From Hyalangium ruber (GTDB taxonomy: Bacteria > Myxococcota > Myxococcia > Myxococcales > Myxococcaceae): a stretch of DNA of 64,000 nucleotides. Location: assembly GCF_034259325.1 (NCBI RefSeq), contig NZ_JAXIVS010000002.1, forward strand, positions 62,001 to 126,000. The letters are read 5' to 3'. The position numbers were made by a program, and so were the translations under genes. This document shows, piece by piece, positions 1 to 64,000 of this stretch. The notes under the pieces are model-generated. The model did not search any database. It saw only the letters and a list, made by a program, of their open reading frames with translations, and was not told where the DNA came from. Each line of letters starts with the position of its first letter. Within the stretch, counting starts at the first letter, position 1.

Positions 1-227
1 CCCGCCTCTCCCTTCCGGTGGAGAACCGGGGAGACCGCCCCATCCAGGTGGGCAGCCACTACCCCTTCGAGCACACCAACCGCGCGCTCGAGTTCGACCG
101 CGCCCGCGCCGCCGGCATGCGGCTGGACATCCCCTCGGGCACCGCCGTGCGCTTCGAGCCGGGCGACCGCAAGACGGTGACGCTCGTGCCCGTCGCGCCC
201 ACTCCGTCTGCAGGAGGCACGCCGTGA
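1..227 (+). CDS. ureB: Urease beta subunit, 3' part only
   Basis: This is the C-terminal part of the urease beta subunit, or of a gamma-beta fusion; the start lies before the window. The readable product, entered in frame at base 3, contains [13 protein letters not shown] and the [17 protein letters not shown] segment typical of the UreB C-terminus. UreB is a structural subunit of the cytoplasmic nickel enzyme that hydrolyses urea to ammonia and carbamate. The usual HFFE stretch reads PFEH here. Its TGA stop overlaps the GTG start of ureC, indicating translational coupling. Confidence 0.9.
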
Positions 228-1939
228 GTCGCACCCTCGATAGACGCCACTACGCGGACATGTACGGCCCCACCACCGGGGACCGGGTGCGCCTGGGCGA
301 CACGGGCCTCATCGCCGAGGTGGAGCGCGACTTCACCTCCTATGGAGATGAGTGCAAGTTCGGCGGCGGCAAGGTGCTGCGTGACCGCATGGGGCAGATG
401 GAGGGCATCGGCGACGCCGAGGCGCTCGACTGCGTCATCACCAACGCCCTCATCGTCGACGTCACCGGCATCTACAAGGCGGACATCGGCATCAAACACG
501 GCCGCATCGTCGGCATCGGCAAGGCCGGCAACCCGCGCATCATGCCCGGCGTGACTCCCGGCATGCTCGTGGGCGTCACCACCGAAGTCATCGCCGCCGA
601 AGGGCACCTCGTCACGGCGGGCGGCATCGACACGCACATCCACTACATCTGTCCGCAGCAGGCCGAGGAGGCCATCGCCTCGGGCGTCACCACCTTCGTG
701 GGAGGAGGCACGGGGCCGGCCACCGGCACCAACGCCACCACCTGCACGCCGGGCGCGCGCCACATCGAACTGATGCTCCAGGCCACGGACACGCTCCCCC
801 TCAACATCGGCCTCACCGGCAAGGGCAACACCTCGCACCCGGCGGGGCTGGTGGAGCAGATCCGCGCGGGCGCGGTGGGCCTGAAGCTGCACGAGGACTG
901 GGGCACCACGCCTCCCGCCATCGACTGCTGCCTGGGCGTGGCCGAGGCCGAGGACGTGCAGGTCACCATCCACACCGACACGCTGAACGAGTCGGGCTTC
1001 GTGGATGACTCCATCGCGGCGTTCCAGGGCCGCACCATCCACACGTACCACTCGGAGGGCGCGGGCGGCGGCCACGCGCCGGACATCATCCGCGTGTGCG
1101 GCGAGCCCAACGTCATCCCCAGCTCGACCAACCCCACGCGCCCGTACACGGTGAACACGCTGGATGAGCACCTGGACATGCTCATGGTGTGTCACCACCT
1201 GGACCGGGGGATTCCCGAGGACGTGGCCTTCGCCGAGAGCCGCATCCGCGGGGAGACCATCGCCGCGGAGGACATCCTCCACGACATGGGAGCCATCAGC
1301 ATCATCTCCAGCGACAGCCAGGCGATGGGCCGGGTGGGCGAGGTGATTACGCGCACGTGGCAGACGGCGCACAAGATGCGCGAGCAGCGAGGCCGGCTCT
1401 CCGATGAGCGCGGTGACAACGACAACTTCCGCATCCGCCGTTACGTGGCCAAGTACACGCTCAACCCGGCCATCGCGCACGGCTTCAGCCACGAGGTGGG
1501 CTCGGTGGAGGTGGGCAAGCTGGCGGACCTGGTGGTCTGGCGCCCGGCCTTCTTCGGCGCCAAGCCGGAGCTGGTAGTGAAGGGCGGCTTCATCGCCTGG
1601 GCACAGATGGGCGACCCCAACGCCTCCATCCCCACGCCGCAGCCGCAGCGCATGCGGCCCATGTTCGGCGCCATGGGCCGAGCCGTGGGCGCCACCAGCC
1701 TGGCCTTCGTGTCGCGCCGCTCCCTGGAGGAGGGCCGCGTGAACACCCTCGGCCTGCACAAGCAGCTCAGCGCGGTGCGCCGCTGCCGGGGCATCGGCAA
1801 GCGCGACATGCGCCTCAACGACGCGCTGCCGCGCATCACCGTCGACCCCGAGACGTACGAGGTGCGCGCCGACGGAGAGCTCCTCCGCTGCGAGCCCGCC
1901 ACCCACGTGCCCCTGGCCCGCCTCTACAGCCTCTTCTGA
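224..1939 (+). CDS. ureC: Urease alpha (catalytic) subunit
   Basis: Full-length UreC of 571 aa, close to the usual 567-572. All active-site residues of the Klebsiella enzyme are found with a constant offset of +4: H138 and H140 ([10 protein letters not shown]), carbamylated-lysine position K221 and H223 (KLHEDWG), H250, H276, flap residues C323 and H324 ([14 protein letters not shown]), and D364. The protein binds two nickel ions and hydrolyses urea. The GTG start overlaps the ureB stop and has AGGAGG about 7 nt upstream. The gene lies in a ureB-ureC-ureF-ureG operon. No ureE or ureD follows, so those would have to be upstream or elsewhere. Confidence 0.97.
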
Positions 1940-1948
1940 GCCGAGCGC

Positions 1949-2614
1949 ATGTCCCACCGCTGGCGCATCCTGCAGCTCGCCGACTCGGCCTTCCCCACCG
2001 GCGGCTTCTCGCACTCCGCCGGGCTGGAGGCCGCCGCCCAGCAGGGCGAGGTGTCCGAGCCAGCCGCCCTGCGCACCTTCCTCGAGGGCTCGCTGTGGCA
2101 GGCCGGCCATGGCGGATTGCCCTTCCTCCGGGCCGCCTATGCCCCCGAGGCCGAGGCGAGCACGCTGGACCGCTGGTGTGACGCGTTCCTCTCCAGCCAC
2201 GTGGCCAACCGCGCCAGCCGCACCCAGGGCCGAGCGCTGGTGGCCACCGCGTCGCGCATCTTCCCGGAAGCCGAGCTGCGGCGGCTGCACGAAGCCGCCC
2301 GCGCGCGCACGCTGCTGGCGCACTACGCGCCCATGTTCGGCCTCACCCTGCGCGTCCTCGCCGTGCCCCTGGAGCAGGCGCAGGAGCTCTTCCTTCACCT
2401 GGCGCTGCGCGGGGTGGCCTCGGCCGCCGTGCGCCTGGGCCTGCTCGGGCCGCACGAGGCGCAGCGCCTCCACCACGAGCTGGCCAGCGTCCAGGATGCC
2501 GTCCTCGCCCGCTGCGGACCGCTGTCCCTGAACGAGCTGTCCCAGCCCTCGCCGCTCATCGACCTGCTCGGCGCCACCCACGACCGCCTCTACACCCGCC
2601 TCTTCCAGTCCTGA
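1949..2614 (+). CDS. ureF: Urease accessory protein UreF
   Basis: 221 aa. The N-terminus [23 protein letters not shown] is the hallmark of UreF, and the rest is all-helical as in the family. UreF bridges UreD/H and UreG in the complex that delivers nickel to apo-urease and gates the GTP hydrolysis of UreG. It starts 9 nt after ureC and ends 10 nt before ureG, so it is co-transcribed. Confidence 0.93.
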
Positions 2615-2624
2615 GGAGTCCCCC

Positions 2625-3398
2625 ATGCACGACGACCACGGCCACGACCATGACCACGGCCATGACGGCCACGACCATGACCACGGCCACGACGGCCACG
2701 ACCACGACCACGGCCACACCCACGAGCCCTGGCTGGGCCCGGGCCTCTTCCGGGAGCGCGAGCCCCGACTGCCCCGCGACTACCAGCAGCGCGCGTTCAC
2801 CGTCGGCATCGGTGGCCCGGTGGGCAGCGGGAAGACGGCGCTCGTGCTGGCGCTGTGCAAAGCCCTGCGCGAGAAGCACTCGCTGGGCGTCGTCACCAAC
2901 GACATCTTCACCCGCGAGGACGCCGAGTTCCTCCACCGCAACAAGGCCCTGTCCCCCGAGCGCATCCGCGCGGTGGAGACGGGCGGCTGCCCCCACGCGG
3001 CCATCCGCGAGGACATCAGCCACAATCTGGACGCGCTCGAGCAGCTCATGCACGAGGTGAAGCCCGAGCTGCTCATCGTCGAGAGCGGCGGCGACAACCT
3101 GGCCGCGCAGTACAGCCGCGAGCTCGTCGACTACACCCTCTACGTCATCGACGTGGCGGGCGGCGACAAGGTGCCGCGCAAGGGCGGCCCCGGCATCACC
3201 CAGTCCGACCTGCTCATCATCAACAAGACGGACCTCGCCCCCCACGTGGGCGCCAGCCTGGAGGTCATGGAGCGAGACGCACGCGCCATGCGCGGCGACG
3301 GCCCCTTCCTCTTCACCCAGGTCAACAAGGACGTCGGGGTGCCCAAGGTCGTCGAGCACATCCTCTCCGCGTGGCGGGAGGCGGTCGGCAAGGCGTAG
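2625..3398 (+). CDS. ureG: Urease accessory GTPase UreG with His-rich N-terminus
   Basis: 257 aa. The GTPase core has the P-loop [10 protein letters not shown], the metal-binding CPH motif in [13 protein letters not shown], the ESGGDNL switch region and the NKTD guanine-specificity motif. UreG is a SIMIBI GTPase that carries nickel to urease. Residues 2-33 form an extension of HD/HG repeats with 15 histidines, absent from the enteric protein of about 205 aa; such tails store or bind Ni(II), a job UreE normally does. No ureE is present in the visible part of the operon, so the extension may compensate. A GAGG ribosome site precedes the ATG. Confidence 0.95.
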
Positions 3399-3514
3399 CA
3401 CGGAGCGTATGAGCGCGAGCGCGGCGATGTTCCGCGACTCAACGCTTGCTGGGACTTCCGGCTTGCCGCCCGGCGGCTAGAGTTCTATCGCTCCGGTATG
3501 CCGCAACAGGTGAC

Positions 3515-6394
3515 ATGAGCCGCGACCCTTCCGCCGACACCTTCATTCGGGGCGGAGAGATGGGCGCGCTCATCCGTTCCATGGACTGGGCGAGCACCGT
3601 GCTCGGTCCCATGGAGCAATGGCCCACCAGCCTGCGGACCGTCGTGGGCGTCGTCCTCGAGAACCGGTTTCCGATGGCGCTCTGGTGGGGCACCGAGCGC
3701 ATCAACCTCTACAATGATGCGTACCGGCCCATCCTGGGCGACAAGCACCCTCGCGCGCTGGGGGAGCTCGCTCCCCGAGTGTGGGCGGAGATCTGGCACA
3801 TCATCGGCCCCATGGGCCAGAGCATCCTGGAGGGCCATCCCGCCACCTGGAGCGAGCACCTGCTGCTGCCGATGCAGCGCAAGGGCTTCATCGAGGAGAC
3901 CTACTTCACCTTCTCCTACAGTCCCGTCCCCAATGACACGGGCGGCGTGGGCGGAATGCTCATCACCTGCCAGGAGACCACCGAGCAGGTGTTGAGCGAG
4001 CGCCGCCTGCGCATGCTCCAGGATCTCGCGGTGCGGCCCACCGGGGCGCGGACACCGGAGCAGGCGTGCCTGTTGGGCGCGCAGGCGTTTCAGCAGAACC
4101 TCGCGGACCTTCCCTTCGCGCACCTGTACCTGCTGGACGAGACGGGCCTTCACGCACGCCTCGTGGCCGCCGTGGGCATCTCCGTGGGCACGCCGGGCAG
4201 CGCCGAGGACCCCTGGTCCCTGCGCGCCGTCGCGAGCTCGGGCAAGGCGGTCCTCCTGCGAGGGCTCCGGGCCCGCTTCGGGGGCTCGCTGCCCGAAGGC
4301 GTTCCGGACGCGGCCCTGGTGCTCCCCGTGGCTCGCCCGGGAGAGACGCGGCTGGCGGGCATCCTCGTGGCGGGCCTGAGCCCACAGCTCGTCTTCGACG
4401 AGAAGTACCGCAGCTTCCTGGAGCTGACGGCCGGGCAGGTGGCCACCGCCATCGCCAACGTGAGCGCCCTGCGCGAGGCCGAGCGGCGCGCCGAGGCGCT
4501 GGCGGAGCTGGATCGCTCGAAGACCGTCTTCTTCAGCAACGTCTCCCACGAGTTCCGCACCCCGCTGACCCTGATGCTGGGCCCGCTGGAGGACCTGCTC
4601 GCGGGGCAGCAGGGCGTGCTCACCGCGGCCCAGCACAAGCAGCTCGAGCTCATCCACCGCAGCGGCCTGCGGCTGCTCAAGCTCGTCAACACCCTGCTCG
4701 ACTTCAGCCGCATCGAAGCGGGTCGGGCCAACGCCTCCTATGAGGCGACGGACCTGGCCACCCTGACGGCGGAGCTGGCCAGCGCCTACAGCTCCATCAT
4801 GGAGCAGGCGAGCCTGAAGCTGACCGTGGACTGCCCGCCCCTGCCCCAGCCCGTCTGGGTGGACCGCCAGATGTGGGAGAAGGTTGTGCTCAACCTGCTC
4901 TCCAACGCCTTCAAGTTCACCTTCGCGGGAGAGATTCGCGTCTCTCTCCATATCCAGGGCGAGCAGGTGGCGCTGACCGTCGCCGACACGGGTTCGGGCA
5001 TTCCCCCGGAGGAGCTGCCGCGCATCTTCGAGCGCTTCCACCGCGTGCAGGGGGCCAAGGGCCGAAGCTACGAGGGCAGCGGCATTGGCCTCTCGCTGGT
5101 GCAGGAGCTGGTGAAGCTGCACGGTGGCACCGTGCGGGTGGAGAGCATTCCGGGCCAGGGCACGACGTTCACCGTCCTGATTCCCACCGGCCAGGCCCAC
5201 CTGCCTCCGGAGCGGATACAGGCCACCAAGGCTTCCACGCCGACTGGGATGGGAACCGCCGCGTTCCTCCAGGAGTCCAGCGGTTGGCTGCAAAGCGCCA
5301 CGCCGGCCCCTTCCGCGCCAGAGCCCGACGCGGCCCCCGCGCAGGGCCACATCCTCGTGGCCGACGACAACGCGGACATGCGCGAGTACATCCAGCGGCT
5401 CCTGGAGGGCCGCTTCAGCGTGGAGACGGTGAAGGATGGCCACGCGGCCCTGGCTGCGGCGCGGGAGCGGCCCCCGGACCTGGTGCTCTCGGATGTCATG
5501 ATGCCGGGGATGGACGGCTTCGGCCTGCTGCAAGCGCTCCGAGCCGATCCCCGCACCGCGACCATCCCCGTCATCCTGCTGTCGGCGCGCGCCGGCGAGG
5601 AAGCCACCGTCGAGGGCCTGAAGGCGGGCGCCAATGACTACCTGGTGAAGCCCTTCTCGGCGCGGGAGCTGCTGATGCGCGTCGAGGGCAACGTGAAGAC
5701 CGCCAGGTCGCGCCAGGACCTGGATGCCTTCGCGGGCCGCATCGCGCATGACCTGAAGAACCTGCTGTCACCCCTGGCCTTGATTGGCATGAAGGTGAAG
5801 GCCTCCCGGGACGAGCGCGTGCAGCGCGCCGGAGGGATGCTGGAGCGGCTGACCCAGCGCGCGAACGACGTGCTGGACGGCATGCTGGCCTTCGCCCGCG
5901 CGGGCCTCGCCGAGGAGCAGGAGAGCGAGGTGCGCCTCCGCGGCGTCATCAACGATGTGGTGGAGGACGTGAGCAACCTGCGGAGCCAGGTGGACGCCGA
6001 GCTGGACACCCGCGAGGTGGAGGACCTGGGAGTGGCCCTGCCGCGAGGCCTGCTCTACGTCATCCTCGTCAACCTGCTCACCAACGCGCTCAAGTTCATG
6101 GTGGATCGGCCCGTGCGGCGCGTCTCCGTGTCCGCGCGCACGAACAACGGGCACTGCCTGCTCACGGTGAAGGACACGGGCCCCGGGATTGCTCCCGAGG
6201 CCCTGCCGCACATCTTCGAGCCCTTCTTCCGAGCGCCTGGCGCGAGCGCCTCGGGCCACGGCATCGGCCTGGCCACGGTGCAGCGCATCCTCCGAGCCAG
6301 CAACGGCGACGTCCACGTGGAGTCCACGCCAGGCGTCGGCACGACGTTCCAGGTCCGCCTGCCGCTGGTGCCTCGGGCCGCCGTCGCCTCCTGA
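3515..6394 (+). CDS. Hybrid sensor kinase: PAS-like, GAF, HisKA/HATPase, receiver, second HisKA/HATPase
   Basis: 959 aa from the ATG that follows AGGTGAC; an upstream TTG at 3446 is in frame but less likely. No membrane segment or signal peptide is seen, so it is probably a cytoplasmic sensor. In order: a PAS-like fold (about 15-165), a GAF-like domain (about 170-310), a dimerisation/phosphoacceptor domain with SHEFRTP (H345) and a HATPase (N-box near 460, GSGIGLSLVQ), a receiver (about 610-725, LVLSDVMMPG, phospho-Asp D660), then a second kinase core with AHDLKNLLSPL (H745) and its own HATPase ending in HGIGLATVQ. Two complete kinase cores around one receiver suggest an internal relay. No cognate regulator is adjacent, so the input and output are unknown. 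Confidence 0.9.
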   Translation: MSRDPSADTFIRGGEMGALIRSMDWASTVLGPMEQWPTSLRTVVGVVLENRFPMALWWGTERINLYNDAYRPILGDKHPRALGELAPRVWAEIWHIIGPMGQSILEGHPATWSEHLLLPMQRKGFIEETYFTFSYSPVPNDTGGVGGMLITCQETTEQVLSERRLRMLQDLAVRPTGARTPEQACLLGAQAFQQNLADLPFAHLYLLDETGLHARLVAAVGISVGTPGSAEDPWSLRAVASSGKAVLLRGLRARFGGSLPEGVPDAALVLPVARPGETRLAGILVAGLSPQLVFDEKYRSFLELTAGQVATAIANVSALREAERRAEALAELDRSKTVFFSNVSHEFRTPLTLMLGPLEDLLAGQQGVLTAAQHKQLELIHRSGLRLLKLVNTLLDFSRIEAGRANASYEATDLATLTAELASAYSSIMEQASLKLTVDCPPLPQPVWVDRQMWEKVVLNLLSNAFKFTFAGEIRVSLHIQGEQVALTVADTGSGIPPEELPRIFERFHRVQGAKGRSYEGSGIGLSLVQELVKLHGGTVRVESIPGQGTTFTVLIPTGQAHLPPERIQATKASTPTGMGTAAFLQESSGWLQSATPAPSAPEPDAAPAQGHILVADDNADMREYIQRLLEGRFSVETVKDGHAALAAARERPPDLVLSDVMMPGMDGFGLLQALRADPRTATIPVILLSARAGEEATVEGLKAGANDYLVKPFSARELLMRVEGNVKTARSRQDLDAFAGRIAHDLKNLLSPLALIGMKVKASRDERVQRAGGMLERLTQRANDVLDGMLAFARAGLAEEQESEVRLRGVINDVVEDVSNLRSQVDAELDTREVEDLGVALPRGLLYVILVNLLTNALKFMVDRPVRRVSVSARTNNGHCLLTVKDTGPGIAPEALPHIFEPFFRAPGASASGHGIGLATVQRILRASNGDVHVESTPGVGTTFQVRLPLVPRAAVAS

Positions 6395-6406
6395 GCGCCG
6401 AGCGCT
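6394..6406. terminator. Small hairpin between convergent genes
   Basis: AGCGC-cga-GCGCT forms a 5-bp GC stem with a 3-nt loop spanning the stop codons of the hybrid kinase (+) and the YkvA-like gene (-). Its position suits a weak bidirectional terminator, but there is no T tract. Confidence 0.3.
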
Positions 6407-6710
6407 AGAGGGAGTTGCGCGCCGAGGAGGGCAGACGCGGGCGGCCCTCCAAGTCCCGGGGCAGGCCGTCCGGCGTCAGCTCCGGGCGGTACTGCTGCAC
6501 CTGGCGCACCATGTAGAAGGCCGCGGCGGACAGCACACCGAGGTCATCCAGCCACCCCAGGATGGGCAGGAAGTCGGGAATGGCATCCACCGGAGACAGG
6601 AAGTAGAGCACCGCCAGCAGCCCGGCGAGCTTCTTCCACAGCGGGACACGACCGTCCTTCAGGTACCGGAAAAACCGGGACCCCATACCGCGAAGACCCG
6701 TAGCGTTCAT
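6405..6710 (-). CDS. YkvA/DUF1232-family small membrane protein
   Basis: 101 aa. It contains the family signature of DUF1232 (YkvA): KLAGLLAVLYFLSPVDAIPD followed by LPILGWLDDLGVL and a second hydrophobic segment. This gives two short membrane helices, residues about 27-45 and 50-68. Function is unknown for the family. The ATG is preceded by a strong AGGAGG, which fixes the start. It converges on the kinase upstream and is read in the same direction as the next kinase. Confidence 0.8.
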   Translation of the reverse strand: MNATGLRGMGSRFFRYLKDGRVPLWKKLAGLLAVLYFLSPVDAIPDFLPILGWLDDLGVLSAAAFYMVRQVQQYRPELTPDGLPRDLEGRPRLPSSARNSL

Positions 6711-6789
6711 GCCACCTCCTACGCATGGGGGGCCGAATCCATTGCACCCGGGGTGCCTCCACGCTCGGCACCTCGCAGAGCAGCCTAGC

Positions 6790-7965
6790 TCAGGCCACCG
6801 GGCTCGAACCATGTGCCTCCAGCATGTCGCAGGCCACCGTCGGCAATCGCACGCGGAAGCACGTGCCCCGACCCAGGGTGCTCTCCACGGAGATCTCCCC
6901 ACCCAGGCTGGTGACGATGCCATGGCAGATGGAGAGCCCCAGGCCCGTGCCCACCCCCACCGGCCGCGTCGAGAAGAACGGATCGAAGATGCGCGGCAGC
7001 AGGTCGGGCGCGATGCCCTGGCCGGTGTCCTGAATCTCCACCACCACCGAGGTGCCCTCCTCGCGCAGGTGGACGCTCACCTGGTGGAGGTCGGGCGCCC
7101 CGGGCGAGATGGCCTGGGCCGCGTTGATCAACAGGTTGACGAACACCTGCCCCAGGCGCGCCGGGTTGCCGCGCACCGGCGCCACCTCATCCAGGTGCTG
7201 GTGGAGCCGCGCGCGGTGCTTGAACTCGGGTTGGACGATATTGATGGCCGACTCGAGCACCCGCCGGGCATCCACCCACTCGCCTTCCGTGTCCTCGGCG
7301 CGCGCGAACGTCTTCAGGTCCCCCACCACGTGGAGGATGCGCGTGGTGCCCTCCTGCGCGTCGGCGAGCGCGGCGCCGCAGTCCTCCAGCGCGCGCTCCA
7401 CCCGGGCCAGGTCCACCGCACCCTCCCGGTCCAGCGCGTGCCGCACCGTGCTCAGGCTCTCCGAGAGGAACGAGAGGTTGGCCGACACATAACTCAGCGG
7501 GTTGTTCACCTCGTGGGCCACGCCCGCGGCCAGTGTGCCCAGCGCCGCCAGCCGATCGGCCTGCAGCAGGCGCTGCTCCATCTGCTTGCGCGCGGTGATG
7601 TCTCGCACCAGGAAGGCCACCGTCTCCCGGTGGTGGACCACCATGGAGTCCGCGCTGTACCAGCGCCGTCCCCGGGCCGACTCCATGCTGTACTCGAAGT
7701 GCGCCGTCCGCCCCGAGCGCAGCGTGTCCCGGATGCGCTCCAGGAAGGGCAGCGCCGCCTCGGGCCCCAGCACCTCCGCCAGCGTCCGCCCCGGCGCGAC
7801 CGCCCGGGGCATCGCCTCCACCTCATGCGCCTGAGGCCAGATGGAGAGGAATTGTCCGTCCCCATCGAACTCGAAGACGACCCCATCGGTCAGTCCCAGC
7901 ACGAAGCGCAGCCGCTCTTCGGCCACTTCCAGCTGCAGACCCAGCGGTTCAGTGGAATTTTCCAT
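6790..7965 (-). CDS. PAS-domain sensor histidine kinase
   Basis: 391 aa from the ATG at 7965; an in-frame TTG at 7989 with AGGTGGGG upstream is an alternative start adding 8 aa. An N-terminal PAS domain (about 15-130, ending FLVRDITARKQMEQRL) is followed by a HisKA of the AHEVNNPLSYV type (H151) and a HATPase with the N-box FVNLLINAAQA, DTGQGIAPDLL and GTGLGLSICHGIV. This is the NtrB/ZraS-like kinase class that commonly pairs with sigma-54 activators, but no response regulator is adjacent. No transmembrane segment is seen. Confidence 0.9.
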   Translation of the reverse strand: MENSTEPLGLQLEVAEERLRFVLGLTDGVVFEFDGDGQFLSIWPQAHEVEAMPRAVAPGRTLAEVLGPEAALPFLERIRDTLRSGRTAHFEYSMESARGRRWYSADSMVVHHRETVAFLVRDITARKQMEQRLLQADRLAALGTLAAGVAHEVNNPLSYVSANLSFLSESLSTVRHALDREGAVDLARVERALEDCGAALADAQEGTTRILHVVGDLKTFARAEDTEGEWVDARRVLESAINIVQPEFKHRARLHQHLDEVAPVRGNPARLGQVFVNLLINAAQAISPGAPDLHQVSVHLREEGTSVVVEIQDTGQGIAPDLLPRIFDPFFSTRPVGVGTGLGLSICHGIVTSLGGEISVESTLGRGTCFRVRLPTVACDMLEAHGSSPVA

Positions 7966-8046
7966 TAGGGGAGTATTCTGCTCCCCCAAACCCCACCTAG
8001 GAAGTGGGTCACACCTACCCCCGCAGTGGGTAGGGTGACCAAACGT

Positions 8047-10827
8047 CTACTCCTGGTCCGAAGGCTCCCCATCAGAGCCGGATTCCTCGGAAGAACTGAA
8101 ATCCTCCTCAGCTTCGGGCTCCGTCCCGGCGACGAACTCGGCCGCCGTGCCGGTGGGCAGCTCGGTGTCACCAGCCGCCTCGCCGAGCGCCTCCTCGGAC
8201 TCGCCGCTGGACTCCGGCAGCTTGGAGATGCCGGTCACCTTCTCCTCGCCGTTCTCCAGGGCAATCAGACGGACGCCCTGGGTGTTGCGGCCGATGACGG
8301 AGATCTCCTGGGCGCGCATGCGGATGAGCATGCCGCCGTTGGTGACGAGCATCACCTCGTCGGCGTCCTTCACCTGCAGCAGGCCCACCACCTTGCCGTT
8401 CCGCTCGGTGGTCTTGATGTCGATGATGCCCTTGCCGCCGCGGCCTTGGACTCGGTACTCGGTCTCCTGCGTCCGCTTGCCGTAGCCGTTCTCGGTCACC
8501 GTGAGGATGGTGGCGTCCTTCTCCACCACGTCGGCGCCCACCACCTCGTCACCCTCCTCCAGCGTGATTCCCTTCACGCCGTAGGCCTGGCGACCCATGG
8601 AGCGCACCTCGTCCTCCGGGAAGCGGATGCTCATGCCCTGCGCGGTGGACAGGAGCACGTCCTTGCTGCCGTCGGTGATCTTCACCGCCACCAGCTCGTC
8701 GCCCTCGTCGATGCCCAGGGCGATGAGGCCGCTGGCGCGCACGTTGGCGAAGGCGCTCAAGTCGGTGCGCTTCACCACGCCGCGCTTGGTGACGAAGAAG
8801 ACGTAGCGGTTCTCCGGGAAGTCCTTCGTCACCAGCACCTGGGCCAGCTTCTCGCCCTCGCCGAACTGCACCAGGTTGACGATGGCCTTGCCTCGCGAGG
8901 TGCGACTGGCCGCCGGAATCTGATGCACCTTGAGCGAGTACAGCTTGCCCTTGGTGGTGATGGGCATGATGTACGCGTGGGTGCTGGCCACGAACAGGTC
9001 GGTGACGAAATCGTCTTCCTTCGTCGTCGCCCCCGTCTTGCCTCGGCCGCCGCGCTTCTGCGCTCGGTACTCGGACAGCGGCGAGCGCTTCACATAGCCG
9101 GTGTGGGACAGGGTGACGACCATGTCCTCCTCGGCGATGAGGTCCTCGCTGGTGATCTCCGACACCTCGCCGGTGAGCTCCGTGCGGCGCTTGTCCGCGA
9201 AGCGGTCGCGAATCTCGCGCAGCTCCGTCTTGATGACGGTGAGCAGGCTGCTCTCGTTGGAGAGGATGTCGCGCAGCCGGGCGATGTCGCGCACCAGGTC
9301 GATGAGCTCGCGGAACAGCTCCTCGCGCTGCATGCCGGTCAGGCGCTGCAGCCGCATCTCGAGGATGTTCTGCGCCTGGGCCTCGCTGAAGCCCGCCCCC
9401 TCGTACTTGTGCTCCAGGCCCGCGTACCTGGGCTCCTCGCCCCGCGCGCGGCTGACGAGCAGCTCCATCTGCGCCTTGGCCTGCGCGTAGTCGATGCGCG
9501 GCAGGTCCTTGAAGTGCGCGTTCTCGTAGAGCGCCGGCGACAGGATGTGCATCAGGCCCCAGCGCGCCTCGTCCGGGTCCTTCGAGGCGCGGATCAGGCT
9601 GACCACCAGGTCGATGAGGTCCTGCGCGACCAGCAAGCCCTCGACGATGTGCAGGCGGGCCAGCGCCTTGCGCAGCTCGAAGCGGCTGCGGCGGGTGATG
9701 ACGTCGCGGCGGTGGGCGATGAAACGGTCCAGCAGCTCCTTGAGGGTGAGCGTGCGCGGCTGCCCGCCGTCGATGGCCAGCATCACCGCGCCGAACGTCG
9801 TCTCCAGCGGGGTGCTCTGGTACAGGTTGTTGAGCACCACGCTGGAGATGGCATCGCGCTTGAGCTCGATGACGATGCGCATGCCCTGCCGGTCGCTCTC
9901 GTCGCGGATGTCGCTGATGCCCTCCAGCTTCTTCTCGCGCACCAGCTCGGCGATCTTCTCGATGAGCCGCGCCTTGTTCACCTGGTAGGGGATCTCCGTG
10001 ATGATGATGGCCTCACGGTCCCCCTTCTTGCTGGTCTCGATCTCCGTGCGCCCGCGCAGGGAAATCTGCCCTCGGCCCGTGGTGTAGGCGCGCGCGATGC
10101 CCTCGCGACCGGTGATGATGCCGCCGGTGGGGAAGTCCGGACCCGGGATGAACTGCATCAGGTCCTGCACGGTGGTGTTCGGGTTGTCGATGAGGTGCAA
10201 CGTGCCGTCGATGACCTCCCCCATGTTGTGCGGGGGGATGTTCGTCGTCATGCCCACCGCGATGCCGCCGCTGCCGTTGACCAGCAGGTTGGGGAAGCGC
10301 GTGGGCATCACGAGCGGCTCGGTCAGCGAGTCGTCGTAGTTGGGACCGAAGTCGACGGTCTCCTTGTCGATGTCCGCCAGCAGCTCCTCGGTGAGGCGGT
10401 CCATGCGCACTTCGGTGTAACGCATGGCGGCCGGTGAATCGCCGTCCACGCTGCCGAAGTTGCCCTGCCCGTCCACCAGCAGGTAGCGCAGGCTCCATTC
10501 CTGGGCCAGGCGCACCATGGCGTCATAGACGGAGGCGTCGCCGTGGGGGTGGTACTTACCAATCACGTCACCCACCACGCGGGCGCTCTTCTTGTACGCG
10601 CGGTTGTGCGTGTTCCCCAGGTCGTGCATCGCATAGAGGATGCGGCGATGCACCGGCTTGAGGCCGTCACGCACGTCGGGCAAAGCGCGCCCGACGATGA
10701 CGGACATGGAGTAGTCGAGATACGAGCGGCGCATCTCGTCTTCGATGTTGACGGGGATCAGTTCGCCGGCGCCTCCCGGTGGGGGAGCGGGGGGCGTTGC
10801 CGGCTTGTCAGTGGTGTCGTCGGCCAT
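8047..10827 (-). CDS. gyrA: DNA gyrase subunit A
   Basis: 926 aa, somewhat longer than E. coli GyrA (875) because of an acidic C-terminal tail. The breakage-reunion domain has [19 protein letters not shown] and the catalytic tyrosine Y137 in AAMRYTEVR. The GyrA box QKRGGRG, needed for DNA wrapping, starts the C-terminal beta-pinwheel repeats. In the quinolone region [10 protein letters not shown] the residue equivalent to E. coli Ser83 is Ala98, followed by Ser99 and Asp102. The subunit cuts and rejoins DNA in the A2B2 gyrase; gyrB is not in the window. The ATG gives the short Pro/Ala-rich head [13 protein letters not shown] before the conserved core. Confidence 0.97.
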
Positions 10828-10896
10828 GGACTCTGGAGGTTGTAGAAGGCTGTAGCCGGGCCCGCCTCGAGGGGGCTTTGGCCCGGAGTGGGAGTG

Positions 10897-10925
10897 TTCG
10901 TAACCCCCGGTTTTCCCTGCGTCAA
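10897..10925 (-). promoter_or_regulatory. Possible sigma-70 type promoter for gyrA
   Basis: On the minus strand TTGACG (10925-10920, 5 of 6 to the -35 consensus) is followed after 17 nt by TACGAA (10902-10897, 3 of 6 to the -10). This would leave a leader of about 65 nt before the gyrA ATG. The -35 box sits in the loop of the hairpin at 10910-10935. The -10 is poor, so this is tentative. Confidence 0.3.
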
Positions 10926-10935
10926 CAGGGGAAAC
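10910..10935 (-). terminator. Hairpin between TPR gene and gyrA
   Basis: GTTTTCCCTG and CAGGGGAAAC pair at 9 of 10 positions with a 6-nt loop, just downstream of the TPR gene (stop at 10977, minus strand). It may end that transcript before gyrA. There is no U run, so it may equally be a promoter-region palindrome. Confidence 0.35.
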
Positions 10936-10976
10936 AGGGGGGTGTTGGCAGGGCAGCCCGGCCGAGGGGCAGCAGG

Positions 10977-11723
10977 CTAGGCGACGCTCTTGGGACGCAG
11001 GGGGGCGGCGAGCCGCTCCGCCTCGGTTCCAACGGGACCTTCAGGGTCCAACGACTTGGCCTTCTCGAAGGCGGCGAGGGCCGCCTCGCGCTCGCCCTTG
11101 AGCTTGAGGGCCACGCCCACGTTGAGGTGCGCGCCCGCGTTGTCGCGGTCCATCGCCAGGGCCTCGCGGAACAGGGTGAGCGCCTGGTCCACGTCACCGG
11201 ACAGGAGCGCCTCCTTGCCGGCCTGCACGCGCTTTTCAGCGTCGTTGATGAACTCCACCTGGAACACGCTCTTGCCCACCACGTTGGCGATGAGGGCGCG
11301 CAGGATTCCGCCCCAGTAGAACGTGAGGCCCTCGGCGGCGACGACGGCGGCGATGGGCAGGTCGGGCAGCAGTTGCTTGCCCCGGAACTTGAAGCGGACC
11401 TTGGTGTAGCGGCCCTTGTTGGCCCAGTGGACCATCTCGCCCTGGAGCTTCTTCAGGCCCTCTTCCACGCGCTTGGGGTCGATCTCGAAGGGCAGCGCGC
11501 GGCCCTTGTCCACGGGCTCTCCGGCGGGCAGCGCCTTCTGCGCGGGAGGGAGCTCGGCCACGGGCTCGGCCTCCAGAACGGGCGGCTTGGGCGGCGCCAC
11601 CACCTCCGGGGGAACCGCGCGCCGCACGGCCTTGGCCGGAGGTACCGGCGGCCGCTTCGGAGCAGGGGTACGGGAGGGCTTCTTCTTCGCCGGGACCTTG
11701 CCGCGGGGTGCGCTCTTCGCCAT
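10977..11723 (-). CDS. TPR-containing protein with basic Pro/Ala-rich head
   Basis: 248 aa. Residues 1-75 are a low-complexity, Lys/Pro/Ala-rich head, probably disordered. A middle region (about 80-155) is not recognised. The C-terminal part carries about two TPR units ([22 protein letters not shown] and [26 protein letters not shown]), a helical scaffold for protein contacts. No signal peptide is evident. The function is unknown. The adjacent genes (gyrA downstream, small ORF divergent) give no hint. Confidence 0.75.
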
Positions 11724-11908
11724 GGCTCTACTCTACCCTGGCCTACGCCCCGTGGAGCGCCCCATTGCGCGCGTATTCCCCGAGAGCGGAGCGAGCAGGC
11801 ACGGACTCCGCTCCACCCACGTGGGAATACGTTTCAATGGAGCCCCCCGCTTGCCCTCTCCGCCGTGCGGCCCAACCGTACACAGACACCGCTTCAGGGG
11901 AGGAAGCC

Positions 11909-12112
11909 ATGACCGACAATTCCAAGCTGCGGAAAGGCTACGGAGGCACCAGCGAGCAGCGCCAGCGGGGCCTGCAGGGAGACTCCTTCTCGGAGAACGC
12001 CCCGCGCGAGCCCGAGGAGCTGGACGCGGCGCGCGGGGCTCCCGACAACAGCGGGCACGTGCTCACCGTCCACCCGCTGGAGTCCGATGTGGAGCCCGAG
12101 GGCGGCCGCTGA
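11909..12112 (+). CDS. Small hydrophilic protein, unknown
   Basis: 67 aa, charged and probably unstructured (MTDNSKLRKGYGGTSEQRQ...), with no cysteine or hydrophobic segment. AGGGGAGGAAGCC lies just upstream of the ATG, an excellent ribosome site, which is the main reason to believe it. It runs divergently from the TPR gene and converges on the coiled-coil pair, with stops separated by 1 nt. The function is unknown. Confidence 0.6.
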   Translation: MTDNSKLRKGYGGTSEQRQRGLQGDSFSENAPREPEELDAARGAPDNSGHVLTVHPLESDVEPEGGR

Positions 12113-12113
12113 C

Positions 12114-12302
12114 TCACCCTTCCACCTTCTCGATGCGGGTACGCAGCCGGGTGGCCTCGCGCCGCGCCTCCTCCAGGGCGCGGTGCAGCGCCTTCTGCTC
12201 CCGGGCGTGCGCCGCCCGCTGCTTGTCGAGTTCGGCCCGCGTCTGCCGCAGCTCCGCCTCGACCTGCGCCAGCTTCTCTCGCAGCGCGCGCGCGTCGCTC
12301 AT
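12114..12302 (-). CDS. Short coiled-coil protein, paralogue of the head of its neighbour
   Basis: 62 aa, almost entirely a Leu/Glu/Arg heptad coiled coil beginning MSDARALREKLAQVEAELRQ. Its ATG overlaps the TGA of the upstream gene by 4 nt (ATGA), so it is translationally coupled. The sequence closely parallels the first 60 residues of that neighbour (MSESRALRDRLEKAQAELRR), including the AHAREQKALHRALEEARRE block against HHARERESLGQELEEARRQ. It looks like a partial tandem duplication. The two could form a heterotypic coiled coil. Confidence 0.65.
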   Translation of the reverse strand: MSDARALREKLAQVEAELRQTRAELDKQRAAHAREQKALHRALEEARREATRLRTRIEKVEG

Positions 12303-13285
12303 GGCCAGAGTCCTTCCTGGACCGCCTGGTGCAGCAGCTCGCCCAGCAGCTCCTGCCCCCGGTCCTCGTCCACCAGCGGCAGGCGGAAGCGCGGCATCCG
12401 CATGAAGCGCTCGTCCACCACCACCTGGGGCGCACCCCGCCGCAGCTCCTCCATCACCCGCTGGAGGCTCTCGAACCCCGACAGCCCGCGCCCACTGCCC
12501 AGCCCGCTGAAGCGGGTCTCCAGGGAGAAGGCCGCGCGCACCCCGTCGCCGTAGAGCCATAGGAACTGCTCGATGTGGTCGTGCTTCACCTCCACCATCT
12601 TGCGCACGCGGTCCCCGTCCGCGTCGTAGGTCTCCTCCACCTCGGACTCCACCGTGGTGGTGATTCTCCGGCCGCGAATCAGCAAGCGCAGCTGAGGGTA
12701 GAGCACCCGCTGGCGCTCCTTCCGGGTGCCCTCCAGGTCCACGCCCTCCGCGTCCAGCGTGAACCGCCGGACCGCCATCAGGCCACTGGCCAGGCGGTGT
12801 GGCACCGCGGAGCTCACCGCCATGAAGCCCTCGGCCCGCAGCGCATCCCGCAGGGCCTGGGCCTCCGGGAGCGGCAGCCGTGCCAGCACCGTCGGCAGCA
12901 GCGGCGCGAGGCGGAAGCGCACGTCGACCGGTGAGAGCTTCAGCAGCTCCGCCAGCTTCGGCAGGGCCTCGTTCAGCGAGGCGGGCGATTGGACGAGCGC
13001 GACCAGCGCGGTGCCAGGCCCCGCGGACAGCGCGCGCTCCGGGAGCACCGAGGCCGCCAGCCGGGCCCCCTCTTCATCCGCGCGCAGCGCCCGCTCCCGC
13101 GTCTCCAACAGGGTGAGGCGGCCCCGCAGCTCCAGCACCTGCCGCCGCGCCTCCTCCAGCTCCTGCCCCAGCGACTCGCGCTCGCGCGCATGGTGTACGC
13201 GCAGCTTCTCCAGGTGCTCCTTCGTCCGGCGAAGCTCCGCCTGGGCTTTCTCCAGCCTGTCACGCAGCGCGCGGCTCTCGCTCAT
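12299..13285 (-). CDS. Coiled-coil protein of unknown function
   Basis: 328 aa from the ATG with GGTGGG directly upstream; GTG at 13297 is an alternative. Residues 1-65 are a coiled coil. Residues 95-165 form a Leu/Pro-rich helical segment (SLNEALPKLAELLKLSPVDV...). A C-terminal half, beginning near MAVRRFTLDAEGVDLEG, looks like a beta-rich domain. I do not recognise the family. It is first in a two-gene unit with the short coiled-coil protein, whose sequence copies its head. It has no signal peptide and is probably cytoplasmic. Confidence 0.65.
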   Translation of the reverse strand: MSESRALRDRLEKAQAELRRTKEHLEKLRVHHARERESLGQELEEARRQVLELRGRLTLLETRERALRADEEGARLAASVLPERALSAGPGTALVALVQSPASLNEALPKLAELLKLSPVDVRFRLAPLLPTVLARLPLPEAQALRDALRAEGFMAVSSAVPHRLASGLMAVRRFTLDAEGVDLEGTRKERQRVLYPQLRLLIRGRRITTTVESEVEETYDADGDRVRKMVEVKHDHIEQFLWLYGDGVRAAFSLETRFSGLGSGRGLSGFESLQRVMEELRRGAPQVVVDERFMRMPRFRLPLVDEDRGQELLGELLHQAVQEGLWP

Positions 13286-13328
13286 CCCACCCCGCACCCT
13301 ATCGCGACTCCGCCTGCCTCGCGGCGCC

Positions 13329-14132
13329 TCAGCCGAGCACGGCGATGAGCTGTCGGCACTGGGCGATCAGCTCCCCGTCCTCGCTCCACAGCTCCTGGAA
13401 GTCCTCCGCGAAGCCCTCGCTCGCCCACCGGGAATAGCCCGTGCGCAGGTACTGCGCGCCCGCCCGTTCACCGGGCCGGGGCAGCGCGTGGAAGAAATGC
13501 ACCGTGAAGTCCACGCTGGCCACCGGGCGCACCTCCTCCATCGTCGCCAGCACCGAGGGCGGGTACGCGTCCAGCAGCCCCACGCAGAGCGCCGCGTCCA
13601 GCACCAGCGCCGGCCCCTTGGGGCGAATCCATCCTCCCGTGCGCGGCTCTCCGCCGGAGTACGGCGCCGCGCCCACGCAGAAGCGGTACTCGAAGAACTG
13701 GCAGAAGGTGGGCATCGGCACGTCCTCGGGCACCGGCGCCACCTGCTCGGGGGCCGGCACCTGGGGCCGCTTCGCGTCGAGGTAAACGGGCGTTCCCGCG
13801 CGCGGAATGCCGAAGGTGGCGCTCGCCACCGCCACCACGCCCGAGGCGTTCTCCACCCGCGCCGTGGCGTGGGTGACGAGCTTGCCCGCGCGCTCCACGC
13901 GCACCTGCAGCCCCGCCTCGCCCTCCACCGCGGGCGCGCAGAAGTGCAAGGTGAAGGAGCGCACCGGCCGCCGCGCATCCGCCACCGTGTGCTCGAGCGC
14001 GCGCATCAACTGTCCCCCCACCACGCCCCCGTAGGCCCCGCGGCCCTGGTACCAGGGCGCGTCGAAGCGGGTGCGGTAGCGCCCCTCTCCCAGAGGCGTG
14101 ACGTGGGTGGCGGCGAGGAACGGTGCGGTCAT
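13329..14132 (-). CDS. Acyl-CoA thioesterase family protein (double hotdog)
   Basis: 267 aa. The pattern YQGRGAYGGVVGGQLMRALEHTV near the N-terminus and the second-half VASVDFTVHFFHALPRPGERAG are typical of the two-hotdog acyl-CoA thioesterase superfamily (TesB-like / 4HBT_3). These hydrolyse acyl-CoA to free acid and CoA. The exact substrate cannot be read from sequence. The chosen ATG removes about 55 non-conserved upstream residues of the open frame. Its neighbours are unrelated. Confidence 0.75.
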   Translation of the reverse strand: MTAPFLAATHVTPLGEGRYRTRFDAPWYQGRGAYGGVVGGQLMRALEHTVADARRPVRSFTLHFCAPAVEGEAGLQVRVERAGKLVTHATARVENASGVVAVASATFGIPRAGTPVYLDAKRPQVPAPEQVAPVPEDVPMPTFCQFFEYRFCVGAAPYSGGEPRTGGWIRPKGPALVLDAALCVGLLDAYPPSVLATMEEVRPVASVDFTVHFFHALPRPGERAGAQYLRTGYSRWASEGFAEDFQELWSEDGELIAQCRQLIAVLG

Positions 14133-14164
14133 GGCGCGCCGCACCCTACCAGCATGACTTGCGC

Positions 14165-15901
14165 TCAGGCGCCCGAAGGCGCGGGCCCCTCCTGGAGCCG
14201 GAGCGGCAGTTCCACGGTGAAGAGGGAGCCTCGCCCGGGCTCGCTCTCCACGTGGATGTGGCCTCCCATGGCGTCGACGATCTGCTTGACGATCCACAGC
14301 CCGAGCCCGAAGCCGCCGTAATGGCGCTCGCTGGCCAGCCGCTCGAAGCGCTGGAAGAGCCGCGCCTGGCTCTCCGGAGCGATACCAATGCCCTCATCCC
14401 GCACGGCCATGCGCGCCATCCGCGCGTCCGCTTCGACACGGACCTCGATGGGGCGCCCGCGCCCGTACTTGATGGCGTTGGACACCAGGTTCTGGAGCAC
14501 CTGCTCCATGCGCAGCCGGTCCCAGTACCCCATCACCGTCTCGGGCATCTCCAGGCGCAGCTCGCAGCCGGCGCGCGCCAGGTCATCCGAGAAGCGCGGG
14601 GCGAGCTCCCTGGCGAGCAAGACGAGGTCCACGTCCTCGCACTCCAGGTGGAGCTTGCCTTCACTGATGCGCGACACATCCAGCAGCTCGCGGACGAGCC
14701 TGGACAGCCGCACCACCTGCCGCTGCACCGACTGGAGCTTCGCATCGACGGTGTCCAGGGGCAGCGGGCCCTGAGCCGCCCGCTTCAGCGCCCGCTGCAG
14801 GGCCTGCACGTTCAGGTTGAGCGAGGTGAGCGGCGTGTTCAGCTCGTGGGAGGCAACCGAGAGGAACGAGTCACGCGCCCGGATGGCCTCCTGCGCCTGC
14901 TTGTAGAGCAGACCATTGTCCAGGGAGGTGGCCGCGCGCCGGGCCAGGTCCTGCGCCAGGCGCAGGTCCTCCGAGGTGTAGCGGCGCAGGGTGTCCCCAT
15001 AGACGAGCGTGAGCGCCCCCAGCGTCCGGCCCCGGTTGTTCAAGGGCACGATGAGGCACGAGCGCAGCCCGAGCTCCCGGGTGTCCCTGCGCTGCACGGG
15101 GTCGGGGATCGACTCGATCATCGCGTCGGTCAGCTCGGGAATGAACTCCGGGAGGCCCGTGCGCAGCACCTTGCCGATGCCCCCTGGCTCGTCGAGGCTG
15201 ACCGGATACTTCTCGTGGAACGCGGTGGCCTGGGCGATGCGCTCCGGCTGGATGTGGTCCAGGGCCACGCGCCGCACCCGCCCCTCGGGGGTGAGCACGT
15301 CCACCGCGCACCAGTCGCCCAGCGTGGGGATGCTCAGCCGCGTCAGGGACTGGAGGATCTCATCATGGTCCAGCGAGGAGGCCAGCAGCTCACTGGCCCG
15401 GGCCAGGAAGGCCGCGCGCTGCTCGGCGCGCCGCGTCTCCTCGAACAAGCGCTCGGTGTGGGCCGAGTACTCCGAGCGCTCGATTTCGATCCACTTCTGC
15501 GCGGTGATGTCCCGGCAGAAGACATGGATGCGGTCCCCGCTGAGGAACAGGCGGTTGGCGAACCAGCGGTTGTGCTCCGCGACGTGGTGTTCGAACTCCT
15601 CGGCGCGCCCGGTCTGGACGAGCCGCAGGAAGGCCTGCTCGAAGGGTCCCTGCCGCGCTTCCGGAAAAACGTCCCACAGGACGCGGCCCAGCATCTCCTG
15701 TCGCCCCTTACCGAAGAGCCGCTCGGTGGCGGCGTTGAGGTAGAGGTAGGTCCCATCGCGCAGGAAGACGGCGACGCTCTCCTCCATCTGGTCATACAGC
15801 GCGACATCGATGCCGCTCAGGCCACCGCCACTCGGAGTGCCTTCGGTCAGGCTCGACAGGGTCGGAAGCTCGTTCACGCGTGGTGTGCTGGAAAGCGACA
15901 T
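14165..15901 (-). CDS. PAS-GAF sensor histidine kinase
   Basis: 578 aa. The ATG at 15901 is preceded by GGGAGAGG; a further 14 codons of open frame upstream are unlikely to be used. It has a PAS domain (about 35-140, ending VFCRDITAQKW), a linking helix, a GAF domain (about 165-335, with SCLIVPLNNRGRTLGALTLVYG), a HisKA with SVASHELNTPLTSL (H352) and a HATPase (NLVSNAIKYG, GFGLGLWIVKQIV). It is soluble, with no membrane segment. It is an orphan kinase with no regulator next to it. Confidence 0.9.
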   Translation of the reverse strand: MSLSSTPRVNELPTLSSLTEGTPSGGGLSGIDVALYDQMEESVAVFLRDGTYLYLNAATERLFGKGRQEMLGRVLWDVFPEARQGPFEQAFLRLVQTGRAEEFEHHVAEHNRWFANRLFLSGDRIHVFCRDITAQKWIEIERSEYSAHTERLFEETRRAEQRAAFLARASELLASSLDHDEILQSLTRLSIPTLGDWCAVDVLTPEGRVRRVALDHIQPERIAQATAFHEKYPVSLDEPGGIGKVLRTGLPEFIPELTDAMIESIPDPVQRRDTRELGLRSCLIVPLNNRGRTLGALTLVYGDTLRRYTSEDLRLAQDLARRAATSLDNGLLYKQAQEAIRARDSFLSVASHELNTPLTSLNLNVQALQRALKRAAQGPLPLDTVDAKLQSVQRQVVRLSRLVRELLDVSRISEGKLHLECEDVDLVLLARELAPRFSDDLARAGCELRLEMPETVMGYWDRLRMEQVLQNLVSNAIKYGRGRPIEVRVEADARMARMAVRDEGIGIAPESQARLFQRFERLASERHYGGFGLGLWIVKQIVDAMGGHIHVESEPGRGSLFTVELPLRLQEGPAPSGA

Positions 15902-16058
15902 GGCCTCTCCCAACCGACCCTTGAGGCACCCATGCACCCCCACGCCTCAGAGCAAGAGCAAGCTGGACATCCTGCTTCAGCACGGCAGCGGCGCCAGCCT
16001 GATCCAAAGGACAATCACCGCCCGAGTGTTCGTCAGCGTACAGGCCCGAGGTACCCTT

Positions 16059-16733
16059 TCAGCCAGGCAGCCGCCAGTCGATGGGCTGCTGGCCGCGCAG
16101 CATGAGCGCCTCGTTGATGCGGCTGAAGGGGTGGCTGCCAAAGAAGCCCCCCGCCGCTGACAGCGGGGAGGGGTGCGCCGACTCGATGATGACGTGTCGC
16201 GCCGTGTCGATGAGCTTCTTCTTCTTGCGCGCGTAGTTGCCCCACAGCAGGAACACGACCTGCTCGGGCCGAGTGCCCACCGCGTGGATGACGGCGTCGG
16301 TGAAGGCCTCCCAGCCCTGGCCCGCGTGGCTGTTGGGCTCCGAGGCGCGCACTGTCAGCACGGCGTTGAGCAGGAGCACCCCCTGCCGCGCCCACGGGAC
16401 CAGCGAGCCGCTCGCGGGCGGGGGCAGGCCCAGATCCGCCTGCAGCTCCTTGAAGATGTTCACCAGCGAGGGCGGCGAGGGCACTCCGGGCTGTACCGAG
16501 AACGCCAGCCCGTGCGCCTGTCCCGGCCCGTGGTACGGGTCCTGGCCCAGCACCAGCACCCGCACCCGCTCGTACGGCGTGAGCCGGAACGCCGAGAAGA
16601 GATCCGCCTCCGAGGGGTAGACGGTGTGCTGCTGGCGCTCCTCGGCCACGAAGCGCTCCAGCACCTGGAATGACGGCGCCGCCAGCGCCTCCGTCAGCAC
16701 CTCGCGCCAGTCGGCTGGCAGGTTCTCCCGCAT
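16059..16733 (-). CDS. ung: Uracil-DNA glycosylase
   Basis: 224 aa, the size of E. coli Ung (229). It carries the catalytic water-activating loop GQDPYHG (D65), the LLLNAVLTV segment and the minor-groove loop HPSPLSA (H187). It removes uracil from DNA to start base-excision repair. The ATG at 16733 has GGGAGGG upstream; a longer in-frame start at 16760 is less likely. It is divergent from the chromate-type transporter. Confidence 0.96.
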   Translation of the reverse strand: MRENLPADWREVLTEALAAPSFQVLERFVAEERQQHTVYPSEADLFSAFRLTPYERVRVLVLGQDPYHGPGQAHGLAFSVQPGVPSPPSLVNIFKELQADLGLPPPASGSLVPWARQGVLLLNAVLTVRASEPNSHAGQGWEAFTDAVIHAVGTRPEQVVFLLWGNYARKKKKLIDTARHVIIESAHPSPLSAAGGFFGSHPFSRINEALMLRGQQPIDWRLPG

Positions 16734-16834
16734 GCGCCCTCCCTTACGCGTCACATTCAAGCATGCCTACGTGGCGGGTTGGGTGGAAAGTGGAGCAGCG
16801 TTGGCTGGCGGGCATTGGAGCGCGGAGCGTATAT

Positions 16835-18073
16835 GTGGACACCGTGGATTCCTCCGAGGCTCCCGCCTCCCTCGAGCCTGAGCCGCGCGTCCCCGCCGAG
16901 CCCCTGCCGCGCCTCTTCTGGCGCTTCCTGCGCTTTGGCCTGCTGGCCTGGGGTGGCCCCATCGCGCAGATCGCCATGATTCGCCAGGAGCTCGTCGAGG
17001 AGGAGAAGTGGGTCAGCCCCGCCCACTTCAACCGCACCCTGGCCCTCTATCAGATCCTCCCCGGCCCCGAGGCGCATGAGTTGTGTGTGTACTTCGGCAT
17101 GCTCGCCCGGGGCCGCGTGGGCGGACTGCTGGCCGGCCTGGGCTTCATGCTCCCGGGCCTGCTGCTCATGCTCCTGTGCTCGTGGCTCTATGTCCGTGTA
17201 GGGCTCGACTCGCCCTGGGTCCGGGCCGCGTTCACCACCGTGCAGGCCGCCGTCGCCGCCCTCATCGTCCGCGCCGTCCACCGCATCGGCGGCCATGCCT
17301 TCACCCGCCGCTCCCTGCTCGTCATCGCCCTGCTCGCCGCGGTGGCCCAGCTCGTGGGCGTTCCGTTCTTCCTCACGCTCGCCTGGGCGGGCCTGACCGC
17401 CGTGCTCCTCCACGCCGGCTCGCGCGGGGCGGCCGTGGCGCTCACCGCCGGGTGCGCTCTCGCCGCCGGCCTCCTTCTCACCTTCGTGTCGCCCGAGAGC
17501 GCCGCGCCGCTCGCCGCTTCCCCCGCTGGAGCGCCGCAAGGCGTCCTCTCCCTGCTGGGCTCCGGGCTGCGCACCGGCCTGCTCACCTTTGGGGGCGCCT
17601 ATACGGCGATTCCGTTCCTCCAGCGGGACGCGGTGGCGCGCGGCGGGTGGATGACCGATGCGCAGTTCCTCGACGGGCTGGCCCTGGGCGGGGTGCTGCC
17701 CGCGCCGCTCATCATCTTCGGCACCTTCGTGGGCTACCTCGGCGGTGGCCTGCCCGGCGCGCTGGCCATGACCGCGGGCATCTTCGCTCCCGCGTTTGGC
17801 ATGACACTGCTGGCTCACCACCCGCTGGAGCGACTGGTACACCACCCGCGCGCCCGCATCCTGCTCGACGGCGTCACCGCCGGCGTCGTGGGTCTGATTG
17901 GCGGCACCGCACTGCCCCTGCTGCGTGCCGCCGTGGACGATGTGCCCACCGGGCTCGTCTTCGCCGGCGCCCTGGTCGTCCTCTTCCGCGCCAAGGCCCG
18001 GCTGGCGCCCATGGCCGTGCTCGCGGCGGCGGCCCTCGTGGGCCTGGGGGTACACGCATTCAGTGGGATGTAG
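16835..18073 (+). CDS. chrA: Chromate (CHR) family ion transporter, two-domain form
   Basis: 412 aa from the GTG at 16835, which has GGAG 7 nt upstream. Two homologous halves are visible: the first with FGLLAWGGPIAQIAMIRQE, WVSPAHF and LPGPEAHELCVYFG, the second with LLTFGGAYTAIPFLQRDAV, GWMTDAQFLDGLALG and FVGYLGG. Both carry the CHR motifs, with about 10 hydrophobic segments in the inner membrane. Members of the long-chain family export chromate or related oxyanions; the real substrate here is not shown. It is a single gene, divergent from ung. Confidence 0.88.
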   Translation: MDTVDSSEAPASLEPEPRVPAEPLPRLFWRFLRFGLLAWGGPIAQIAMIRQELVEEEKWVSPAHFNRTLALYQILPGPEAHELCVYFGMLARGRVGGLLAGLGFMLPGLLLMLLCSWLYVRVGLDSPWVRAAFTTVQAAVAALIVRAVHRIGGHAFTRRSLLVIALLAAVAQLVGVPFFLTLAWAGLTAVLLHAGSRGAAVALTAGCALAAGLLLTFVSPESAAPLAASPAGAPQGVLSLLGSGLRTGLLTFGGAYTAIPFLQRDAVARGGWMTDAQFLDGLALGGVLPAPLIIFGTFVGYLGGGLPGALAMTAGIFAPAFGMTLLAHHPLERLVHHPRARILLDGVTAGVVGLIGGTALPLLRAAVDDVPTGLVFAGALVVLFRAKARLAPMAVLAAAALVGLGVHAFSGM

Positions 18074-18151
18074 GTCGGTTCCCTAGCAGCCAGGGGACCG
18101 TGGGCGGGTTCTTGGGTTCATGGCACCGCTCGCGCTAGCCTTGGTCCCGCC

Positions 18152-19981
18152 ATGTCGATGTATTCCGAGTCACTCCGCGCCTTCCTGAAACCGGTCCTCC
18201 AGTACCTGGACGACCCGTCGGTGTCGGAGATCATGATCAATGGGCCCACGGACATCTGGATCGAGCGCAAGGGCCGCGTCTTCAAGACCGATGCCGCCTT
18301 CTCCGAGGAAGGTCTGCTCGGCGCCGCGCGCAACATGGCCCAGTTCGTCGGCCGCGTGCTCAGCGACGAGCGGCCCCGCCTCGACGCGCGCCTCCCCGAC
18401 GGCAGCCGTATCCACGTCGTCATCCCGCCGATTGCCCGCAAGGGCACCACCATCTCGATCCGCAAGTTCTTCAAGGACAAGCTGACGATCGACGCGCTCA
18501 TCAAATACAAGTCGATGACGCCGCAGATGGCCCGCATCATCGACGCCGGCATCCACACCAAGCTCAACATGCTGGTGTCCGGCGGTACCGGCTCGGGCAA
18601 GACGACGCTGCTCAACATCGTCTCCTCGCTCATCCCCGACGACGAGCGCATCCTCACCATCGAGGACTCGGCCGAGCTCCAGCTCAACCAGTCCCACCTG
18701 GTGCCCTTCGAGAGCCGGCCTCCGGACAAGTTCGGCAAGGGCGGCGTGGACATGGGAGACCTGCTCCACTCGGCCCTGCGTCTGCGTCCCGACCGAATCG
18801 TGGTGGGCGAGGTGCGCGGCGGCGAGGCCTTCTACCTCATGCAGGCGATGAACACCGGCCACGGCGGCTCGCTGGCCACCTGCCACGCCAACACCCCCAC
18901 CGACACCCTGCGCCGCATCGAGTCGCTGTGCCTCATGTCCGCCGTGGAACTGCCCATGGTGGCCGTGCGCGCCCAGGTGGCGAGCGCCATCAACTTCATC
19001 ATCTGCTGCGAGCGTCTCCACGACGGTAGCCGCAAGACGATTGCCCTGTCCGAGGTGCTGCCCCTCAACGAGAAGGGCGACTACCGCACCCAGGACATCT
19101 TCGTCTTCACCCCCGTGAGCAAGGACGAGGACGGCCACATCCTCGGCTACCACGCGCCCACCGGCATCATCCCCACCTTCGTCGGCAAGGCGCGCGCGTA
19201 CGGCTTCACCGACCTGGACGAGAGCTTCTTCGACCCGGCCACCTATGGCGTGCCGCCGCCGCCCACCTTCCAGGTGGGCTCGACGTACGAGGTGCGCTGG
19301 GCCCCCTCGCTCAAGCACCGCCAGGAGGGCCGGCCCGACCCCGCCGAGTACAAGAAGAACTGGATCGACTTCGAGAAGAAGCTCCAGGAGGAGGCGCGCC
19401 AGTCCAAGGAGGGCCAGCCACCCGCGGCGCTCCCGGCCTCGCCGCCCGTGCAGGTGCAGGTGCCCGCGAGCCTCCCCGCCGGCATGGCCAAGCCCGCTCC
19501 GGCTCCCGCCGCCGCCAAGCCCGCTCCGGCCCCTGTCGCCGCCAAGCCCGCCGCCAAGCCCTCGGCCGATGCCCTCTCCGACGAGGACAAGACGCCGCCG
19601 CCCACCCGCAACCCCTTCGCCCGCGCCGCCTCCGAAGAGGACGAGCTCGAGGCCCCGCCCGACGAGGTGCCCACCAACGCGGGCGTGCTTCCCAAGGACG
19701 AGCCCCGGGTCGAGGTGGCCGAGGATCTGCTCGCGGAGGCCGTCCCCGCGCGAGGCGCGACCTCGACTCCGCCGCGCCGCCCCATGCCCCCCGCCGCGGC
19801 CCCGCGCCCGTCCAACCCCTCCGCCAACGCCGTGCGCCCGGCCAACGCCGTGCCCCCGCGCCGACCCGGCACCCCTCCCGCTTCCGCCGCGCGCCCGGCC
19901 GCCGACGCGGAAGATGCTGAGAGCTCCAACAATGGGGAGAAGACGCAGATCCGCTCCACGCCCGAGCGGCCGCGCCGCTGA
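18152..19981 (+). CDS. CpaF/TadA-type secretion ATPase with long C-terminal tail
   Basis: 609 aa. Residues about 1-400 are a type II/IV secretion ATPase of the CpaF/VirB11 group: Walker A GGTGSGKTT (144-152), acidic box ILTIEDSAELQL, Walker B RIVVGEVRGGE and the histidine box TGHGGSLATCHA. Such hexameric ATPases power Tad pilus assembly or protein export at the inner membrane. Residues about 400-609 are an Ala/Pro-rich, acidic, disordered tail, absent from ordinary CpaF. No other tad gene is next to it, so it is an orphan. Two tandem Met codons (M1, M3) make the start slightly uncertain. Confidence 0.9.
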   Translation: MSMYSESLRAFLKPVLQYLDDPSVSEIMINGPTDIWIERKGRVFKTDAAFSEEGLLGAARNMAQFVGRVLSDERPRLDARLPDGSRIHVVIPPIARKGTTISIRKFFKDKLTIDALIKYKSMTPQMARIIDAGIHTKLNMLVSGGTGSGKTTLLNIVSSLIPDDERILTIEDSAELQLNQSHLVPFESRPPDKFGKGGVDMGDLLHSALRLRPDRIVVGEVRGGEAFYLMQAMNTGHGGSLATCHANTPTDTLRRIESLCLMSAVELPMVAVRAQVASAINFIICCERLHDGSRKTIALSEVLPLNEKGDYRTQDIFVFTPVSKDEDGHILGYHAPTGIIPTFVGKARAYGFTDLDESFFDPATYGVPPPPTFQVGSTYEVRWAPSLKHRQEGRPDPAEYKKNWIDFEKKLQEEARQSKEGQPPAALPASPPVQVQVPASLPAGMAKPAPAPAAAKPAPAPVAAKPAAKPSADALSDEDKTPPPTRNPFARAASEEDELEAPPDEVPTNAGVLPKDEPRVEVAEDLLAEAVPARGATSTPPRRPMPPAAAPRPSNPSANAVRPANAVPPRRPGTPPASAARPAADAEDAESSNNGEKTQIRSTPERPRR

Positions 19982-20156
19982 GCGCCGCGCCCGCCTTTCC
20001 CTTTCGGAGTGGGGGGTTGTCCTACCACCCTGGAGGGTAGCTGCCCTCGAAAGAGGTCCCGCGAAACGGTACGGCGAGTGCGTGTGGAGTGTCCGGCCCG
20101 CATAAGAGGAGCGTCGCGGCCTTGCTCCGAGGGCAGCATGAGGAGAAAGTCACCTC

Positions 20157-21131
20157 GTGCTGATGCCCCTTATCGCCACCATGGTCCTGCTCACCCAGGC
20201 GCCCGCCGCGTCGGATGAGCCCATCACCGTGCTGATCGCCCCGCCGGACACGGCCGGAGTGCCCTCGCACGTCGTCGAGTTCGCACAGGAACACGTCGCC
20301 GAACAGGCCCGCTCCAAGGGCCTCGCCGTGAAGCGGATGAAGGACATCATGAGGAAGATGCCCGCCGCCAAGCGCCGGGCGCTCCTGCGCTGCAAGCGCA
20401 CGGACCTCAAGTGCCTCATCTCCCTGGGCGAGGCGGCCAAGACCGAGGTGGTGCTGGTGGCGGAGCTGCTGCAGCGGCTCGATGGCTACCGCGTGGGGAC
20501 CAAGGTGTACCGGGCCACGGATGGCGCGCTGGTGGCCGAGCACCTCATCCCCGGGGTCCGTGAAGACGGCATGCTCGATGCGCTCACCCAGTCGCTGGAT
20601 GTGGTGGTGCCCCGGATGCGCAAGGAGCTGCGCCCCTCGGCCCCCCCGCCGCCCGATGAGGTGCAGCCGCCCCCGAATCCGCAGACCGACCCGCAGAATC
20701 CGCAGGACGTGAAGCCCCCTCCGTCCGACGTGAAGCCTCCTCCGTCCGACGTGAAGCCCACGCCCCCGCCGGATGTGACGCCCGTTGCTCCGCCCGAGGT
20801 CGCCCGCCAGGGCTCATCGGCGCGCCGTTGGGCCTGGGCGCCGGCGGCGGGGGGTGCCGTCTTCGCGGGCGTGGGGACGTACTTCTACCTGCAGGCGCGT
20901 GACCGGCACGACAAGCTGACCAACGCGGATGGGCCGCTCGACGGGGCGAAGCTCGCCAAGGAAGGCAAGCAGGCGCAGACCCTGAGCCGCGTGGGCTTCG
21001 GCCTGGGCGCGGCGGGGCTCATCACCGGCGCGGTGCTCTTTCTGCTCCCCGGGGAGGAGGCGCCGGTGCGCCCCACCGTTTCGGTGGGCCCTGGTGGTGG
21101 CATGGTCGGCGTGGCCGGGACGCTGCCTTGA
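20157..21131 (+). CDS. Envelope protein with Pro-rich linker and two C-terminal membrane segments, unknown
   Basis: 324 aa from GTG 20157 (ATG 20163 also possible). A signal-like head (MLMPLIATMVLLTQAPAASD) is followed by an alpha/beta domain (about 20-155) with RCKRTDLKCLISLGEAAKTE. This resembles the domain found in many myxobacterial proteins that look up a named function and report a status, but I cannot name it. Residues about 160-220 are Pro-rich with the tandem unit DVKPPPS. Two hydrophobic stretches follow (about 227-249 and 283-305). It is co-transcribed with the glycine-rich lipoprotein 8 nt downstream. Its role is unknown. Confidence 0.7.
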   Translation: MLMPLIATMVLLTQAPAASDEPITVLIAPPDTAGVPSHVVEFAQEHVAEQARSKGLAVKRMKDIMRKMPAAKRRALLRCKRTDLKCLISLGEAAKTEVVLVAELLQRLDGYRVGTKVYRATDGALVAEHLIPGVREDGMLDALTQSLDVVVPRMRKELRPSAPPPPDEVQPPPNPQTDPQNPQDVKPPPSDVKPPPSDVKPTPPPDVTPVAPPEVARQGSSARRWAWAPAAGGAVFAGVGTYFYLQARDRHDKLTNADGPLDGAKLAKEGKQAQTLSRVGFGLGAAGLITGAVLFLLPGEEAPVRPTVSVGPGGGMVGVAGTLP

Positions 21132-21139
21132 GGAGACCT

Positions 21140-22831
21140 ATGTTGAAGAACGTGAAGGCGCACGTCACCGCGGCCGCGCTCGTGGCCATGGTGGGCGCGA
21201 CGGGCTGTTTCGACTTCGAGGCGGCGCAGGAGCAGTGTGAGCGGGATGGCCGGTGTGATGGCAGGCCGGATGGCGGGCCGGATGGTGGCCCCGATCCCTG
21301 CGAACCCACCAGCCCGGATGACCCACCCGGCGACTTCATCGACTCCAACTGCGATGGCGTGGACGGCCTGGCCAATGTGGGCTTCTTCGTCGATCCCCAG
21401 GGGGGAGATGACAGGAACCCCGGCACCCTCGAGCGCCCGGTACAGACGATCCGACAGGCCCTGACCCTGCTGCGCAATGACGCCGGGCCCGGCATCAGCG
21501 CGCTGTACCTCGCGCGGGGCACGTACAACGAGGAGCAGCTCAACCTGGACGTGCCGGTGTCGCTCTACGGTGCCTACGGTGGCGTCGCGGACTTTTGGAG
21601 GCGCAAGGCCGAGCACATCACCCACCTGGATGGCGGCACCGTGGGCCTCACGGTCAGCAACCTGGGAGAGGACTCGGGCGTGCGGATGGAGTGGCTGACC
21701 ATCACCTCGGCGACCGGGAACGATGCCGGCACTGCCTCCATCGCGCTGCGCGTGCTCGGGACTCAGGGCCTGCGGCTGCACCACGCCACCATCGTGGCGG
21801 GGCCGGGTTCACCCGGAGCGCCGGGCGCCGACGGCCAGACGGGAGCCAACGGGCCGGATGGTGGCTGGGGACAGGATGCCGGTGGCGCCACGGCTGGACG
21901 CAGTGGCAGCGGCGGCGGTGCCAACACGCACTTCTGTGGAACCATCCCCTCCTGGGGTGGCAGTGGAAACCTCGGTGGAGTGCGCACCGCGGGCTCGCCG
22001 GGAGCCGCGGGACAACCGCCCCCCGATGGAGGGACGGGCGGAGACGGCGGCGTGCTGGGCTCGCGACTTCCTCAAGGCGCCAACGCCTTCTTCTGTGAGG
22101 CGGGCCACGGGCAGCATGGCTCCCCCGGAGTGCCGGGTCGATTGGGCCCCGCGGGACTTGGCGGTGCGGACAACATCGGTGAGCTGCGCGATGGGCTCTG
22201 GAGCCCCACGTCCTCTGCCCAGGGACAGGGAGGCCAGACGGGCACGCCGGGCACCGCCGGCGGCGGCGGTGGCAGCGGCGGCAGTTGCCCGCAGGACACC
22301 AATGATCCCTCCGCTCCGGATGTGGCCGCGGGCGCGGGAAGCGCGGGCGGTGGCGCCGGAGGTTGTGGCGGGCAGGGCGGCGGGGGTGGCGGCCCCGGTG
22401 GCGCATCCATCGGGGTGCTGCTGATCGACTCGACCGTGAACCTGGGGGATGTGAACCTCCAGGTCCAAGGCGGTGGCTTCGGCGGCCGTGGAGGCATGGG
22501 GGGTTATGGCGGCGTCGGCGGCCTGGGAGGCCAGGGTGGGTTCGCGAGCACCAACGCCACCCAGTCCACCTGGACGAGCCTGCAATACTTCACCTATGGC
22601 GGTAATGGTGGGAGTGGTGGCCACGGTGGCGACGGCGGCACGGGTGGCCCGGGCGGAGGTGGTACAGGTGGCCCCTCGGTAGGCGTGTGGTGCTCCAACG
22701 GTGGCGTCGAAGTCACGGGCACGGTCACCAGGTCCGTGAAACCGGGCGGCAGCGGCGGGGCCAGCAGCGTCAACCAGGGCGCCAATGGTCAGGCGTTCGA
22801 CTCTCAGGGCTGCACGCCTCCCTTCCCCTGA
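21140..22831 (+). CDS. Glycine-rich collagen-like lipoprotein with beta-helix-type region
   Basis: 563 aa. A signal peptide ends in the lipobox GATGC, so it is probably a lipoprotein. A short DGG-rich linker leads to NVGFFVDPQGGDDRNPGTLERPVQ, the start of a DUF1565-like right-handed beta-helix domain (about 75-225). From about 225 on, the chain is dominated by GG and G-x-P repeats (SPGAPGADGQTGANGPDGG and so on) with scattered cysteines. This is a pattern of secreted myxobacterial surface or extracellular proteins. AGGAG before the ATG overlaps the preceding stop. The function is unknown; adhesion or matrix is a guess. Confidence 0.75.
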   Translation: MLKNVKAHVTAAALVAMVGATGCFDFEAAQEQCERDGRCDGRPDGGPDGGPDPCEPTSPDDPPGDFIDSNCDGVDGLANVGFFVDPQGGDDRNPGTLERPVQTIRQALTLLRNDAGPGISALYLARGTYNEEQLNLDVPVSLYGAYGGVADFWRRKAEHITHLDGGTVGLTVSNLGEDSGVRMEWLTITSATGNDAGTASIALRVLGTQGLRLHHATIVAGPGSPGAPGADGQTGANGPDGGWGQDAGGATAGRSGSGGGANTHFCGTIPSWGGSGNLGGVRTAGSPGAAGQPPPDGGTGGDGGVLGSRLPQGANAFFCEAGHGQHGSPGVPGRLGPAGLGGADNIGELRDGLWSPTSSAQGQGGQTGTPGTAGGGGGSGGSCPQDTNDPSAPDVAAGAGSAGGGAGGCGGQGGGGGGPGGASIGVLLIDSTVNLGDVNLQVQGGGFGGRGGMGGYGGVGGLGGQGGFASTNATQSTWTSLQYFTYGGNGGSGGHGGDGGTGGPGGGGTGGPSVGVWCSNGGVEVTGTVTRSVKPGGSGGASSVNQGANGQAFDSQGCTPPFP

Positions 22832-22866
22832 CGTCAGACTCGGCTGTCCTACTCACCAGGGAGGCT

Positions 22867-22892
22867 GGACGGGCGGGGTGGAGCGCCTGTCC
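22867..22892 (+). terminator. Possible terminator hairpin after the lipoprotein gene
   Basis: GGACGGGCG and CGCCTGTCC pair over 9 bp (one G-U) with an 8-nt loop, 35 nt after the stop. It is followed by a pyrimidine-rich stretch rather than a clean T run. Confidence 0.35.
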
Positions 22893-22967
22893 GCCCTCCT
22901 GCTTTCTTGGTGACGACAGATCGGCGACAGTCCCGCAGTCTGCTAGGCTGCGAGCCCTGCGTCCCCG

Positions 22968-25007
22968 ATGGCCTCCGCGCGCACTTGTGAAACTTGTGGT
23001 CTCGAAGTCCCGCCCGGGGCTGGCGTATGCCCTCGCGATGGGACCGTGGTTCTCACGTTCTCCGCCCGAGACGATGAGGAGACGCAGATCTCGATTCCGC
23101 AGAACGTGTGGGGCGAAGAGCCGCCCTCTCGGGGCCACTCCGCCCCGTCTGCCTGGGGTGAGGAGGCACCTCCTCGCCCACCGCAGGCCGCTGTCCCGGA
23201 CGAGCCCTATCCCATGTCCCACTCCCAGGCCTGGGGCGAGGAGCCGCCCACCCGAGACCCGCTCATCGGCATGAAGCTCGGGGAGTACGAGCTGCGCTCG
23301 CGCATCGGCGTGGGCGGCATGGGCTTCGTGTACGACGGCATCCAGCCGCTCATCGGCAAGCGCGTGGCCGTCAAGGTGCTGCGCCCCGAGCTGGCCCAGG
23401 CCCCCGAGCAGGTGGCACGGCTGCTGGCCGAGGCCCGCGCCGTCAACGCCATCCGCCACCGCGGCATCATCGACATCTTCGGCTTCGGGCAGGTGCCCGA
23501 CGGGCGGCAGTACATCGTCATGGAGTTCCTCGACGGGCAGCCGCTGGATGGCTACCTGGCCGAGAAGGGGCGCCTGCCGCCCACCGAGGCGCTGTCCATC
23601 CTCGACGAGGTGCTGGCCGCCCTGGGCGCCGCGCACGGCGCGGGCGTGGTCCACCGCGACCTCAAGCCAAGCAACATCTTCCTGGTGCGGGAGCCGGGCG
23701 GCTCGCGCTACGTGAAGCTGCTGGACTTCGGTCTGGCCAAGCAGGGCCAGGGCGGCGCCGCCGGCCGCACCGCGCAGACGCGCACGGACATGGTGGTGGG
23801 CACCCCCGAGTACATGGCGCCGGAGCAGGCCCGCGGCCAGGCCGTGGGGCCGATGACGGACCTGTACGCCATGGGCGTCGTCACCTTCGAGATGGTCACC
23901 GGCCGGCTGCCCTTCATCGGCACCTCTCCTGTGGACCTGCTGATGAAGCACGTGGACGCGCGGCCCCCACGCCCCTCGGAGTTCGTCCACGAGCTGCCGC
24001 CCGCGCTGGATGCCTTCATCCTGCAGATGCTGACGAAGGACCCCGAGGCTCGCCCCGGCTCGGCGGACGCCCTGCGCCAGCAGTTGCACCGGCTGCGCCG
24101 CACCATGCTGCGGCCCACGCGCGTCCAGAACGCCGCCGCCAATGGCGCGGGCGCCTCTCTGCGGCCGCCCACGCCCCCCGCGCCCGCTCCCGTGCTGGCG
24201 CCCGCCTCGGCCGCCGCCGCCGTCGATGCCCTGTCGAACCCCGCGCCCGCCGCGGCCGTGCTGAACGAGCCGACCACCGCGCCCAACAACGTGGTCGTCA
24301 AGCCGGCGGATGACGCGTCCTCGCGCCGCTCCACCACCCAGGTCGTCCTGCCGCCCGGGCTCACCCCCGAGGAGGCCCGCGCCGTAGGCGCGCGCCCGCC
24401 CTGGAAGCGCCTGCTGCCGGCGGGAATCGGCATCGCGGCGCTGCTGGCCGCCGGCGGGGTGATGCTGCTGCGCGGCGGTGGAGACTCGAGCACGACTCCG
24501 ACGCCGCCCGGGGTAACGACGCCGCCCGGGGTCACCCCGCCCAACCCGGTGGTGACGACGCCGACGAACAACCCGGCGGCGACGACGCCCACGCCCACGC
24601 CCAACCCGGGCACGCCGACGAACGACCCCGTGGCGCCGACACCGACGCCCACGCCCACGCCGCCCGAGTCGGTCGTGGCCAACCCGTCGACCGAGCCGCC
24701 AAAGAATCCGACGACCCCCGTCCCCAACGAGGTCCGTCCGGATCCCGTGACGCCGCAGCCCATCGTCAAGACGAGCCCGCGTCCGCAGCCCTCCAACGTC
24801 CCCAGCCAGCAGGTGCTGCTGGCCACCATCGACGGGCTGGAGCGAGACCTGAAGGCGCGCACCGCCGCCGGTCAGAACATGAACATCGCGCGCAGCATGC
24901 TCGAGCGCATCCGCAAGGAGGCGCACGAGGCGCGGGATACGAGCTCGCGCCGCGACGTGGCCGCGAAGATCGACTTCTGGGAGAAGTCCTACCTCAAGCG
25001 CCGCTGA
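22968..25007 (+). CDS. Transmembrane Ser/Thr protein kinase with N-terminal zinc ribbon
   Basis: 679 aa. Residues 7-24 form a Cys-based ribbon (CETC...CPRDG). Residues 48-95 contain three copies of a WGEExPP(S/T)R motif in a linker. The kinase domain (about 107-370) is complete: glycine loop GVGGMG, K136 (VAVKVL), HRDLKPSN (229-236), DFG (253-255), GTPEYMAPEQ. A single membrane helix lies at about 481-500. A Pro/Thr-rich extracytoplasmic stretch with TPTP repeats follows, then a C-terminal helix. It is a PknB-type Hanks kinase of unknown target. A perfect hairpin lies at its 3' end. Confidence 0.93.
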   Translation: MASARTCETCGLEVPPGAGVCPRDGTVVLTFSARDDEETQISIPQNVWGEEPPSRGHSAPSAWGEEAPPRPPQAAVPDEPYPMSHSQAWGEEPPTRDPLIGMKLGEYELRSRIGVGGMGFVYDGIQPLIGKRVAVKVLRPELAQAPEQVARLLAEARAVNAIRHRGIIDIFGFGQVPDGRQYIVMEFLDGQPLDGYLAEKGRLPPTEALSILDEVLAALGAAHGAGVVHRDLKPSNIFLVREPGGSRYVKLLDFGLAKQGQGGAAGRTAQTRTDMVVGTPEYMAPEQARGQAVGPMTDLYAMGVVTFEMVTGRLPFIGTSPVDLLMKHVDARPPRPSEFVHELPPALDAFILQMLTKDPEARPGSADALRQQLHRLRRTMLRPTRVQNAAANGAGASLRPPTPPAPAPVLAPASAAAAVDALSNPAPAAAVLNEPTTAPNNVVVKPADDASSRRSTTQVVLPPGLTPEEARAVGARPPWKRLLPAGIGIAALLAAGGVMLLRGGGDSSTTPTPPGVTTPPGVTPPNPVVTTPTNNPAATTPTPTPNPGTPTNDPVAPTPTPTPTPPESVVANPSTEPPKNPTTPVPNEVRPDPVTPQPIVKTSPRPQPSNVPSQQVLLATIDGLERDLKARTAAGQNMNIARSMLERIRKEAHEARDTSSRRDVAAKIDFWEKSYLKRR

Positions 25008-25026
25008 GCCCCGGAGCCCGGGGCTC
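25006..25026. terminator. Perfect 9-bp hairpin between convergent genes
   Basis: GAGCCCCGG and CCGGGGCTC form a perfect 9-bp stem with the loop AGC. It starts within the stop codon of the kinase gene and lies 12 nt from the end of the convergent gene. This is the place and form expected for a bidirectional terminator, though without a T tract. Confidence 0.6.
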
Positions 25027-25037
25027 GTCGCTTCACG

Positions 25038-25823
25038 CTACTTGCGCAGGGTGCAGGACACCGGCTGTGCCATGGCGTTCTTCGCCTTCTCCACCGTGAT
25101 GAGCTCCCAGTTGGCGATCTCCGCCAGCATCAGGTCCCGGTTGCTCTTGATGAGCGGCGCGTTGTGGCACGTCCTCATGTCGTAATAGTAGTTGTAGGGC
25201 GGCAGGACGATCTGCAGCTCGGCCAGCTCCGCCAGGGAGAGCTTTTCGAGCTCCTTGCCGAACACCTTCAGCGTCACATCCTCCACGCCCACCACGCCGC
25301 GCTCGAAGCGCTGGATGGCCAGGTCATAGGCGATGAGCTGATCCTTCTGCAGGAAGGAGTGGATCTTGTGCGCCGCCACCGCCAGTTGGTACGGGTCCTT
25401 CACCCCGAGCCTGCGGGCGATGCGCATGGAGAGGATGCGCTCACAGCCGCCGTCGCCGGGAATCTGGCTGCCCATGAAGGCGCCGATGAAGAGGCGCCAG
25501 GCCCACTTCGCCCCGTCCTCGCGCGGCGTCTGGAAGTAGGTGGGGCAGCCCAGCTGGGTGATGTAGAGCGCCACCAGGTCCTTGGGCAGCCGCGTGAAGT
25601 CGGGCTTCGTGAAGGTGATGGGACGGTCCGGCTTCACGTACATGCCGGACACAAGGCTCATCCGCTCGCCTTCGATGCTGTGCTTGAGCTGCTTTTCCAC
25701 GTCGAACTCGCTGTCCATGGGAGGCAGCTTGCTCGCGGTATAGAGATAGCTCACGGGAAGCAGCACCCCGACGAGCCCCAACAGAAACAGGGTCAACCAG
25801 AAAAGAGTCCGCACGGCCTGCAA
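25038..25823 (-). CDS. Membrane-anchored GT51-like protein lacking catalytic residues
   Basis: 261 aa from a TTG at 25823; GTG 25814 is an alternative. A single N-terminal membrane helix (about 6-28) is followed by a domain that follows the order of peptidoglycan glycosyltransferase family 51. The C-terminal part VFGKELEKLSLAELAELQIVLPPYNYY matches the family pattern yFGK-LsLaEaAlLAglp-P-Y. Where active enzymes have the catalytic Glu-Asp and FyxH, this one reads YITQLGCPTYFQ, and the GGSTITQQ segment is GDGGCERILSMR. It is probably a non-enzymatic relative. It is divergent from the flavin reductase (49 nt gap). The GT51 relation is my inference. Confidence 0.6.
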   Translation of the reverse strand: MQAVRTLFWLTLFLLGLVGVLLPVSYLYTASKLPPMDSEFDVEKQLKHSIEGERMSLVSGMYVKPDRPITFTKPDFTRLPKDLVALYITQLGCPTYFQTPREDGAKWAWRLFIGAFMGSQIPGDGGCERILSMRIARRLGVKDPYQLAVAAHKIHSFLQKDQLIAYDLAIQRFERGVVGVEDVTLKVFGKELEKLSLAELAELQIVLPPYNYYYDMRTCHNAPLIKSNRDLMLAEIANWELITVEKAKNAMAQPVSCTLRK

Positions 25824-25872
25824 CGTTACCAGGGCGGCGTTCTCCCCGCTCGCGGGTTAAAAGAGCGGGGAC

Positions 25873-26565
25873 ATGACGGAATGGTACCCGGCCACCCTGG
25901 TCGCCCGCTCGCCTGCCGCGGATGGACTGACCGACCTGACGCTCGACGTCACCCATACCCCGCTGGCGGGCACTCACCAGCGACCGGGCCAATACCTTCA
26001 CGTGCGCCTGCCGGGATACGAGGAGTGCCTGTTCGCCATCGCCTCGCCTCCTGGCAATGCGGGCCGGTGGGACTTGCTGGTGAAGGAGGGCGCGGGGCTG
26101 GCGGACGCCCTGGTGCGGCTGCCGCTGGGTGCTCCCATCGAGGTGAGCCGCCCCAAGGGGCGCGGCTTCCCGCTGGAGCTGGCCCGAGGCAAGACGCTGC
26201 TCCTGTTCGCCACCGGCTCGGGCATCTCCCCCATCCGCTCCGTCATCGAGAGCATCCGCCTGGACCGCCAGGAGTACGGACAGGTGACGCTGTACTTCGG
26301 CGCGCGCACGCCCGCCGCCTTCGCCTACGAGCGGGACTTCGTGGAGTGGGAGCGCGCGGGAGTGCGGGTGGTGCCCACGGTGAGCCAGCCGGGCGTCAGC
26401 GGGTGGCAGGGCCTCACCGGCTACGTGCAGGCCCACCTCGCCGATGAGCCCCTCGCGCCGGGCACGCTGGCCTTCATCTGCGGCCAGCAGGAGATGGCTC
26501 AGGGGGTCATCAAGGCGCTCAAGGCCCGCGGGCTTCCCGCGAGCGCCATCCACCAGAACTTCTAA
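25873..26565 (+). CDS. FAD/NAD(P)-binding oxidoreductase (ferredoxin-reductase fold)
   Basis: 230 aa. It has an FNR-like FAD-binding barrel (about 1-100) with RPGQYLHVRLP and a degenerate FAD motif FAIASPP. The nucleotide-binding half has ATGSGISPIRSVI and FICGQQEMAQGVIKAL. No 2Fe-2S or haem domain is fused, so it must hand electrons to a separate partner. The closest layout is cytochrome-b5-reductase / PyrK-like proteins. The stop is directly adjacent to that of the convergent WD40 gene. The partner and substrate are unknown. Confidence 0.8.
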   Translation: MTEWYPATLVARSPAADGLTDLTLDVTHTPLAGTHQRPGQYLHVRLPGYEECLFAIASPPGNAGRWDLLVKEGAGLADALVRLPLGAPIEVSRPKGRGFPLELARGKTLLLFATGSGISPIRSVIESIRLDRQEYGQVTLYFGARTPAAFAYERDFVEWERAGVRVVPTVSQPGVSGWQGLTGYVQAHLADEPLAPGTLAFICGQQEMAQGVIKALKARGLPASAIHQNF

Positions 26566-28164
26566 TCAGCGCTGCTCCACCGTGGGCGCGGCGTAGAGCA
26601 CCTGGTAGAGCGCGGCGGCGGGGTCACTCTCCTGGTCTCCGATGGGGTTCTGCGGCGTCCACGCGGCCACGCCCACCCAGCGCCCATCCGGGCTGTAGCG
26701 CACCCGGCGCACGGACCAGCCGAACTCCCGCTCGCCCCGCACCTTCGCGTCGCCCTCGGTGAAGAGCAGCAGCCGCTTGTCCCACCCACCCGTGGCCAGC
26801 GAGCGCCCATCCGGAGAAATGCTCGCGGTGGCCACCACGCCGCCGTGCTCGGCCCACTGCTGGAGCACCTTGCCCGTGGCGGCGTCCACCAGCGCGCCCG
26901 CGTTGGCGGGGCTCTTGGGGTCCACCTCGCCCTTCTTCTCCCGCTCGTAGATGGCGCGCGTGCGCTCCGCCTTCCCCTCGGAGAGGGCCACGCCCAGCCG
27001 CTGCCCCTTGGCGTCCACGGTGACGTCATTCACGTGGTTCTCGAAGGTGAAGTCCAAGCGAGGCTCGAGCACCAGGCCCTGCGCCTCCGCGCCCGGGACG
27101 GCGCCCGCCTTGGAGGTGAGGATGGCCTCGCCCGTGCTCTCGTCGAAGACGACGTCGAAGCGCTCGGTGAAGGGCGCGCCCAGCACGCCCTGGGTGCCAC
27201 TGGGCACGCACACGTCGCACACCGCCACGTCCACGCCCTCGACAGGCAGGGACTTGAAGCGCAGCACCTGCCCCTTCGCCAGCCGCGCCACGGTGCTGCC
27301 CAGCGGCGTGGGCACGGTGACGGTGTCCTTCAGGAAGGCCACGTCGATGCCGGCCTGGGTGGCCGCCGTGGTGTTGAGGATGACGGCCGGGGCGCGCGCG
27401 TCCAGCGCGAAGGACACCTGCGCCTTGCCGTTGACGGCGCCGCGCAGCACCACGAAGCCGCTGCGCCGCTCGAAGTGGACGCGGGCCTGGTCCGGCCGCA
27501 GCGCCTCCTCGCGGGTGTTCCAGACGCGCACGTGCTTGTCCCAACCGCCCGTGTACAGCGTGCCGTCGGCCGCGAAGGTCAGCGCGCTCACCGGGGCGTT
27601 GTTGTGGGCGCGCACCTCGAAGACGAAGCTGAGCTGCGGCACCGTGAAGACGGAGACGAGCCCCCGCGCGCTGCCCACCACGATGTAGCGCCCCGCCGGG
27701 TGGAAGGCCACCGCCGTGAGCGGCTCCTCGGTGAGCACGTGGCCCTTGGGCTCGGCGTTGGAGGCCTCGAAGAGCCGCAGCTCCCCATCCCGCCCCGCCG
27801 TGGCCAGGAGCCCGCTGTCGGCCGAGAAGGCCACCGCCTCCAGGTCGAACTCGTACGCGTTGATGTTCCGGTCGGCCACCAGCGCGGGCGTCGGGCCCAG
27901 CGTCCACAGCGCGAGCTGGTAGAACTTCGGCCCCAGGTGCGTGTACGCCACGCGTGAGCTGTCCGGCGCGAACGCGAGCGCCCAGACGAAGTCCTTGTTG
28001 TTGAGCAGCGGCCCGTCCTCGAGCCCCTTCACCTCGCCGGAGAGGTAGCCGCCAGGAGTCCCCGCCAGTCGCGAGGCCGTGTCCGGCGCGAGCCCGGGCG
28101 CATGGGCACACCCCACCGCCAGCGCCAGGACTCCGCCGAGGAGCAGCCGCGCGTGGCGCCTCAT
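26566..28164 (-). CDS. Lipoprotein: seven-bladed WD40-type propeller with retropepsin-like insert
   Basis: 532 aa. The signal peptide ends in the lipobox LAVGC (C19). Four WD40-like blades (about 58-217; for example ALTFAADGTLYTGGWDKHVRVW) precede and three (about 377-502; for example ASISPDGRSLATGGWDKRLLLF) follow an inserted domain at about 232-352. The insert looks like a retropepsin-type aspartic protease: NGKAQVSFALDARAPAVILN corresponds to the strand with D-T-G-A-S, and GVLGAPFTERFDVVFD to the later LLG-F-DvxiD element. The D-T-G triad reads D255-A256-R257. It is probably a binding platform rather than a protease. It overlaps the stop of the upstream LpoA-like gene by 4 nt, so both form an operon. 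Confidence 0.8.
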   Translation of the reverse strand: MRRHARLLLGGVLALAVGCAHAPGLAPDTASRLAGTPGGYLSGEVKGLEDGPLLNNKDFVWALAFAPDSSRVAYTHLGPKFYQLALWTLGPTPALVADRNINAYEFDLEAVAFSADSGLLATAGRDGELRLFEASNAEPKGHVLTEEPLTAVAFHPAGRYIVVGSARGLVSVFTVPQLSFVFEVRAHNNAPVSALTFAADGTLYTGGWDKHVRVWNTREEALRPDQARVHFERRSGFVVLRGAVNGKAQVSFALDARAPAVILNTTAATQAGIDVAFLKDTVTVPTPLGSTVARLAKGQVLRFKSLPVEGVDVAVCDVCVPSGTQGVLGAPFTERFDVVFDESTGEAILTSKAGAVPGAEAQGLVLEPRLDFTFENHVNDVTVDAKGQRLGVALSEGKAERTRAIYEREKKGEVDPKSPANAGALVDAATGKVLQQWAEHGGVVATASISPDGRSLATGGWDKRLLLFTEGDAKVRGEREFGWSVRRVRYSPDGRWVGVAAWTPQNPIGDQESDPAAALYQVLYAAPTVEQR

Positions 28165-30305
28165 GAGCCCGAGCCTCCCGCCGCGGTCTCCGGGGGCAGT
28201 TCCTTCACGCCCCGGTTGTCCACCGACAGCAGGAAGAGCGGCTTGACGGCCTCGCGCTTGTCATCGAACGAGGTGCGGCCCGTGGCGCCCTCGAAGTTCT
28301 TCAGGTTCACCAGCGCCTCACGCAGCTCGCCGCGGCTGCGCGGCTTCTGCTTCTCGATGATCTGCCGCAGCATCAGCGCCGAGTCATAGCCGATGGCCTC
28401 CAGCAGGCCCGGCTCCTTGTCCGTGTCCTTGTAGGCGTCGCGGAAGGCGCTGACGAACTTGCGCGTGGCCGGCCGCTGCGAGTCGATGAAGAAGCCGTCC
28501 ACGTACACCGAGCAGGTGACGAACTTGCCGCCGCGCTCCACGAGCTCCGGCAGCCCCGAGCGCCCCTTGGGGCTGCTCCACTGGTTGGTGCCCAGGAGCG
28601 TCACGGTCTTCAGGTCCTTCTTGCCCGTCGTCTTGCGGATGCGCTCCAGGTCGCGCGGGTCGCACGCGTTGGTGATGATGTCCTCCACCGCGAGCGCCGG
28701 GCCCACCAGGCTCACGCGCTTCCAGTCGTCCGGGATGAAGATGGCCTCGAAGTCCACCACCGGCTCCAGGCCGCTCTTCACCTTCTCGATGGCCTTGCGC
28801 CGCCGGAAGGCGTCCTGGTCCTGCGAGTTCACCTCGCGCACGCCCTCGATGTAGTCGAGCCGGTCTTCCAGGTAGTAGCGGCCCACCAGCTTCTTGGCCT
28901 CGGTGGTGAACGTCGTCTGGTCGTGCGCGTAGCTCTCCGCGCCGCGCACGGTGCCCCCGCGCTCCAGCACCTCGTCCCAGAAGCCGTTGGCCAGCTCCAC
29001 GCCGTAGGGGATGTTCGGGTAGAGCACCGCGAAGCGCTTGAAGCCCCGCACGTTCGTCGCGTAGTCGGCGATGGCGCGCGCCTGCGCGGAGTTGGTCAGC
29101 ATGTTGCGGAAGACATGGGGACCGATGTCGGTGATGCCCTCGGTGCGCGTCATCGTCACCAGCGGCACCTGCAGCTCCTCGGCCACCAGCGCCGCGCGCC
29201 GCGAGTCATCCGCCAGCAGCGGCCCCAGCATGGCGATGGCCCCTTCATCGAAGGCCAGCTGCTCCACCGCCTGCCCCGCCAGCGTCACCTCGCCCTGCGT
29301 GTCCTTGACGATGAGTTCGATGTCGCTGCCGGACAGCGCCAGCTGCACCCCACGCAGCACCGCCTCGCCGATGGGCTTGTAGCGCCCCGACATCGGCAGC
29401 AGCACGCCCACCGTCTTGGGCTGCACCTCCACGCGGCGCGTGGCGCGGGACAACAGCTCCTTGGCCTGCCCGGCGAAGGGGTGGTTGGGGGCCTCCTGGA
29501 GGAAGCGGTTGAGCGTCTCTTCCAGCCGCGTCCAGTCGCGCAGGTGGTAGTAGATGCGCGCCAGCTTGAAGGTGAGCACCGGCCAGGCGGGGTGGCGCGG
29601 GGACATGCCCTCCGCCACGCGGGCCACGTCCACGAAGGCCGCGCGGCCCTCCACCAGCTGCTCCACGCGGGCCACCGCCTCCGCCTGCTCCTGGGGCGTC
29701 TTCGCATCCCCCGCGAGCTGCACGGCGAGGGTGAGCGCCGGGCCGTACATGCCCGCGCCCTGCGCGGCGCGGCTGGCGTCCTCGAGCAGCTTCTCGCGCT
29801 CGGCGCCCTCGGCCCGCTCGGCGAGGCTGGACAGCGTCTGGTACGCATCCCGGTAGGCGCCCACCTCCAACGCGGACAGGGCCAGCTTACGCTTGGCGTC
29901 ATCCGCCTGCGGGTAGAGCGGGTTCTCGAAGAGCAGCTCGTTGAAGCTCTTGCGCGCGTTGGCGTAGTCCTCGGACTCGAAGTAGAGGACGCCGGCGCGG
30001 TAGAGCGCCTCCTGGCCCGCGGTGGTGCCCGGGTACGTCTTGCGCACCGTGAGCAGCGCCTCGGCCGCCTGCTTCTTGTCCGGAGCCCGGGCCGCCGTCT
30101 CGACGGCCTGGGCGAGCGCCGCGTCCGCCGCCGCGTCCTTCTTGGCCTCCACGCGGGGCTTGGTCGGGAACGGCTCCTTGTCGGGGACCCCGTCGCCACC
30201 CCTCACGGGAGTGGTCGTCTTCGGGCAGGCGGTGAGCAGCAACGCCAGCGCCAGGAACAGGGACCGGCGCAAAGGGGAGAGAACTTCCATGGTGGGCGGG
30301 TGCAT
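28161..30305 (-). CDS. LpoA-like lipoprotein: TPR-type repeats plus periplasmic binding domain
   Basis: 714 aa; ATG 30290 is an equally good start. The signal peptide ends at LLTAC. Residues about 60-290 are helical TPR/YbgF-like repeats (for example ALYRAGVLYFESEDYANARKSFNELL). From about 300 on there is a type I periplasmic-binding-protein fold (TVGVLLPMSGRYKPIGEAVLRG, AMLGPLL, DYIEGVREV, IGYDSALMLRQII). This two-part build is that of the penicillin-binding-protein activator LpoA and of amino-acid ABC receptors. It is probably anchored to the outer membrane and faces the periplasm. The WD40-retropepsin lipoprotein is coupled to it (ATGA overlap). Confidence 0.85.
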   Translation of the reverse strand: MHPPTMEVLSPLRRSLFLALALLLTACPKTTTPVRGGDGVPDKEPFPTKPRVEAKKDAAADAALAQAVETAARAPDKKQAAEALLTVRKTYPGTTAGQEALYRAGVLYFESEDYANARKSFNELLFENPLYPQADDAKRKLALSALEVGAYRDAYQTLSSLAERAEGAEREKLLEDASRAAQGAGMYGPALTLAVQLAGDAKTPQEQAEAVARVEQLVEGRAAFVDVARVAEGMSPRHPAWPVLTFKLARIYYHLRDWTRLEETLNRFLQEAPNHPFAGQAKELLSRATRRVEVQPKTVGVLLPMSGRYKPIGEAVLRGVQLALSGSDIELIVKDTQGEVTLAGQAVEQLAFDEGAIAMLGPLLADDSRRAALVAEELQVPLVTMTRTEGITDIGPHVFRNMLTNSAQARAIADYATNVRGFKRFAVLYPNIPYGVELANGFWDEVLERGGTVRGAESYAHDQTTFTTEAKKLVGRYYLEDRLDYIEGVREVNSQDQDAFRRRKAIEKVKSGLEPVVDFEAIFIPDDWKRVSLVGPALAVEDIITNACDPRDLERIRKTTGKKDLKTVTLLGTNQWSSPKGRSGLPELVERGGKFVTCSVYVDGFFIDSQRPATRKFVSAFRDAYKDTDKEPGLLEAIGYDSALMLRQIIEKQKPRSRGELREALVNLKNFEGATGRTSFDDKREAVKPLFLLSVDNRGVKELPPETAAGGSGS

Positions 30306-30475
30306 AGCAGCGTGGGTGCGCCTCCGTCGACAATCGAGCGGCCGGAAGATTCCGGGGAAGACGTCTCGGGGCCTGCAGTGTCCATGCCCTGGCTAAAGGC
30401 TCGGGACTTCAGGGGGGCCGGCCCGGGCCGTGGAGGAAAAGCCACGGCCCGTGGTGGCACGGAGCCGCGCTCGGC

Positions 30476-33400
30476 TCAGCTCGCCGCGACGGCCAGCGAG
30501 CGGCGCGGCTGGAGGGCCCGGCGCACCTTGGCCGCCAGCACGTCCGGGTTCACCGGGTAGGTGAGCACGTCGTCCGCCCCGGCATCGAGCCCCGCCTCCA
30601 CCAGGCCCGGATCCTCCGGCGGCGCCAGCACGAAGATGGGCAGCTCGGCGGTGGTGGCCTCGCCTCGCAGCGAGACGGTGAGCGCGGCGCCCTGGCTGTC
30701 GGGAAGGTTCGCCGCCATCACCAGCGCATGGGCACCCTGCGCCAGCAGTTGCCGGGCCCGAGCGGCCGAGTCGGCCAGCAGCACCCGCACCCCATCCGCC
30801 AGGAAGCGCGCCTGCAGGGTGGCCGAGCGCGCCGGATCCGGCTCCGCCAGCACCACGGTGTTGGAGGCGCTGTCTCCCAGCACCAGCTCGGCCACCTCGG
30901 CGGCCAGAGCCTCCAGGGCGTTGGGAGGCACCCGGCCCTCCTCGCGCAGCTTCACGAGCGCGCGCGAGGCCGCGTCCGGCGTGGGCGAGTCCGTACCGAG
31001 CACCTCCATGAGGGCCGTGGCGGCCGTCAGCGCCAGCGTGCCTCGGCCCGCGTTGGCGGCCGGGGTGTTGTCCTCGGCGCAGACGCCCACGAGGGAGGCC
31101 AGCTCGCCGGCATCCCGACCGAGCACGGCGCGCACCGCCTCGCACGAGGGCCGGGCAAAACGCTCCTTGCCCTCCAGGCGCGCCGCGCACGCGGTGGCGT
31201 ACGCCGCGGCCGAGGCCCGCTCCGCCTCCGCCCGCCCCGCTCCGAGGCGAATGGCCACGCGCCGGGCCAGCTTGGCCAATGCCGCGCCCTGCACGCCCGC
31301 GCCGCCCAGCGCCGCCAGGGCCGCGTCCAGCACCCGCGCGTGCAGCCGTGCCGCGCGTCCCAGCGGGCCCGCCTCGCCTCCGAGGGCCTCGGCCAACGAG
31401 GGCAGCACCCGCACCTCCATCGTCGGCGCCGCCGTCATCAGCCGGGCCACCAGGGCCGGCGTGTCCGTCATCGTGTCTCCCGCGATGAGGGCCACTTCGA
31501 TTCCGCCCAGCGCCACCGCGCGCTCGGCCTCGGCGCTGGAGCTGCCCGCGGCCGCCACGCCCTGCCGCGAGAAGAGGCGCACGGCCGCGTCCCGCTGCTC
31601 GGCATCATCGGCCACCACCAGCAGCGTGCGGGCCAGGGAGCGCGGCGGCGCGCGCGTGGGCATCGGCGCCGGAGCGGGCGCCTGGGGCGCGGGCTGCGCC
31701 ACGGGCTGCGGCGCGGGCTGCGGCACGAGTTGCGTGGCCGTCTGCGGCTCGGCTTGCGAATGGGAGGCGGTGAAGGCCTCCTCATCGAGGACGCGCTCGC
31801 GCGTGCGGGTGTGCTTGTCGGCGAACGGAGTAACCCCTTGCTGCACCTCCGAGGGGCTCACCTTCATCAGATTGTTCCACTCGGGCCCCACGGGGGCTTC
31901 CTCGCCCCGGTAGAAGCGACCGATGGTGCGGCGGATGGCCCCCTCGCTGGCGAGGATGCCGCGCACCGCGTAGCCCGTGCGGAACTGGAGCTCGTCCAAC
32001 CGCTCCAGGTTCTGCGGCTCGCGCATGGCGCAGATGAGCTCCTTGCCCTGCAGCGTGAGGGGCACGGCCTCGAAGCGCTCGGCGTGCTCCAGCGGCAGCA
32101 GCGACAGCAGCGGCGTGGGCACCGGCAGGGTACGCAGCTGGTGCTCGGCGATGAACGGCAGGCCGAGCTGCTCGCTGATGGCGGACACCACGTCCTCGTC
32201 CGAGACGATGCCCTCGGCCACGAGCCGCTCGCCGAGCTTGCCGCCCTCGCGCCGCTGGCGCTCGAGCATGCCCAGCAGCTGCGCCTCTGAAATCTTCCCC
32301 GCCAACAGCAGCAGCTCTCCCAGCCGGCGGCGCACCGAGGGACGCGGGCGCAGCGCGGCGAGCTGGGCGATCTGCGACGACGCGCTGCTGGAGCGCGGCG
32401 GGAGCACCGAGTGCGTGACGCCCGTGTTGACGCGGGTCGGCAGCGCGGGATGGGTGCCGGCCGAGTTGGAGCGGGTCGGCAGGGAGATGCGGCGGGAGAC
32501 CTCCACGGCGGGCTGCTGCGGGAGCGGCACCGGCGTGAGGCGTCGGCCTGGCTCCACGCCCGTCGCCATGTTCAGCGACGAGGACACGGCGGGGCGCTGG
32601 AGCTCCGGGCGTGTGTTGGTGCGGATGGCGACCGTCTTCGTCCCCACCACCGCCGAAGCGGCGACATGCTCCCGGGTTCCGCTCATCTGCGGAGGCGTCT
32701 GCATCTGCGGCACGGGCCGTGGCAGCTCCGTCCGGGTGGGGGAGCGCATGGGCAGGGCGTGACTCCCGGCCGGCGGAGAGGCGCCCTCGGCGCCCAGGCG
32801 GATCTCCTCGCCCCGGGACTCCACCGGCGCCCCGCCCTCCAGCGAAGAGCCTCGCTCCGGAAAGCAGCGCGCGAAGAGCCGGGCCACGTCCTGCGGGCCC
32901 ACGCGCAGGCGGTGGTCGAAGAGGAAGTTCTGCAGCGCGTCGGACACGTCGCGCGCGCGCTGGAAGCGGGCCACCGGGTCGGGCGCCAGGGCCCGGGCGA
33001 CGATGCTCCACAGGGGCGCGGGCACGCCCGGCACGGGCACCACCGTCTTCACATCGAAGGTGGAGATGCTGCGAAGGATCTGGAAATAGTCCGGCCCGCT
33101 GAAGAGCTGCTGGCCCGAGAGCAGCTCATAGAGGAGCAGGCCCAGCAGGAAGAGGTCCGCGCGCTGATCCACCGCGCCACCGCGCACCTGCTCGGGGGCG
33201 AGGTAGCCCACCTTGCCCTTCACCACGCCCACCTGGGTGCCGCTCTGGACGTTGGCGGCCTTGGCGATGCCGAAGTCGGCGAGCTTCACCTCGCCGGAGA
33301 CAGCGACCATCACGTTGGAGGGGTTGATGTCGCGGTGGATGATGTTGAGCGGCCGGCCGGCCGAATCGAGCTTCTCGTGGGCGTAGGCGAGGCCCTCGGC

Positions 33401-33754
33401 CACCTGCTGGACGATGAAGCACACCTCGCGCAGGCCCATGGGCACCTGCTGGGCGGCGGCGGCCCGCTGGAGGGCGCGGAGGTTCTCTCCGTCCACGAAC
33501 TCCATCACCATGTAGTACTGGCCGCGCGAGCAGCCGAGATCGAACACCTGGACGACGTTGGCGTGCTGCAGCGAGACGGTGAGCTTGGCCTCGCGAAGGA
33601 ACAGCTCGACGAACTCCTGGTCCTGCACGAGCGAGGGCAGGATGCGCTTGACGGCGACAGGCTTCTCGAAGCCCTCGGCTCCGACAACCTTCGCCAGAAA
33701 AACTTCCGCCATGCCGCCCGCGGCCAGCTTGCGGACGAGTCGGTACGTGGCCAC
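30476..33754 (-). CDS. Ser/Thr kinase fused to GspE/MshE N-terminal domain and pseudo-receivers
   Basis: 1092 aa from a GTG with GGGGGAG 5 nt upstream. The kinase domain covers 1-280: glycine loop AAGGMAE, K36, HRDINPSN (140-147, with Asn-Pro in place of the usual Lys-Pro), DFG (160-162), GKVGYLAPEQ. A disordered linker (300-470) follows. Residues 475-615 are a GspE_N/MshEN domain with two tandem motifs, RRLGELLLLAGKISEAQLLG...ERQ and KLGERLVAEGIVSDEDV, the pattern that binds c-di-GMP in MshE. A Pro/Gln linker leads to two receiver-like domains (about 706-785 and 965-1085). In the second, the phosphoacceptor position is A1014 (VMAANLP) and the usual Lys is Tyr (LTYPV). The construction suggests a kinase tuned by c-di-GMP; this is an inference. 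Confidence 0.85.
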   Translation of the reverse strand: MATYRLVRKLAAGGMAEVFLAKVVGAEGFEKPVAVKRILPSLVQDQEFVELFLREAKLTVSLQHANVVQVFDLGCSRGQYYMVMEFVDGENLRALQRAAAAQQVPMGLREVCFIVQQVAEGLAYAHEKLDSAGRPLNIIHRDINPSNVMVAVSGEVKLADFGIAKAANVQSGTQVGVVKGKVGYLAPEQVRGGAVDQRADLFLLGLLLYELLSGQQLFSGPDYFQILRSISTFDVKTVVPVPGVPAPLWSIVARALAPDPVARFQRARDVSDALQNFLFDHRLRVGPQDVARLFARCFPERGSSLEGGAPVESRGEEIRLGAEGASPPAGSHALPMRSPTRTELPRPVPQMQTPPQMSGTREHVAASAVVGTKTVAIRTNTRPELQRPAVSSSLNMATGVEPGRRLTPVPLPQQPAVEVSRRISLPTRSNSAGTHPALPTRVNTGVTHSVLPPRSSSASSQIAQLAALRPRPSVRRRLGELLLLAGKISEAQLLGMLERQRREGGKLGERLVAEGIVSDEDVVSAISEQLGLPFIAEHQLRTLPVPTPLLSLLPLEHAERFEAVPLTLQGKELICAMREPQNLERLDELQFRTGYAVRGILASEGAIRRTIGRFYRGEEAPVGPEWNNLMKVSPSEVQQGVTPFADKHTRTRERVLDEEAFTASHSQAEPQTATQLVPQPAPQPVAQPAPQAPAPAPMPTRAPPRSLARTLLVVADDAEQRDAAVRLFSRQGVAAAGSSSAEAERAVALGGIEVALIAGDTMTDTPALVARLMTAAPTMEVRVLPSLAEALGGEAGPLGRAARLHARVLDAALAALGGAGVQGAALAKLARRVAIRLGAGRAEAERASAAAYATACAARLEGKERFARPSCEAVRAVLGRDAGELASLVGVCAEDNTPAANAGRGTLALTAATALMEVLGTDSPTPDAASRALVKLREEGRVPPNALEALAAEVAELVLGDSASNTVVLAEPDPARSATLQARFLADGVRVLLADSAARARQLLAQGAHALVMAANLPDSQGAALTVSLRGEATTAELPIFVLAPPEDPGLVEAGLDAGADDVLTYPVNPDVLAAKVRRALQPRRSLAVAAS

Positions 33755-33958
33755 GTGAACTCCCCCAACCCGCTGTGGTGGGGGCCTTGATGTGCATGGC
33801 CGCGCCGGAAGGTGAGTGCCCCCAGGCGTCGATCTCTTGGAACGTCGAGTCGCTGGCACTCGGGGCCGGACAGTCCGCCGGGAAGCGTCGGAGGCTGAGC
33901 AAGCACACGCCCACCGCACAGGTAGGCGTCTCTACACCGAGGTATTCACGGCGCGGCG

Positions 33959-35089
33959 TTAGCCGAACAGCTCCTTCACCTTGTCGAAGAAGCTCTTGGA
34001 CTGCGGATGCGACTCCTCGCCCGACAGCTCCGCGAACTTCTCCAGCAGCTCGCGCTGCTTGCCGGTCAGCTCCGTGGGCGTCTCGAGAATCACGCGCACG
34101 TGCTGATCCCCGCGCTGCTGGCTGTGCAGGTGCGGCACGCCCTTGCCCTTGAGCCGGAACACCTTGCCCGACTGCGTGCCCGCCGGGATGGTCATCTTCA
34201 CCTTCCCATCCAACGTCGGCACGTCGATCTTCGCCCCCAGCGCCGCCTGGGTGAACGAGATGGGCACCTCGCAGAACACCTCGTAGTCCTCGCGCTGGAA
34301 CAGCGGGTGCTCGCGGACGATGACCGTCACGTACAAGTCACCCGCCGGCCCACCCCGGTCCCCGGGCTCGCCCATGCCCGACAGGCGCACCCGCGTGCCG
34401 TTGTCCACGCCGGCCGGGATGTTCACCTCGATGACTTCCTCGGAGGGCGTCTTGCCCGAGCCGCGGCACTTCGAGCACGGATCCGGAATCACCGCTCCCG
34501 TGCCATTGCAGTCACTGCACGTGCGCGACACCGCGAAGAAGCCCTGGGTGAAGCGCACCTCGCCCACCCCGCCGCAGGTGCTGCAAGGCTTGGGCGCCGT
34601 GCCGCTCTTGCTGCCCGAGCCGCTGCACGTCTCGCACTTCTTCGGACGCGGAATCGGAACCTTCGGACGGCAGCCGAACGCCGCCTCCTCGAAGGAGATC
34701 TCCAGGTTGTAGCGAAGGTCCGCGCCCCGCCCCGGCCCGCCGCGCCCACGCCCCCGCGCCCCGCCGAAGATTTCGCCGAACAGGTCGCCGAAGATGTCGT
34801 TGATGTTGACGCCCTGGAAGCCGCCAAACCCCTCGAAGCCTGGCCCGCCCCCCGCCGCGGCATGGCCGAAGCGGTCATAGCGGGCCCGACGCTCCGGATC
34901 GCTCAGGACTTCATACGCCTCGGAGGCCTCCTTGAACTTCTCCTCGGCCTCCTGGTTCCCCGGATTGCGGTCCGGGTGGTACTGCAACGCCACCTTGCGG
35001 AAGGCGCTCTTGAGCTCCTGCGGGTTGACATTCTTCTGGACGCCGAGAACCTCGTAGTAGTCGCGCTTCTGTCCCGCCGCCGCTGGCAT
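33959..35089 (-). CDS. dnaJ: Chaperone DnaJ (Hsp40)
   Basis: 376 aa, the usual length. It has a J domain (8-74) with HPD at 38-40, a Gly/Phe-rich segment (82-118), four CxxCxGxG zinc repeats ([32 protein letters not shown]) and the C-terminal substrate-binding beta domains. It is a co-chaperone of DnaK that stimulates its ATPase and holds unfolded clients. It is not next to dnaK or grpE, so it is an orphan copy or the sole one; the window cannot tell. A possible -10/-35 pair lies 55 nt upstream. Confidence 0.96.
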
Positions 35090-35143
35090 TGCGTCAAACC
35101 CCTGGATTTATTGGCCTTTTCAGCCCGCGTAAAAACCTGATCC

Positions 35144-35171
35144 ACTATAACGCAGGCTTCGCGGCCAGCAA
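35144..35171 (-). promoter_or_regulatory. Possible promoter of dnaJ
   Basis: On the minus strand TATAGT (35149-35144, 5 of 6 to the -10 consensus) lies 16 nt after TTGCTG (35171-35166, 3 of 6 to the -35), about 55 nt before the ATG. The surrounding 60 nt are markedly A/T-rich for this chromosome. It is not a heat-shock CIRCE element; no such inverted repeat is seen. Confidence 0.35.
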
Positions 35172-35209
35172 TCCAGGGGTGTCGCGCGAGCGCTCGCCCG
35201 GTGTTGGCG

Positions 35210-35656
35210 CTACACCGTCCAAACGCGGTTGACCGTCAGCTCCATCCGGGCAAGTCGCCGCTTGAGTGCCGCGTCGACCGGTCCAATGGCGGACCACTTC
35301 GGCACCACGAAGTGCAGCTCCGCGTTGTAGAGCTTGGCGGCGCTGGCCAGCAGGCTCCACCGGTTCTCCGCGGTCGGGTCCTCCACCATCTCCGGGGTGA
35401 CGATCTCCAGGATGATGGGGGTACGGGCCGAATCCGTCTGCCGGCATGTAAAATCCGGTCGATGATCTTCAATCGTTCCGGAAAGTACCGGCGGCGGCAT
35501 GAAGCCCGGCAGCCGGGCCTTGATGTCGCTGTATCCGATCGTCCGGAAGTACTCAGCCATGAGCCACAGGAGCCGCCGGCGCTCCTCGTCCTCCACGACC
35601 GGCTCACAGCCTGGACTGAACAGCGCCTCTTTTTGGTTCGTATCGTTGATGTCCAT
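35210..35656 (-). CDS. Conserved-looking cytosolic protein, unknown
   Basis: 148 aa from the ATG at 35656; the frame is open farther upstream. The sequence (EERRRLLWLMAEYFRTIGYSD, then DFTCRQTDSARTPIILEIVTPE and NAELHFVVPKWSA) has an alpha/beta look, like a small restriction-endonuclease-type or nucleotide-metabolic fold. I cannot identify it. The segment LEIVTPE with a preceding D-F-T-C recalls the D-ExK arrangement but lacks the Lys. No signal peptide is seen. It lies 120 nt upstream of dnaJ in the same direction. Confidence 0.6.
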   Translation of the reverse strand: MDINDTNQKEALFSPGCEPVVEDEERRRLLWLMAEYFRTIGYSDIKARLPGFMPPPVLSGTIEDHRPDFTCRQTDSARTPIILEIVTPEMVEDPTAENRWSLLASAAKLYNAELHFVVPKWSAIGPVDAALKRRLARMELTVNRVWTV

Positions 35657-35807
35657 GGCTTTCGGAAAGCTGTCGTTCCATGTCGGAGACAGCAACGAAC
35701 GGGCCAGCATGCGCAGGCTGCCGGGCCGCGAAGCAGGCAAGGGAGCTTGCTCCGCGCCCTGAAGCGCCTTGGCCGTACCCTTCCGGGGTGAGAGAGTCCG
35801 CGCCGCC

Positions 35808-37571
35808 GTGGCCCCCCGTCCCTCTCCGCACATCTACCGCCGCCTGATGGGCTACCTGCGCCCCTACCGGGGACTGCTCGTGGCGGGCCTGAGCGCCTCG
35901 CTTCTGGCGGCGGCGGCCACCTCCGCGTACGCGTGGGTGGTAGGGCCGCTCCTGCGCGCGGTACTCACCGGCGAGGCGATCACGCTGGCGGGCACGAGCC
36001 TGCCTCCGGACGAGATGCTGCGCCGGCTGCCCCTGCTCGTGGTGGCCATCGCGGCGGTGAAGGCCACCGCCCAGTTCCTCCAGGGCGGGTGGATGCAGCG
36101 GCTGGGCCAGCGGGTGATGGCGGATCTGCGCGGCTTCCTCTACGCCCGCCTGCTCTCCCAGCCCCCCGCCTTCTTCGAGCGCCGGCACTCGGGCGAGCTG
36201 CTCAGCCGCTTCACCGCGGACGTGCCGCTGGTGGAGTTCTCCGTGACGCAGGCGCTCTCCTCTTATGTGAAGGACGGGCTGCAAATCCTCGCGCTGCTCG
36301 TCACCTGCGCCCTCATCGACGTGAAGCTGTTCCTGCTCACCTTCGTGGTGATGCCGGCCACGGTGTTCCCGGTGACGCGCTTCGCCCGCTCGCTGAAGAA
36401 GACCGCCACCCGCTCCCAGGCGAGCCTCGGCGCCCTGAGTGCCCTCACCGCCGAGCAATTGCAGAACCTGCCGGTAGTGCAGGCCTATGGCGGGGTGCCC
36501 CGGGCGCTGGCCACCTATGACGCGGAGGCCGAGCGCTACCTCCATGTCATGCGCCGCTCGCTCTTCCTGCGCGGCGCCTTCAGCCCCACGGTGGAGATGC
36601 TGGGCATTGTCGGCGTGGCGCTGGTGGTGATGTGGGGTGCGCGCGCCGTGGCGGCCGAGCCCGCGCTCGCTGGACGCCTGCTCTCCTTCATCGCCGCGGC
36701 GCTCCTGCTCTACCAGCCGGTGAAGTCGCTGAGCGGCACGCTCTCCCAGGTGCTCACCGGCCTGGTGGCGGCCGAGCGCCTCTTCGCGCTGGCCGACGAG
36801 CCGGCGCCGCCCGACGAAGGCCGCCCGGCCTCTCCACTGGGCCAGGCCCTGGTGCTGGAAGAGGTGCGCGCCACCTACCCGGACGGCCGCGAAGCCCTGC
36901 GCGGGGTGAGCCTCACCGTGCCGGCGGGCGCGCGCGTGGCGCTGGTGGGCGCCTCGGGTGCGGGAAAGACGACGCTCTTCTCGGTGCTGCTGGGCTTCCT
37001 GCCCACCAGCGGCGGCACGGTGCGCTGGGATGGGGCGCCGCTGCCGGAGCTCAAGCCCTCGAGCGTGCGCGCGCAGATGGCGTGGGTGCCCCAGGAGCCC
37101 GTGCTCTTCTCCGGCACGGTGCGCCACAACCTGCTGCTGGGCCGCCCGGAGGCGAGCGAGGCGGAGCTGTGGGAGGCGCTCGCCCTGGCCCACGCCGACG
37201 ACTTCGTGCGCGCGCTGCCCGGCGGCCTCGAGGAGCCGGTGGGCGAGCGCGGCTCCCGGCTCTCGGGTGGACAGCGGCAGCGGCTGGCCCTGGCGCGCGC
37301 CTTCCTGCGCCGCCCCTCGCTGCTGCTCTTGGACGAGCCCACCAGCGCCCTGGATGCGGCCAGCGAGGCCGCCGTGGGCGCGGGGCTGACCGAGCTGATG
37401 AAGGGCCGCACGGTGCTCGTCATCGCCCACCGCCTGTCCACGGTGCGCGACGCGGACCTCATCGTGGTGATGGACGCCGGGCGGGTGGTGGAGTCCGGCA
37501 CCCACGCCGAGCTGGTGGCGCGAGCGGGACGCTACGCGCAGCTCCTGGGCGAAGGCGCCGTCGCCGCCTGA
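35808..37571 (+). CDS. ABC exporter, fused membrane and ATPase domains (MsbA/lipid-multidrug type)
   Basis: 587 aa from a GTG; TTG 35769 would add 13 aa. There are six membrane helices in the first 310 residues, with the coupling-helix context FFERRHSGELLSRFTADV. The ATPase domain has Walker A GASGAGKTT, Q-loop WVPQEPVLFSGTV, signature LSGGQRQRLALARA, Walker B LLLLDEPTSALD and the switch His in VIAHRLSTV. It works as a homodimer in the inner membrane and exports lipids, drugs or peptides; the substrate is unknown. The gene is followed by membrane proteins in the same direction. Confidence 0.93.
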   Translation: MAPRPSPHIYRRLMGYLRPYRGLLVAGLSASLLAAAATSAYAWVVGPLLRAVLTGEAITLAGTSLPPDEMLRRLPLLVVAIAAVKATAQFLQGGWMQRLGQRVMADLRGFLYARLLSQPPAFFERRHSGELLSRFTADVPLVEFSVTQALSSYVKDGLQILALLVTCALIDVKLFLLTFVVMPATVFPVTRFARSLKKTATRSQASLGALSALTAEQLQNLPVVQAYGGVPRALATYDAEAERYLHVMRRSLFLRGAFSPTVEMLGIVGVALVVMWGARAVAAEPALAGRLLSFIAAALLLYQPVKSLSGTLSQVLTGLVAAERLFALADEPAPPDEGRPASPLGQALVLEEVRATYPDGREALRGVSLTVPAGARVALVGASGAGKTTLFSVLLGFLPTSGGTVRWDGAPLPELKPSSVRAQMAWVPQEPVLFSGTVRHNLLLGRPEASEAELWEALALAHADDFVRALPGGLEEPVGERGSRLSGGQRQRLALARAFLRRPSLLLLDEPTSALDAASEAAVGAGLTELMKGRTVLVIAHRLSTVRDADLIVVMDAGRVVESGTHAELVARAGRYAQLLGEGAVAA

Positions 37572-37632
37572 AGCACACGCCTCGGCTTCCGGCCTTGATC
37601 CCGCCGCGCGGCTTTGCCAGCGTCCCCGGGGG

Positions 37633-38013
37633 ATGACCCGCGAGCCCTCGCCGCTCAACCTCAACACCCTGCTGCTGGTGCCCGCGCTGGCGCTGGCGGG
37701 GCTGGCCTGCTGGGCTGTCGCGGCGCGTCAGGCTTCCGCGGCCCTGGCGGCCACCTTCACGCTGTTGCTGGTGCCCGTCGTCTTCCGGTTGATGACGCGC
37801 ACCTGGTACCGCGGGCTGGTGGTGCGCGGGCTGGGCCTGTTCGTGCTCGGCTTCCACGTGCCCATGTTCATCTTCGGACTCTGCGCCGGAGCGAGGATCG
37901 GCTGCGAAGCCGGCAAGTGCTCGGGACTGGTCATCCTCGGCGCGCTGCTGGCCCCCATCGTCGGGCTGTTGTTCACCGTTGTGTATTGGCTGGTCGGTCG
38001 GCCTCCAGCCTGA
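37633..38013 (+). CDS. Small multi-pass membrane protein, unknown
   Basis: 126 aa with four hydrophobic helices (about 10-30, 36-52, 62-84, 98-122) and almost no loops. Two cysteines flank RIGCEAGKC. The ATG lies 61 nt after the ABC exporter stop, so it may be co-transcribed. I do not recognise the family. Confidence 0.65.
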   Translation: MTREPSPLNLNTLLLVPALALAGLACWAVAARQASAALAATFTLLLVPVVFRLMTRTWYRGLVVRGLGLFVLGFHVPMFIFGLCAGARIGCEAGKCSGLVILGALLAPIVGLLFTVVYWLVGRPPA

Positions 38014-38051
38014 GTTCCCGGTTATTACCCCCGTACCTAATTTCCGGGGAA

Positions 38052-39644
38052 ATGCTCGTTACCGCCAGACCGAGCCTTGCCCCGGGAGTGTGCGCGGCCG
38101 CCGCCGCTCCCCTGACCATTCTCCTGTCCTTCGGACTGTTGGGGGCCTGGGCCTCGGAGAGCGAGGTGCTCTCCCGGTTGATGGGCTCCTCGGGGGCGTT
38201 CGGCTCCCTGGTCGTCATCTCCGGGCTGGTGGAGATGGCCTTCCTCACGGTGATGCTGTGCCACATCGGCACGGGGCGCGAGGTGCCGCTGGCGGTGCTG
38301 CTGGGGGTGGCCACCCTGCCCTGGACGGTGGGGCTGCTGGGCACCGAGGTACACGTGGGCCGGGTGGTGGCGGCGCTGGGGGAGTTGGAGGCCTCGGACG
38401 CGCGCAACACGCTGGCGCTGGGCGTGGGAGAGGCCATGGCCTCGCGGGTGCTCGGCGCGTGGGTGAGCGCGGCGCTGCTGGTGGGGTTGAGCCTGGGGCT
38501 GGCGCTGAACCGGGCCGGGGGCGAGCCTCCCCTGGTGGGCTCACCGCGCGGCCACTTCACGAAGATGATGTTCGGCGTCGTCGCGGCCCTGGCGCTGGCG
38601 GCCATCGCCCTGGTGGGAGCGATGGAGGCCTATCAACTCTTCGGGTTGCTCACGCGCCTCGCCCAGGTACCGCTCGCCGAGCGCACGGACCTGCTCGCCC
38701 AGGCCGTGGACGAGGTGGCGCGCCTGCGGCCGATGCGCTGGGGATGCATGGCGGTGCTGGGAACCCTGGCCGTGGCCTCCCTGGCCTGGAAGGCCCGCCG
38801 CACGGTCCGAAGCGAGGGCGGATGGGTGGAGAACGGCATCCTCCTGGCCTCCGTCGCCGCGCTGCTCGTGTTGGACGGCCACCCGCTGCGCTCGGCCACC
38901 GAGCGGGCCCATGCGCTGGGCCTCGGCCCGGTCTCGCTGCCCACGGGCTTCGAGGCGCTCCGGACGACCCAGGCCTATGCGCCCCAGCCGCTCGCGGTGC
39001 TCGCCACCCCCGAAGGCCTCGCGCACGCCGGGGGTGAGCGCCTCTCCTGGAACACGCCCACGCAAGCACTCGCCGCGACCCTCTCTTCCGGCCTCCAGGC
39101 TCCCGCGCAGGCGGGGCCAGGACACACCGGCCTCACCCCGGAGCCCATGCTGCCGCTGCTGGCGGATGCGCGGCTCTCGGGCACCGCCATTCAACGCCTC
39201 CTCGAGGCGAGTACTCGCGCCGGCGCGCGCTCGGTGGAGCTGGTCGGTCAACAGCCCCACACCGCCAGCCCCGCGACGCTGGAGCGCTTCCAGGCCCACT
39301 TCCCCTTCTTCTCCCTGCTCGCGGCGCGGCCGGGCACGCTGCGGCTGCTGCTGCCCTCGGCCCTCTCCGGCTCGGCGAGCCTCTCCTGGCGCGCCCGGTT
39401 CGTGGACGGCACCCGGCTGCAGTTGTCCCCGGCGGAGGGCGGCGGTGCCCTCACCCTCTCCCTCAACGCCTCGCCGGCGGACGTGCCGGAGGTCCTCGCC
39501 GGCACCCTCGTGGGGCTGGAGGTGTCCGGAGACGTCTCGCTCAAGCAGCTGGGCGCGGCGGCCGATGTGCTCGCCCTGGCCGGGGCCTCTCCCGTGGTGA
39601 TGCTCGATGCGGGAGCCTCGGGCGGCCCACTTCAGTCGCGGTGA
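38052..39644 (+). CDS. Multi-pass membrane protein with ExbD/TolR-like C-terminal segments
   Basis: 530 aa from an ATG with GGGGA close upstream. About seven hydrophobic helices occupy the first 285 residues. The remainder is extracytoplasmic-looking and holds two stretches that recall the periplasmic fold of ExbD/TolR: LLADARLSGTAIQRLLEAST...SVELVG (about 370-400) and VSLKQLGAAADVLALAGASP (about 495-515). Energy-coupling proteins are numerous in myxobacteria. The resemblance is weak and could be chance. Confidence 0.6.
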   Translation: MLVTARPSLAPGVCAAAAAPLTILLSFGLLGAWASESEVLSRLMGSSGAFGSLVVISGLVEMAFLTVMLCHIGTGREVPLAVLLGVATLPWTVGLLGTEVHVGRVVAALGELEASDARNTLALGVGEAMASRVLGAWVSAALLVGLSLGLALNRAGGEPPLVGSPRGHFTKMMFGVVAALALAAIALVGAMEAYQLFGLLTRLAQVPLAERTDLLAQAVDEVARLRPMRWGCMAVLGTLAVASLAWKARRTVRSEGGWVENGILLASVAALLVLDGHPLRSATERAHALGLGPVSLPTGFEALRTTQAYAPQPLAVLATPEGLAHAGGERLSWNTPTQALAATLSSGLQAPAQAGPGHTGLTPEPMLPLLADARLSGTAIQRLLEASTRAGARSVELVGQQPHTASPATLERFQAHFPFFSLLAARPGTLRLLLPSALSGSASLSWRARFVDGTRLQLSPAEGGGALTLSLNASPADVPEVLAGTLVGLEVSGDVSLKQLGAAADVLALAGASPVVMLDAGASGGPLQSR

Positions 39645-39654
39645 GGGTCCGCGC

Positions 39655-40269
39655 TCAGGTCAGCCAGACGAGCAGCGCGATGCCCGCGACGAGCCCCACC
39701 AGGAGCACCGCGATCATCATCAGGCCCTCGAACTTCGAGCTCTCCGGAGCTTCCGGCGGCACCGGAACAATCGTGGGAAGCGGTGTCGCGGTGGTCGGCG
39801 GCTCGACCACCGGCTCGGGAGCAGGCTCGGAGGCGACCCCGAGGGAGGAATCCCGCATCTCGAGCCCCTCGCGCGCCAGCGCCAGCACCCGCTTGATGTG
39901 GAGGATGTACCGGTCCTCCCCATCGTACGTCGCCAGCGCCACCGCCCCCCGCACGAGCCGCACGGGCATGAGCTGGGAGTCGGTATGGACGATGGCCGCG
40001 GCGGTGGGGGCCTTCGCGCCGCCCTCGTTCTCCAGGCGGCCCGTCTTCAGGCCCTCGCCGCTGGTCCACACATAATGGTCGTCCAGCAGCGTCAGCTCCT
40101 GGCGCTGCACGCGGCCCTCGAGGTCCACGAGCGACAGCAGCTCCGCCCCCTGCGGGCTCATGTGCCAGACGGAGCGCTGCCCGTTGTCCCCGGGAGGCCC
40201 CTCCACCGCGCGCACCTGGGAGAGCGCCTGTATGGCGGCCTTCAGCTTCTCTGGCGAGGGGTTGTTCAT
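39655..40269 (-). CDS. Tail-anchored protein of unknown function
   Basis: 204 aa. It has a soluble N-terminal domain (about 1-140) and a Pro/Thr/Glu-rich linker (145-175). A single membrane helix (about 180-202, FEGLMMIAVLLVGLVAGIALL) ends four residues from the C-terminus. There is no signal peptide, so the globular part should face the cytoplasm. It converges on the preceding gene (10 nt between stops). The family is unknown. Confidence 0.65.
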   Translation of the reverse strand: MNNPSPEKLKAAIQALSQVRAVEGPPGDNGQRSVWHMSPQGAELLSLVDLEGRVQRQELTLLDDHYVWTSGEGLKTGRLENEGGAKAPTAAAIVHTDSQLMPVRLVRGAVALATYDGEDRYILHIKRVLALAREGLEMRDSSLGVASEPAPEPVVEPPTTATPLPTIVPVPPEAPESSKFEGLMMIAVLLVGLVAGIALLVWLT

Positions 40270-40398
40270 CCAGCCCCCGAGCGTAGCAGGCTGCCCGGCG
40301 AGGGTGGGACCTGGAAGGGCCCGGCCTTAATGTTCAGGGGTGGATTCCCCTCACAGCCTCCGTGCGTCCCCTCGCTCGGCTGGCTAGCGTTCGCTCCC

Positions 40399-41163
40399 AT
40401 GAGCCGCTCCCGAGACAAAGGCATCGACTTCGTCCACCACTTCGAGGGCGCCCCCACGCTCGACGCGCTGCTGGAGCTGCTCGGCAGCCCGTACGACACC
40501 GCGGGGGTGCTCGTGCGCATGCGCGAGGCCCACACCGAGGGCGAGTCCTACAACGAAGTCATTCCCACCCTCTTCGAGGAAGAGCCCCGCTTCCCCTCGC
40601 CGGAGGTGGCCCGCAAGCTCTTCCAGAACCTGCTGGGGCTCTGGGACCTGGTGGAGGAAGGCAAGTCGGTGCGCCTGGAGGACGGCCCCCGGCCGCCCCG
40701 GCCCAAGAAGGTGAAGGCCCCGCCGCCCGCGCCCTTCGCTCCGGGCGAGCCGAGCACCGAATTCACCGAGGCCGCCTGGCGTTACCTGGAAGACGACGAG
40801 AAGGAGCGTACCCGGCGCCTGCACGCCTTCGACAACCGACAGGACGCCCTGCTGGGTGCCCTTGACGCCGCGGGGCTCACGGACGAAGGATATGCGGTAG
40901 CCCGCTACCTCCTCTTCGAACTGCACGCCATGTTGGAGCTGGGTTGGCCGGCGGGGCTGTCCAGTGTGGACCCCACGGTCCTCGAGAGGGAAGGCACGGA
41001 GGCTCCGCCAGTGCCCCAGGCCCTCACCGCGTACGCGGAGGAAGCGCTGTTCGAGGCGGAGCAGGACGAGGAGCACCCCCTCTCTGCGGAGGAGCTCGCG
41101 CGGGTGCGCACCCTGGTGCAACGCGGGCTGGCGGCGCTGTGGCGCGGCCGGAAGGGAAGTTGA
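40399..41163 (+). CDS. Cytosolic helical protein, unknown
   Basis: 254 aa. It is acidic and mostly helical, with a Pro/Lys-rich linker (about 98-118) between two helical halves. The second half (DEKERTRRLHAFDNRQDALLGAL...) looks like a helical bundle. It has no cysteines and no membrane segment. It ends 4 nt before the next gene, so the two are coupled. I do not recognise it. Confidence 0.65.
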   Translation: MSRSRDKGIDFVHHFEGAPTLDALLELLGSPYDTAGVLVRMREAHTEGESYNEVIPTLFEEEPRFPSPEVARKLFQNLLGLWDLVEEGKSVRLEDGPRPPRPKKVKAPPPAPFAPGEPSTEFTEAAWRYLEDDEKERTRRLHAFDNRQDALLGALDAAGLTDEGYAVARYLLFELHAMLELGWPAGLSSVDPTVLEREGTEAPPVPQALTAYAEEALFEAEQDEEHPLSAEELARVRTLVQRGLAALWRGRKGS

Positions 41164-41167
41164 AGGA

Positions 41168-41728
41168 ATGGCAAGAGACAAGGACGACAACGAGGGCGGC
41201 GGCTTCAGCGGCAAGCGCAACAAGAGCTGGCGGGAAATCGACGCCATGCGCGGCAAGAGCAAGAGCCACTCGCGGCAGGATGACCCGGCGCAGCAGCGCA
41301 TCGAGCGCAGCGCCTCGTATCAGAAGTACAAAGCAGCCGCCGACGCGCTCTTCACCGGCGGCGAGCTGCCCCAGGGGCTGGCCGAGAAGTTCGACCCCGA
41401 GGGCAAGCGCAAGACGCAGAAGCAGGCCCTGCAGAAGCTGCAGCAGGCCGAGAGCCGGCAGGAATGGGTACAGGGCGTCATCGACTACCTGGACAAGTAC
41501 CCGGAGCTGCCCGAGGACGCGTACTTCCTGGACAGCCTGCTGGACCACCCGCGAGAGCGCATCGCCGACAAGGCGCTCGCGAAGCTGGAGGTCATGCAGG
41601 CCGAGGGCAAGCTGAAGACGAAGGTGCCCAAGAGCCTGGATGAGCGGCTCAAGTCCATCCAGCTCACCAGCATGGACCCGGAGATGCAGGGCCGTGCCAA
41701 GGCCCTGCGCGAGAAGCTCAAGGCCTAG
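41168..41728 (+). CDS. Highly charged helical protein, unknown
   Basis: 186 aa. The head (1-60) is Lys/Arg/Asp-rich and low-complexity. The rest is a regular helical array (KRKTQKQALQKLQQAESRQE, HPRERIADKALAKLEVMQAE). The charge pattern would suit RNA or ribosome contact, but this is only a guess. It starts 4 nt after the preceding gene. Its TAG stop overlaps the stop of the convergent RapA gene by 4 bp. Confidence 0.65.
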   Translation: MARDKDDNEGGGFSGKRNKSWREIDAMRGKSKSHSRQDDPAQQRIERSASYQKYKAAADALFTGGELPQGLAEKFDPEGKRKTQKQALQKLQQAESRQEWVQGVIDYLDKYPELPEDAYFLDSLLDHPRERIADKALAKLEVMQAEGKLKTKVPKSLDERLKSIQLTSMDPEMQGRAKALREKLKA

Positions 41729-44700
41729 CGGTTGATGACGAAGCCGCAGGCGGAGTCGAGCACCACCTTGGCACCCGCGAGCGCCTTCACCAGCCGCTCA
41801 TAGTGGGTGCGCTCCGCCTCCAGCTGGGCCTCCACCGCCTTGGCGGCGAGCCCCTGGTGCTCCAGCGACAGGCGCATGCGCTCCAGCGCCGCGTCGCGCT
41901 CGGCCTCGAGGGCCTTCTTCGCCCGGGCCGCGAGCTTGCCCAGCTCCGCCTCGGCGGCCTTCTGGCCCACCGGCACCGCCGCGTCCACGAAGGCGCCGAC
42001 GTTCGGGAAGGCGCGCGACACCTCGTCTCCCTTGAGCGCGCGCCCCTCCACGGCCAGCGCCGGCAGCAGGCTCGCGTCCGCCTTGGGCCCGCCCTGCCCC
42101 TCCGCCACCGCCACGTGCAGCAGCGTGCGCTCCAGGAAGCGCGCCAGCTGACGGCTGGGCACGCGCGCCCCGGGTGAGGTGTCCTCCGGCTCGGGGAGTT
42201 GCACGTGGTAGAGCAGCTCCAGCCCGCGCGCCTTCAGCGTCCCGCGCTTCTCGATGTAGCGGAAGCCGCTGCGCCCGTACGGCCCGTCGCGCAGGAAGCC
42301 GAACAGCGCCTCCACCAGCGAGTGCCCGGTGGCGAAGTACTCCAGCTCCTCGGCCTCCACCGCCGTGTCGCGCCAGAAGGTGCCCAAGAGCGTCCGGTCC
42401 TCCATCACGTCCAGGCCCGGCAGCCCCTCCACGTTGAGCGCGTGGCCGAAGTGGAAGGCGCACTGGAAGGCCTCCACCTCCTCGTCCGTGTCCACCCGGA
42501 TGCCCACCCGCTTCGCCAGCTCGGTGACGGTCTCCTCCAGCCGCTCGTCGAGGTCTCTCGCCACGCTCCAGAGGCCATCCTCCAGCGGCTGCGCCTCCTC
42601 TTCCTCCTCGTCCGCCTCGATGCCCATGCGGGCCTGGGCGCGCTCCACCAGCCGCTCCACCGCCGGCTTGTCGAAGGAGCGCAAGTCCAACAGCGGATCA
42701 TACGCGCGCTTCACCTGCGCCCGCGCCGTCTCCACCCGCGTCTTCAGCTCGGAGGCGTACGTCATGCGCGCCTCGCGCGGCAGCAGCGCCAGCTCCGCCA
42801 GCCGGTCCTCCACCTCCTCCAGCACCGCGTCCAGGCCGCCCACCGTCTCGCCGAACACGCCCACCGCGTCCGCCAGCAGCATCAGCACGTCCGCCGCCAG
42901 CGTGCCCGCCGGGTCGAACACGTGGATCTCCACCGGCTTCGTCTGGCCGATGCGGTCCAGGCGGCCGATGCGCTGCTCCACCGTGGCGGGGCTCCACGGC
43001 AGGTCGTAATGCACCAGGTGGTGGGCGAACTGGAAGTTGCGGCCCTCGCCGCCCACCTCGGTGCAGATCAGCACCCGTGGGCCTTCGGGGTCGCGGAAGC
43101 GCGCCACCTGTCTGTCCCGCTCCACCAGCGGCAGGTCACCGTGGTAGCCGAGCGCCTCGACACCCTCGCGCCCCAGCTCCGCCTGGAGCGCCTCCAGCGT
43201 GTCGCGGCTCTCGGTGAACACCAGCACCTTGGCCCCGGGCTCCGAGGCCCAGATGCCGCGCAGCACGCCCAGGAAGGCGAGGAACTTCGCGTCGCGCGCG
43301 GGCAGCTTGAGCTCCAGCCCCTTCAGCGTCGGGTTGGCTTTCACCGCGCCGGTGAACGCTGCGGGGCTCGACTCCAGCCGGCGCATCACGTTGGCCAGCG
43401 GCGCGCCGCGCAAGCTGGAGCCCGCCAGCGCCGCCAGCGCCGCATCGCGCGTCTTCAGCTCCTCGGCCGAGAGCTGCACGGGGTGACGGTGCAGGCGCCG
43501 CGTGGAGAAGCCGCCCACCACCGCGCGCCGGTTGCGCACCAGCCGATCCGACAGGCTGTAGGTCTCCGCCAGGTGCGCGAGCAGCGCGTCCCGGTCCTTC
43601 AGCGACTGGAGCTTCGCATCCCCCGGGAAGCGCTTGGCCAACGCCTTCACCGAGGCGGCCGAGGCGTTGCCCTCCAAGAGCGCGCGCACCGCGTTGGACA
43701 GCTCCTCCTGCCGCGCAAGCCGCTCCTCGAAGCCCTTCACCGTGGGCGCGCTCGCCGCGTCGATCAGCGTGAGCAGCCCATGGTACTCGGCGGGGTCCAG
43801 CTGCATGGGCGTGGCGGTGAGCAGCAGCAGGCCCCAGCTGTTGCCCGCGAGCCCCTCGGCCGCCTCGAAGGCCTTCTCACCCTTGAGGTGGTGCGCCTCG
43901 TCGATGATGACCAGGTCCCAGAACGCGTCCTCCTCGGCCACCGCCTGGCGGTGCTCCTCGGTGCGCGAGAGCAGCTCCAGGCTCGTGACCACCAGCGGGA
44001 AGCGCTCCCACGGGGACACGTCGGGCTGCTCCTTGAGCGACTGCGCGTAGCGGTCCGAGTCCATCAGCGTGAAGAGCTGGTTGAACTTGTGGAACAGCTC
44101 CACCAGCCACTGCACCGTGAGGTGGCTCGGCGCCACCACCAGCACCCGGCGCGCCAGGCCCGAGAGCCGCAGGGCGCTGAACACCATGCCCGCCTCAATC
44201 GTCTTGCCCAGGCCCACCTCGTCGGCGAGCACGAAGCGCGGGCGGCGCGCCGAGAGCACGCGCTGCACCACGCCCACCTGGTGCGGCTTCACCATCACCC
44301 GGCTGGCCAGCAGCGCCCCCAGCGCGTCACAGCGCCGCTCGTCATCCAGCACCAGCGCCTGCTTGCGCAGCACGAAGGCCCGCGCGTCTCCCACGCGGCC
44401 CTCGCGCAGCGTGGCGAGCAGATCCGAGCGCGGCGGCAGCGCGCGCACCTCGGACTCCGGCATCTCGTCCTCTTCCCCCGTGTCCTCGTAGCGGATGACG
44501 TAGCGCCGCAGGCCCCGGGCCCCGGGCTCCTCGCGCACCACCCGGGCGTGCCGGCCCTTCACGGTGAGGATGGGCTCTCCGGCCGGCAGCGCGTAGGACA
44601 CCAGCGCACCGCCCTTGGTGGACACGAGCACCGGCGCGTCCTCCCGGGCCGGGAAGAAGACGATCGCCTTGGCGCCCTCCTCTTCCAGCGCGGCGAGGTG

Positions 44701-44760
44701 TCCCACGCCCCACTCGGGCTGCGGGAGATAGCGAACCTTGATACCTGCGACGAGGGACAT
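41725..44760 (-). CDS. RapA-type Swi2/Snf2 ATPase (RNA-polymerase-associated)
   Basis: 1011 aa. The N-terminal Tudor-like part (YLPQPEWGVGHL...) is followed by a superfamily 2 motor: Walker A ADEVGLGKTIEA, Walker B IIDEAHHLKG, LLLTATPMQ, then the second lobe with VFTESRDTLEAL, ICTEVGGEGRNFQFA and QRIGRLDRIGQ (motif VI). A C-terminal region of about 400 aa has acidic DEEEEEA. Length and layout fit E. coli RapA (968 aa), which recycles RNA polymerase, more than chromatin remodellers. The first Met of the conserved head is taken as the start. It converges on the charged helical protein gene. Confidence 0.88.
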   Translation of the reverse strand: MSLVAGIKVRYLPQPEWGVGHLAALEEEGAKAIVFFPAREDAPVLVSTKGGALVSYALPAGEPILTVKGRHARVVREEPGARGLRRYVIRYEDTGEEDEMPESEVRALPPRSDLLATLREGRVGDARAFVLRKQALVLDDERRCDALGALLASRVMVKPHQVGVVQRVLSARRPRFVLADEVGLGKTIEAGMVFSALRLSGLARRVLVVAPSHLTVQWLVELFHKFNQLFTLMDSDRYAQSLKEQPDVSPWERFPLVVTSLELLSRTEEHRQAVAEEDAFWDLVIIDEAHHLKGEKAFEAAEGLAGNSWGLLLLTATPMQLDPAEYHGLLTLIDAASAPTVKGFEERLARQEELSNAVRALLEGNASAASVKALAKRFPGDAKLQSLKDRDALLAHLAETYSLSDRLVRNRRAVVGGFSTRRLHRHPVQLSAEELKTRDAALAALAGSSLRGAPLANVMRRLESSPAAFTGAVKANPTLKGLELKLPARDAKFLAFLGVLRGIWASEPGAKVLVFTESRDTLEALQAELGREGVEALGYHGDLPLVERDRQVARFRDPEGPRVLICTEVGGEGRNFQFAHHLVHYDLPWSPATVEQRIGRLDRIGQTKPVEIHVFDPAGTLAADVLMLLADAVGVFGETVGGLDAVLEEVEDRLAELALLPREARMTYASELKTRVETARAQVKRAYDPLLDLRSFDKPAVERLVERAQARMGIEADEEEEEAQPLEDGLWSVARDLDERLEETVTELAKRVGIRVDTDEEVEAFQCAFHFGHALNVEGLPGLDVMEDRTLLGTFWRDTAVEAEELEYFATGHSLVEALFGFLRDGPYGRSGFRYIEKRGTLKARGLELLYHVQLPEPEDTSPGARVPSRQLARFLERTLLHVAVAEGQGGPKADASLLPALAVEGRALKGDEVSRAFPNVGAFVDAAVPVGQKAAEAELGKLAARAKKALEAERDAALERMRLSLEHQGLAAKAVEAQLEAERTHYERLVKALAGAKVVLDSACGFVINR

Positions 44761-44881
44761 AAGAGCGATCAGGGGTGAAAAGGGGGGTCCGCCTCTTAAC
44801 CTCGCATTCGCCCGAAGGCCATTGATTGGCGGGGCAAGTCTCATGGCCTCCAACCTGATGAGTCACCCGACGGGCCCTGGC

Positions 44882-44912
44882 GTGATCGCCCACCTTCCCG
44901 AAAGGCGATCAC
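44882..44912. repeat. Inverted repeat GTGATCGCC / GGCGATCAC
   Basis: A perfect 9-bp inverted repeat (44882-44890 and 44904-44912) has a 13-nt spacer. A third copy of GTGATCGCC lies at 44984-44992. The arms lie 122-152 nt upstream of the leftward rapA-like start, in a place where an operator would be expected. Confidence 0.45.
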
Positions 44913-45288
44913 CGCGCCTGCCTCCCAGACGGCCTTCCACGGGCTTTTGAATCCGCTTTCTCTTCAATCCAGCGGCCAAAGCCGTGATCGCCTGCCTGAT
45001 TCCTGAATCAAACCCGGGAAGAGACGGAAAGCAGGTTCCCGTCAAGCCAAATCCACTCCAAGTGAGGGTCTCAGGATTCGACGTAAGTCCTTCTTTTCTC
45101 GAAGGAGCGGAACCCATCAGGTCGCATAAGACAGTTCGCATTCAATGGGTCGGGGTATATTTCTTATTTATTGAAGAGTTCTTCCCAAAGCGGATATTCT
45201 CTATGTGGCTCGAAATTGTCTCTTCCAGGGAAACCCGGAAATGACGATTCTCTGGTACTCTTCGAAAGTAGCAAGGGCACCCAGAGGC

Positions 45289-45310
45289 CAGGGAGCGGCT
45301 CCGCTCCCTG
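45289..45310. promoter_or_regulatory. Strong hairpin in the leader of the multihaem lipoprotein
   Basis: CAGGGAGCGG and CCGCTCCCTG are perfectly complementary around a 2-nt centre, giving an 8-9 bp stem. It ends 24 nt before the ATG and 9 nt before the AAGGAGGGG ribosome site. It could be a transcript-stabilising element, an attenuator or an operator. Confidence 0.4.
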
Positions 45311-45334
45311 AACCACCAGCAAGGAGGGGCCACC

Positions 45335-47215
45335 ATGAGAGGGACGACTGCACCAGTGGCGATGAAGTGCGACACCACCCCGTGGGTTGGGTCGCGGGGG
45401 ATGGTGCTGCTCGCCGTGCTCACGAGCGTCATGCTCGCGTGCGGCGGACAGGAGGCGTCTGAGCTCTCAGGGCAATCGAGCCAGGAAGAGGTCGCGGCAT
45501 TGGAGGCGGACCCAATCGAGTCCTCCGGCCACGACGACGATGATGACGACGACGACGACGACGACGATGATGACGACGATCATCCGTCCCAGTCGGTGGG
45601 CGTGGCGCTGGACATCGAGGATGGGGTGGGCACGGACCTGCGCGTGCGCGCCGGGCAGACCATCCACATCAACCAGATCGACATCCGCGCCAGCGTGGCG
45701 GCCTCGCACGACGAGGGCATCAACGGGCTGCGCCACACGGGCGACTTCGCCAGCCTGGGCTGGGGCGGCGTGGAGCTGGCGGAGCAGGAGTTCGAGCTGA
45801 TGGGCGGGCCCGAGGGCTTCAAGCGCCGCCGCTTCTACCGCGACGCGGCCTGGATGGACGCCTCCAGCCACTTCACCATCGAGCAGATCGACTCCCGCGG
45901 CCGGACCATCGGCTCCTCCATCCGCCTGGAGGCGGGCACCAGCAAGAAGCGCAAGGACAATGACGACTTCTTCGTGCGCCGCTTCCGCGCCATCCAGTGG
46001 ACGTACGACTGCCCCACCCTCGAGAGCTGCGCGGGCGCCAGCAACTTCCTGGAGGAGGCGCTGGTGGAGCTGCGCCACGCCCGGACCCCAGGTAAGCGCA
46101 AGACCCTCACCCTGCGTCCGAATACCACCGCGCTGCGGGTGCGCTGGTCCCTGCGTCCCAGCGCTCCCTACACCATCTCCGTCCAGCAGGAGGCCAACCC
46201 CACCTACGCCTACGGCTTCTCCATTGATGTGACTCCCCGCACCCCGACCCGCCCGGACGGTACTTATGCACCCGGAACGGCCGTTTCCTTCCAGCTCACC
46301 CTGCGGGATGGCGCGGGCAACCGTCTGCACCCACAGGGTTCCCTTCCCACGTATAATGAGGTGATCTTCGGTTCCAACGAGCCGGGCATCCAGTACTACC
46401 GGGCGTTCTTCGAGGCGACAGCGACGTACTACCGCAGGAAGCACCGCGAGCGCATGTTGATGACGCAGATCATCGGGCCGGCACAGCGTATCCAGCCCAT
46501 CCGGAGCATCGTCGACCTGGAGGCCTTCATGGGCCCCAACGACGTGCAGACGGTGGGTCTGCCCGAGCGCGATGGCGTCTTCTCCCAGTCGCAGACCTTC
46601 CCTCCCGGAAACGACCTGTTCGTGGGCGCGTTCGACCCCACGCACGCGGGCTGGTTCGCCCCGGTGAGCGACACGGTGACGTATGACTTGCCCGCCAACG
46701 CCGAGCCCGGCACCTACCTGGTGACGGTGAAGGGCCGCCGCGTGTACCTGGGCGAGGACGTGCCCTTCTCGCGCACCATCGAGATCCAGGTCGGCACCCG
46801 GACGCGCACCACCGCGCCGGTGACGACGGGCCCCTGCAACAGCTGCCACAGCCAGGGCGGCGAGCTGGGCAACGTGCTGCACGGCAACGACAACCGCGCC
46901 GCATGCGCCGGCTGCCACGCGCCCCTGGGCTTCGAGCTCGAGGGCCCCGTCTTCGTGCGCGTCCACTTCATCCACTCGCGCTCGGAGCGCTTCGGCGAGT
47001 CCACCGCGAAGTGCTCCACCTGCCACACCACCAAGCAGAGCACGCAGCGGGTCAGCAAGGCCGCGTGCTTCTCCTGCCACCAGGGCTTCTCCTCTCGGAA
47101 GAGCCAGCAGATCCACGATGAGCTCGAGAGCATCTACGTGGGCGGTGGGCGCGAGTCGTTCCAGCAGTGCACCACCAGTTGTCACAACACCACCCACCCG
47201 AAGAGCGGCTTCTAG
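45335..47215 (+). CDS. Multihaem c-type cytochrome lipoprotein with poly-Asp tract
   Basis: 626 aa. AAGGAGGGG precedes the ATG. The signal peptide ends in the lipobox SVMLAC (C36). Residues 67-82 are 16 consecutive aspartates. A large beta-rich region (about 90-490) follows. The C-terminal 120 residues hold four CxxCH haem sites (CNSCH, CAGCH, CSTCH, CFSCH) and one CTTSCH with an extra residue, spaced as in small multihaem (NapC/cytochrome c7-like) modules. It is probably an outer-membrane or periplasmic electron carrier or redox sensor. It lies 27 nt upstream of the FIST gene. The partner is unknown. Confidence 0.85.
   Translation: MRGTTAPVAMKCDTTPWVGSRGMVLLAVLTSVMLACGGQEASELSGQSSQEEVAALEADPIESSGHDDDDDDDDDDDDDDDDHPSQSVGVALDIEDGVGTDLRVRAGQTIHINQIDIRASVAASHDEGINGLRHTGDFASLGWGGVELAEQEFELMGGPEGFKRRRFYRDAAWMDASSHFTIEQIDSRGRTIGSSIRLEAGTSKKRKDNDDFFVRRFRAIQWTYDCPTLESCAGASNFLEEALVELRHARTPGKRKTLTLRPNTTALRVRWSLRPSAPYTISVQQEANPTYAYGFSIDVTPRTPTRPDGTYAPGTAVSFQLTLRDGAGNRLHPQGSLPTYNEVIFGSNEPGIQYYRAFFEATATYYRRKHRERMLMTQIIGPAQRIQPIRSIVDLEAFMGPNDVQTVGLPERDGVFSQSQTFPPGNDLFVGAFDPTHAGWFAPVSDTVTYDLPANAEPGTYLVTVKGRRVYLGEDVPFSRTIEIQVGTRTRTTAPVTTGPCNSCHSQGGELGNVLHGNDNRAACAGCHAPLGFELEGPVFVRVHFIHSRSERFGESTAKCSTCHTTKQSTQRVSKAACFSCHQGFSSRKSQQIHDELESIYVGGGRESFQQCTTSCHNTTHPKSGF
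45533..45580 (+). repeat. GAC/GAT codon tract, 16 Asp
   Basis: Sixteen consecutive Asp codons, mixed GAC and GAT, lie within the lipoprotein linker. The codon mixing argues that it is maintained as protein sequence rather than a recent slippage. It is flanked by His on both sides and could bind Ca2+ or other cations. Confidence 0.85.
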
Positions 47216-47242
47216 CCGCGCTTCATTTGACGGAGGTCCTCC

Positions 47243-48406
47243 ATGGCACATGTGAAGATGCAGACGGCTCGAACCACTCAGCAGGAGCCGGGCCCCGCCG
47301 CGGAGGACCTCATGAAGCAGCTTGCGGGTGTCACCCCCAAGCTGGTGATGATGTTCGCCTCGCGCAATCGGGACCACAACGCGCTCAACCGTGCCATCCG
47401 CGAGCGGCTTCCTCAGGGCTGCCGCTTCGTGGGCGCCACCTCGGGCGGCGAGATGGACAACGAGGGCATCTACTACGGCAGCGTGGTGCTGGCCGCCATC
47501 TACGGTGACTTCGACGTGGGCCTCGGCATCGGCACCGGCCTGTCGGCCAACGCGGTGGGCGCCGGCGGCATGGCCATCAAGAAGGCCTGCGACGAGCTGG
47601 GCGTGCGTCAGCCGGACCTCGACCCGCGCAAGTACGTGGGCCTCGTCATCGACGACGGCTTCCGCTTCAAGAAGGAGGAGCTGCTCCTCGGCATCCTCGA
47701 GAAGAACCAGACGCTGGTGCTCGTCGGCGGCGGCGCCAGCGACGACAACCAGGATCCGTCCAAGCAGAGCGCGCTGATCCACATCGACGGCGAGGTGGTG
47801 ACCGACGCGGTGCTGGTGGCGCTCTTCCGCACCAACGCCCCGTGGGCCGCGCTGCGCACGCACTGGTATCTGCCCACCGGGGACCGGATGACGATCACCA
47901 AGGTGGATGAGACGCACACCCGCGCGCTGGAGCTCGACGGCAAGCCGGCGGCCCTGCGCTACGCGGAGCTGCTCGGGGTGGAGCCGACCGAGCTGGAGTT
48001 CGGCAAGCCGCAGGGCTTCGCGGTGCGCCCCACCGCCCTGCGCGTGGGCCGCGAGTACTTCATGCGCTGCCCCTGGAAGCCGGTGCTCGAGGACAACTCC
48101 ATCCTCTTCGCCAACCTCTTGGAAGAAGGCTCCGAGCTGGAGCTGATGAAGATGGGCGACATGGGCGAGATGACGCGCTCGTTCTTCAAGGATGAGCTGC
48201 CCCGCCGAGTGACCAACCCCCAGGCGGCCCTGCTGTTCAACTGCGGTGCTCGTATGTGGTACGCACACTCCACAGGTAGGGTGAAGGAGCTGGCGGACAC
48301 CTTGCGCTCAGCGCCGACGGCGGCTGGAATGAATGTGCAATTCGAGATCTACTCCGGGTTCCACATCAACACCACCCTGACCGTGCTGGCGTTCGGATCC
48401 AACTGA
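47243..48406 (+). CDS. FIST domain sensory protein
   Basis: 387 aa. It shows the FIST N-terminal domain (ATSGGEMDNEGIYYGSVVLAAI...) and FIST C-terminal domain (RCPWKPVLEDNSILFANLLEEGSELELMKMGDM, NPQAALLFNCGARM). FIST domains are ligand-sensing modules, thought to bind small molecules such as amino acids, and usually feed kinases. Here the protein is free-standing, with no membrane or output domain. The hybrid kinase ATG lies 2 nt after its stop, so the FIST protein probably signals to that kinase. Confidence 0.88.
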   Translation: MAHVKMQTARTTQQEPGPAAEDLMKQLAGVTPKLVMMFASRNRDHNALNRAIRERLPQGCRFVGATSGGEMDNEGIYYGSVVLAAIYGDFDVGLGIGTGLSANAVGAGGMAIKKACDELGVRQPDLDPRKYVGLVIDDGFRFKKEELLLGILEKNQTLVLVGGGASDDNQDPSKQSALIHIDGEVVTDAVLVALFRTNAPWAALRTHWYLPTGDRMTITKVDETHTRALELDGKPAALRYAELLGVEPTELEFGKPQGFAVRPTALRVGREYFMRCPWKPVLEDNSILFANLLEEGSELELMKMGDMGEMTRSFFKDELPRRVTNPQAALLFNCGARMWYAHSTGRVKELADTLRSAPTAAGMNVQFEIYSGFHINTTLTVLAFGSN

Positions 48407-48407
48407 G

Positions 48408-50927
48408 ATGAGCACCTTGCCCTCCGCGCTTCCCGAGAGCCCTACCCCACGCATCCTCCTCCACGCCAGCGAACGCGCGACCCAGCAGGTCCAGGACGCG
48501 CTTCGCCGCGCCGTGCCCACCGCCGAGGTGACCACCGTCACCACCACCGACGCGCTCATCCAGGCGCTGGCACAGCCCTATGAGCTGGCGGTGCTCAGCG
48601 CCGACGCGGCGGATCTTCCCCAGCTCCAGGCGCTCTGGAAGGACAAGGGAGGTGCTACGCCGTTCATCGTCTTCTCGCAGAAGTGGAGCGAGGAGATCCT
48701 CACCGCGGCCACCAAGGCCGGCGCCAGCGACTACCTCAGCGAGGAGCAGCTGCCGCAGCGGCTGCCCCTGGTGCTGCGCACGCTCTCCGCGCGACGAGCG
48801 CAGGCCACTGAGTTCGCCGCCACCAAGAAGAAGCTGGATGACACCAGCGAGGAGCTCAAGCGCACGCGCTCGGTGTCCGCGCGCGCCCTGGCCAGCTACC
48901 AGCAGCGCGCCCTGCAGATGGAGATCATCCGTCAGCAGAACGAGGACCTGGATCGGCTCGCCACGGATCTCGCCATCTCCAAGCGCAACGAGGAGGAGCG
49001 CGCGCGAGAGGCCGAGGCCGCCGCCCGCCTCAAGAGCGAGTTCCTGGCCAACTTCAGCCACGAAATCCGCACGCCGCTCAACGGCATCATCGGCTACTGC
49101 GACCTGCTGATGCGCGAGGAGGGCAACCGCCTCACCGCGCACGGCCGCCGCGACTTGAGCGTGGTGAAGACCAACGCCAAGACGCTGCTGGCGTTGATCA
49201 ACGACATCCTCGACCTGTCGAAGATCGAAGCGGGCCGCGTGGAAGTCGTGGTGGAGCGCGTGGACCTGCAGGAGCTGGGCGAGGAGTGCCTTGCCACGGT
49301 GCGCGAGTACCTCAAGGGCAAGGACGTCGACCTCACCATCAACGTCGAGGAGCGGGCGCGCTACCTGCGCTCGGACGCGCTGAAGCTGCGCCAGGTGATG
49401 CTCAACCTGCTCTCCAACGCCGCCAAGTTCACCGACTCGGGCGAGGTGGCGCTGTCGGCACGGGCCGAGGGCAACGAGCTGATCATCACGGTGGAGGACA
49501 CCGGCGTGGGCATGCCCGCCGATCAGCTGCCCTTCATCTTCGAGAAGTTCCGCCAGGTGGATGGCTCCACCACGCGCAAGGTGGGCGGCACGGGATTGGG
49601 CCTCGCCATCGTGCGCGAGCTGTCCAAGGTGCTCGGCGGCGACGTCACCGTCAGCAGCGTGCTGGGTCGCGGCTCCACCTTCACGGTGCGCCTCGCCGGC
49701 GTGCTGGAGACCGAGGCGCCTCCGGCGGCCCCGGGCGAGGCTCCGGCCGATTCCGCGGTGTCGGTGGAGGACGTGGCCGCGAAGCTCGCGCCGCTGGCCG
49801 CCGGCAGCACCGTCATGGTGGTGGACGACGACCCGCTCATGCAGCAGCTCGTGGCGGGCCAGCTCGAGCCCGCGGGCTTCAAGGTCGTCGCCGTGGAGGA
49901 TGGCGTGAGCGCGCTGAACATCGCGCGTGAGGCCAAGCCCCAGGCCATCATCCTGGACATCCACCTGCCCCGGCTCGACGGCTGGAGCGTGCTCAGCCAG
50001 CTCAAGAGCGAGCCGGCGCTGTCGGGCATCCCCGTCATCCTCGTGTCCGTGGAGGAGCAGCGCGCGCGCGGCTACTCCCTGGGCGCGTGCGAGTACCTGG
50101 TCAAGCCGGTGGAGCCGGACCGCCTGGTGGAAGTCGTCACCCGAACGCTGGGCACCGCCGCGCTGGCCCCGGGCGAGGTGCTGGTGGTGGACGACGACGC
50201 CAGCACGCGCGAGCTCGTCAGCCGCTCGCTGCGCCGCGTGGGCTTCTCCACCTCCGAGGCCCACAGCGGTGAGGACGCGCTGCTCAAGGCGCGCATCTCC
50301 CCGCCGGTGCTCGTGGTGCTGGACCTGATGATGCCCAACCTCGACGGCTTCGAGGTGCTGCGGCGCATGCGCGCCCAGAACCTCACCATGCCCGTGGTGG
50401 TGCTCACCGGAAAGACGCTCAGCGCCGAGGAGCAGGCCACCCTGCGCGACGGCTTCATCGCCTTCGTGCGCAAGGGCGGCCACGCCATCGAGGACGTCAT
50501 CGGCCAGGCCAAGACGATGCTCCTGCAGCAGCGCGCGGCCACCACCACGCGCCAGGCCCGCATCCTCTACGTGGAGGACAACCCGCAGAACCGCGACATC
50601 GTCCGCCGCTACCTGGGCAACCTCTACGAGGTGCTCGAGGCGGAGGATGGCGAGCACGGCCTGGAGCGCGCCCAGCGCGACACGCCGGACCTGGTCCTCA
50701 TGGACCTGTCCCTGCCGCGCGTGGACGGCTGGGAGGCCACCCGGAGGCTGCGCGCGCTGTCGGCCGCCGTCTCCAAGGTGCCCGTCATCGCCGTCACGGC
50801 TCACGCCGGCCGCGAGTACCAGGAGAAGGCCCTGGCCGCCGGGTGCGACGCGTACCTCACCAAGCCCCTCGATCGGGATCAGCTGCTGGAGATGATCCGC
50901 AAGCACCTGGGGAAGACTCATGCCTGA
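48408..50927 (+). CDS. Hybrid histidine kinase with three C-terminal receivers
   Basis: 839 aa. An N-terminal receiver-like domain (about 14-125) lacks a clear phosphoacceptor pattern. A coiled-coil linker (130-210) leads to His[17 protein letters not shown] (H218) and HATPase ([21 protein letters not shown]). Three complete receivers follow, with phosphoacceptors D517 (ILDIHLP), D639 (VLDLMMP) and D766 (LMDLSLP). It is cytosolic. It overlaps by 8 nt with a stand-alone receiver gene and follows the FIST gene, so FIST, kinase and receiver are one relay. Confidence 0.92.
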
Positions 50928-51318
50928 GGAGAAGATGCGAGTGCTCGTCGTGGATGACGACCCCGAGCTCCTGGAGCTCGTGGCGCGCTCGCTGAGCGCC
51001 CATGGTTTCGAGGTGGAGACCCACACCTCGGCCTTGGGCGTCTCCAACCGCGTCCGGGATAGCTCCCCGGACGTGGTCCTCATTGACGTGAACTTCCCTT
51101 CGCTCAAGGGAGACAAGGTCGTCTCCCTGGCTCGCTCGCAGGCTCCTCAGGGCACCAAGTTCATCCTCTACTCGGGCGCGGACGAAGTCCGACTGCGCAC
51201 GCTGGCGCTCGCTTCCGGCGCCGATGGCTATCTCTCGAAGAGCGTGCAGGGAGCCGAGCTCGCTCAGAAGATCGCTTCCTTCCGGCCCCGGCCTCGCTCT
51301 ACACCCGTGCCCGTCTGA
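50920..51318 (+). CDS. Stand-alone receiver (CheY-like)
   Basis: 132 aa, a single receiver domain: VLVVDDDPE (acidic pocket), phospho-Asp D56 in VVLIDVNFP, Thr/Ser-site ILYSGAD and Lys in GYLSKSV. There is no DNA-binding domain. It begins 8 nt before the end of the hybrid kinase gene and is surely co-translated, the likely phosphorelay output. Confidence 0.92.
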   Translation: MPEEKMRVLVVDDDPELLELVARSLSAHGFEVETHTSALGVSNRVRDSSPDVVLIDVNFPSLKGDKVVSLARSQAPQGTKFILYSGADEVRLRTLALASGADGYLSKSVQGAELAQKIASFRPRPRSTPVPV

Positions 51319-51383
51319 GCCGCTTCCTTTCGCTGTCCTGACTCTCTGAACTCTCGTGAATCTTTCGTGCTCCCTGGAGGGCT

Positions 51384-52802
51384 TTGGCCTTGCGCACCCC
51401 TGATTACAGTGAGGCTGAAAAGCTGCGCCGCCAGCTTGAAGCACCCATGTTCAACGCCCTACTCAAGAAGTGGGTAGGAACTGGGCAGCTCGACTACGAG
51501 ATTTATCTCAAGACGCCGACGCTGCTGAACCTGCAGACGCCGCGCGAGCAGCTCGTTCACCACGACGAGCTGCTCTTCCAAATCGTCCACCAGGCGCAGG
51601 AGCTGTGGCTCAAGCAGGTGTCCATGGAGGGCATCGAGCTGGTGGCCGAAATCGACGGCGACCTGCTCTGGGGCGCCACCACGCGCATGGAGCGCATGCT
51701 GCGCGTCATGCGCTGCATGGTGGCGGAGCTGAACATCCTGGAGACGATGACGCCGGACTCGTTCCAGATCGTCCGCCGCAGCCTGGGCAACGGCAGCGGC
51801 CAGGAGTCGCCGGGCTACAACATGGTGCGCCTGCTGGGCGACGGGATGGAGGCGGCGCTGGAGCGCATCCTCACGCGGCGTCAGGTGCGGCTGCTGGATG
51901 TGTACCGCATCGGCGGCTCGGGCTCGGAGGACCTGAAGCGGCTGTGCGAGCAGATGGTCGACTTCGACGAGCTGTTCCAGAACTGGCTCTACACGCACTA
52001 CCAGATGGTCCGCCGCATCATCGGCGTGGACCGCTCCATCAAGGCGCTGGACGGCCTGCCCACGCAGGTGCTCGCCGGCCGCATGACGCTGCCGCTGTTC
52101 CGCAAGCTGTGGGAGGTGCGCGCGGAGATGACGGCGGAGTGGAAGCGCGAGGGTGGCTTCGCCATCGGCGCCGCCCGCCAGCCGGGCTCCCCGCAGGCCG
52201 AGGGCTCCTCGGGCTATGGCTCGGGCGCTCACGGCGCGTCGGGTTACGGCTCGGGCTCGCACGGTTCGTCGGGTTACGGCTCGGGCTCTCATGGCGCGTC
52301 GGGTTACGGCTCGGGTTCGCACGCGCCCTCGGGCTACGGCTCGGGCTCGCATGCTCCGTCCGGCTATGGCTCGGGCGCGCACGCTCCGCCGCCCCATGCC
52401 CCTCCCGCCGCGGTGGCCCACGCTCCGAGCGCCCCGCCCCCCGTGACTCAGACGGCGGCGGTGCTGCAGGCGGCGGTGGTGCCTCCAGTACCCGTGGTCC
52501 CACCGCCGGCGGTGGCCCCCGCGCCAGCGCCCACCCAGACGGCCATGCCCGAGTCGGCCGCCGCGGACGACCCGTGGTCCCGCCCCGAGCCGCCCACCTC
52601 GCGCCGCCCTCTGCCGGATGTGCCGCCGGTGCCCCGCACCTCCGGGCCTCCGGATGATCCGTGGTCTCGTCCCGAGCCGCCCACCTCGCGCCGGCCCGCT
52701 CCGACGCCCGAGTCCTCGAGCAGCTCCTCGAGTAGCTCCTCGAGCACGGCGCAGGAGCCGCAGGGTCCCCGCAAGCCGGCCTCGGGAACGCACGGGTACT
52801 GA
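51384..52802 (+). CDS. Tryptophan 2,3-dioxygenase-like protein with repetitive tail
   Basis: 472 aa from a TTG; the TTG at 51390 has better spacing to GGAGGG and may be the true start. Residues 20-265 match the TDO fold: YEIYLKTPTLLNLQTP, HHDELLFQIVHQAQELWLKQ (distal His H59/H60), and YTHYQMVRRIIG with the haem-ligand His at H205. The usual GTGG-SG loop after that helix is replaced by SIKALDGLPTQ, so substrate binding may differ. TDO oxidises L-Trp to N-formylkynurenine. Residues 276-472 are a disordered tail with six 10-residue SGYGSG units, duplicated DDPWSRPEPPTSRRP and a poly-Ser run. A kynureninase-like gene follows. Confidence 0.8.
   Translation: MALRTPDYSEAEKLRRQLEAPMFNALLKKWVGTGQLDYEIYLKTPTLLNLQTPREQLVHHDELLFQIVHQAQELWLKQVSMEGIELVAEIDGDLLWGATTRMERMLRVMRCMVAELNILETMTPDSFQIVRRSLGNGSGQESPGYNMVRLLGDGMEAALERILTRRQVRLLDVYRIGGSGSEDLKRLCEQMVDFDELFQNWLYTHYQMVRRIIGVDRSIKALDGLPTQVLAGRMTLPLFRKLWEVRAEMTAEWKREGGFAIGAARQPGSPQAEGSSGYGSGAHGASGYGSGSHGSSGYGSGSHGASGYGSGSHAPSGYGSGSHAPSGYGSGAHAPPPHAPPAAVAHAPSAPPPVTQTAAVLQAAVVPPVPVVPPPAVAPAPAPTQTAMPESAAADDPWSRPEPPTSRRPLPDVPPVPRTSGPPDDPWSRPEPPTSRRPAPTPESSSSSSSSSSSTAQEPQGPRKPASGTHGY
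52209..52388 (+). repeat. Six 30-bp coding repeats (SGYGSG-x-H-x-x)
   Basis: Six tandem 30-bp units encode SGYGSG(A/S)H(G/A)x in the tail of the dioxygenase-like protein. The copies differ at third positions (ggc/ggt, tat/tac), so they are not freshly expanded. The composition resembles phase-separating Gly/Tyr/Ser linkers. Confidence 0.85.
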
Positions 52803-52806
52803 TACC

Positions 52807-53943
52807 ATGGACCTGCTCTCGGCGGTGCGGGCGGAGTTCCCGCTGCTTCAGACGTGTACCTACCTCAACAGCAGCGCCACCGGGGCGATGCCGCGCGGCG
52901 TGGAAGCCGTGCTGCGCCGCTACTGGGAGACCATGAGCACCTGGCGCGACGAGGTGTGGGGCGACTGGCTGGGAGCGATGCAGGCCCACGCCGACGGGCT
53001 GGCGAACCTCCTCGGCGCTCCAGCGGGCTCGGTGGCGCTGGACAGCAACCTCACCACGCTGCTGGGGCGGGTGGGCACCTGCTTCGACTACCGGGGCGAG
53101 CGCCGCCGGGTGGTGACGACGGACATGGAGTTCCCCACGGTGCCCTTCCTCTGGAAGGGCTTCGCGCGCTACGGCGCCGAGCTCGTGGTGGTGCCCTCGG
53201 TGAACGGGCGCGTGGACGTGGACGCGCTGTGCGCCGCCATCGACGAGCGCACGCGGCTGGTGAGCGTCTCGCACGCCAGCTTCCAGACGGGCGCGCTGCT
53301 GGACGTGGCGAAGGTGGCCCGGGCGGCGCACGCGGCCGGAGCGCTCATCGCCGTGGACGCCTACCAGACGGTGGGCGCCTACCCGGTGGACGTGGGCACG
53401 CTGGACGTGGACTTCCTGCTGGGCGGCGGACACAAGTGGCTGTGCGGCTCGGAGTACGGCTTCCTCTATGTGCGGCCCTCGCTGACCTCCTCCTTGGAGC
53501 CCGCCGCCACGGGGTGGCTCGCGGGAGAGACGCCCTTCACCTTCCTGCCCGCCAAGGCCTACGCGCCGGATGCCCAGCGCATGCGGGCCGGCACGCCCGT
53601 GCCGCTCCCGGTGCTGCTGTCGCGCCCGGGGCTGGAGCTCGTCTCCCGCGTGGGCATGCCCACCATTCGCGCCCACTCGCTGGCGTGTACCCAGCGGCTG
53701 ATCGCCCGCGCGGATGAGGCGGGCCTGCCCGTCGTCACCCCCCGCGACGAGGCGCACCGGGGCGGCGTGGTGGTGATGCGCTTCCCGGGTGACGCCGAGG
53801 TGAGCCAGCGCCTGGTCTCCCGAGGCTTCATCTGCAGCTACCGGGGCGGGCTGCGCGTAGGACCCCACTTCTACAACACGCTGTCGGAAGTGGACGGCTT
53901 CATGGACGCGCTGGTGGCCGAGGCCCGTCAAAGCGCCGCCTGA
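52807..53943 (+). CDS. PLP enzyme of class V aminotransferase fold, probable kynureninase-type
   Basis: 378 aa. It shows the fold's elements: TYLNSSATGAMPRGVEAV, LVSVSHASFQTGALLDVAKV, the PLP-contact Asp in LIAVDAYQTVGAYPVDV, and the Schiff-base Lys K210 in GGGHKWLCGSEYG. Class V members include kynureninase, cysteine desulfurase and isopenicillin-N epimerase. Being 4 nt after a TDO-like gene, kynureninase (kynurenine to anthranilate and alanine) is the likely role, but the HKWLCG segment is also epimerase-like. An arylformamidase is not in the window. Confidence 0.75.
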   Translation: MDLLSAVRAEFPLLQTCTYLNSSATGAMPRGVEAVLRRYWETMSTWRDEVWGDWLGAMQAHADGLANLLGAPAGSVALDSNLTTLLGRVGTCFDYRGERRRVVTTDMEFPTVPFLWKGFARYGAELVVVPSVNGRVDVDALCAAIDERTRLVSVSHASFQTGALLDVAKVARAAHAAGALIAVDAYQTVGAYPVDVGTLDVDFLLGGGHKWLCGSEYGFLYVRPSLTSSLEPAATGWLAGETPFTFLPAKAYAPDAQRMRAGTPVPLPVLLSRPGLELVSRVGMPTIRAHSLACTQRLIARADEAGLPVVTPRDEAHRGGVVVMRFPGDAEVSQRLVSRGFICSYRGGLRVGPHFYNTLSEVDGFMDALVAEARQSAA

Positions 53944-54078
53944 GCCGTTACACCTGTAACGCCAATCCCTGACAGACCTCCAGAGCCGGCGGGCGCCTGC
54001 CCGCAAGGCCGGGGTGTTTCATTGATTCACCGGAGAGCCCTGTCCTCCGAGCGAAACGCCCGCTTCTGTCTCCGATGA

Positions 54079-54108
54079 AACAACCTGTTTGATTGTGCTT
54101 GGGTTGTT
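54079..54108. promoter_or_regulatory. AACAACC / GGTTGTT inverted repeat upstream of the flavoprotein operon
   Basis: A 7-bp perfect inverted repeat with a 16-nt spacer lies 95-124 nt before the flavoprotein ATG, in an A/T-richer stretch of the 259-bp gap between the kynureninase-like gene and the six-gene unit. Its form is that of an operator half-site pair. Confidence 0.4.
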
Positions 54109-54116
54109 ATCACCGT

Positions 54117-54151
54117 ACTACCCACTCGGTATGGGGCACTACCCAATCCGT
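54117..54151. promoter_or_regulatory. Two direct repeats ACTACCCAxTCxGT, 21 bp apart
   Basis: The sites at 54117-54130 and 54138-54151 agree at 12 of 14 positions and start exactly 21 bp apart, two turns of the helix, so a regulator could bind both on the same face. They lie about 50-90 nt before the operon start. A possible regulator gene is not adjacent. Confidence 0.45.
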
Positions 54152-54202
54152 CGTGTTCTCTGATAAGGTGATAGCAACCCATTGAGTCGGGCTCCCCCAC
54201 CC

Positions 54203-55774
54203 ATGAACCACATCCACAGCAAGTACCTGATCCTTGGAGCAGGCCCCGCGGGTCTCCAGCTGGGTTACTGCCTGTCGCGCAACGGGCGCGACTATCTGAT
54301 CCTCGATCGCGCGGAGGCCGGGGCGTTCTATTCGCGCTTCCCTCGCCACCGCACGTTGATCTCCAGCAACAAGACCCGGACCGGCTACACGGATCCGGAG
54401 ATCAACCTGCGGTTCGACTGGAACTCGCTGCTGACGGATGACCACGGGTTGCTGTTCGGCAGCTACACGCGCCGCTACTTCGCTCCCGCGGACACGATGG
54501 TGCGGTACCTGCGCGACTTCGCTACGCACTACGCGCTGCGCGTGCAGGGCAACACGGAGATCTGCCAGGTCACCCGCGAGCGCTCGGGCTTCCGGCTCCA
54601 GGACACGCAGGGCAACACCTACAGCTGTGAGGTGCTGGTGGCCGCCACGGGCAACTCGCGCCCCTACCTGCCGCACATCGAGGGCATCGAGCTGGCGGAC
54701 ACGTACGTCGACGTCTCGGTGAAGCCGGAGGACTTCGACAACCAGCGGGTGCTCATCATCGGCAAGGGGAACTCGGCCTTCGAGACGGCCGAGAACCTCG
54801 TGGAGACGGCGGCCATCATCCACGTGGCGAGCCCCAGCCCGCTGAAGCTGGCGTGGCAGACGCACTACCCGGGCCACCTGCGGGCGGTGAACAACAACTT
54901 CCTCGATACCTACCAGCTCAAGACGCAGAACGCGGTGCTGGACGCCACCATCCAGCGCATCCGCCGCACCGAGGATGGGAAGCTGGGCGTGCATTTCCAG
55001 TACACGCACGCGGACGGAGAGCAGGAGGAGCTCGTCTACGACCGTGTCATCGTCTGCACGGGGTTCCGCTTCGACGCGGACATCTTCGACGCGGACTGCC
55101 GCCCGGCCCTGGTCATCAACGATCGCTTCCCGGAGCAGACCTCGAGCTGGGAGTCGGTCAACGTGCCGAACCTGTTCTTCGCCGGCGCGCCCACGCAGAT
55201 GCGCGACTTCAAGCGCACCAACTCGGCCTTCATCCACGGGTTCCGCTACAACTCGCGGGCCCTGGCGTGGCTGCTCCAGAACCGCTACGAGCGCACGCCC
55301 CTGCCGTCCACGGCGGTGCCGGTGACGACCGAGGGCCTGCTGGGCGCGATGCTGGAGACGTTCAACCGCAGCTCGGCCTTGTGGCAGCAGTTCGGCTTCA
55401 TGGGCAGCGCGCTGGTGCTGGGCTCCAAGCGGCAGGAGCCGGCCACGCACTACGCGGAGCTCCCGGTGGACTTCATCCACGAGAGCGGGCTGGCCGGCGC
55501 GGCCCCCTACTTCGTGGCCACGCTGGAGTTCGGCAAGGCCAAGGCGATGGATCCGTTCCACCACCCGCGTCACCCCACCACGCAGCAGGCCCATGAGAGC
55601 CTGTTCCTGCACCCGGTGGTGCGCGCCTTCTCGGGCGGGCAGGAGGTGGGTGAGCACCACCTGCTGGAGAACCTCTTCGGCGAGTGGAAGGACGAGAAGC
55701 TCCACATCGCCCCGCTGCGCGCCTTCATCCATGCCCAGTTGCAGGCCATGGGCCACGGCAGCGTCGCGGCATGA
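54203..55774 (+). CDS. FOXRED2-like FAD-dependent oxidoreductase/monooxygenase
   Basis: 523 aa from the ATG at 54203; TTG 54182 is an alternative. It has the FAD motif LGAGPAGLQLGYCLSRNG and NAD(P) motif IIGKGNSAFETAEN, as in flavin-dependent N/S-monooxygenases. The blocks PRHRTLISSNKTRTGY, NLRFDWNSLL, MVRYLRDFA and DTYQLKT closely follow my memory of the eukaryotic flavoprotein FOXRED2, which in animals works in the ER. No signal peptide is present here, so it should be cytosolic. It is the first gene of a six-gene unit and overlaps the following permease by 4 nt, so it is likely to act on the transported compound or a product made with the methyltransferase. Confidence 0.82.
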   Translation: MNHIHSKYLILGAGPAGLQLGYCLSRNGRDYLILDRAEAGAFYSRFPRHRTLISSNKTRTGYTDPEINLRFDWNSLLTDDHGLLFGSYTRRYFAPADTMVRYLRDFATHYALRVQGNTEICQVTRERSGFRLQDTQGNTYSCEVLVAATGNSRPYLPHIEGIELADTYVDVSVKPEDFDNQRVLIIGKGNSAFETAENLVETAAIIHVASPSPLKLAWQTHYPGHLRAVNNNFLDTYQLKTQNAVLDATIQRIRRTEDGKLGVHFQYTHADGEQEELVYDRVIVCTGFRFDADIFDADCRPALVINDRFPEQTSSWESVNVPNLFFAGAPTQMRDFKRTNSAFIHGFRYNSRALAWLLQNRYERTPLPSTAVPVTTEGLLGAMLETFNRSSALWQQFGFMGSALVLGSKRQEPATHYAELPVDFIHESGLAGAAPYFVATLEFGKAKAMDPFHHPRHPTTQQAHESLFLHPVVRAFSGGQEVGEHHLLENLFGEWKDEKLHIAPLRAFIHAQLQAMGHGSVAA

Positions 55775-56634
55775 GCACATTCGAGCCAGCGCGCCCTCCC
55801 GGGGCCTCGCGCGCACCGCGGTGGGGGCGAGCCCCCGCGGTGCTCCTGGGGCTGTTGGGCATGGGCATGCTCGCGGGAGCCTGGGAGCTCAACCGCTGGC
55901 TCACGGGCAGCACGTTGCTGCCCGACACTCTCGAGGTAGGGCGCGCGCTGGTGGCGCTGGTGGCGGATGGCAAGCTTGCAAACCACCTCGTCGCCTCGCT
56001 CTACCGCCTGAGCTGGGGCTACCTCGTCGCCGTGCTGGTGGGCGTGCCCTTCGGCATGTTGATGGGGTGGCTGCCCCGCCTGCAGCGCGCGATGGATCCG
56101 CTGCTGCAGGTGCTGCGGCCCATCGGCTCGCTGGCGTGGACGCCGCTGGCCATCCTCTGGTTCGGCGTGGATGACGTGGCGGCCAGCTTCCTCATCGCCG
56201 TGGCGTGCTTCGGTCCGCTCACGGTGAGCGGCCTCAACGCCGTGCGGAGGCTGCCGCCGGTGTACCTGCGCGCCGGACGCAACTTCGGGCTGACGGGCTC
56301 GCGCCTGGTCCGCCACATCCTCCTGCCCGCCGCCGCCCCGCATCTGGTCTCCGGCATGCGACAGGCCCTGTACGTGGGCTGGGTGGTGGTGGTGATGGCG
56401 GAGATGCTCGGCGTCAGTTCGGGGCTGGGCTTCCTGCTGGTGGATGCCCGCAACGCGGGGGACCGCTACGACGTGGTGATGGCGGCGATCGTCACCATCT
56501 CGCTCGTGGGGCTGGCCCTCGATCGACTCATGGCGCGCCTCGCCCGGGGCGTCGCCTACGGCAAGGGGGGGGATTCAGACACCGATACAGGGATGCTGCC
56601 AGCGCGGCTGGGTGTGTCCCGGAGAGCGGCATGA
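55771..56634 (+). CDS. ABC transporter permease (nitrate/sulfonate/taurine type), first
   Basis: 287 aa. There are six membrane helices with the EAA-loop motif RNFGLTGSRLVRHILLPAAAP, the coupling site for the ATPase, as in SsuC/TauC/NrtB. The ATG overlaps the preceding TGA (ATGA) and its own stop overlaps the ATPase start. Its 25-residue C-terminal tail is not hydrophobic. With the second permease it would form a heterodimeric channel. Confidence 0.9.
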   Translation: MSTFEPARPPGASRAPRWGRAPAVLLGLLGMGMLAGAWELNRWLTGSTLLPDTLEVGRALVALVADGKLANHLVASLYRLSWGYLVAVLVGVPFGMLMGWLPRLQRAMDPLLQVLRPIGSLAWTPLAILWFGVDDVAASFLIAVACFGPLTVSGLNAVRRLPPVYLRAGRNFGLTGSRLVRHILLPAAAPHLVSGMRQALYVGWVVVVMAEMLGVSSGLGFLLVDARNAGDRYDVVMAAIVTISLVGLALDRLMARLARGVAYGKGGDSDTDTGMLPARLGVSRRAA

Positions 56635-57446
56635 GCACGCGTCCATCCTCCCTTCCTCCCCTTCATGTCGTCCCCCCTCCGGCCGCCAGCCCACGGCCCA
56701 CGAAGATTCGCGTGGAGGGCGTGCGGATGGTCTTCCCGGGCGACGGGCAGCCGATGACGGTGCTGAACGATGTACACCTGGAGCTGCGCGCCGGGGAGAT
56801 CATCTGCATCGTGGGCCCCTCGGGGTGCGGCAAGTCGACGCTGCTCAACATCCTGGGCGGCTTCATCCGCCCTACCCACGGCCAGGTACTCATCGACGGC
56901 GCCCCGGTCCAGGGCCCGGATCCGCGGCGCATCTTCGTGTTCCAGGAGAGCAGCGTCTTTCCGTGGCTCACGGTGGAGGAGAACATCGGCTTCGGGCTGG
57001 AGCGGCTCCCCCGCGCCGAGCGCCGCGAGCGGGTGGAGCACTACGTGGAGATTGTCGGCCTCCAGGGCTTCGAGCGCAGCTACCCCCACCAGCTCTCCGG
57101 CGGCATGAAGCAGCGGCTGGAGTTCGCCCGGGCGCTGGCGGTGCAGCCCGACGTGCTGTTCCTGGATGAGTCCTTCGGCGCGCTGGACTCCATCACCCGG
57201 CTGAAGATGCGCCAGGAGCTGCTGCGCATCTGGTCGGTGGAGCCCAAGACGATCATCTGCGTCACCCACGACATCGACGAGGCGGTGCAGCTCTCGGACC
57301 GCGTGGTGGTGATGGGGGCGCGGCCCGCGCGCGTGCAGCGCATCGTCGACATCCACCTGCCCCGGCCCCGCGACTTGAGCGACCCGCGCTACCTGGCCCT
57401 GCGCGACAGCATCCTCGATGAGATCGGGATCGCCCATGCCATCTGA
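56631..57446 (+). CDS. ABC transporter ATPase (nitrate/sulfonate/taurine type)
   Basis: 271 aa. Walker A GPSGCGKST (62-70), Q-loop VFQESSVFPWLTV, signature LSGGMKQRLEFARA, Walker B LFLDESFGALD and switch His in CVTHDIDEAV. This is the SsuB/TauB/NrtD group that drives uptake with a substrate-binding protein. It overlaps the start of the second permease by 11 nt. Confidence 0.94.
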   Translation: MSTRPSSLPPLHVVPPPAASPRPTKIRVEGVRMVFPGDGQPMTVLNDVHLELRAGEIICIVGPSGCGKSTLLNILGGFIRPTHGQVLIDGAPVQGPDPRRIFVFQESSVFPWLTVEENIGFGLERLPRAERRERVEHYVEIVGLQGFERSYPHQLSGGMKQRLEFARALAVQPDVLFLDESFGALDSITRLKMRQELLRIWSVEPKTIICVTHDIDEAVQLSDRVVVMGARPARVQRIVDIHLPRPRDLSDPRYLALRDSILDEIGIAHAI

Positions 57447-58242
57447 GGCGCTCGACACGCGGCCCCGCGCCGCCAAGAGCGGCTGGAGCTGGCTCCTGTG
57501 GCCGCTGGCCGCGTGGACGGGCTTCGTGCTGGTGTGGTGGGTGAGCGTTCGCTGGAGCGGCTCGAAGGTCTTCCCCTCGCCGGCGGCGGTGCTGGAGGGG
57601 GTGCGCAGCCTCGCGGTGAAGGGCCAGCTCTGGGCCTATACCCGCGACTCCCTGTGGCGGGTGCTGCTGGCCTTCGGCCTCTCGGCCATGGTGGCCATTC
57701 CGCTGGGGCTGGTGATGGGCATGTCGCCCGGGGTGGCCCGGCTGCTGCAGCCGCCGCTGCAAGCGCTGCGCACGGTGAGCCCGCTGGCCTGGTTCCCGCT
57801 GGCCATCCTCGCGGTGGGCGTCGGCAACGTGTCCGCCGTGGTGGTGACGATGACGGGCTCGGTGTTCGCGCTCTCGGTGCAGGTCATGCACGCGGTGGGC
57901 GAGGTGCCCCGGCGCTTCTTGGACGTCGGGGTCAACTTCGGCCTGTCGCGACGGCGGCTGTTCCGGCGCGTGCTGCTGCCGGCCATCGCCCCGCAGCTGG
58001 TGACGGGCCTGCGCATGGCGCTGTGGACCTCGTGGCAGGTGTGCATGGCCGCGGAGATGGTCGCGGTGGACTCGGGGCTCGGCTACCTCGTGTTCGACGC
58101 GCGCAACGCGGGCCAGCGCTACTCGCTGGTGGTGGCCGCCATGCTGCTCATCGGCGTGGTGGGCCTGGTGCTGGACGTCGCCATCCGCCAGCTCGAGCGC
58201 CTCAAGTTCATCGAGTGGGCTTTCCTGGGAGAGACGAAATGA
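57436..58242 (+). CDS. ABC transporter permease (nitrate/sulfonate/taurine type), second
   Basis: 268 aa. It has six membrane helices with the EAA-loop motif VNFGLSRRRLFRRVLLPAIAPQ. It is clearly related to the first permease of the operon but not identical, so the channel is probably a heterodimer. The stop overlaps the ATG of the substrate-binding gene by 4 nt. Confidence 0.9.
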   Translation: MPSEALDTRPRAAKSGWSWLLWPLAAWTGFVLVWWVSVRWSGSKVFPSPAAVLEGVRSLAVKGQLWAYTRDSLWRVLLAFGLSAMVAIPLGLVMGMSPGVARLLQPPLQALRTVSPLAWFPLAILAVGVGNVSAVVVTMTGSVFALSVQVMHAVGEVPRRFLDVGVNFGLSRRRLFRRVLLPAIAPQLVTGLRMALWTSWQVCMAAEMVAVDSGLGYLVFDARNAGQRYSLVVAAMLLIGVVGLVLDVAIRQLERLKFIEWAFLGETK

Positions 58243-59300
58243 AGCGTGCAACGAAGCTGTCGCTGGCGGCGGTGGCCGGGTGGATGCTCGCCATCACCGC
58301 CCTGCACCTGGGGCTCAACTTCGACTGGGCGGCCTACCGCAACGAGCAGCTGCCCGAGGCCGAGCGCAAGCTCAACGTGGCCTACATCCCCGTCACGTGA
58401 CACCTGGCCTGCCCGGTCACCGATTACATCTCCCGCAATTCGCTCGATCAGGCGATTTTCATTCCCAAGCTGTTCCAGGGCTTCGCCGAGCTGAAGGAAG
58501 CCCTCCTGTCGAATCGGATGCAGGCGGGGTTCATCGTTGCACCGATGGCCATGGCCCTGCGGTCGCAGGGCGTCCCAATCAAGATCGTCTATCTCGGACA
58601 CCGGTACGGCTCCGCCGTGGTGGTCCGCAAGGGTGGACCCATCCGCGAGGTGAAGGACTTGCAGGGCCGCACCGTGGCCATTCCCAGCCGCTTCTCGGAC
58701 GAGCGGCTCATCCTCTCTCGCGCGCTGCGCACGGTGGGGCTGCCGGCCGACTCCATCAAGTTGGTGGAGATGCCGCCGCCGGAGATGACCAGCGCGCTGG
58801 AGGCGGGCGCCATCGACGCGTTCTCCGTGGGAGAGCCGTTCCCCTCGCAGGCGGAGATGACGGACGTGGGCGAGGTGCTCTTCCACGCCAAGGAGTACTG
58901 GCCGGACTACATCTCGTGCGTGCTGGTGGTGCGCCAGGAGGTCATCGACGCGCGGCCCCAGGCGGTGCAGGTGCTGGTGGACGGGGTGGCGCGCTCGGGG
59001 CTGTGGCTGGACGAGGGGCGGGAGAACCGCGAGTACGCGGCGGACTTCGTGGGCCGCTACTACTTCCGGCAGCCACCCTCGCTGCTGCGCTGGGCGCTGA
59101 CCCACCCCATGGATCGGGTGCTGTACTCGCCGCTCACGCCCACCCAGCCGGACTTCGAGCTGATCCAGAGCCTGATGCTCGAGCACGAGCTGCTCGATCG
59201 GCCCATGGCCTTCGAGGAGTACGTGGACATTCGCTTCGCCGAGGGGGCCCGCGAGGAGACCGCGTGGCGCTACCACCCCTGGCGACAAGAGGAGGAGTGA
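58239..59300 (+). CDS. ABC substrate-binding protein with in-frame TGA at codon 54 (candidate selenoprotein)
   Basis: 353 aa if read through one TGA. GGGAGAG precedes the ATG. A membrane-anchor or signal segment (about 5-25) leads to LNVAYIPVT-TGA-HLACPVTDYIS. The frame then stays open for 299 codons with normal codon use and good similarity to the NrtA/SsuA/THI5-like group: MQAGFIVAPMAMALRSQGVPI, IVYLGHRYGSAVVVRKGG, DLQGRTVAIPSRFSDERL, IDAFSVGEPFPSQAE. In the relatives I remember, the pattern is PVTCHLTCPVTD, so the TGA stands where Cys is expected and would make a U-x3-C pair with C58. Alternatives are a nonsense mutation, a base-call error at Cys TGC/TGT, or a pseudogene. Downstream translation coupling and lack of decay argue against a pseudogene. 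It delivers an unknown ligand to the two permeases. Confidence 0.75.
58398..58400 (+). other. In-frame TGA codon, possible selenocysteine site
   Basis: Codon 54 of the substrate-binding gene. The context is ACG-TGA-CAC; TGA is followed by C, as at many bacterial Sec codons. It lies in the perfect palindrome GTCACGTGAC (58392-58401), and GTGAC also pairs with GTCAC at 58416-58420. A bacterial SECIS with a clear G-containing apical loop 16-37 nt downstream could not be found by eye; a weak stem CGATT/AATTCG lies about 21-42 nt downstream. Confidence 0.5.
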
Positions 59301-59301
59301 C

Positions 59302-60327
59302 ATGAGTGAGCTGGTCGCCTCGCCGCGCGCGCTGCTGCACCTGCTGTTCAACGGCGCGCGGGCCATCGACGTGGTGGAGACGGCCTGGCGCCTGGGGCTG
59401 CTCCAGGCGCTGGAGGCGGGCCCGGTGACGCTCGGAGCGCTGAGCGAGCGCTTCGGGCTGATGCCCAAGCGCCTCTACAAGTTCCTCGACTGCCTGGAGA
59501 GCCTGGGCCTGGTGAAGCGCGAGCAGCCCACGCACGCGCTGGAGGATGCGCGCTACACGGGGGTGCGCGGCCTGAACGAGGCGGCCGAGCGGGTGGTGGG
59601 GCCTGCCTCGCTGGAGCGGGACCGGGACGCCAACTTCCCCTGGCGCCAGAACCACGGGCACCTGGTGGAGGTGCTGCGCGGAGAGCGCCACGTGCCCCCC
59701 GAGGTGTTCGACTGGCCGCCGAACACGCCCGAGAAGGTGGCGCGCTTCGAGGCCAGCATGGCGGCGGGGCTGGGCCCCATCCTCGAGGCGTTCGGCTCGC
59801 ACGGCGCGGCGCTGTGGCTGCCGGGGCAGCGGCTGCTGGACGTGGGCGGCGGAGACGGGACGATGGCGGCCGCGCTGCTGGCGGCGCACCCCGAGCTTAC
59901 CGTGGATGTGTACAACCTGCCGGCCACGGAGGGGCTGGTGGTCCGCACCCAGGAGAAGCACGGACTGGGCGAGCGGCTGGGCTTCGTGGGCGGGGACTTC
60001 CTGCGCGAGCCGCTGCCGCGGGGCTATGACGCGATGGCCTTCGTGCGCGTGCTCCATGACTGGCCCTGGGAGACGGCGCGCATGTTGATGAAGAAGGCCT
60101 ACGAGGCGTTGCCCGCCGGGGGCCGAATCCTCATCTGCGAGGAGTTCCGCAACTCCGAGCGCATGGCGGCCCAATTCTTCTACTCGTACTTCCTGGTGGG
60201 AATCGACAGCTGCGTCAGCCGCCTGTGCGACGTGGAGGCCTACCGCGGCGCCCTCAGGGAGGTGGGCTTCAAGCCTCCCGAGGTGCTGCCCGGCCCCTTC
60301 GAGCTCATCGTCGCCGAGAAGCCATGA
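59302..60327 (+). CDS. SAM-dependent O-methyltransferase (acetylserotonin/hydroxyneurosporene type)
   Basis: 341 aa. It has an N-terminal winged-helix dimerisation domain (GLLQALEAGPVTLGALSERFGLMPKRLYKFLDCLE) and the SAM motif LLDVGGGDGTMAAALLAAHP (about 178-197), with DVYNLPAT and VRVLHDWPW. This architecture is that of small-molecule O-methyltransferases such as CrtF and ASMT-like enzymes. GGAGG precedes the ATG, which is 1 nt after the stop of the substrate-binding gene. It is the last gene of the unit; a perfect hairpin follows. Confidence 0.9.
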   Translation: MSELVASPRALLHLLFNGARAIDVVETAWRLGLLQALEAGPVTLGALSERFGLMPKRLYKFLDCLESLGLVKREQPTHALEDARYTGVRGLNEAAERVVGPASLERDRDANFPWRQNHGHLVEVLRGERHVPPEVFDWPPNTPEKVARFEASMAAGLGPILEAFGSHGAALWLPGQRLLDVGGGDGTMAAALLAAHPELTVDVYNLPATEGLVVRTQEKHGLGERLGFVGGDFLREPLPRGYDAMAFVRVLHDWPWETARMLMKKAYEALPAGGRILICEEFRNSERMAAQFFYSYFLVGIDSCVSRLCDVEAYRGALREVGFKPPEVLPGPFELIVAEKP

Positions 60328-60332
60328 GAATA

Positions 60333-60373
60333 GCGGACCGAGGCAGGGGAGGAAGCGTCCGACCTCGGTCCGC
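60333..60373 (+). terminator. Hairpin ending the flavoprotein-ABC-methyltransferase operon
   Basis: GCGGACCGAGG and CCTCGGTCCGC are a perfect 11-bp inverted repeat with a 19-nt loop, beginning 5 nt after the methyltransferase stop. There is no T tract. Both strands converge here (the next gene is leftward), so it may stop transcription in both directions. Confidence 0.6.
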
Positions 60374-60513
60374 CGGGGACCGTCAGCACACCGGAGGCAG
60401 GAGAAGGCAGGGAAGGAGGGACCTACCGCCGATGCTGCCTTGAAATTGGAGTCCCCGCTGTCACACGCCCATTGTCTTCGAGGGTAATGCCCTCGCGTAC
60501 GAGCCGACGAGCT

Positions 60514-61188
60514 TCAGAGGGTTGCCGGGCGCTCGATCCCCAGCTTGCATGCCAGCATCGCCATCTGCGTGCGGTTCTCCACGTCCAGCTTCTGGTAGAT
60601 GCTGGTGATGTGGGCCTTCACCGTGCGCTCGGTGATGTTCAGGCAGACGGCGATCTTCAGGTTGTCCGCGCCCGCGGCGATGTAGCTCAACACCTCCCGC
60701 TCGCGTGACGTGAGCCGCCCCAGCGCCCCTCGCGCTGTCGAAGCGTCATCCTGCACGGAGGCCATGGGGAACAGATCCGGAGGCGCCAGCCGCTCGCCGC
60801 GCGCCACCCGCTGTACCGCCTCGAGCACCGCCGAGCACCCCACGTTCAGCTTGCACAGGTAGCCGGCCGCTCCCGCCCGGAAGCAGCGCTCGATCAATTG
60901 CGCATCCCGGTTCGCCGACAGCACCAGCGGGCGCACGTTCGGGTGGAAGTCATGCAGCAACTCCACCGCCCGGCAGCCGTCTCCCACCACGTCGCGCTCC
61001 CGGTGCTCCAACCGAAGGTCCACCAGCGCCACATCCGGCGGATGCTTCTGCGTACTCGACAGGAAATCTTCCACGTTCGAGCAACGGGCCACCACCTCCA
61101 TGCCCGCGCTCTCGAAGACCGAGACCAGGCTCTCCATGAAGACCTGCTGGTCTTCCAAGATGCCCACGCGAATCGCTCTCGGCTCCAT
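60514..61188 (-). CDS. NarL/LuxR-type response regulator
   Basis: 224 aa from the ATG with GGAGG 8 nt upstream. The receiver (about 6-125) has acidic LEDQ, phospho-Asp D57 in VALVDLRL and Lys in GYLCKLN. The C-terminal LuxR helix-turn-helix is LTSREREVLSYIAAGADNLKIAVCLNITERTVKAHITSIYQKL. It is a transcription activator. No kinase is read with it, but CheR-PAS and PAS sensor genes lie on the other strand about 600 nt away and may be functionally linked. Confidence 0.93.
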   Translation of the reverse strand: MEPRAIRVGILEDQQVFMESLVSVFESAGMEVVARCSNVEDFLSSTQKHPPDVALVDLRLEHRERDVVGDGCRAVELLHDFHPNVRPLVLSANRDAQLIERCFRAGAAGYLCKLNVGCSAVLEAVQRVARGERLAPPDLFPMASVQDDASTARGALGRLTSREREVLSYIAAGADNLKIAVCLNITERTVKAHITSIYQKLDVENRTQMAMLACKLGIERPATL

Positions 61189-61265
61189 AGGGTGTTCCTC
61201 CGCTAGGTCCAATCTAAGGATGAACCTACCGCACAGAGGACGGTCTTCCCCTATAGGCCCGCTTC

Positions 61266-61592
61266 TCAGTGTTGGGCAGGAGAACTCAGCAGGTTGCCTT
61301 CCAGGCCCGAAGCATCCAAGGGCAGACGGACGAGCACCCGTCCTATCTCCCGCACCCGGAGGCGTCTCTCGGTGGGCTGCAGCTCGACGCTCACGCAGCA
61401 ACCCTCCACGTAGAAGCACAGCCCGTCCCCGTTCCGCCTCCCGAAGCGCTCCCACCGCACATCATCCGGAGGCCAGAGCGACGCCACCTCCGAGAGCCGA
61501 GAGAGTGCGAGGTAAATGCCGATTCGAGTCCTTGTCGGCAGCTCTTGCATCAGCTCGAACAGAGGACGGGGGATGTCGAGGTCGTAGCACAT
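61266..61592 (-). CDS. Small protein, unknown
   Basis: 108 aa from the ATG at 61592, with GGAG 8 nt upstream. The sequence (MCYDLDIPRPLFELMQELPT... GDGLCFYVEGCCVSVELQP) has alternating beta strands and a Cys pair; the beta-rich part with VREIGRVLVRL recalls RelE-like folds but without convincing residues. It lies 77 nt upstream of the LuxR-type regulator, in the same direction. Not recognised. Confidence 0.5.
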   Translation of the reverse strand: MCYDLDIPRPLFELMQELPTRTRIGIYLALSRLSEVASLWPPDDVRWERFGRRNGDGLCFYVEGCCVSVELQPTERRLRVREIGRVLVRLPLDASGLEGNLLSSPAQH

Positions 61593-61790
61593 GGGGGTCG
61601 CTCCGGGTCCATCCCCGCGAGAAGTGAAGGAGAGAACACTTCCAACCTGGGGTGCCCCCTGCCGGGCCAGAATTGGACCGAAGGCCAATTCACTCCCTCG
61701 CCTGCCCGGCGCCACGCTTCTGCTTCACCTGACCCAGGAGGGCAGACGCCGCCTTGCTGCCCTGGCAGGCAATGCGCTACAGGCCCGCCC

Positions 61791-63737
61791 ATGGCCAGCA
61801 AGCCCCCGCGCGATAACGACCTGGAAGCCATCCTGGAGAAGGTCCGGCAGGTCCGGAATTTCGACTTTCGCAACTACAAGCGGGCCACGCTCCAGCGCCG
61901 CATCGAGCGGAGGATGAACGCCACGCGCTGCCGCACCCGCGGCGCCTACCTGGCCCTGCTCGAACGGGAGCCAAACGAGATCAACACCCTGGTCTCGTCC
62001 ATGCTCATCAAGCTCACCACCTTCTTTCGGGATCCGGAGGTGTGGGTCAGCTTGGAAAAGGTGCTCAAGGAGCTGGCGCGCAAGCGGCGGCCGGACCAGG
62101 AGCTGCGCATCTGGAGCGCCGGCTGCGCCACGGGGGAAGAGGCCTACTCCATCGCCATCGCGGCGGCCGAGGCGCTGGGCCCTGGCATGCCTGGGCCAGA
62201 GCTGAAGGTGTTCGCCACGGACGTGGACGAGGCCGCCATCGCCTTCGCTCGCCGGGGTGTCTACACCGCCCAGCAGCTCGAGGGCTGCTCGAAGGAGCGC
62301 CTGGCGCGCTGGTTCACCCCCTCCAGCGGCGGCCACACGGTGCGCAAGGAGATCCGCCGCTCGGTTGTCTTCGGGGTGAACAACCTGGTCTCCGACGCGC
62401 CCGTCTCCCGGATCGATCTCATCCTCTGCCGCAACGTCTTCATCTACCTGGACGCGGACCTGCAGAAGCGGGTGCTGGCGCGCTTCCACTTCGCCGCGCG
62501 CCGGGAGGGCATCCTCGTGTTGGGGCGCTCGGAACTCATCCCCTTCGCGGCCCGGCTCTTCGAGCCGGTGGACCTGCCCCGGCGCATCTACCGCAAGGAT
62601 GGGCGGCAGGAGTTCGCCCTGGCTCCCCCCGAGCCGCTGCCCGTACCCGACCCGCCGTCCCCAGCGCACGTCTTGGCAACCGTGAACGCCCAGGACACGC
62701 AGCGCAACTTCCTGCGCGGCATCATCGACTCGCAGATCTGCCCCATCATCGTCACCGACGCCGAAGGCACGGTGAAGCTCACCAATCAGGCCGCCACCCG
62801 GCTCTGGTCCCGGAGCGAGGCAGAGCTGGCGGGCAAGCGCCTGGCGTCGCTCGGGCTCCCCGGGCTGAACCCAGACCTGCTGGTCGAGCAGACGGCCCGG
62901 GTGCGCGTAGGCCGCTCCGAGCGCGAGGTAGCCGACGGGGTGTTGGAGACTCCTGGGGCGGAGCCCACCACGCTGCGCGCCCAGGTGGTGGCCCTGCGCA
63001 CCGCGACGGGCGAGACGCAGGGCCTCATCTACGTGGCGCATGACGTGACGAGCCTGCGCGGCCTGGAGCAGAGCTTCCAGCGCGCCACCGAGGAGCTGAA
63101 CGCCGCCAACCTGCGGCTGCAGACCTCCAACGAGGAGCTGCGCGCCTCCAACGAGGAGCTGGAGACGACCAACGAGGAGCTCCAGAGCGCCAACGAGGAG
63201 CTGCAGACGACCAACGAGGAGCTCCAGTCCACCAACGAGGAGCTGGAGACGACCAACGAGGAGCTCCAGTCCACCAACGCCGAGCTGGATGCCACCAACC
63301 GCGAGCTGGCCCACCGCACCCATGAGATGGACGCGCTCGCCTTCAGCCAGCGCACCATCATCCGCACCCTCTCGGCGGGGGTCATCGTCCTGGACGCGCA
63401 GGGGCGCATCTCCACGTGGAACCTCGCCGCCGAGCGGCTGCTGGGCCTCACCGAGCGCGAGGCGGTGGGCCAGGTGCTGTGGACCCTGAATGTCCCCGCC
63501 CTGGCGCGCGCGGTGCAGATGCGCATCCGCAAGCACCTGAGCGAGAACCGCTCGCTGCGTCAGGAGGAGATCAGCTACCAGTTGCCCCATGGAGGCCGGG
63601 GCCGCGCCACGCTGGTGGCCACTCCCCTCATCATGGATTCCACCCTGCTGGGCGCCATCATCCTCTTCGAGGACACCACGCGCGCCTCGGCCCTGGCGCA
63701 GGAGAACCGCGAACTCAAGGAGCGCCTCAAGAAATGA
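61791..63737 (+). CDS. CheR-type methyltransferase with PAS, coiled coil and second PAS
   Basis: 648 aa. The CheR N-terminal helices (FDFRNYKRATLQRRIERRM) are followed by the catalytic domain with SAM-binding IWSAGCATGEEAYSIAIA, FATDVDEAAI and LILCRNVFIYL. A PAS domain (about 305-430), an unusually regular NEEL coiled coil (446-499) and a second PAS (about 515-635) follow. Usual relatives begin with a CheB methylesterase domain; it is absent here, so this is a CheR-PAS form. CheR methylates glutamates of chemoreceptors. The stop overlaps the start of the next sensor gene (ATGA), suggesting a coupled pair. Confidence 0.88.
   Translation: MASKPPRDNDLEAILEKVRQVRNFDFRNYKRATLQRRIERRMNATRCRTRGAYLALLEREPNEINTLVSSMLIKLTTFFRDPEVWVSLEKVLKELARKRRPDQELRIWSAGCATGEEAYSIAIAAAEALGPGMPGPELKVFATDVDEAAIAFARRGVYTAQQLEGCSKERLARWFTPSSGGHTVRKEIRRSVVFGVNNLVSDAPVSRIDLILCRNVFIYLDADLQKRVLARFHFAARREGILVLGRSELIPFAARLFEPVDLPRRIYRKDGRQEFALAPPEPLPVPDPPSPAHVLATVNAQDTQRNFLRGIIDSQICPIIVTDAEGTVKLTNQAATRLWSRSEAELAGKRLASLGLPGLNPDLLVEQTARVRVGRSEREVADGVLETPGAEPTTLRAQVVALRTATGETQGLIYVAHDVTSLRGLEQSFQRATEELNAANLRLQTSNEELRASNEELETTNEELQSANEELQTTNEELQSTNEELETTNEELQSTNAELDATNRELAHRTHEMDALAFSQRTIIRTLSAGVIVLDAQGRISTWNLAAERLLGLTEREAVGQVLWTLNVPALARAVQMRIRKHLSENRSLRQEEISYQLPHGGRGRATLVATPLIMDSTLLGAIILFEDTTRASALAQENRELKERLKK
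63126..63287 (+). repeat. Tandem 21-bp repeat coding for a (S/T)NEEL heptad coiled coil
   Basis: Eight near-identical heptads (SNEELRA, SNEELET, TNEELQS and so on, the last partial) in 162 bp. The AACGAGGAGCT core is kept in nearly every copy, giving a DNA-level direct repeat with risk of slippage in 21-bp steps. The protein motif is a known signalling helix of CheR/CheB-PAS proteins. Confidence 0.9.
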
Positions 63738-64000
63738 GCCCCCGCCGCACCGCCCCTCCGCCCGCTGAGACGCTCCCACCGGCCCCGCGTCCCGCGGAGC
63801 CGCGGGATGGGCTGCTGCGCAAGTACCAGGAGCTGTTCGCCAAGCACGCGGCGCTGGTTCAGCGGCTGGAGCTGCGAACCGACGAGCACGTCTCCTCCTA
63901 CCGGCTGTCCACCTGGGCGCTGGAGACGAGCGCGAGCGCGCTGGCGCTGCTGCGGGGGAGCGTCGTGCTGCTGGCCAACCGCCGCTGGCATGAGCTGTCG
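63734..64000 (+). CDS. PAS-like sensor protein, start only
   Basis: The first 89 codons of a gene that runs past the window end. A Pro-rich head (MSPRRTAPPPAETLPPAPRP) leads to a helix (LLRKYQELFAKHAALVQRLE) and then STWALETSASALALLRGSVVLLANRRWHELS, the beginning of a PAS domain. It is probably the sensor kinase paired with the CheR-PAS gene, whose stop it overlaps by 4 nt. Confidence 0.8.
   Translation, partial: MSPRRTAPPPAETLPPAPRPAEPRDGLLRKYQELFAKHAALVQRLELRTDEHVSSYRLSTWALETSASALALLRGSVVLLANRRWHELS

Follow-up and report, generated by a model that had tools for sequence, protein, structure and literature searches.

We describe a putative bacterial lipoprotein in which, according to structure prediction, a complete single-lobe retropepsin fold is nested inside blade 4 of a seven-bladed WD40 propeller, and in which, by alignment, the catalytic D-T/S-G loop of that fold has been swapped for a D-x-R motif kept across two classes of Myxococcota. 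The gene lies on the reverse strand of the window, i.e. the whole 64,000-nucleotide stretch of DNA analysed here. Judged from its sequence, the inserted domain is probably a former protease that now serves something else. The preliminary description of this DNA held such an architecture to be undescribed, and our searches of the open-access literature, made in one collection, likewise gave no precedent for a pseudoprotease of retropepsin fold set within a blade of a propeller. The same arrangement is found in 91 genomes and is thus not a chance occurrence. Beyond that description, the present analysis gives the exact place of the insert in blade 4, the conservation of D-x-R across two classes, a C-x-x-C motif, relatives of the D-T-G type, a natural version of the protein without the insert, and a gene pair. 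The features, in window coordinates, are:

26566..28164, reverse strand: whole gene, 532-residue putative lipoprotein, WD40 propeller of seven blades plus retropepsin-fold insert (open reading frame, profiles, model)
28108..28164, reverse strand: signal peptide and lipobox Cys19 (L-A-V-G-C), a lipoprotein signal read by eye
27499..28032, reverse strand: residues 45-222, the strand that closes blade 7 (45-55), then blades 1-3 and strands one to three of blade 4 (blades assigned by reading the strand list of the model)
27112..27489, reverse strand: predicted retropepsin-fold insert, residues 226-351, in blade 4 (Pfam, models, Foldseek; limits approximate)
27394..27402, reverse strand: D255-A256-R257, at the place of retropepsin D-T/S-G (aligned to the D-T-G of APRc)
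27208..27219, reverse strand: C316-D-V-C319, the C-x-x-C motif (alignment)
27178..27189, reverse strand: G326-V-L-G329, the hydrophobic-hydrophobic-Gly element, named after a description of such an element in PMC4140852
26593..27084, reverse strand: residues 361-524, comprising the outer blade-4 strand, blades 5 and 6, and three blade-7 strands
28161..30305, reverse strand: directly upstream gene, 714-residue lipoprotein with TPR and type I periplasmic-binding-protein fold, LpoA-like (profiles)

A retropepsin-fold insert in a WD40 propeller

The open reading frame starts with ATG and contains no internal stop; it belongs to a genome of 10.77 Mb in 43 contigs, and the nearest named relative of its product is a protein of Hyalangium versicolor (78% identity). 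Its N-terminus carries a signal peptide with a lipobox cysteine, from which lipidation is putatively assigned. Of 48 aligned rows, 46 have a cysteine in the lipobox column and two (L048 and L073) are fragments that start downstream of it; the residue after the cysteine varies among A, R, K, G, Q, V and T, with Asp in none of the rows.

The WD40 family of Pfam (PF00400; cut-off 27) matches four stretches of the protein, with a score of 97.8 bits. An AlphaFold2 model built with 34 orthologues (mean pLDDT 90.0, pTM 0.86) superposes on the designed seven-blade propeller 7big_A over 281 of 286 residues (rmsd 2.0 Å, Z 37.1) and on the prokaryotic propeller 5yzv_C over 285 of 290 residues (rmsd 1.9 Å, Z 37.0), the superposition of PDB propellers spanning model residues 47-523. 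The blades before and after the insert are therefore predicted to close into a single seven-bladed propeller, and these superpositions rule out a propeller that fails to close. In the strand list of the model, read together with the WD40 pattern, the strands of blade 4 are formed by residues 192-197, 203-207 and 211-222 and, after the insert, 361-373, while the N-terminal strand 45-55 completes blade 7. Because of this strand order, the insert is placed inside blade 4 of the model, after strand three (211-222) and ahead of strand four, the outer one (361-373). An insertion between blades 4 and 5 is ruled out by the same order of predicted strands.

That the insert has a retropepsin fold is indicated by profiles and by structure comparison. 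Asp_protease_2 (PF13650) matches residues 242-332 with 31.4 bits, above its curated cut-off of 24.3; the related gag-asp_proteas (PF13975; 24.7 bits, cut-off 28.2) and the clan AA aspartic protease family TIGR02281 (29.3 bits, cut-off 57.95) match below theirs. When a profile of 24 inserts was compared to all PDB chain sequences, the best matches were to the Rickettsia protease APRc (E 0.0029 and 0.0032), whose D-T-G was aligned over D-A-R; the remaining two matches listed (E 0.33 and 0.86) appear unrelated. Residues 226-351 modelled alone gave a pLDDT of 91.2 and a pTM of 0.84. With this model, 42 PDB chains passed E ≤ 0.001 in Foldseek; their titles identify them as retropepsins, Ddi1-type or pepsin-type aspartic proteases, with the exception of 4ehc, whose title is uninformative. 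The best solved match is 5c9f_A, which is APRc (Foldseek E 2.7e-7, TM 0.70; Z 12.8, rmsd 3.1, 120 residues aligned). These matches rule out an unrelated fold, and in the model the insert forms a complete single-lobe retropepsin fold.

The preliminary description had read this gene as a WD40-type propeller lipoprotein with a retropepsin-like insert at residues 232-352, flanked by four blades and three. The propeller lipoprotein, its closure as one propeller, the retropepsin fold and the nesting of the insert all stand, with limits close to the ~226-351 found here; the position between blades does not, and has to be moved to the inside of blade 4.

Whole-protein profile matches at E ≤ 1e-30 were obtained in 93 of the 195 genomes of the phylum, of which 91 have the insert and two do not. 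By family, 88 belong to f1-f3 (86, 1 and 1, respectively) and three to f25, a family outside the class of the window, the two insertless ones completing the set. The f25 proteins score 205-350 bits with the profile, as orthologues of full length (BLAST identity 29-31%), one of them, L195, being cut by the contig end. At the same threshold, the profile search did not find the gene in eight f1 genomes (G005, G006, G013, G019, G020, G024, G026 and G092), among which G092 and some others are incomplete assemblies. A record titled Comamonas sp. KCTC 72670 (L077) groups with Myxococcus in the propeller tree and is probably mislabelled or contaminated.

The two genomes whose propeller is without the insert and joined directly (G033 and G140) belong to one genus, g20, and are 2.1-2.3 Mb in size. 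In the insertless sequences L031, L075 and L076, the third strand of blade 4 leads straight into the fourth. Loss of the insert in this genus, rather than gain elsewhere, is favoured from the sequences, the one ground being that insert-bearing orthologues also exist in f2, in f3 and, outside the class, in f25. A propeller-only tree, from which L073 was left out, has the two insertless sequences beside L068 (support 81/70) on a stem of 1.24 changes per column; it does not place this pair, hence gain or loss is not read from it.

Replacement of the catalytic motif

At the place of the D-T/S-G loop, the protein of the window reads D255-A256-R257, as the preliminary description had noted. Asp is present at position 255 in all 91 insert-bearing genomes, the triad being D-x-R in 90 and D-A-A in one, and D-T-G or D-S-G occurs in none of the 91. 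The motif is thus kept by no homologue of this set, which is in line with the earlier judgement that the domain is "probably inactive". Within f1-f3, Asp is found in 88 of 88 genomes, C-[DE]-x-C in 88 of 88 and D-x-R in 87 of 88 (D-A-A in the other), with the triads DAR (49), DSR (19), DTR (6), DGR (5), DER (3), DQR (2) and DLR, DNR and DKR (1 each). The three f25 inserts have DTR, DAR and DQR together with CDDC, CDSC and CDEC.

The second motif, C-[DE]-x-C, is present in 91 of 91 insert-bearing genomes and stands just ahead of the hydrophobic-hydrophobic-Gly element, whose Gly329 is found in 46 of 46 aligned sequences; Gly289 is conserved in the aligned inserts as well. Over 45 aligned insert-bearing rows, which include two f25 proteins and leave out the fragments L073, L048, L052 and L195 and the insertless L075 and L076, conservation reaches 97% or more at eight of the 126 positions of the insert (255, 257, 289, 316, 319, 329, 341 and 346), a smaller share than the 45 of 342 in the propeller. 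In conservation the insert does not surpass the propeller, but half of its constant positions (D255, R257, C316 and C319) are the two motifs. Since D-x-R (90/91) and C-[DE]-x-C (91/91) are kept instead, the loss of D-T/S-G would not be random decay; it looks rather as if a different conserved site had taken the place of a protease site.

Mean pairwise identity is the same for the insert as for blades 1-4 (47.5% in both), these means being taken without the fragments L027, L029 and L030 and the insertless L031. Over seven pairs, dN/dS ranges from 0.07 to 0.43 for the insert, from 0.11 to 0.43 for blades 5-7 and from 0.21 to 0.99 for blades 1-4, the high values of the last being 0.99 for L002/L003 and 0.74 for L010/L012; the ratios are noisy.

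We also compared the insert to other retropepsin-like proteins of the phylum. In a tree of the domain, 19 of 19 inserts fall on one side of a branch (support 93/83) and 20 other retropepsins on the other, a grouping apart that is suggestive only. Four proteins (L145, L146, L199 and L200) share the fold with the insert by profile and have C-x-x-C at the same alignment place; they differ in that they keep D-T-G, have no propeller, and have N-termini that are membrane or TPR-like by eye. As these D-T-G proteins also have it, C-x-x-C is not peculiar to the dead domain, whereas D-x-R and the nesting are. L199 and L200, which read C-D-x-C, are possible free-standing active counterparts of the insert. 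Fourteen retropepsin-like proteins labelled, by reading, as TPR-type have no C-x-x-C at that place, and D-T-G is present in nine of them. The other five of the 14, free-standing proteins beside relatives with D-T-G, have altered triads: L148 (DTL), L149 and L150 (DTD), L154 (DGD) and L156 (DER), a repeated loss of the catalytic motif. The second PF13650 match in the genome of the window is a separate D-T-G protein (G000:C1:85398); its sequence, L113 (G000:C1:85398-85724), shows by eye a pair of D-T-G lobes and, after them, a PDZ-like stretch.

The gene pair and the proposed role of the insert

The LpoA-like gene overlaps the start of the propeller gene by 4 bases (ATGA, 28161-28164). Its product matches Peripla_BP_6 with 135.1 bits and LppC (PF04348) with 34.4 bits, against a cut-off of 28.8 for the latter, and among PDB sequences it is matched best by branched-chain amino-acid binding proteins. 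A homologue is the next gene upstream on the same strand in all 43 named loci with upstream DNA; these are 43 of 47 named loci, the other four (L046, L048, L052 and L073) having no upstream gene in the sequence. Gaps are at most 229 bases and the 4-base overlap recurs in 21 of the 43, a range from which the spacing of L065 is left out, its upstream reading frame extending 409 bases beyond the start of the propeller gene. The two genes are ~3 kb apart in G001. No LpoA-like gene was found in the 7-kb stretches around two f25 propeller genes, the f25 genomes having one elsewhere, and the partner is not obligatory for the propeller gene. The LpoA-like gene is present in 179 of the 195 phylum genomes (E ≤ 1e-20), compared to 93 for the propeller; being far commoner, it makes the propeller at most an accessory of the LpoA-like protein. 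Myxococcus xanthus strain AM003 carries the gene pair (L053). A preprint describes M. xanthus as being without LpoA/B homologues (PMC12132463); the weak LppC match of the neighbour does not overturn this statement, but merits attention.

Two further genes of the neighbourhood were annotated, both on the reverse strand. The 261-residue product of the gene at 25038-25823 weakly resembles the glycosyltransferase region of PBP1A-type proteins, chiefly in its C-terminal half (PF00912 25.7 bits, under the cut-off of 27; TIGR02074 31.4 bits, far under its cut-off). It is possibly a degenerate transglycosylase, and its gene is kept near the propeller gene in many relatives. The gene at 30476-33919 encodes 1147 residues that combine a Ser/Thr kinase domain with a receiver domain and a c-di-GMP-binding domain of the MshEN kind.

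The reading that we prefer, with a probability of about 0.5, is that the insert is a pseudoprotease with a ligand-holding cleft, and that the propeller lipoprotein works as an accessory adaptor in an envelope complex that includes its LpoA-like neighbour. An intact D-T/S-G loop is required for retropepsin activity. Because retropepsins need two subunits, each with the Asp of D-T-G, and the loop is here altered and the domain tethered in a propeller, cleavage of peptides would be unlikely. The retained cleft may instead form a binding site to which D255, R257 and the C316/C319 pair are central; the two cysteines would most likely be joined by a disulfide in the periplasm. A peptide or protein bound there would be held but not cut. 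The propeller would be the constant part. Its C-terminal part has two conserved loops, 398-418 (K-A-E-R-T-x-x-x-Y-x-x-E-K) and 500-517 (A-A-W-T-P-Q), and R401, E409 and W502-T503-P504 are kept in both insertless proteins (G033 and G140); since these loops of blades 5 and 7 remain where the insert is gone, they may form the common functional site, to which the insert would add a second one. In WD40 propellers, the loops between third and fourth strands and those between second and third strands lie on opposite faces; the two sites would thus be predicted on opposite sides of the protein. As the propeller lipoprotein would be made together with the upstream LpoA-like lipoprotein in the main lineage, the likeliest job of the former is that of an adaptor in an envelope complex with the latter. 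Several observations count against this reading: the insert has proportionally fewer strictly conserved positions than the propeller, and an Asp kept in 91 of 91 genomes is also what an active enzyme would be expected to give. Against the partner stand the f25 and G001 loci, the much wider spread of the LpoA-like gene and, for its identity as a true LpoA, the PDB sequences that match its product best.

More tentatively, and with clear doubt on our part, one may propose that the retropepsin site was rebuilt to D-x-R and C-[DE]-x-C well ahead of the separation of the myxobacterial classes, giving a ligand-, redox- or metal-responsive module carried in a blade, with the propeller and the former cleft contacting different partners.

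Among the alternatives, the one that survives best, although we hold it to be unlikely, is a rebuilt non-proteolytic active or sensing site made jointly of D-x-R and C-[DE]-x-C, e.g. a redox-switchable thiol/disulfide, metal or small-ligand site, so that the domain would be a sensor or a new kind of enzyme rather than a passive binder. It accords with the two motifs being the best kept part of the insert, with the C-x-x-C pair and the lipobox cysteine being the only cysteines from the lipobox on, i.e. of the mature protein, in 17 of 27 sequences, and with C-x-x-C either predating the loss of D-T-G or having no link to it, as the presence of C-x-x-C in L145, L146, L199 and L200 indicates. A plain structural disulfide would, however, account for the cysteines equally well, and L156 has D-E-R without C-x-x-C, so the motifs are not always linked.

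Propeller lipoproteins act as scaffolds in the BAM complex. With this precedent, and with an upstream protein whose N-terminus gives matches under the cut-offs to YbgF (41.2 bits) and BamD (35.1 bits), the present propeller could be a BamB-like scaffold in outer-membrane protein assembly rather than in cell-wall synthesis. We consider this improbable: profile searches of the protein gave no BamB family match, the fold is WD40, and the gene is missing from 100 of the 195 phylum genomes (102 of 195 being without a match at E ≤ 1e-30), which would be odd for a core assembly factor.

Still less probable is an active aspartic protease, in which two membrane lipoproteins would dimerise via their inserts so that two Asp255 share one active site and D-x-R is tolerated. 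The invariant Asp, the conserved Gly289 and Gly329 and the completeness of the predicted fold speak for it; the Gly of D-T/S-G, a motif established as needed for activity, is Arg in 90 of 91 inserts and Ala in one. Retropepsins are described as working as dimers in which each subunit gives one Asp (PMC4140852), and the same source reports that APRc, a D-T-G enzyme, is active, accumulates in dimeric form and needs the dimer, and that mutation of its catalytic Asp abolishes autolysis. Finally, a non-functional relic, i.e. a decayed protease left as a tolerated loop, would suit the two genomes that lack the insert and retain the propeller as well as the varied motif loss among the relatives, but such plain decay is rejected, with hardly any probability left to it, on the identity shared with blades 1-4, on the dN/dS of the insert and on the replaced motif itself being kept across two classes.

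Comparison with known systems

Pseudoproteases are known in several protease classes. The phylum offers unusually good material for testing how a protease fold is refunctioned, with D-T-G relatives that have C-x-x-C, 91 genomes in which the motif is replaced, a free-standing series of motif loss and a natural deletion of the insert; the envelope gene pair is present in cultured model myxobacteria, where it is open to testing by gene removal.

For the propeller, the closest systems are the bacterial seven-bladed WD40 propellers of PDB 5yzv and 2ymu and the designed 7big, the likeness covering the whole propeller (1.9-2.0 Å over 281-285 residues); unlike in the present protein, the chain lengths of 5yzv_C (290) and 7big_A (286) leave no room for a retropepsin fold in blade 4. 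For the insert, the Asp_protease_2 family (PF13650) takes it in above its cut-off, but members of PF13650 and TIGR02281 differ from it, the insert being without D-T/S-G, nested in another domain and under the TIGR02281 cut-off. The Rlo peptidases of Pseudomonas aeruginosa, reported to be retropepsin-like and active and to have signal peptides (PMC12239564), can be set beside it by their description: both are bacterial, retropepsin-like and provided with a signal peptide, whereas Rlo peptidases are free-standing and active. The best match by both sequence and structure is APRc (RC1339) of Rickettsia (PDB 5c9f, 5c9b and 5c9d), which shares the single-lobe retropepsin fold but is embedded in the membrane, with no propeller around it.
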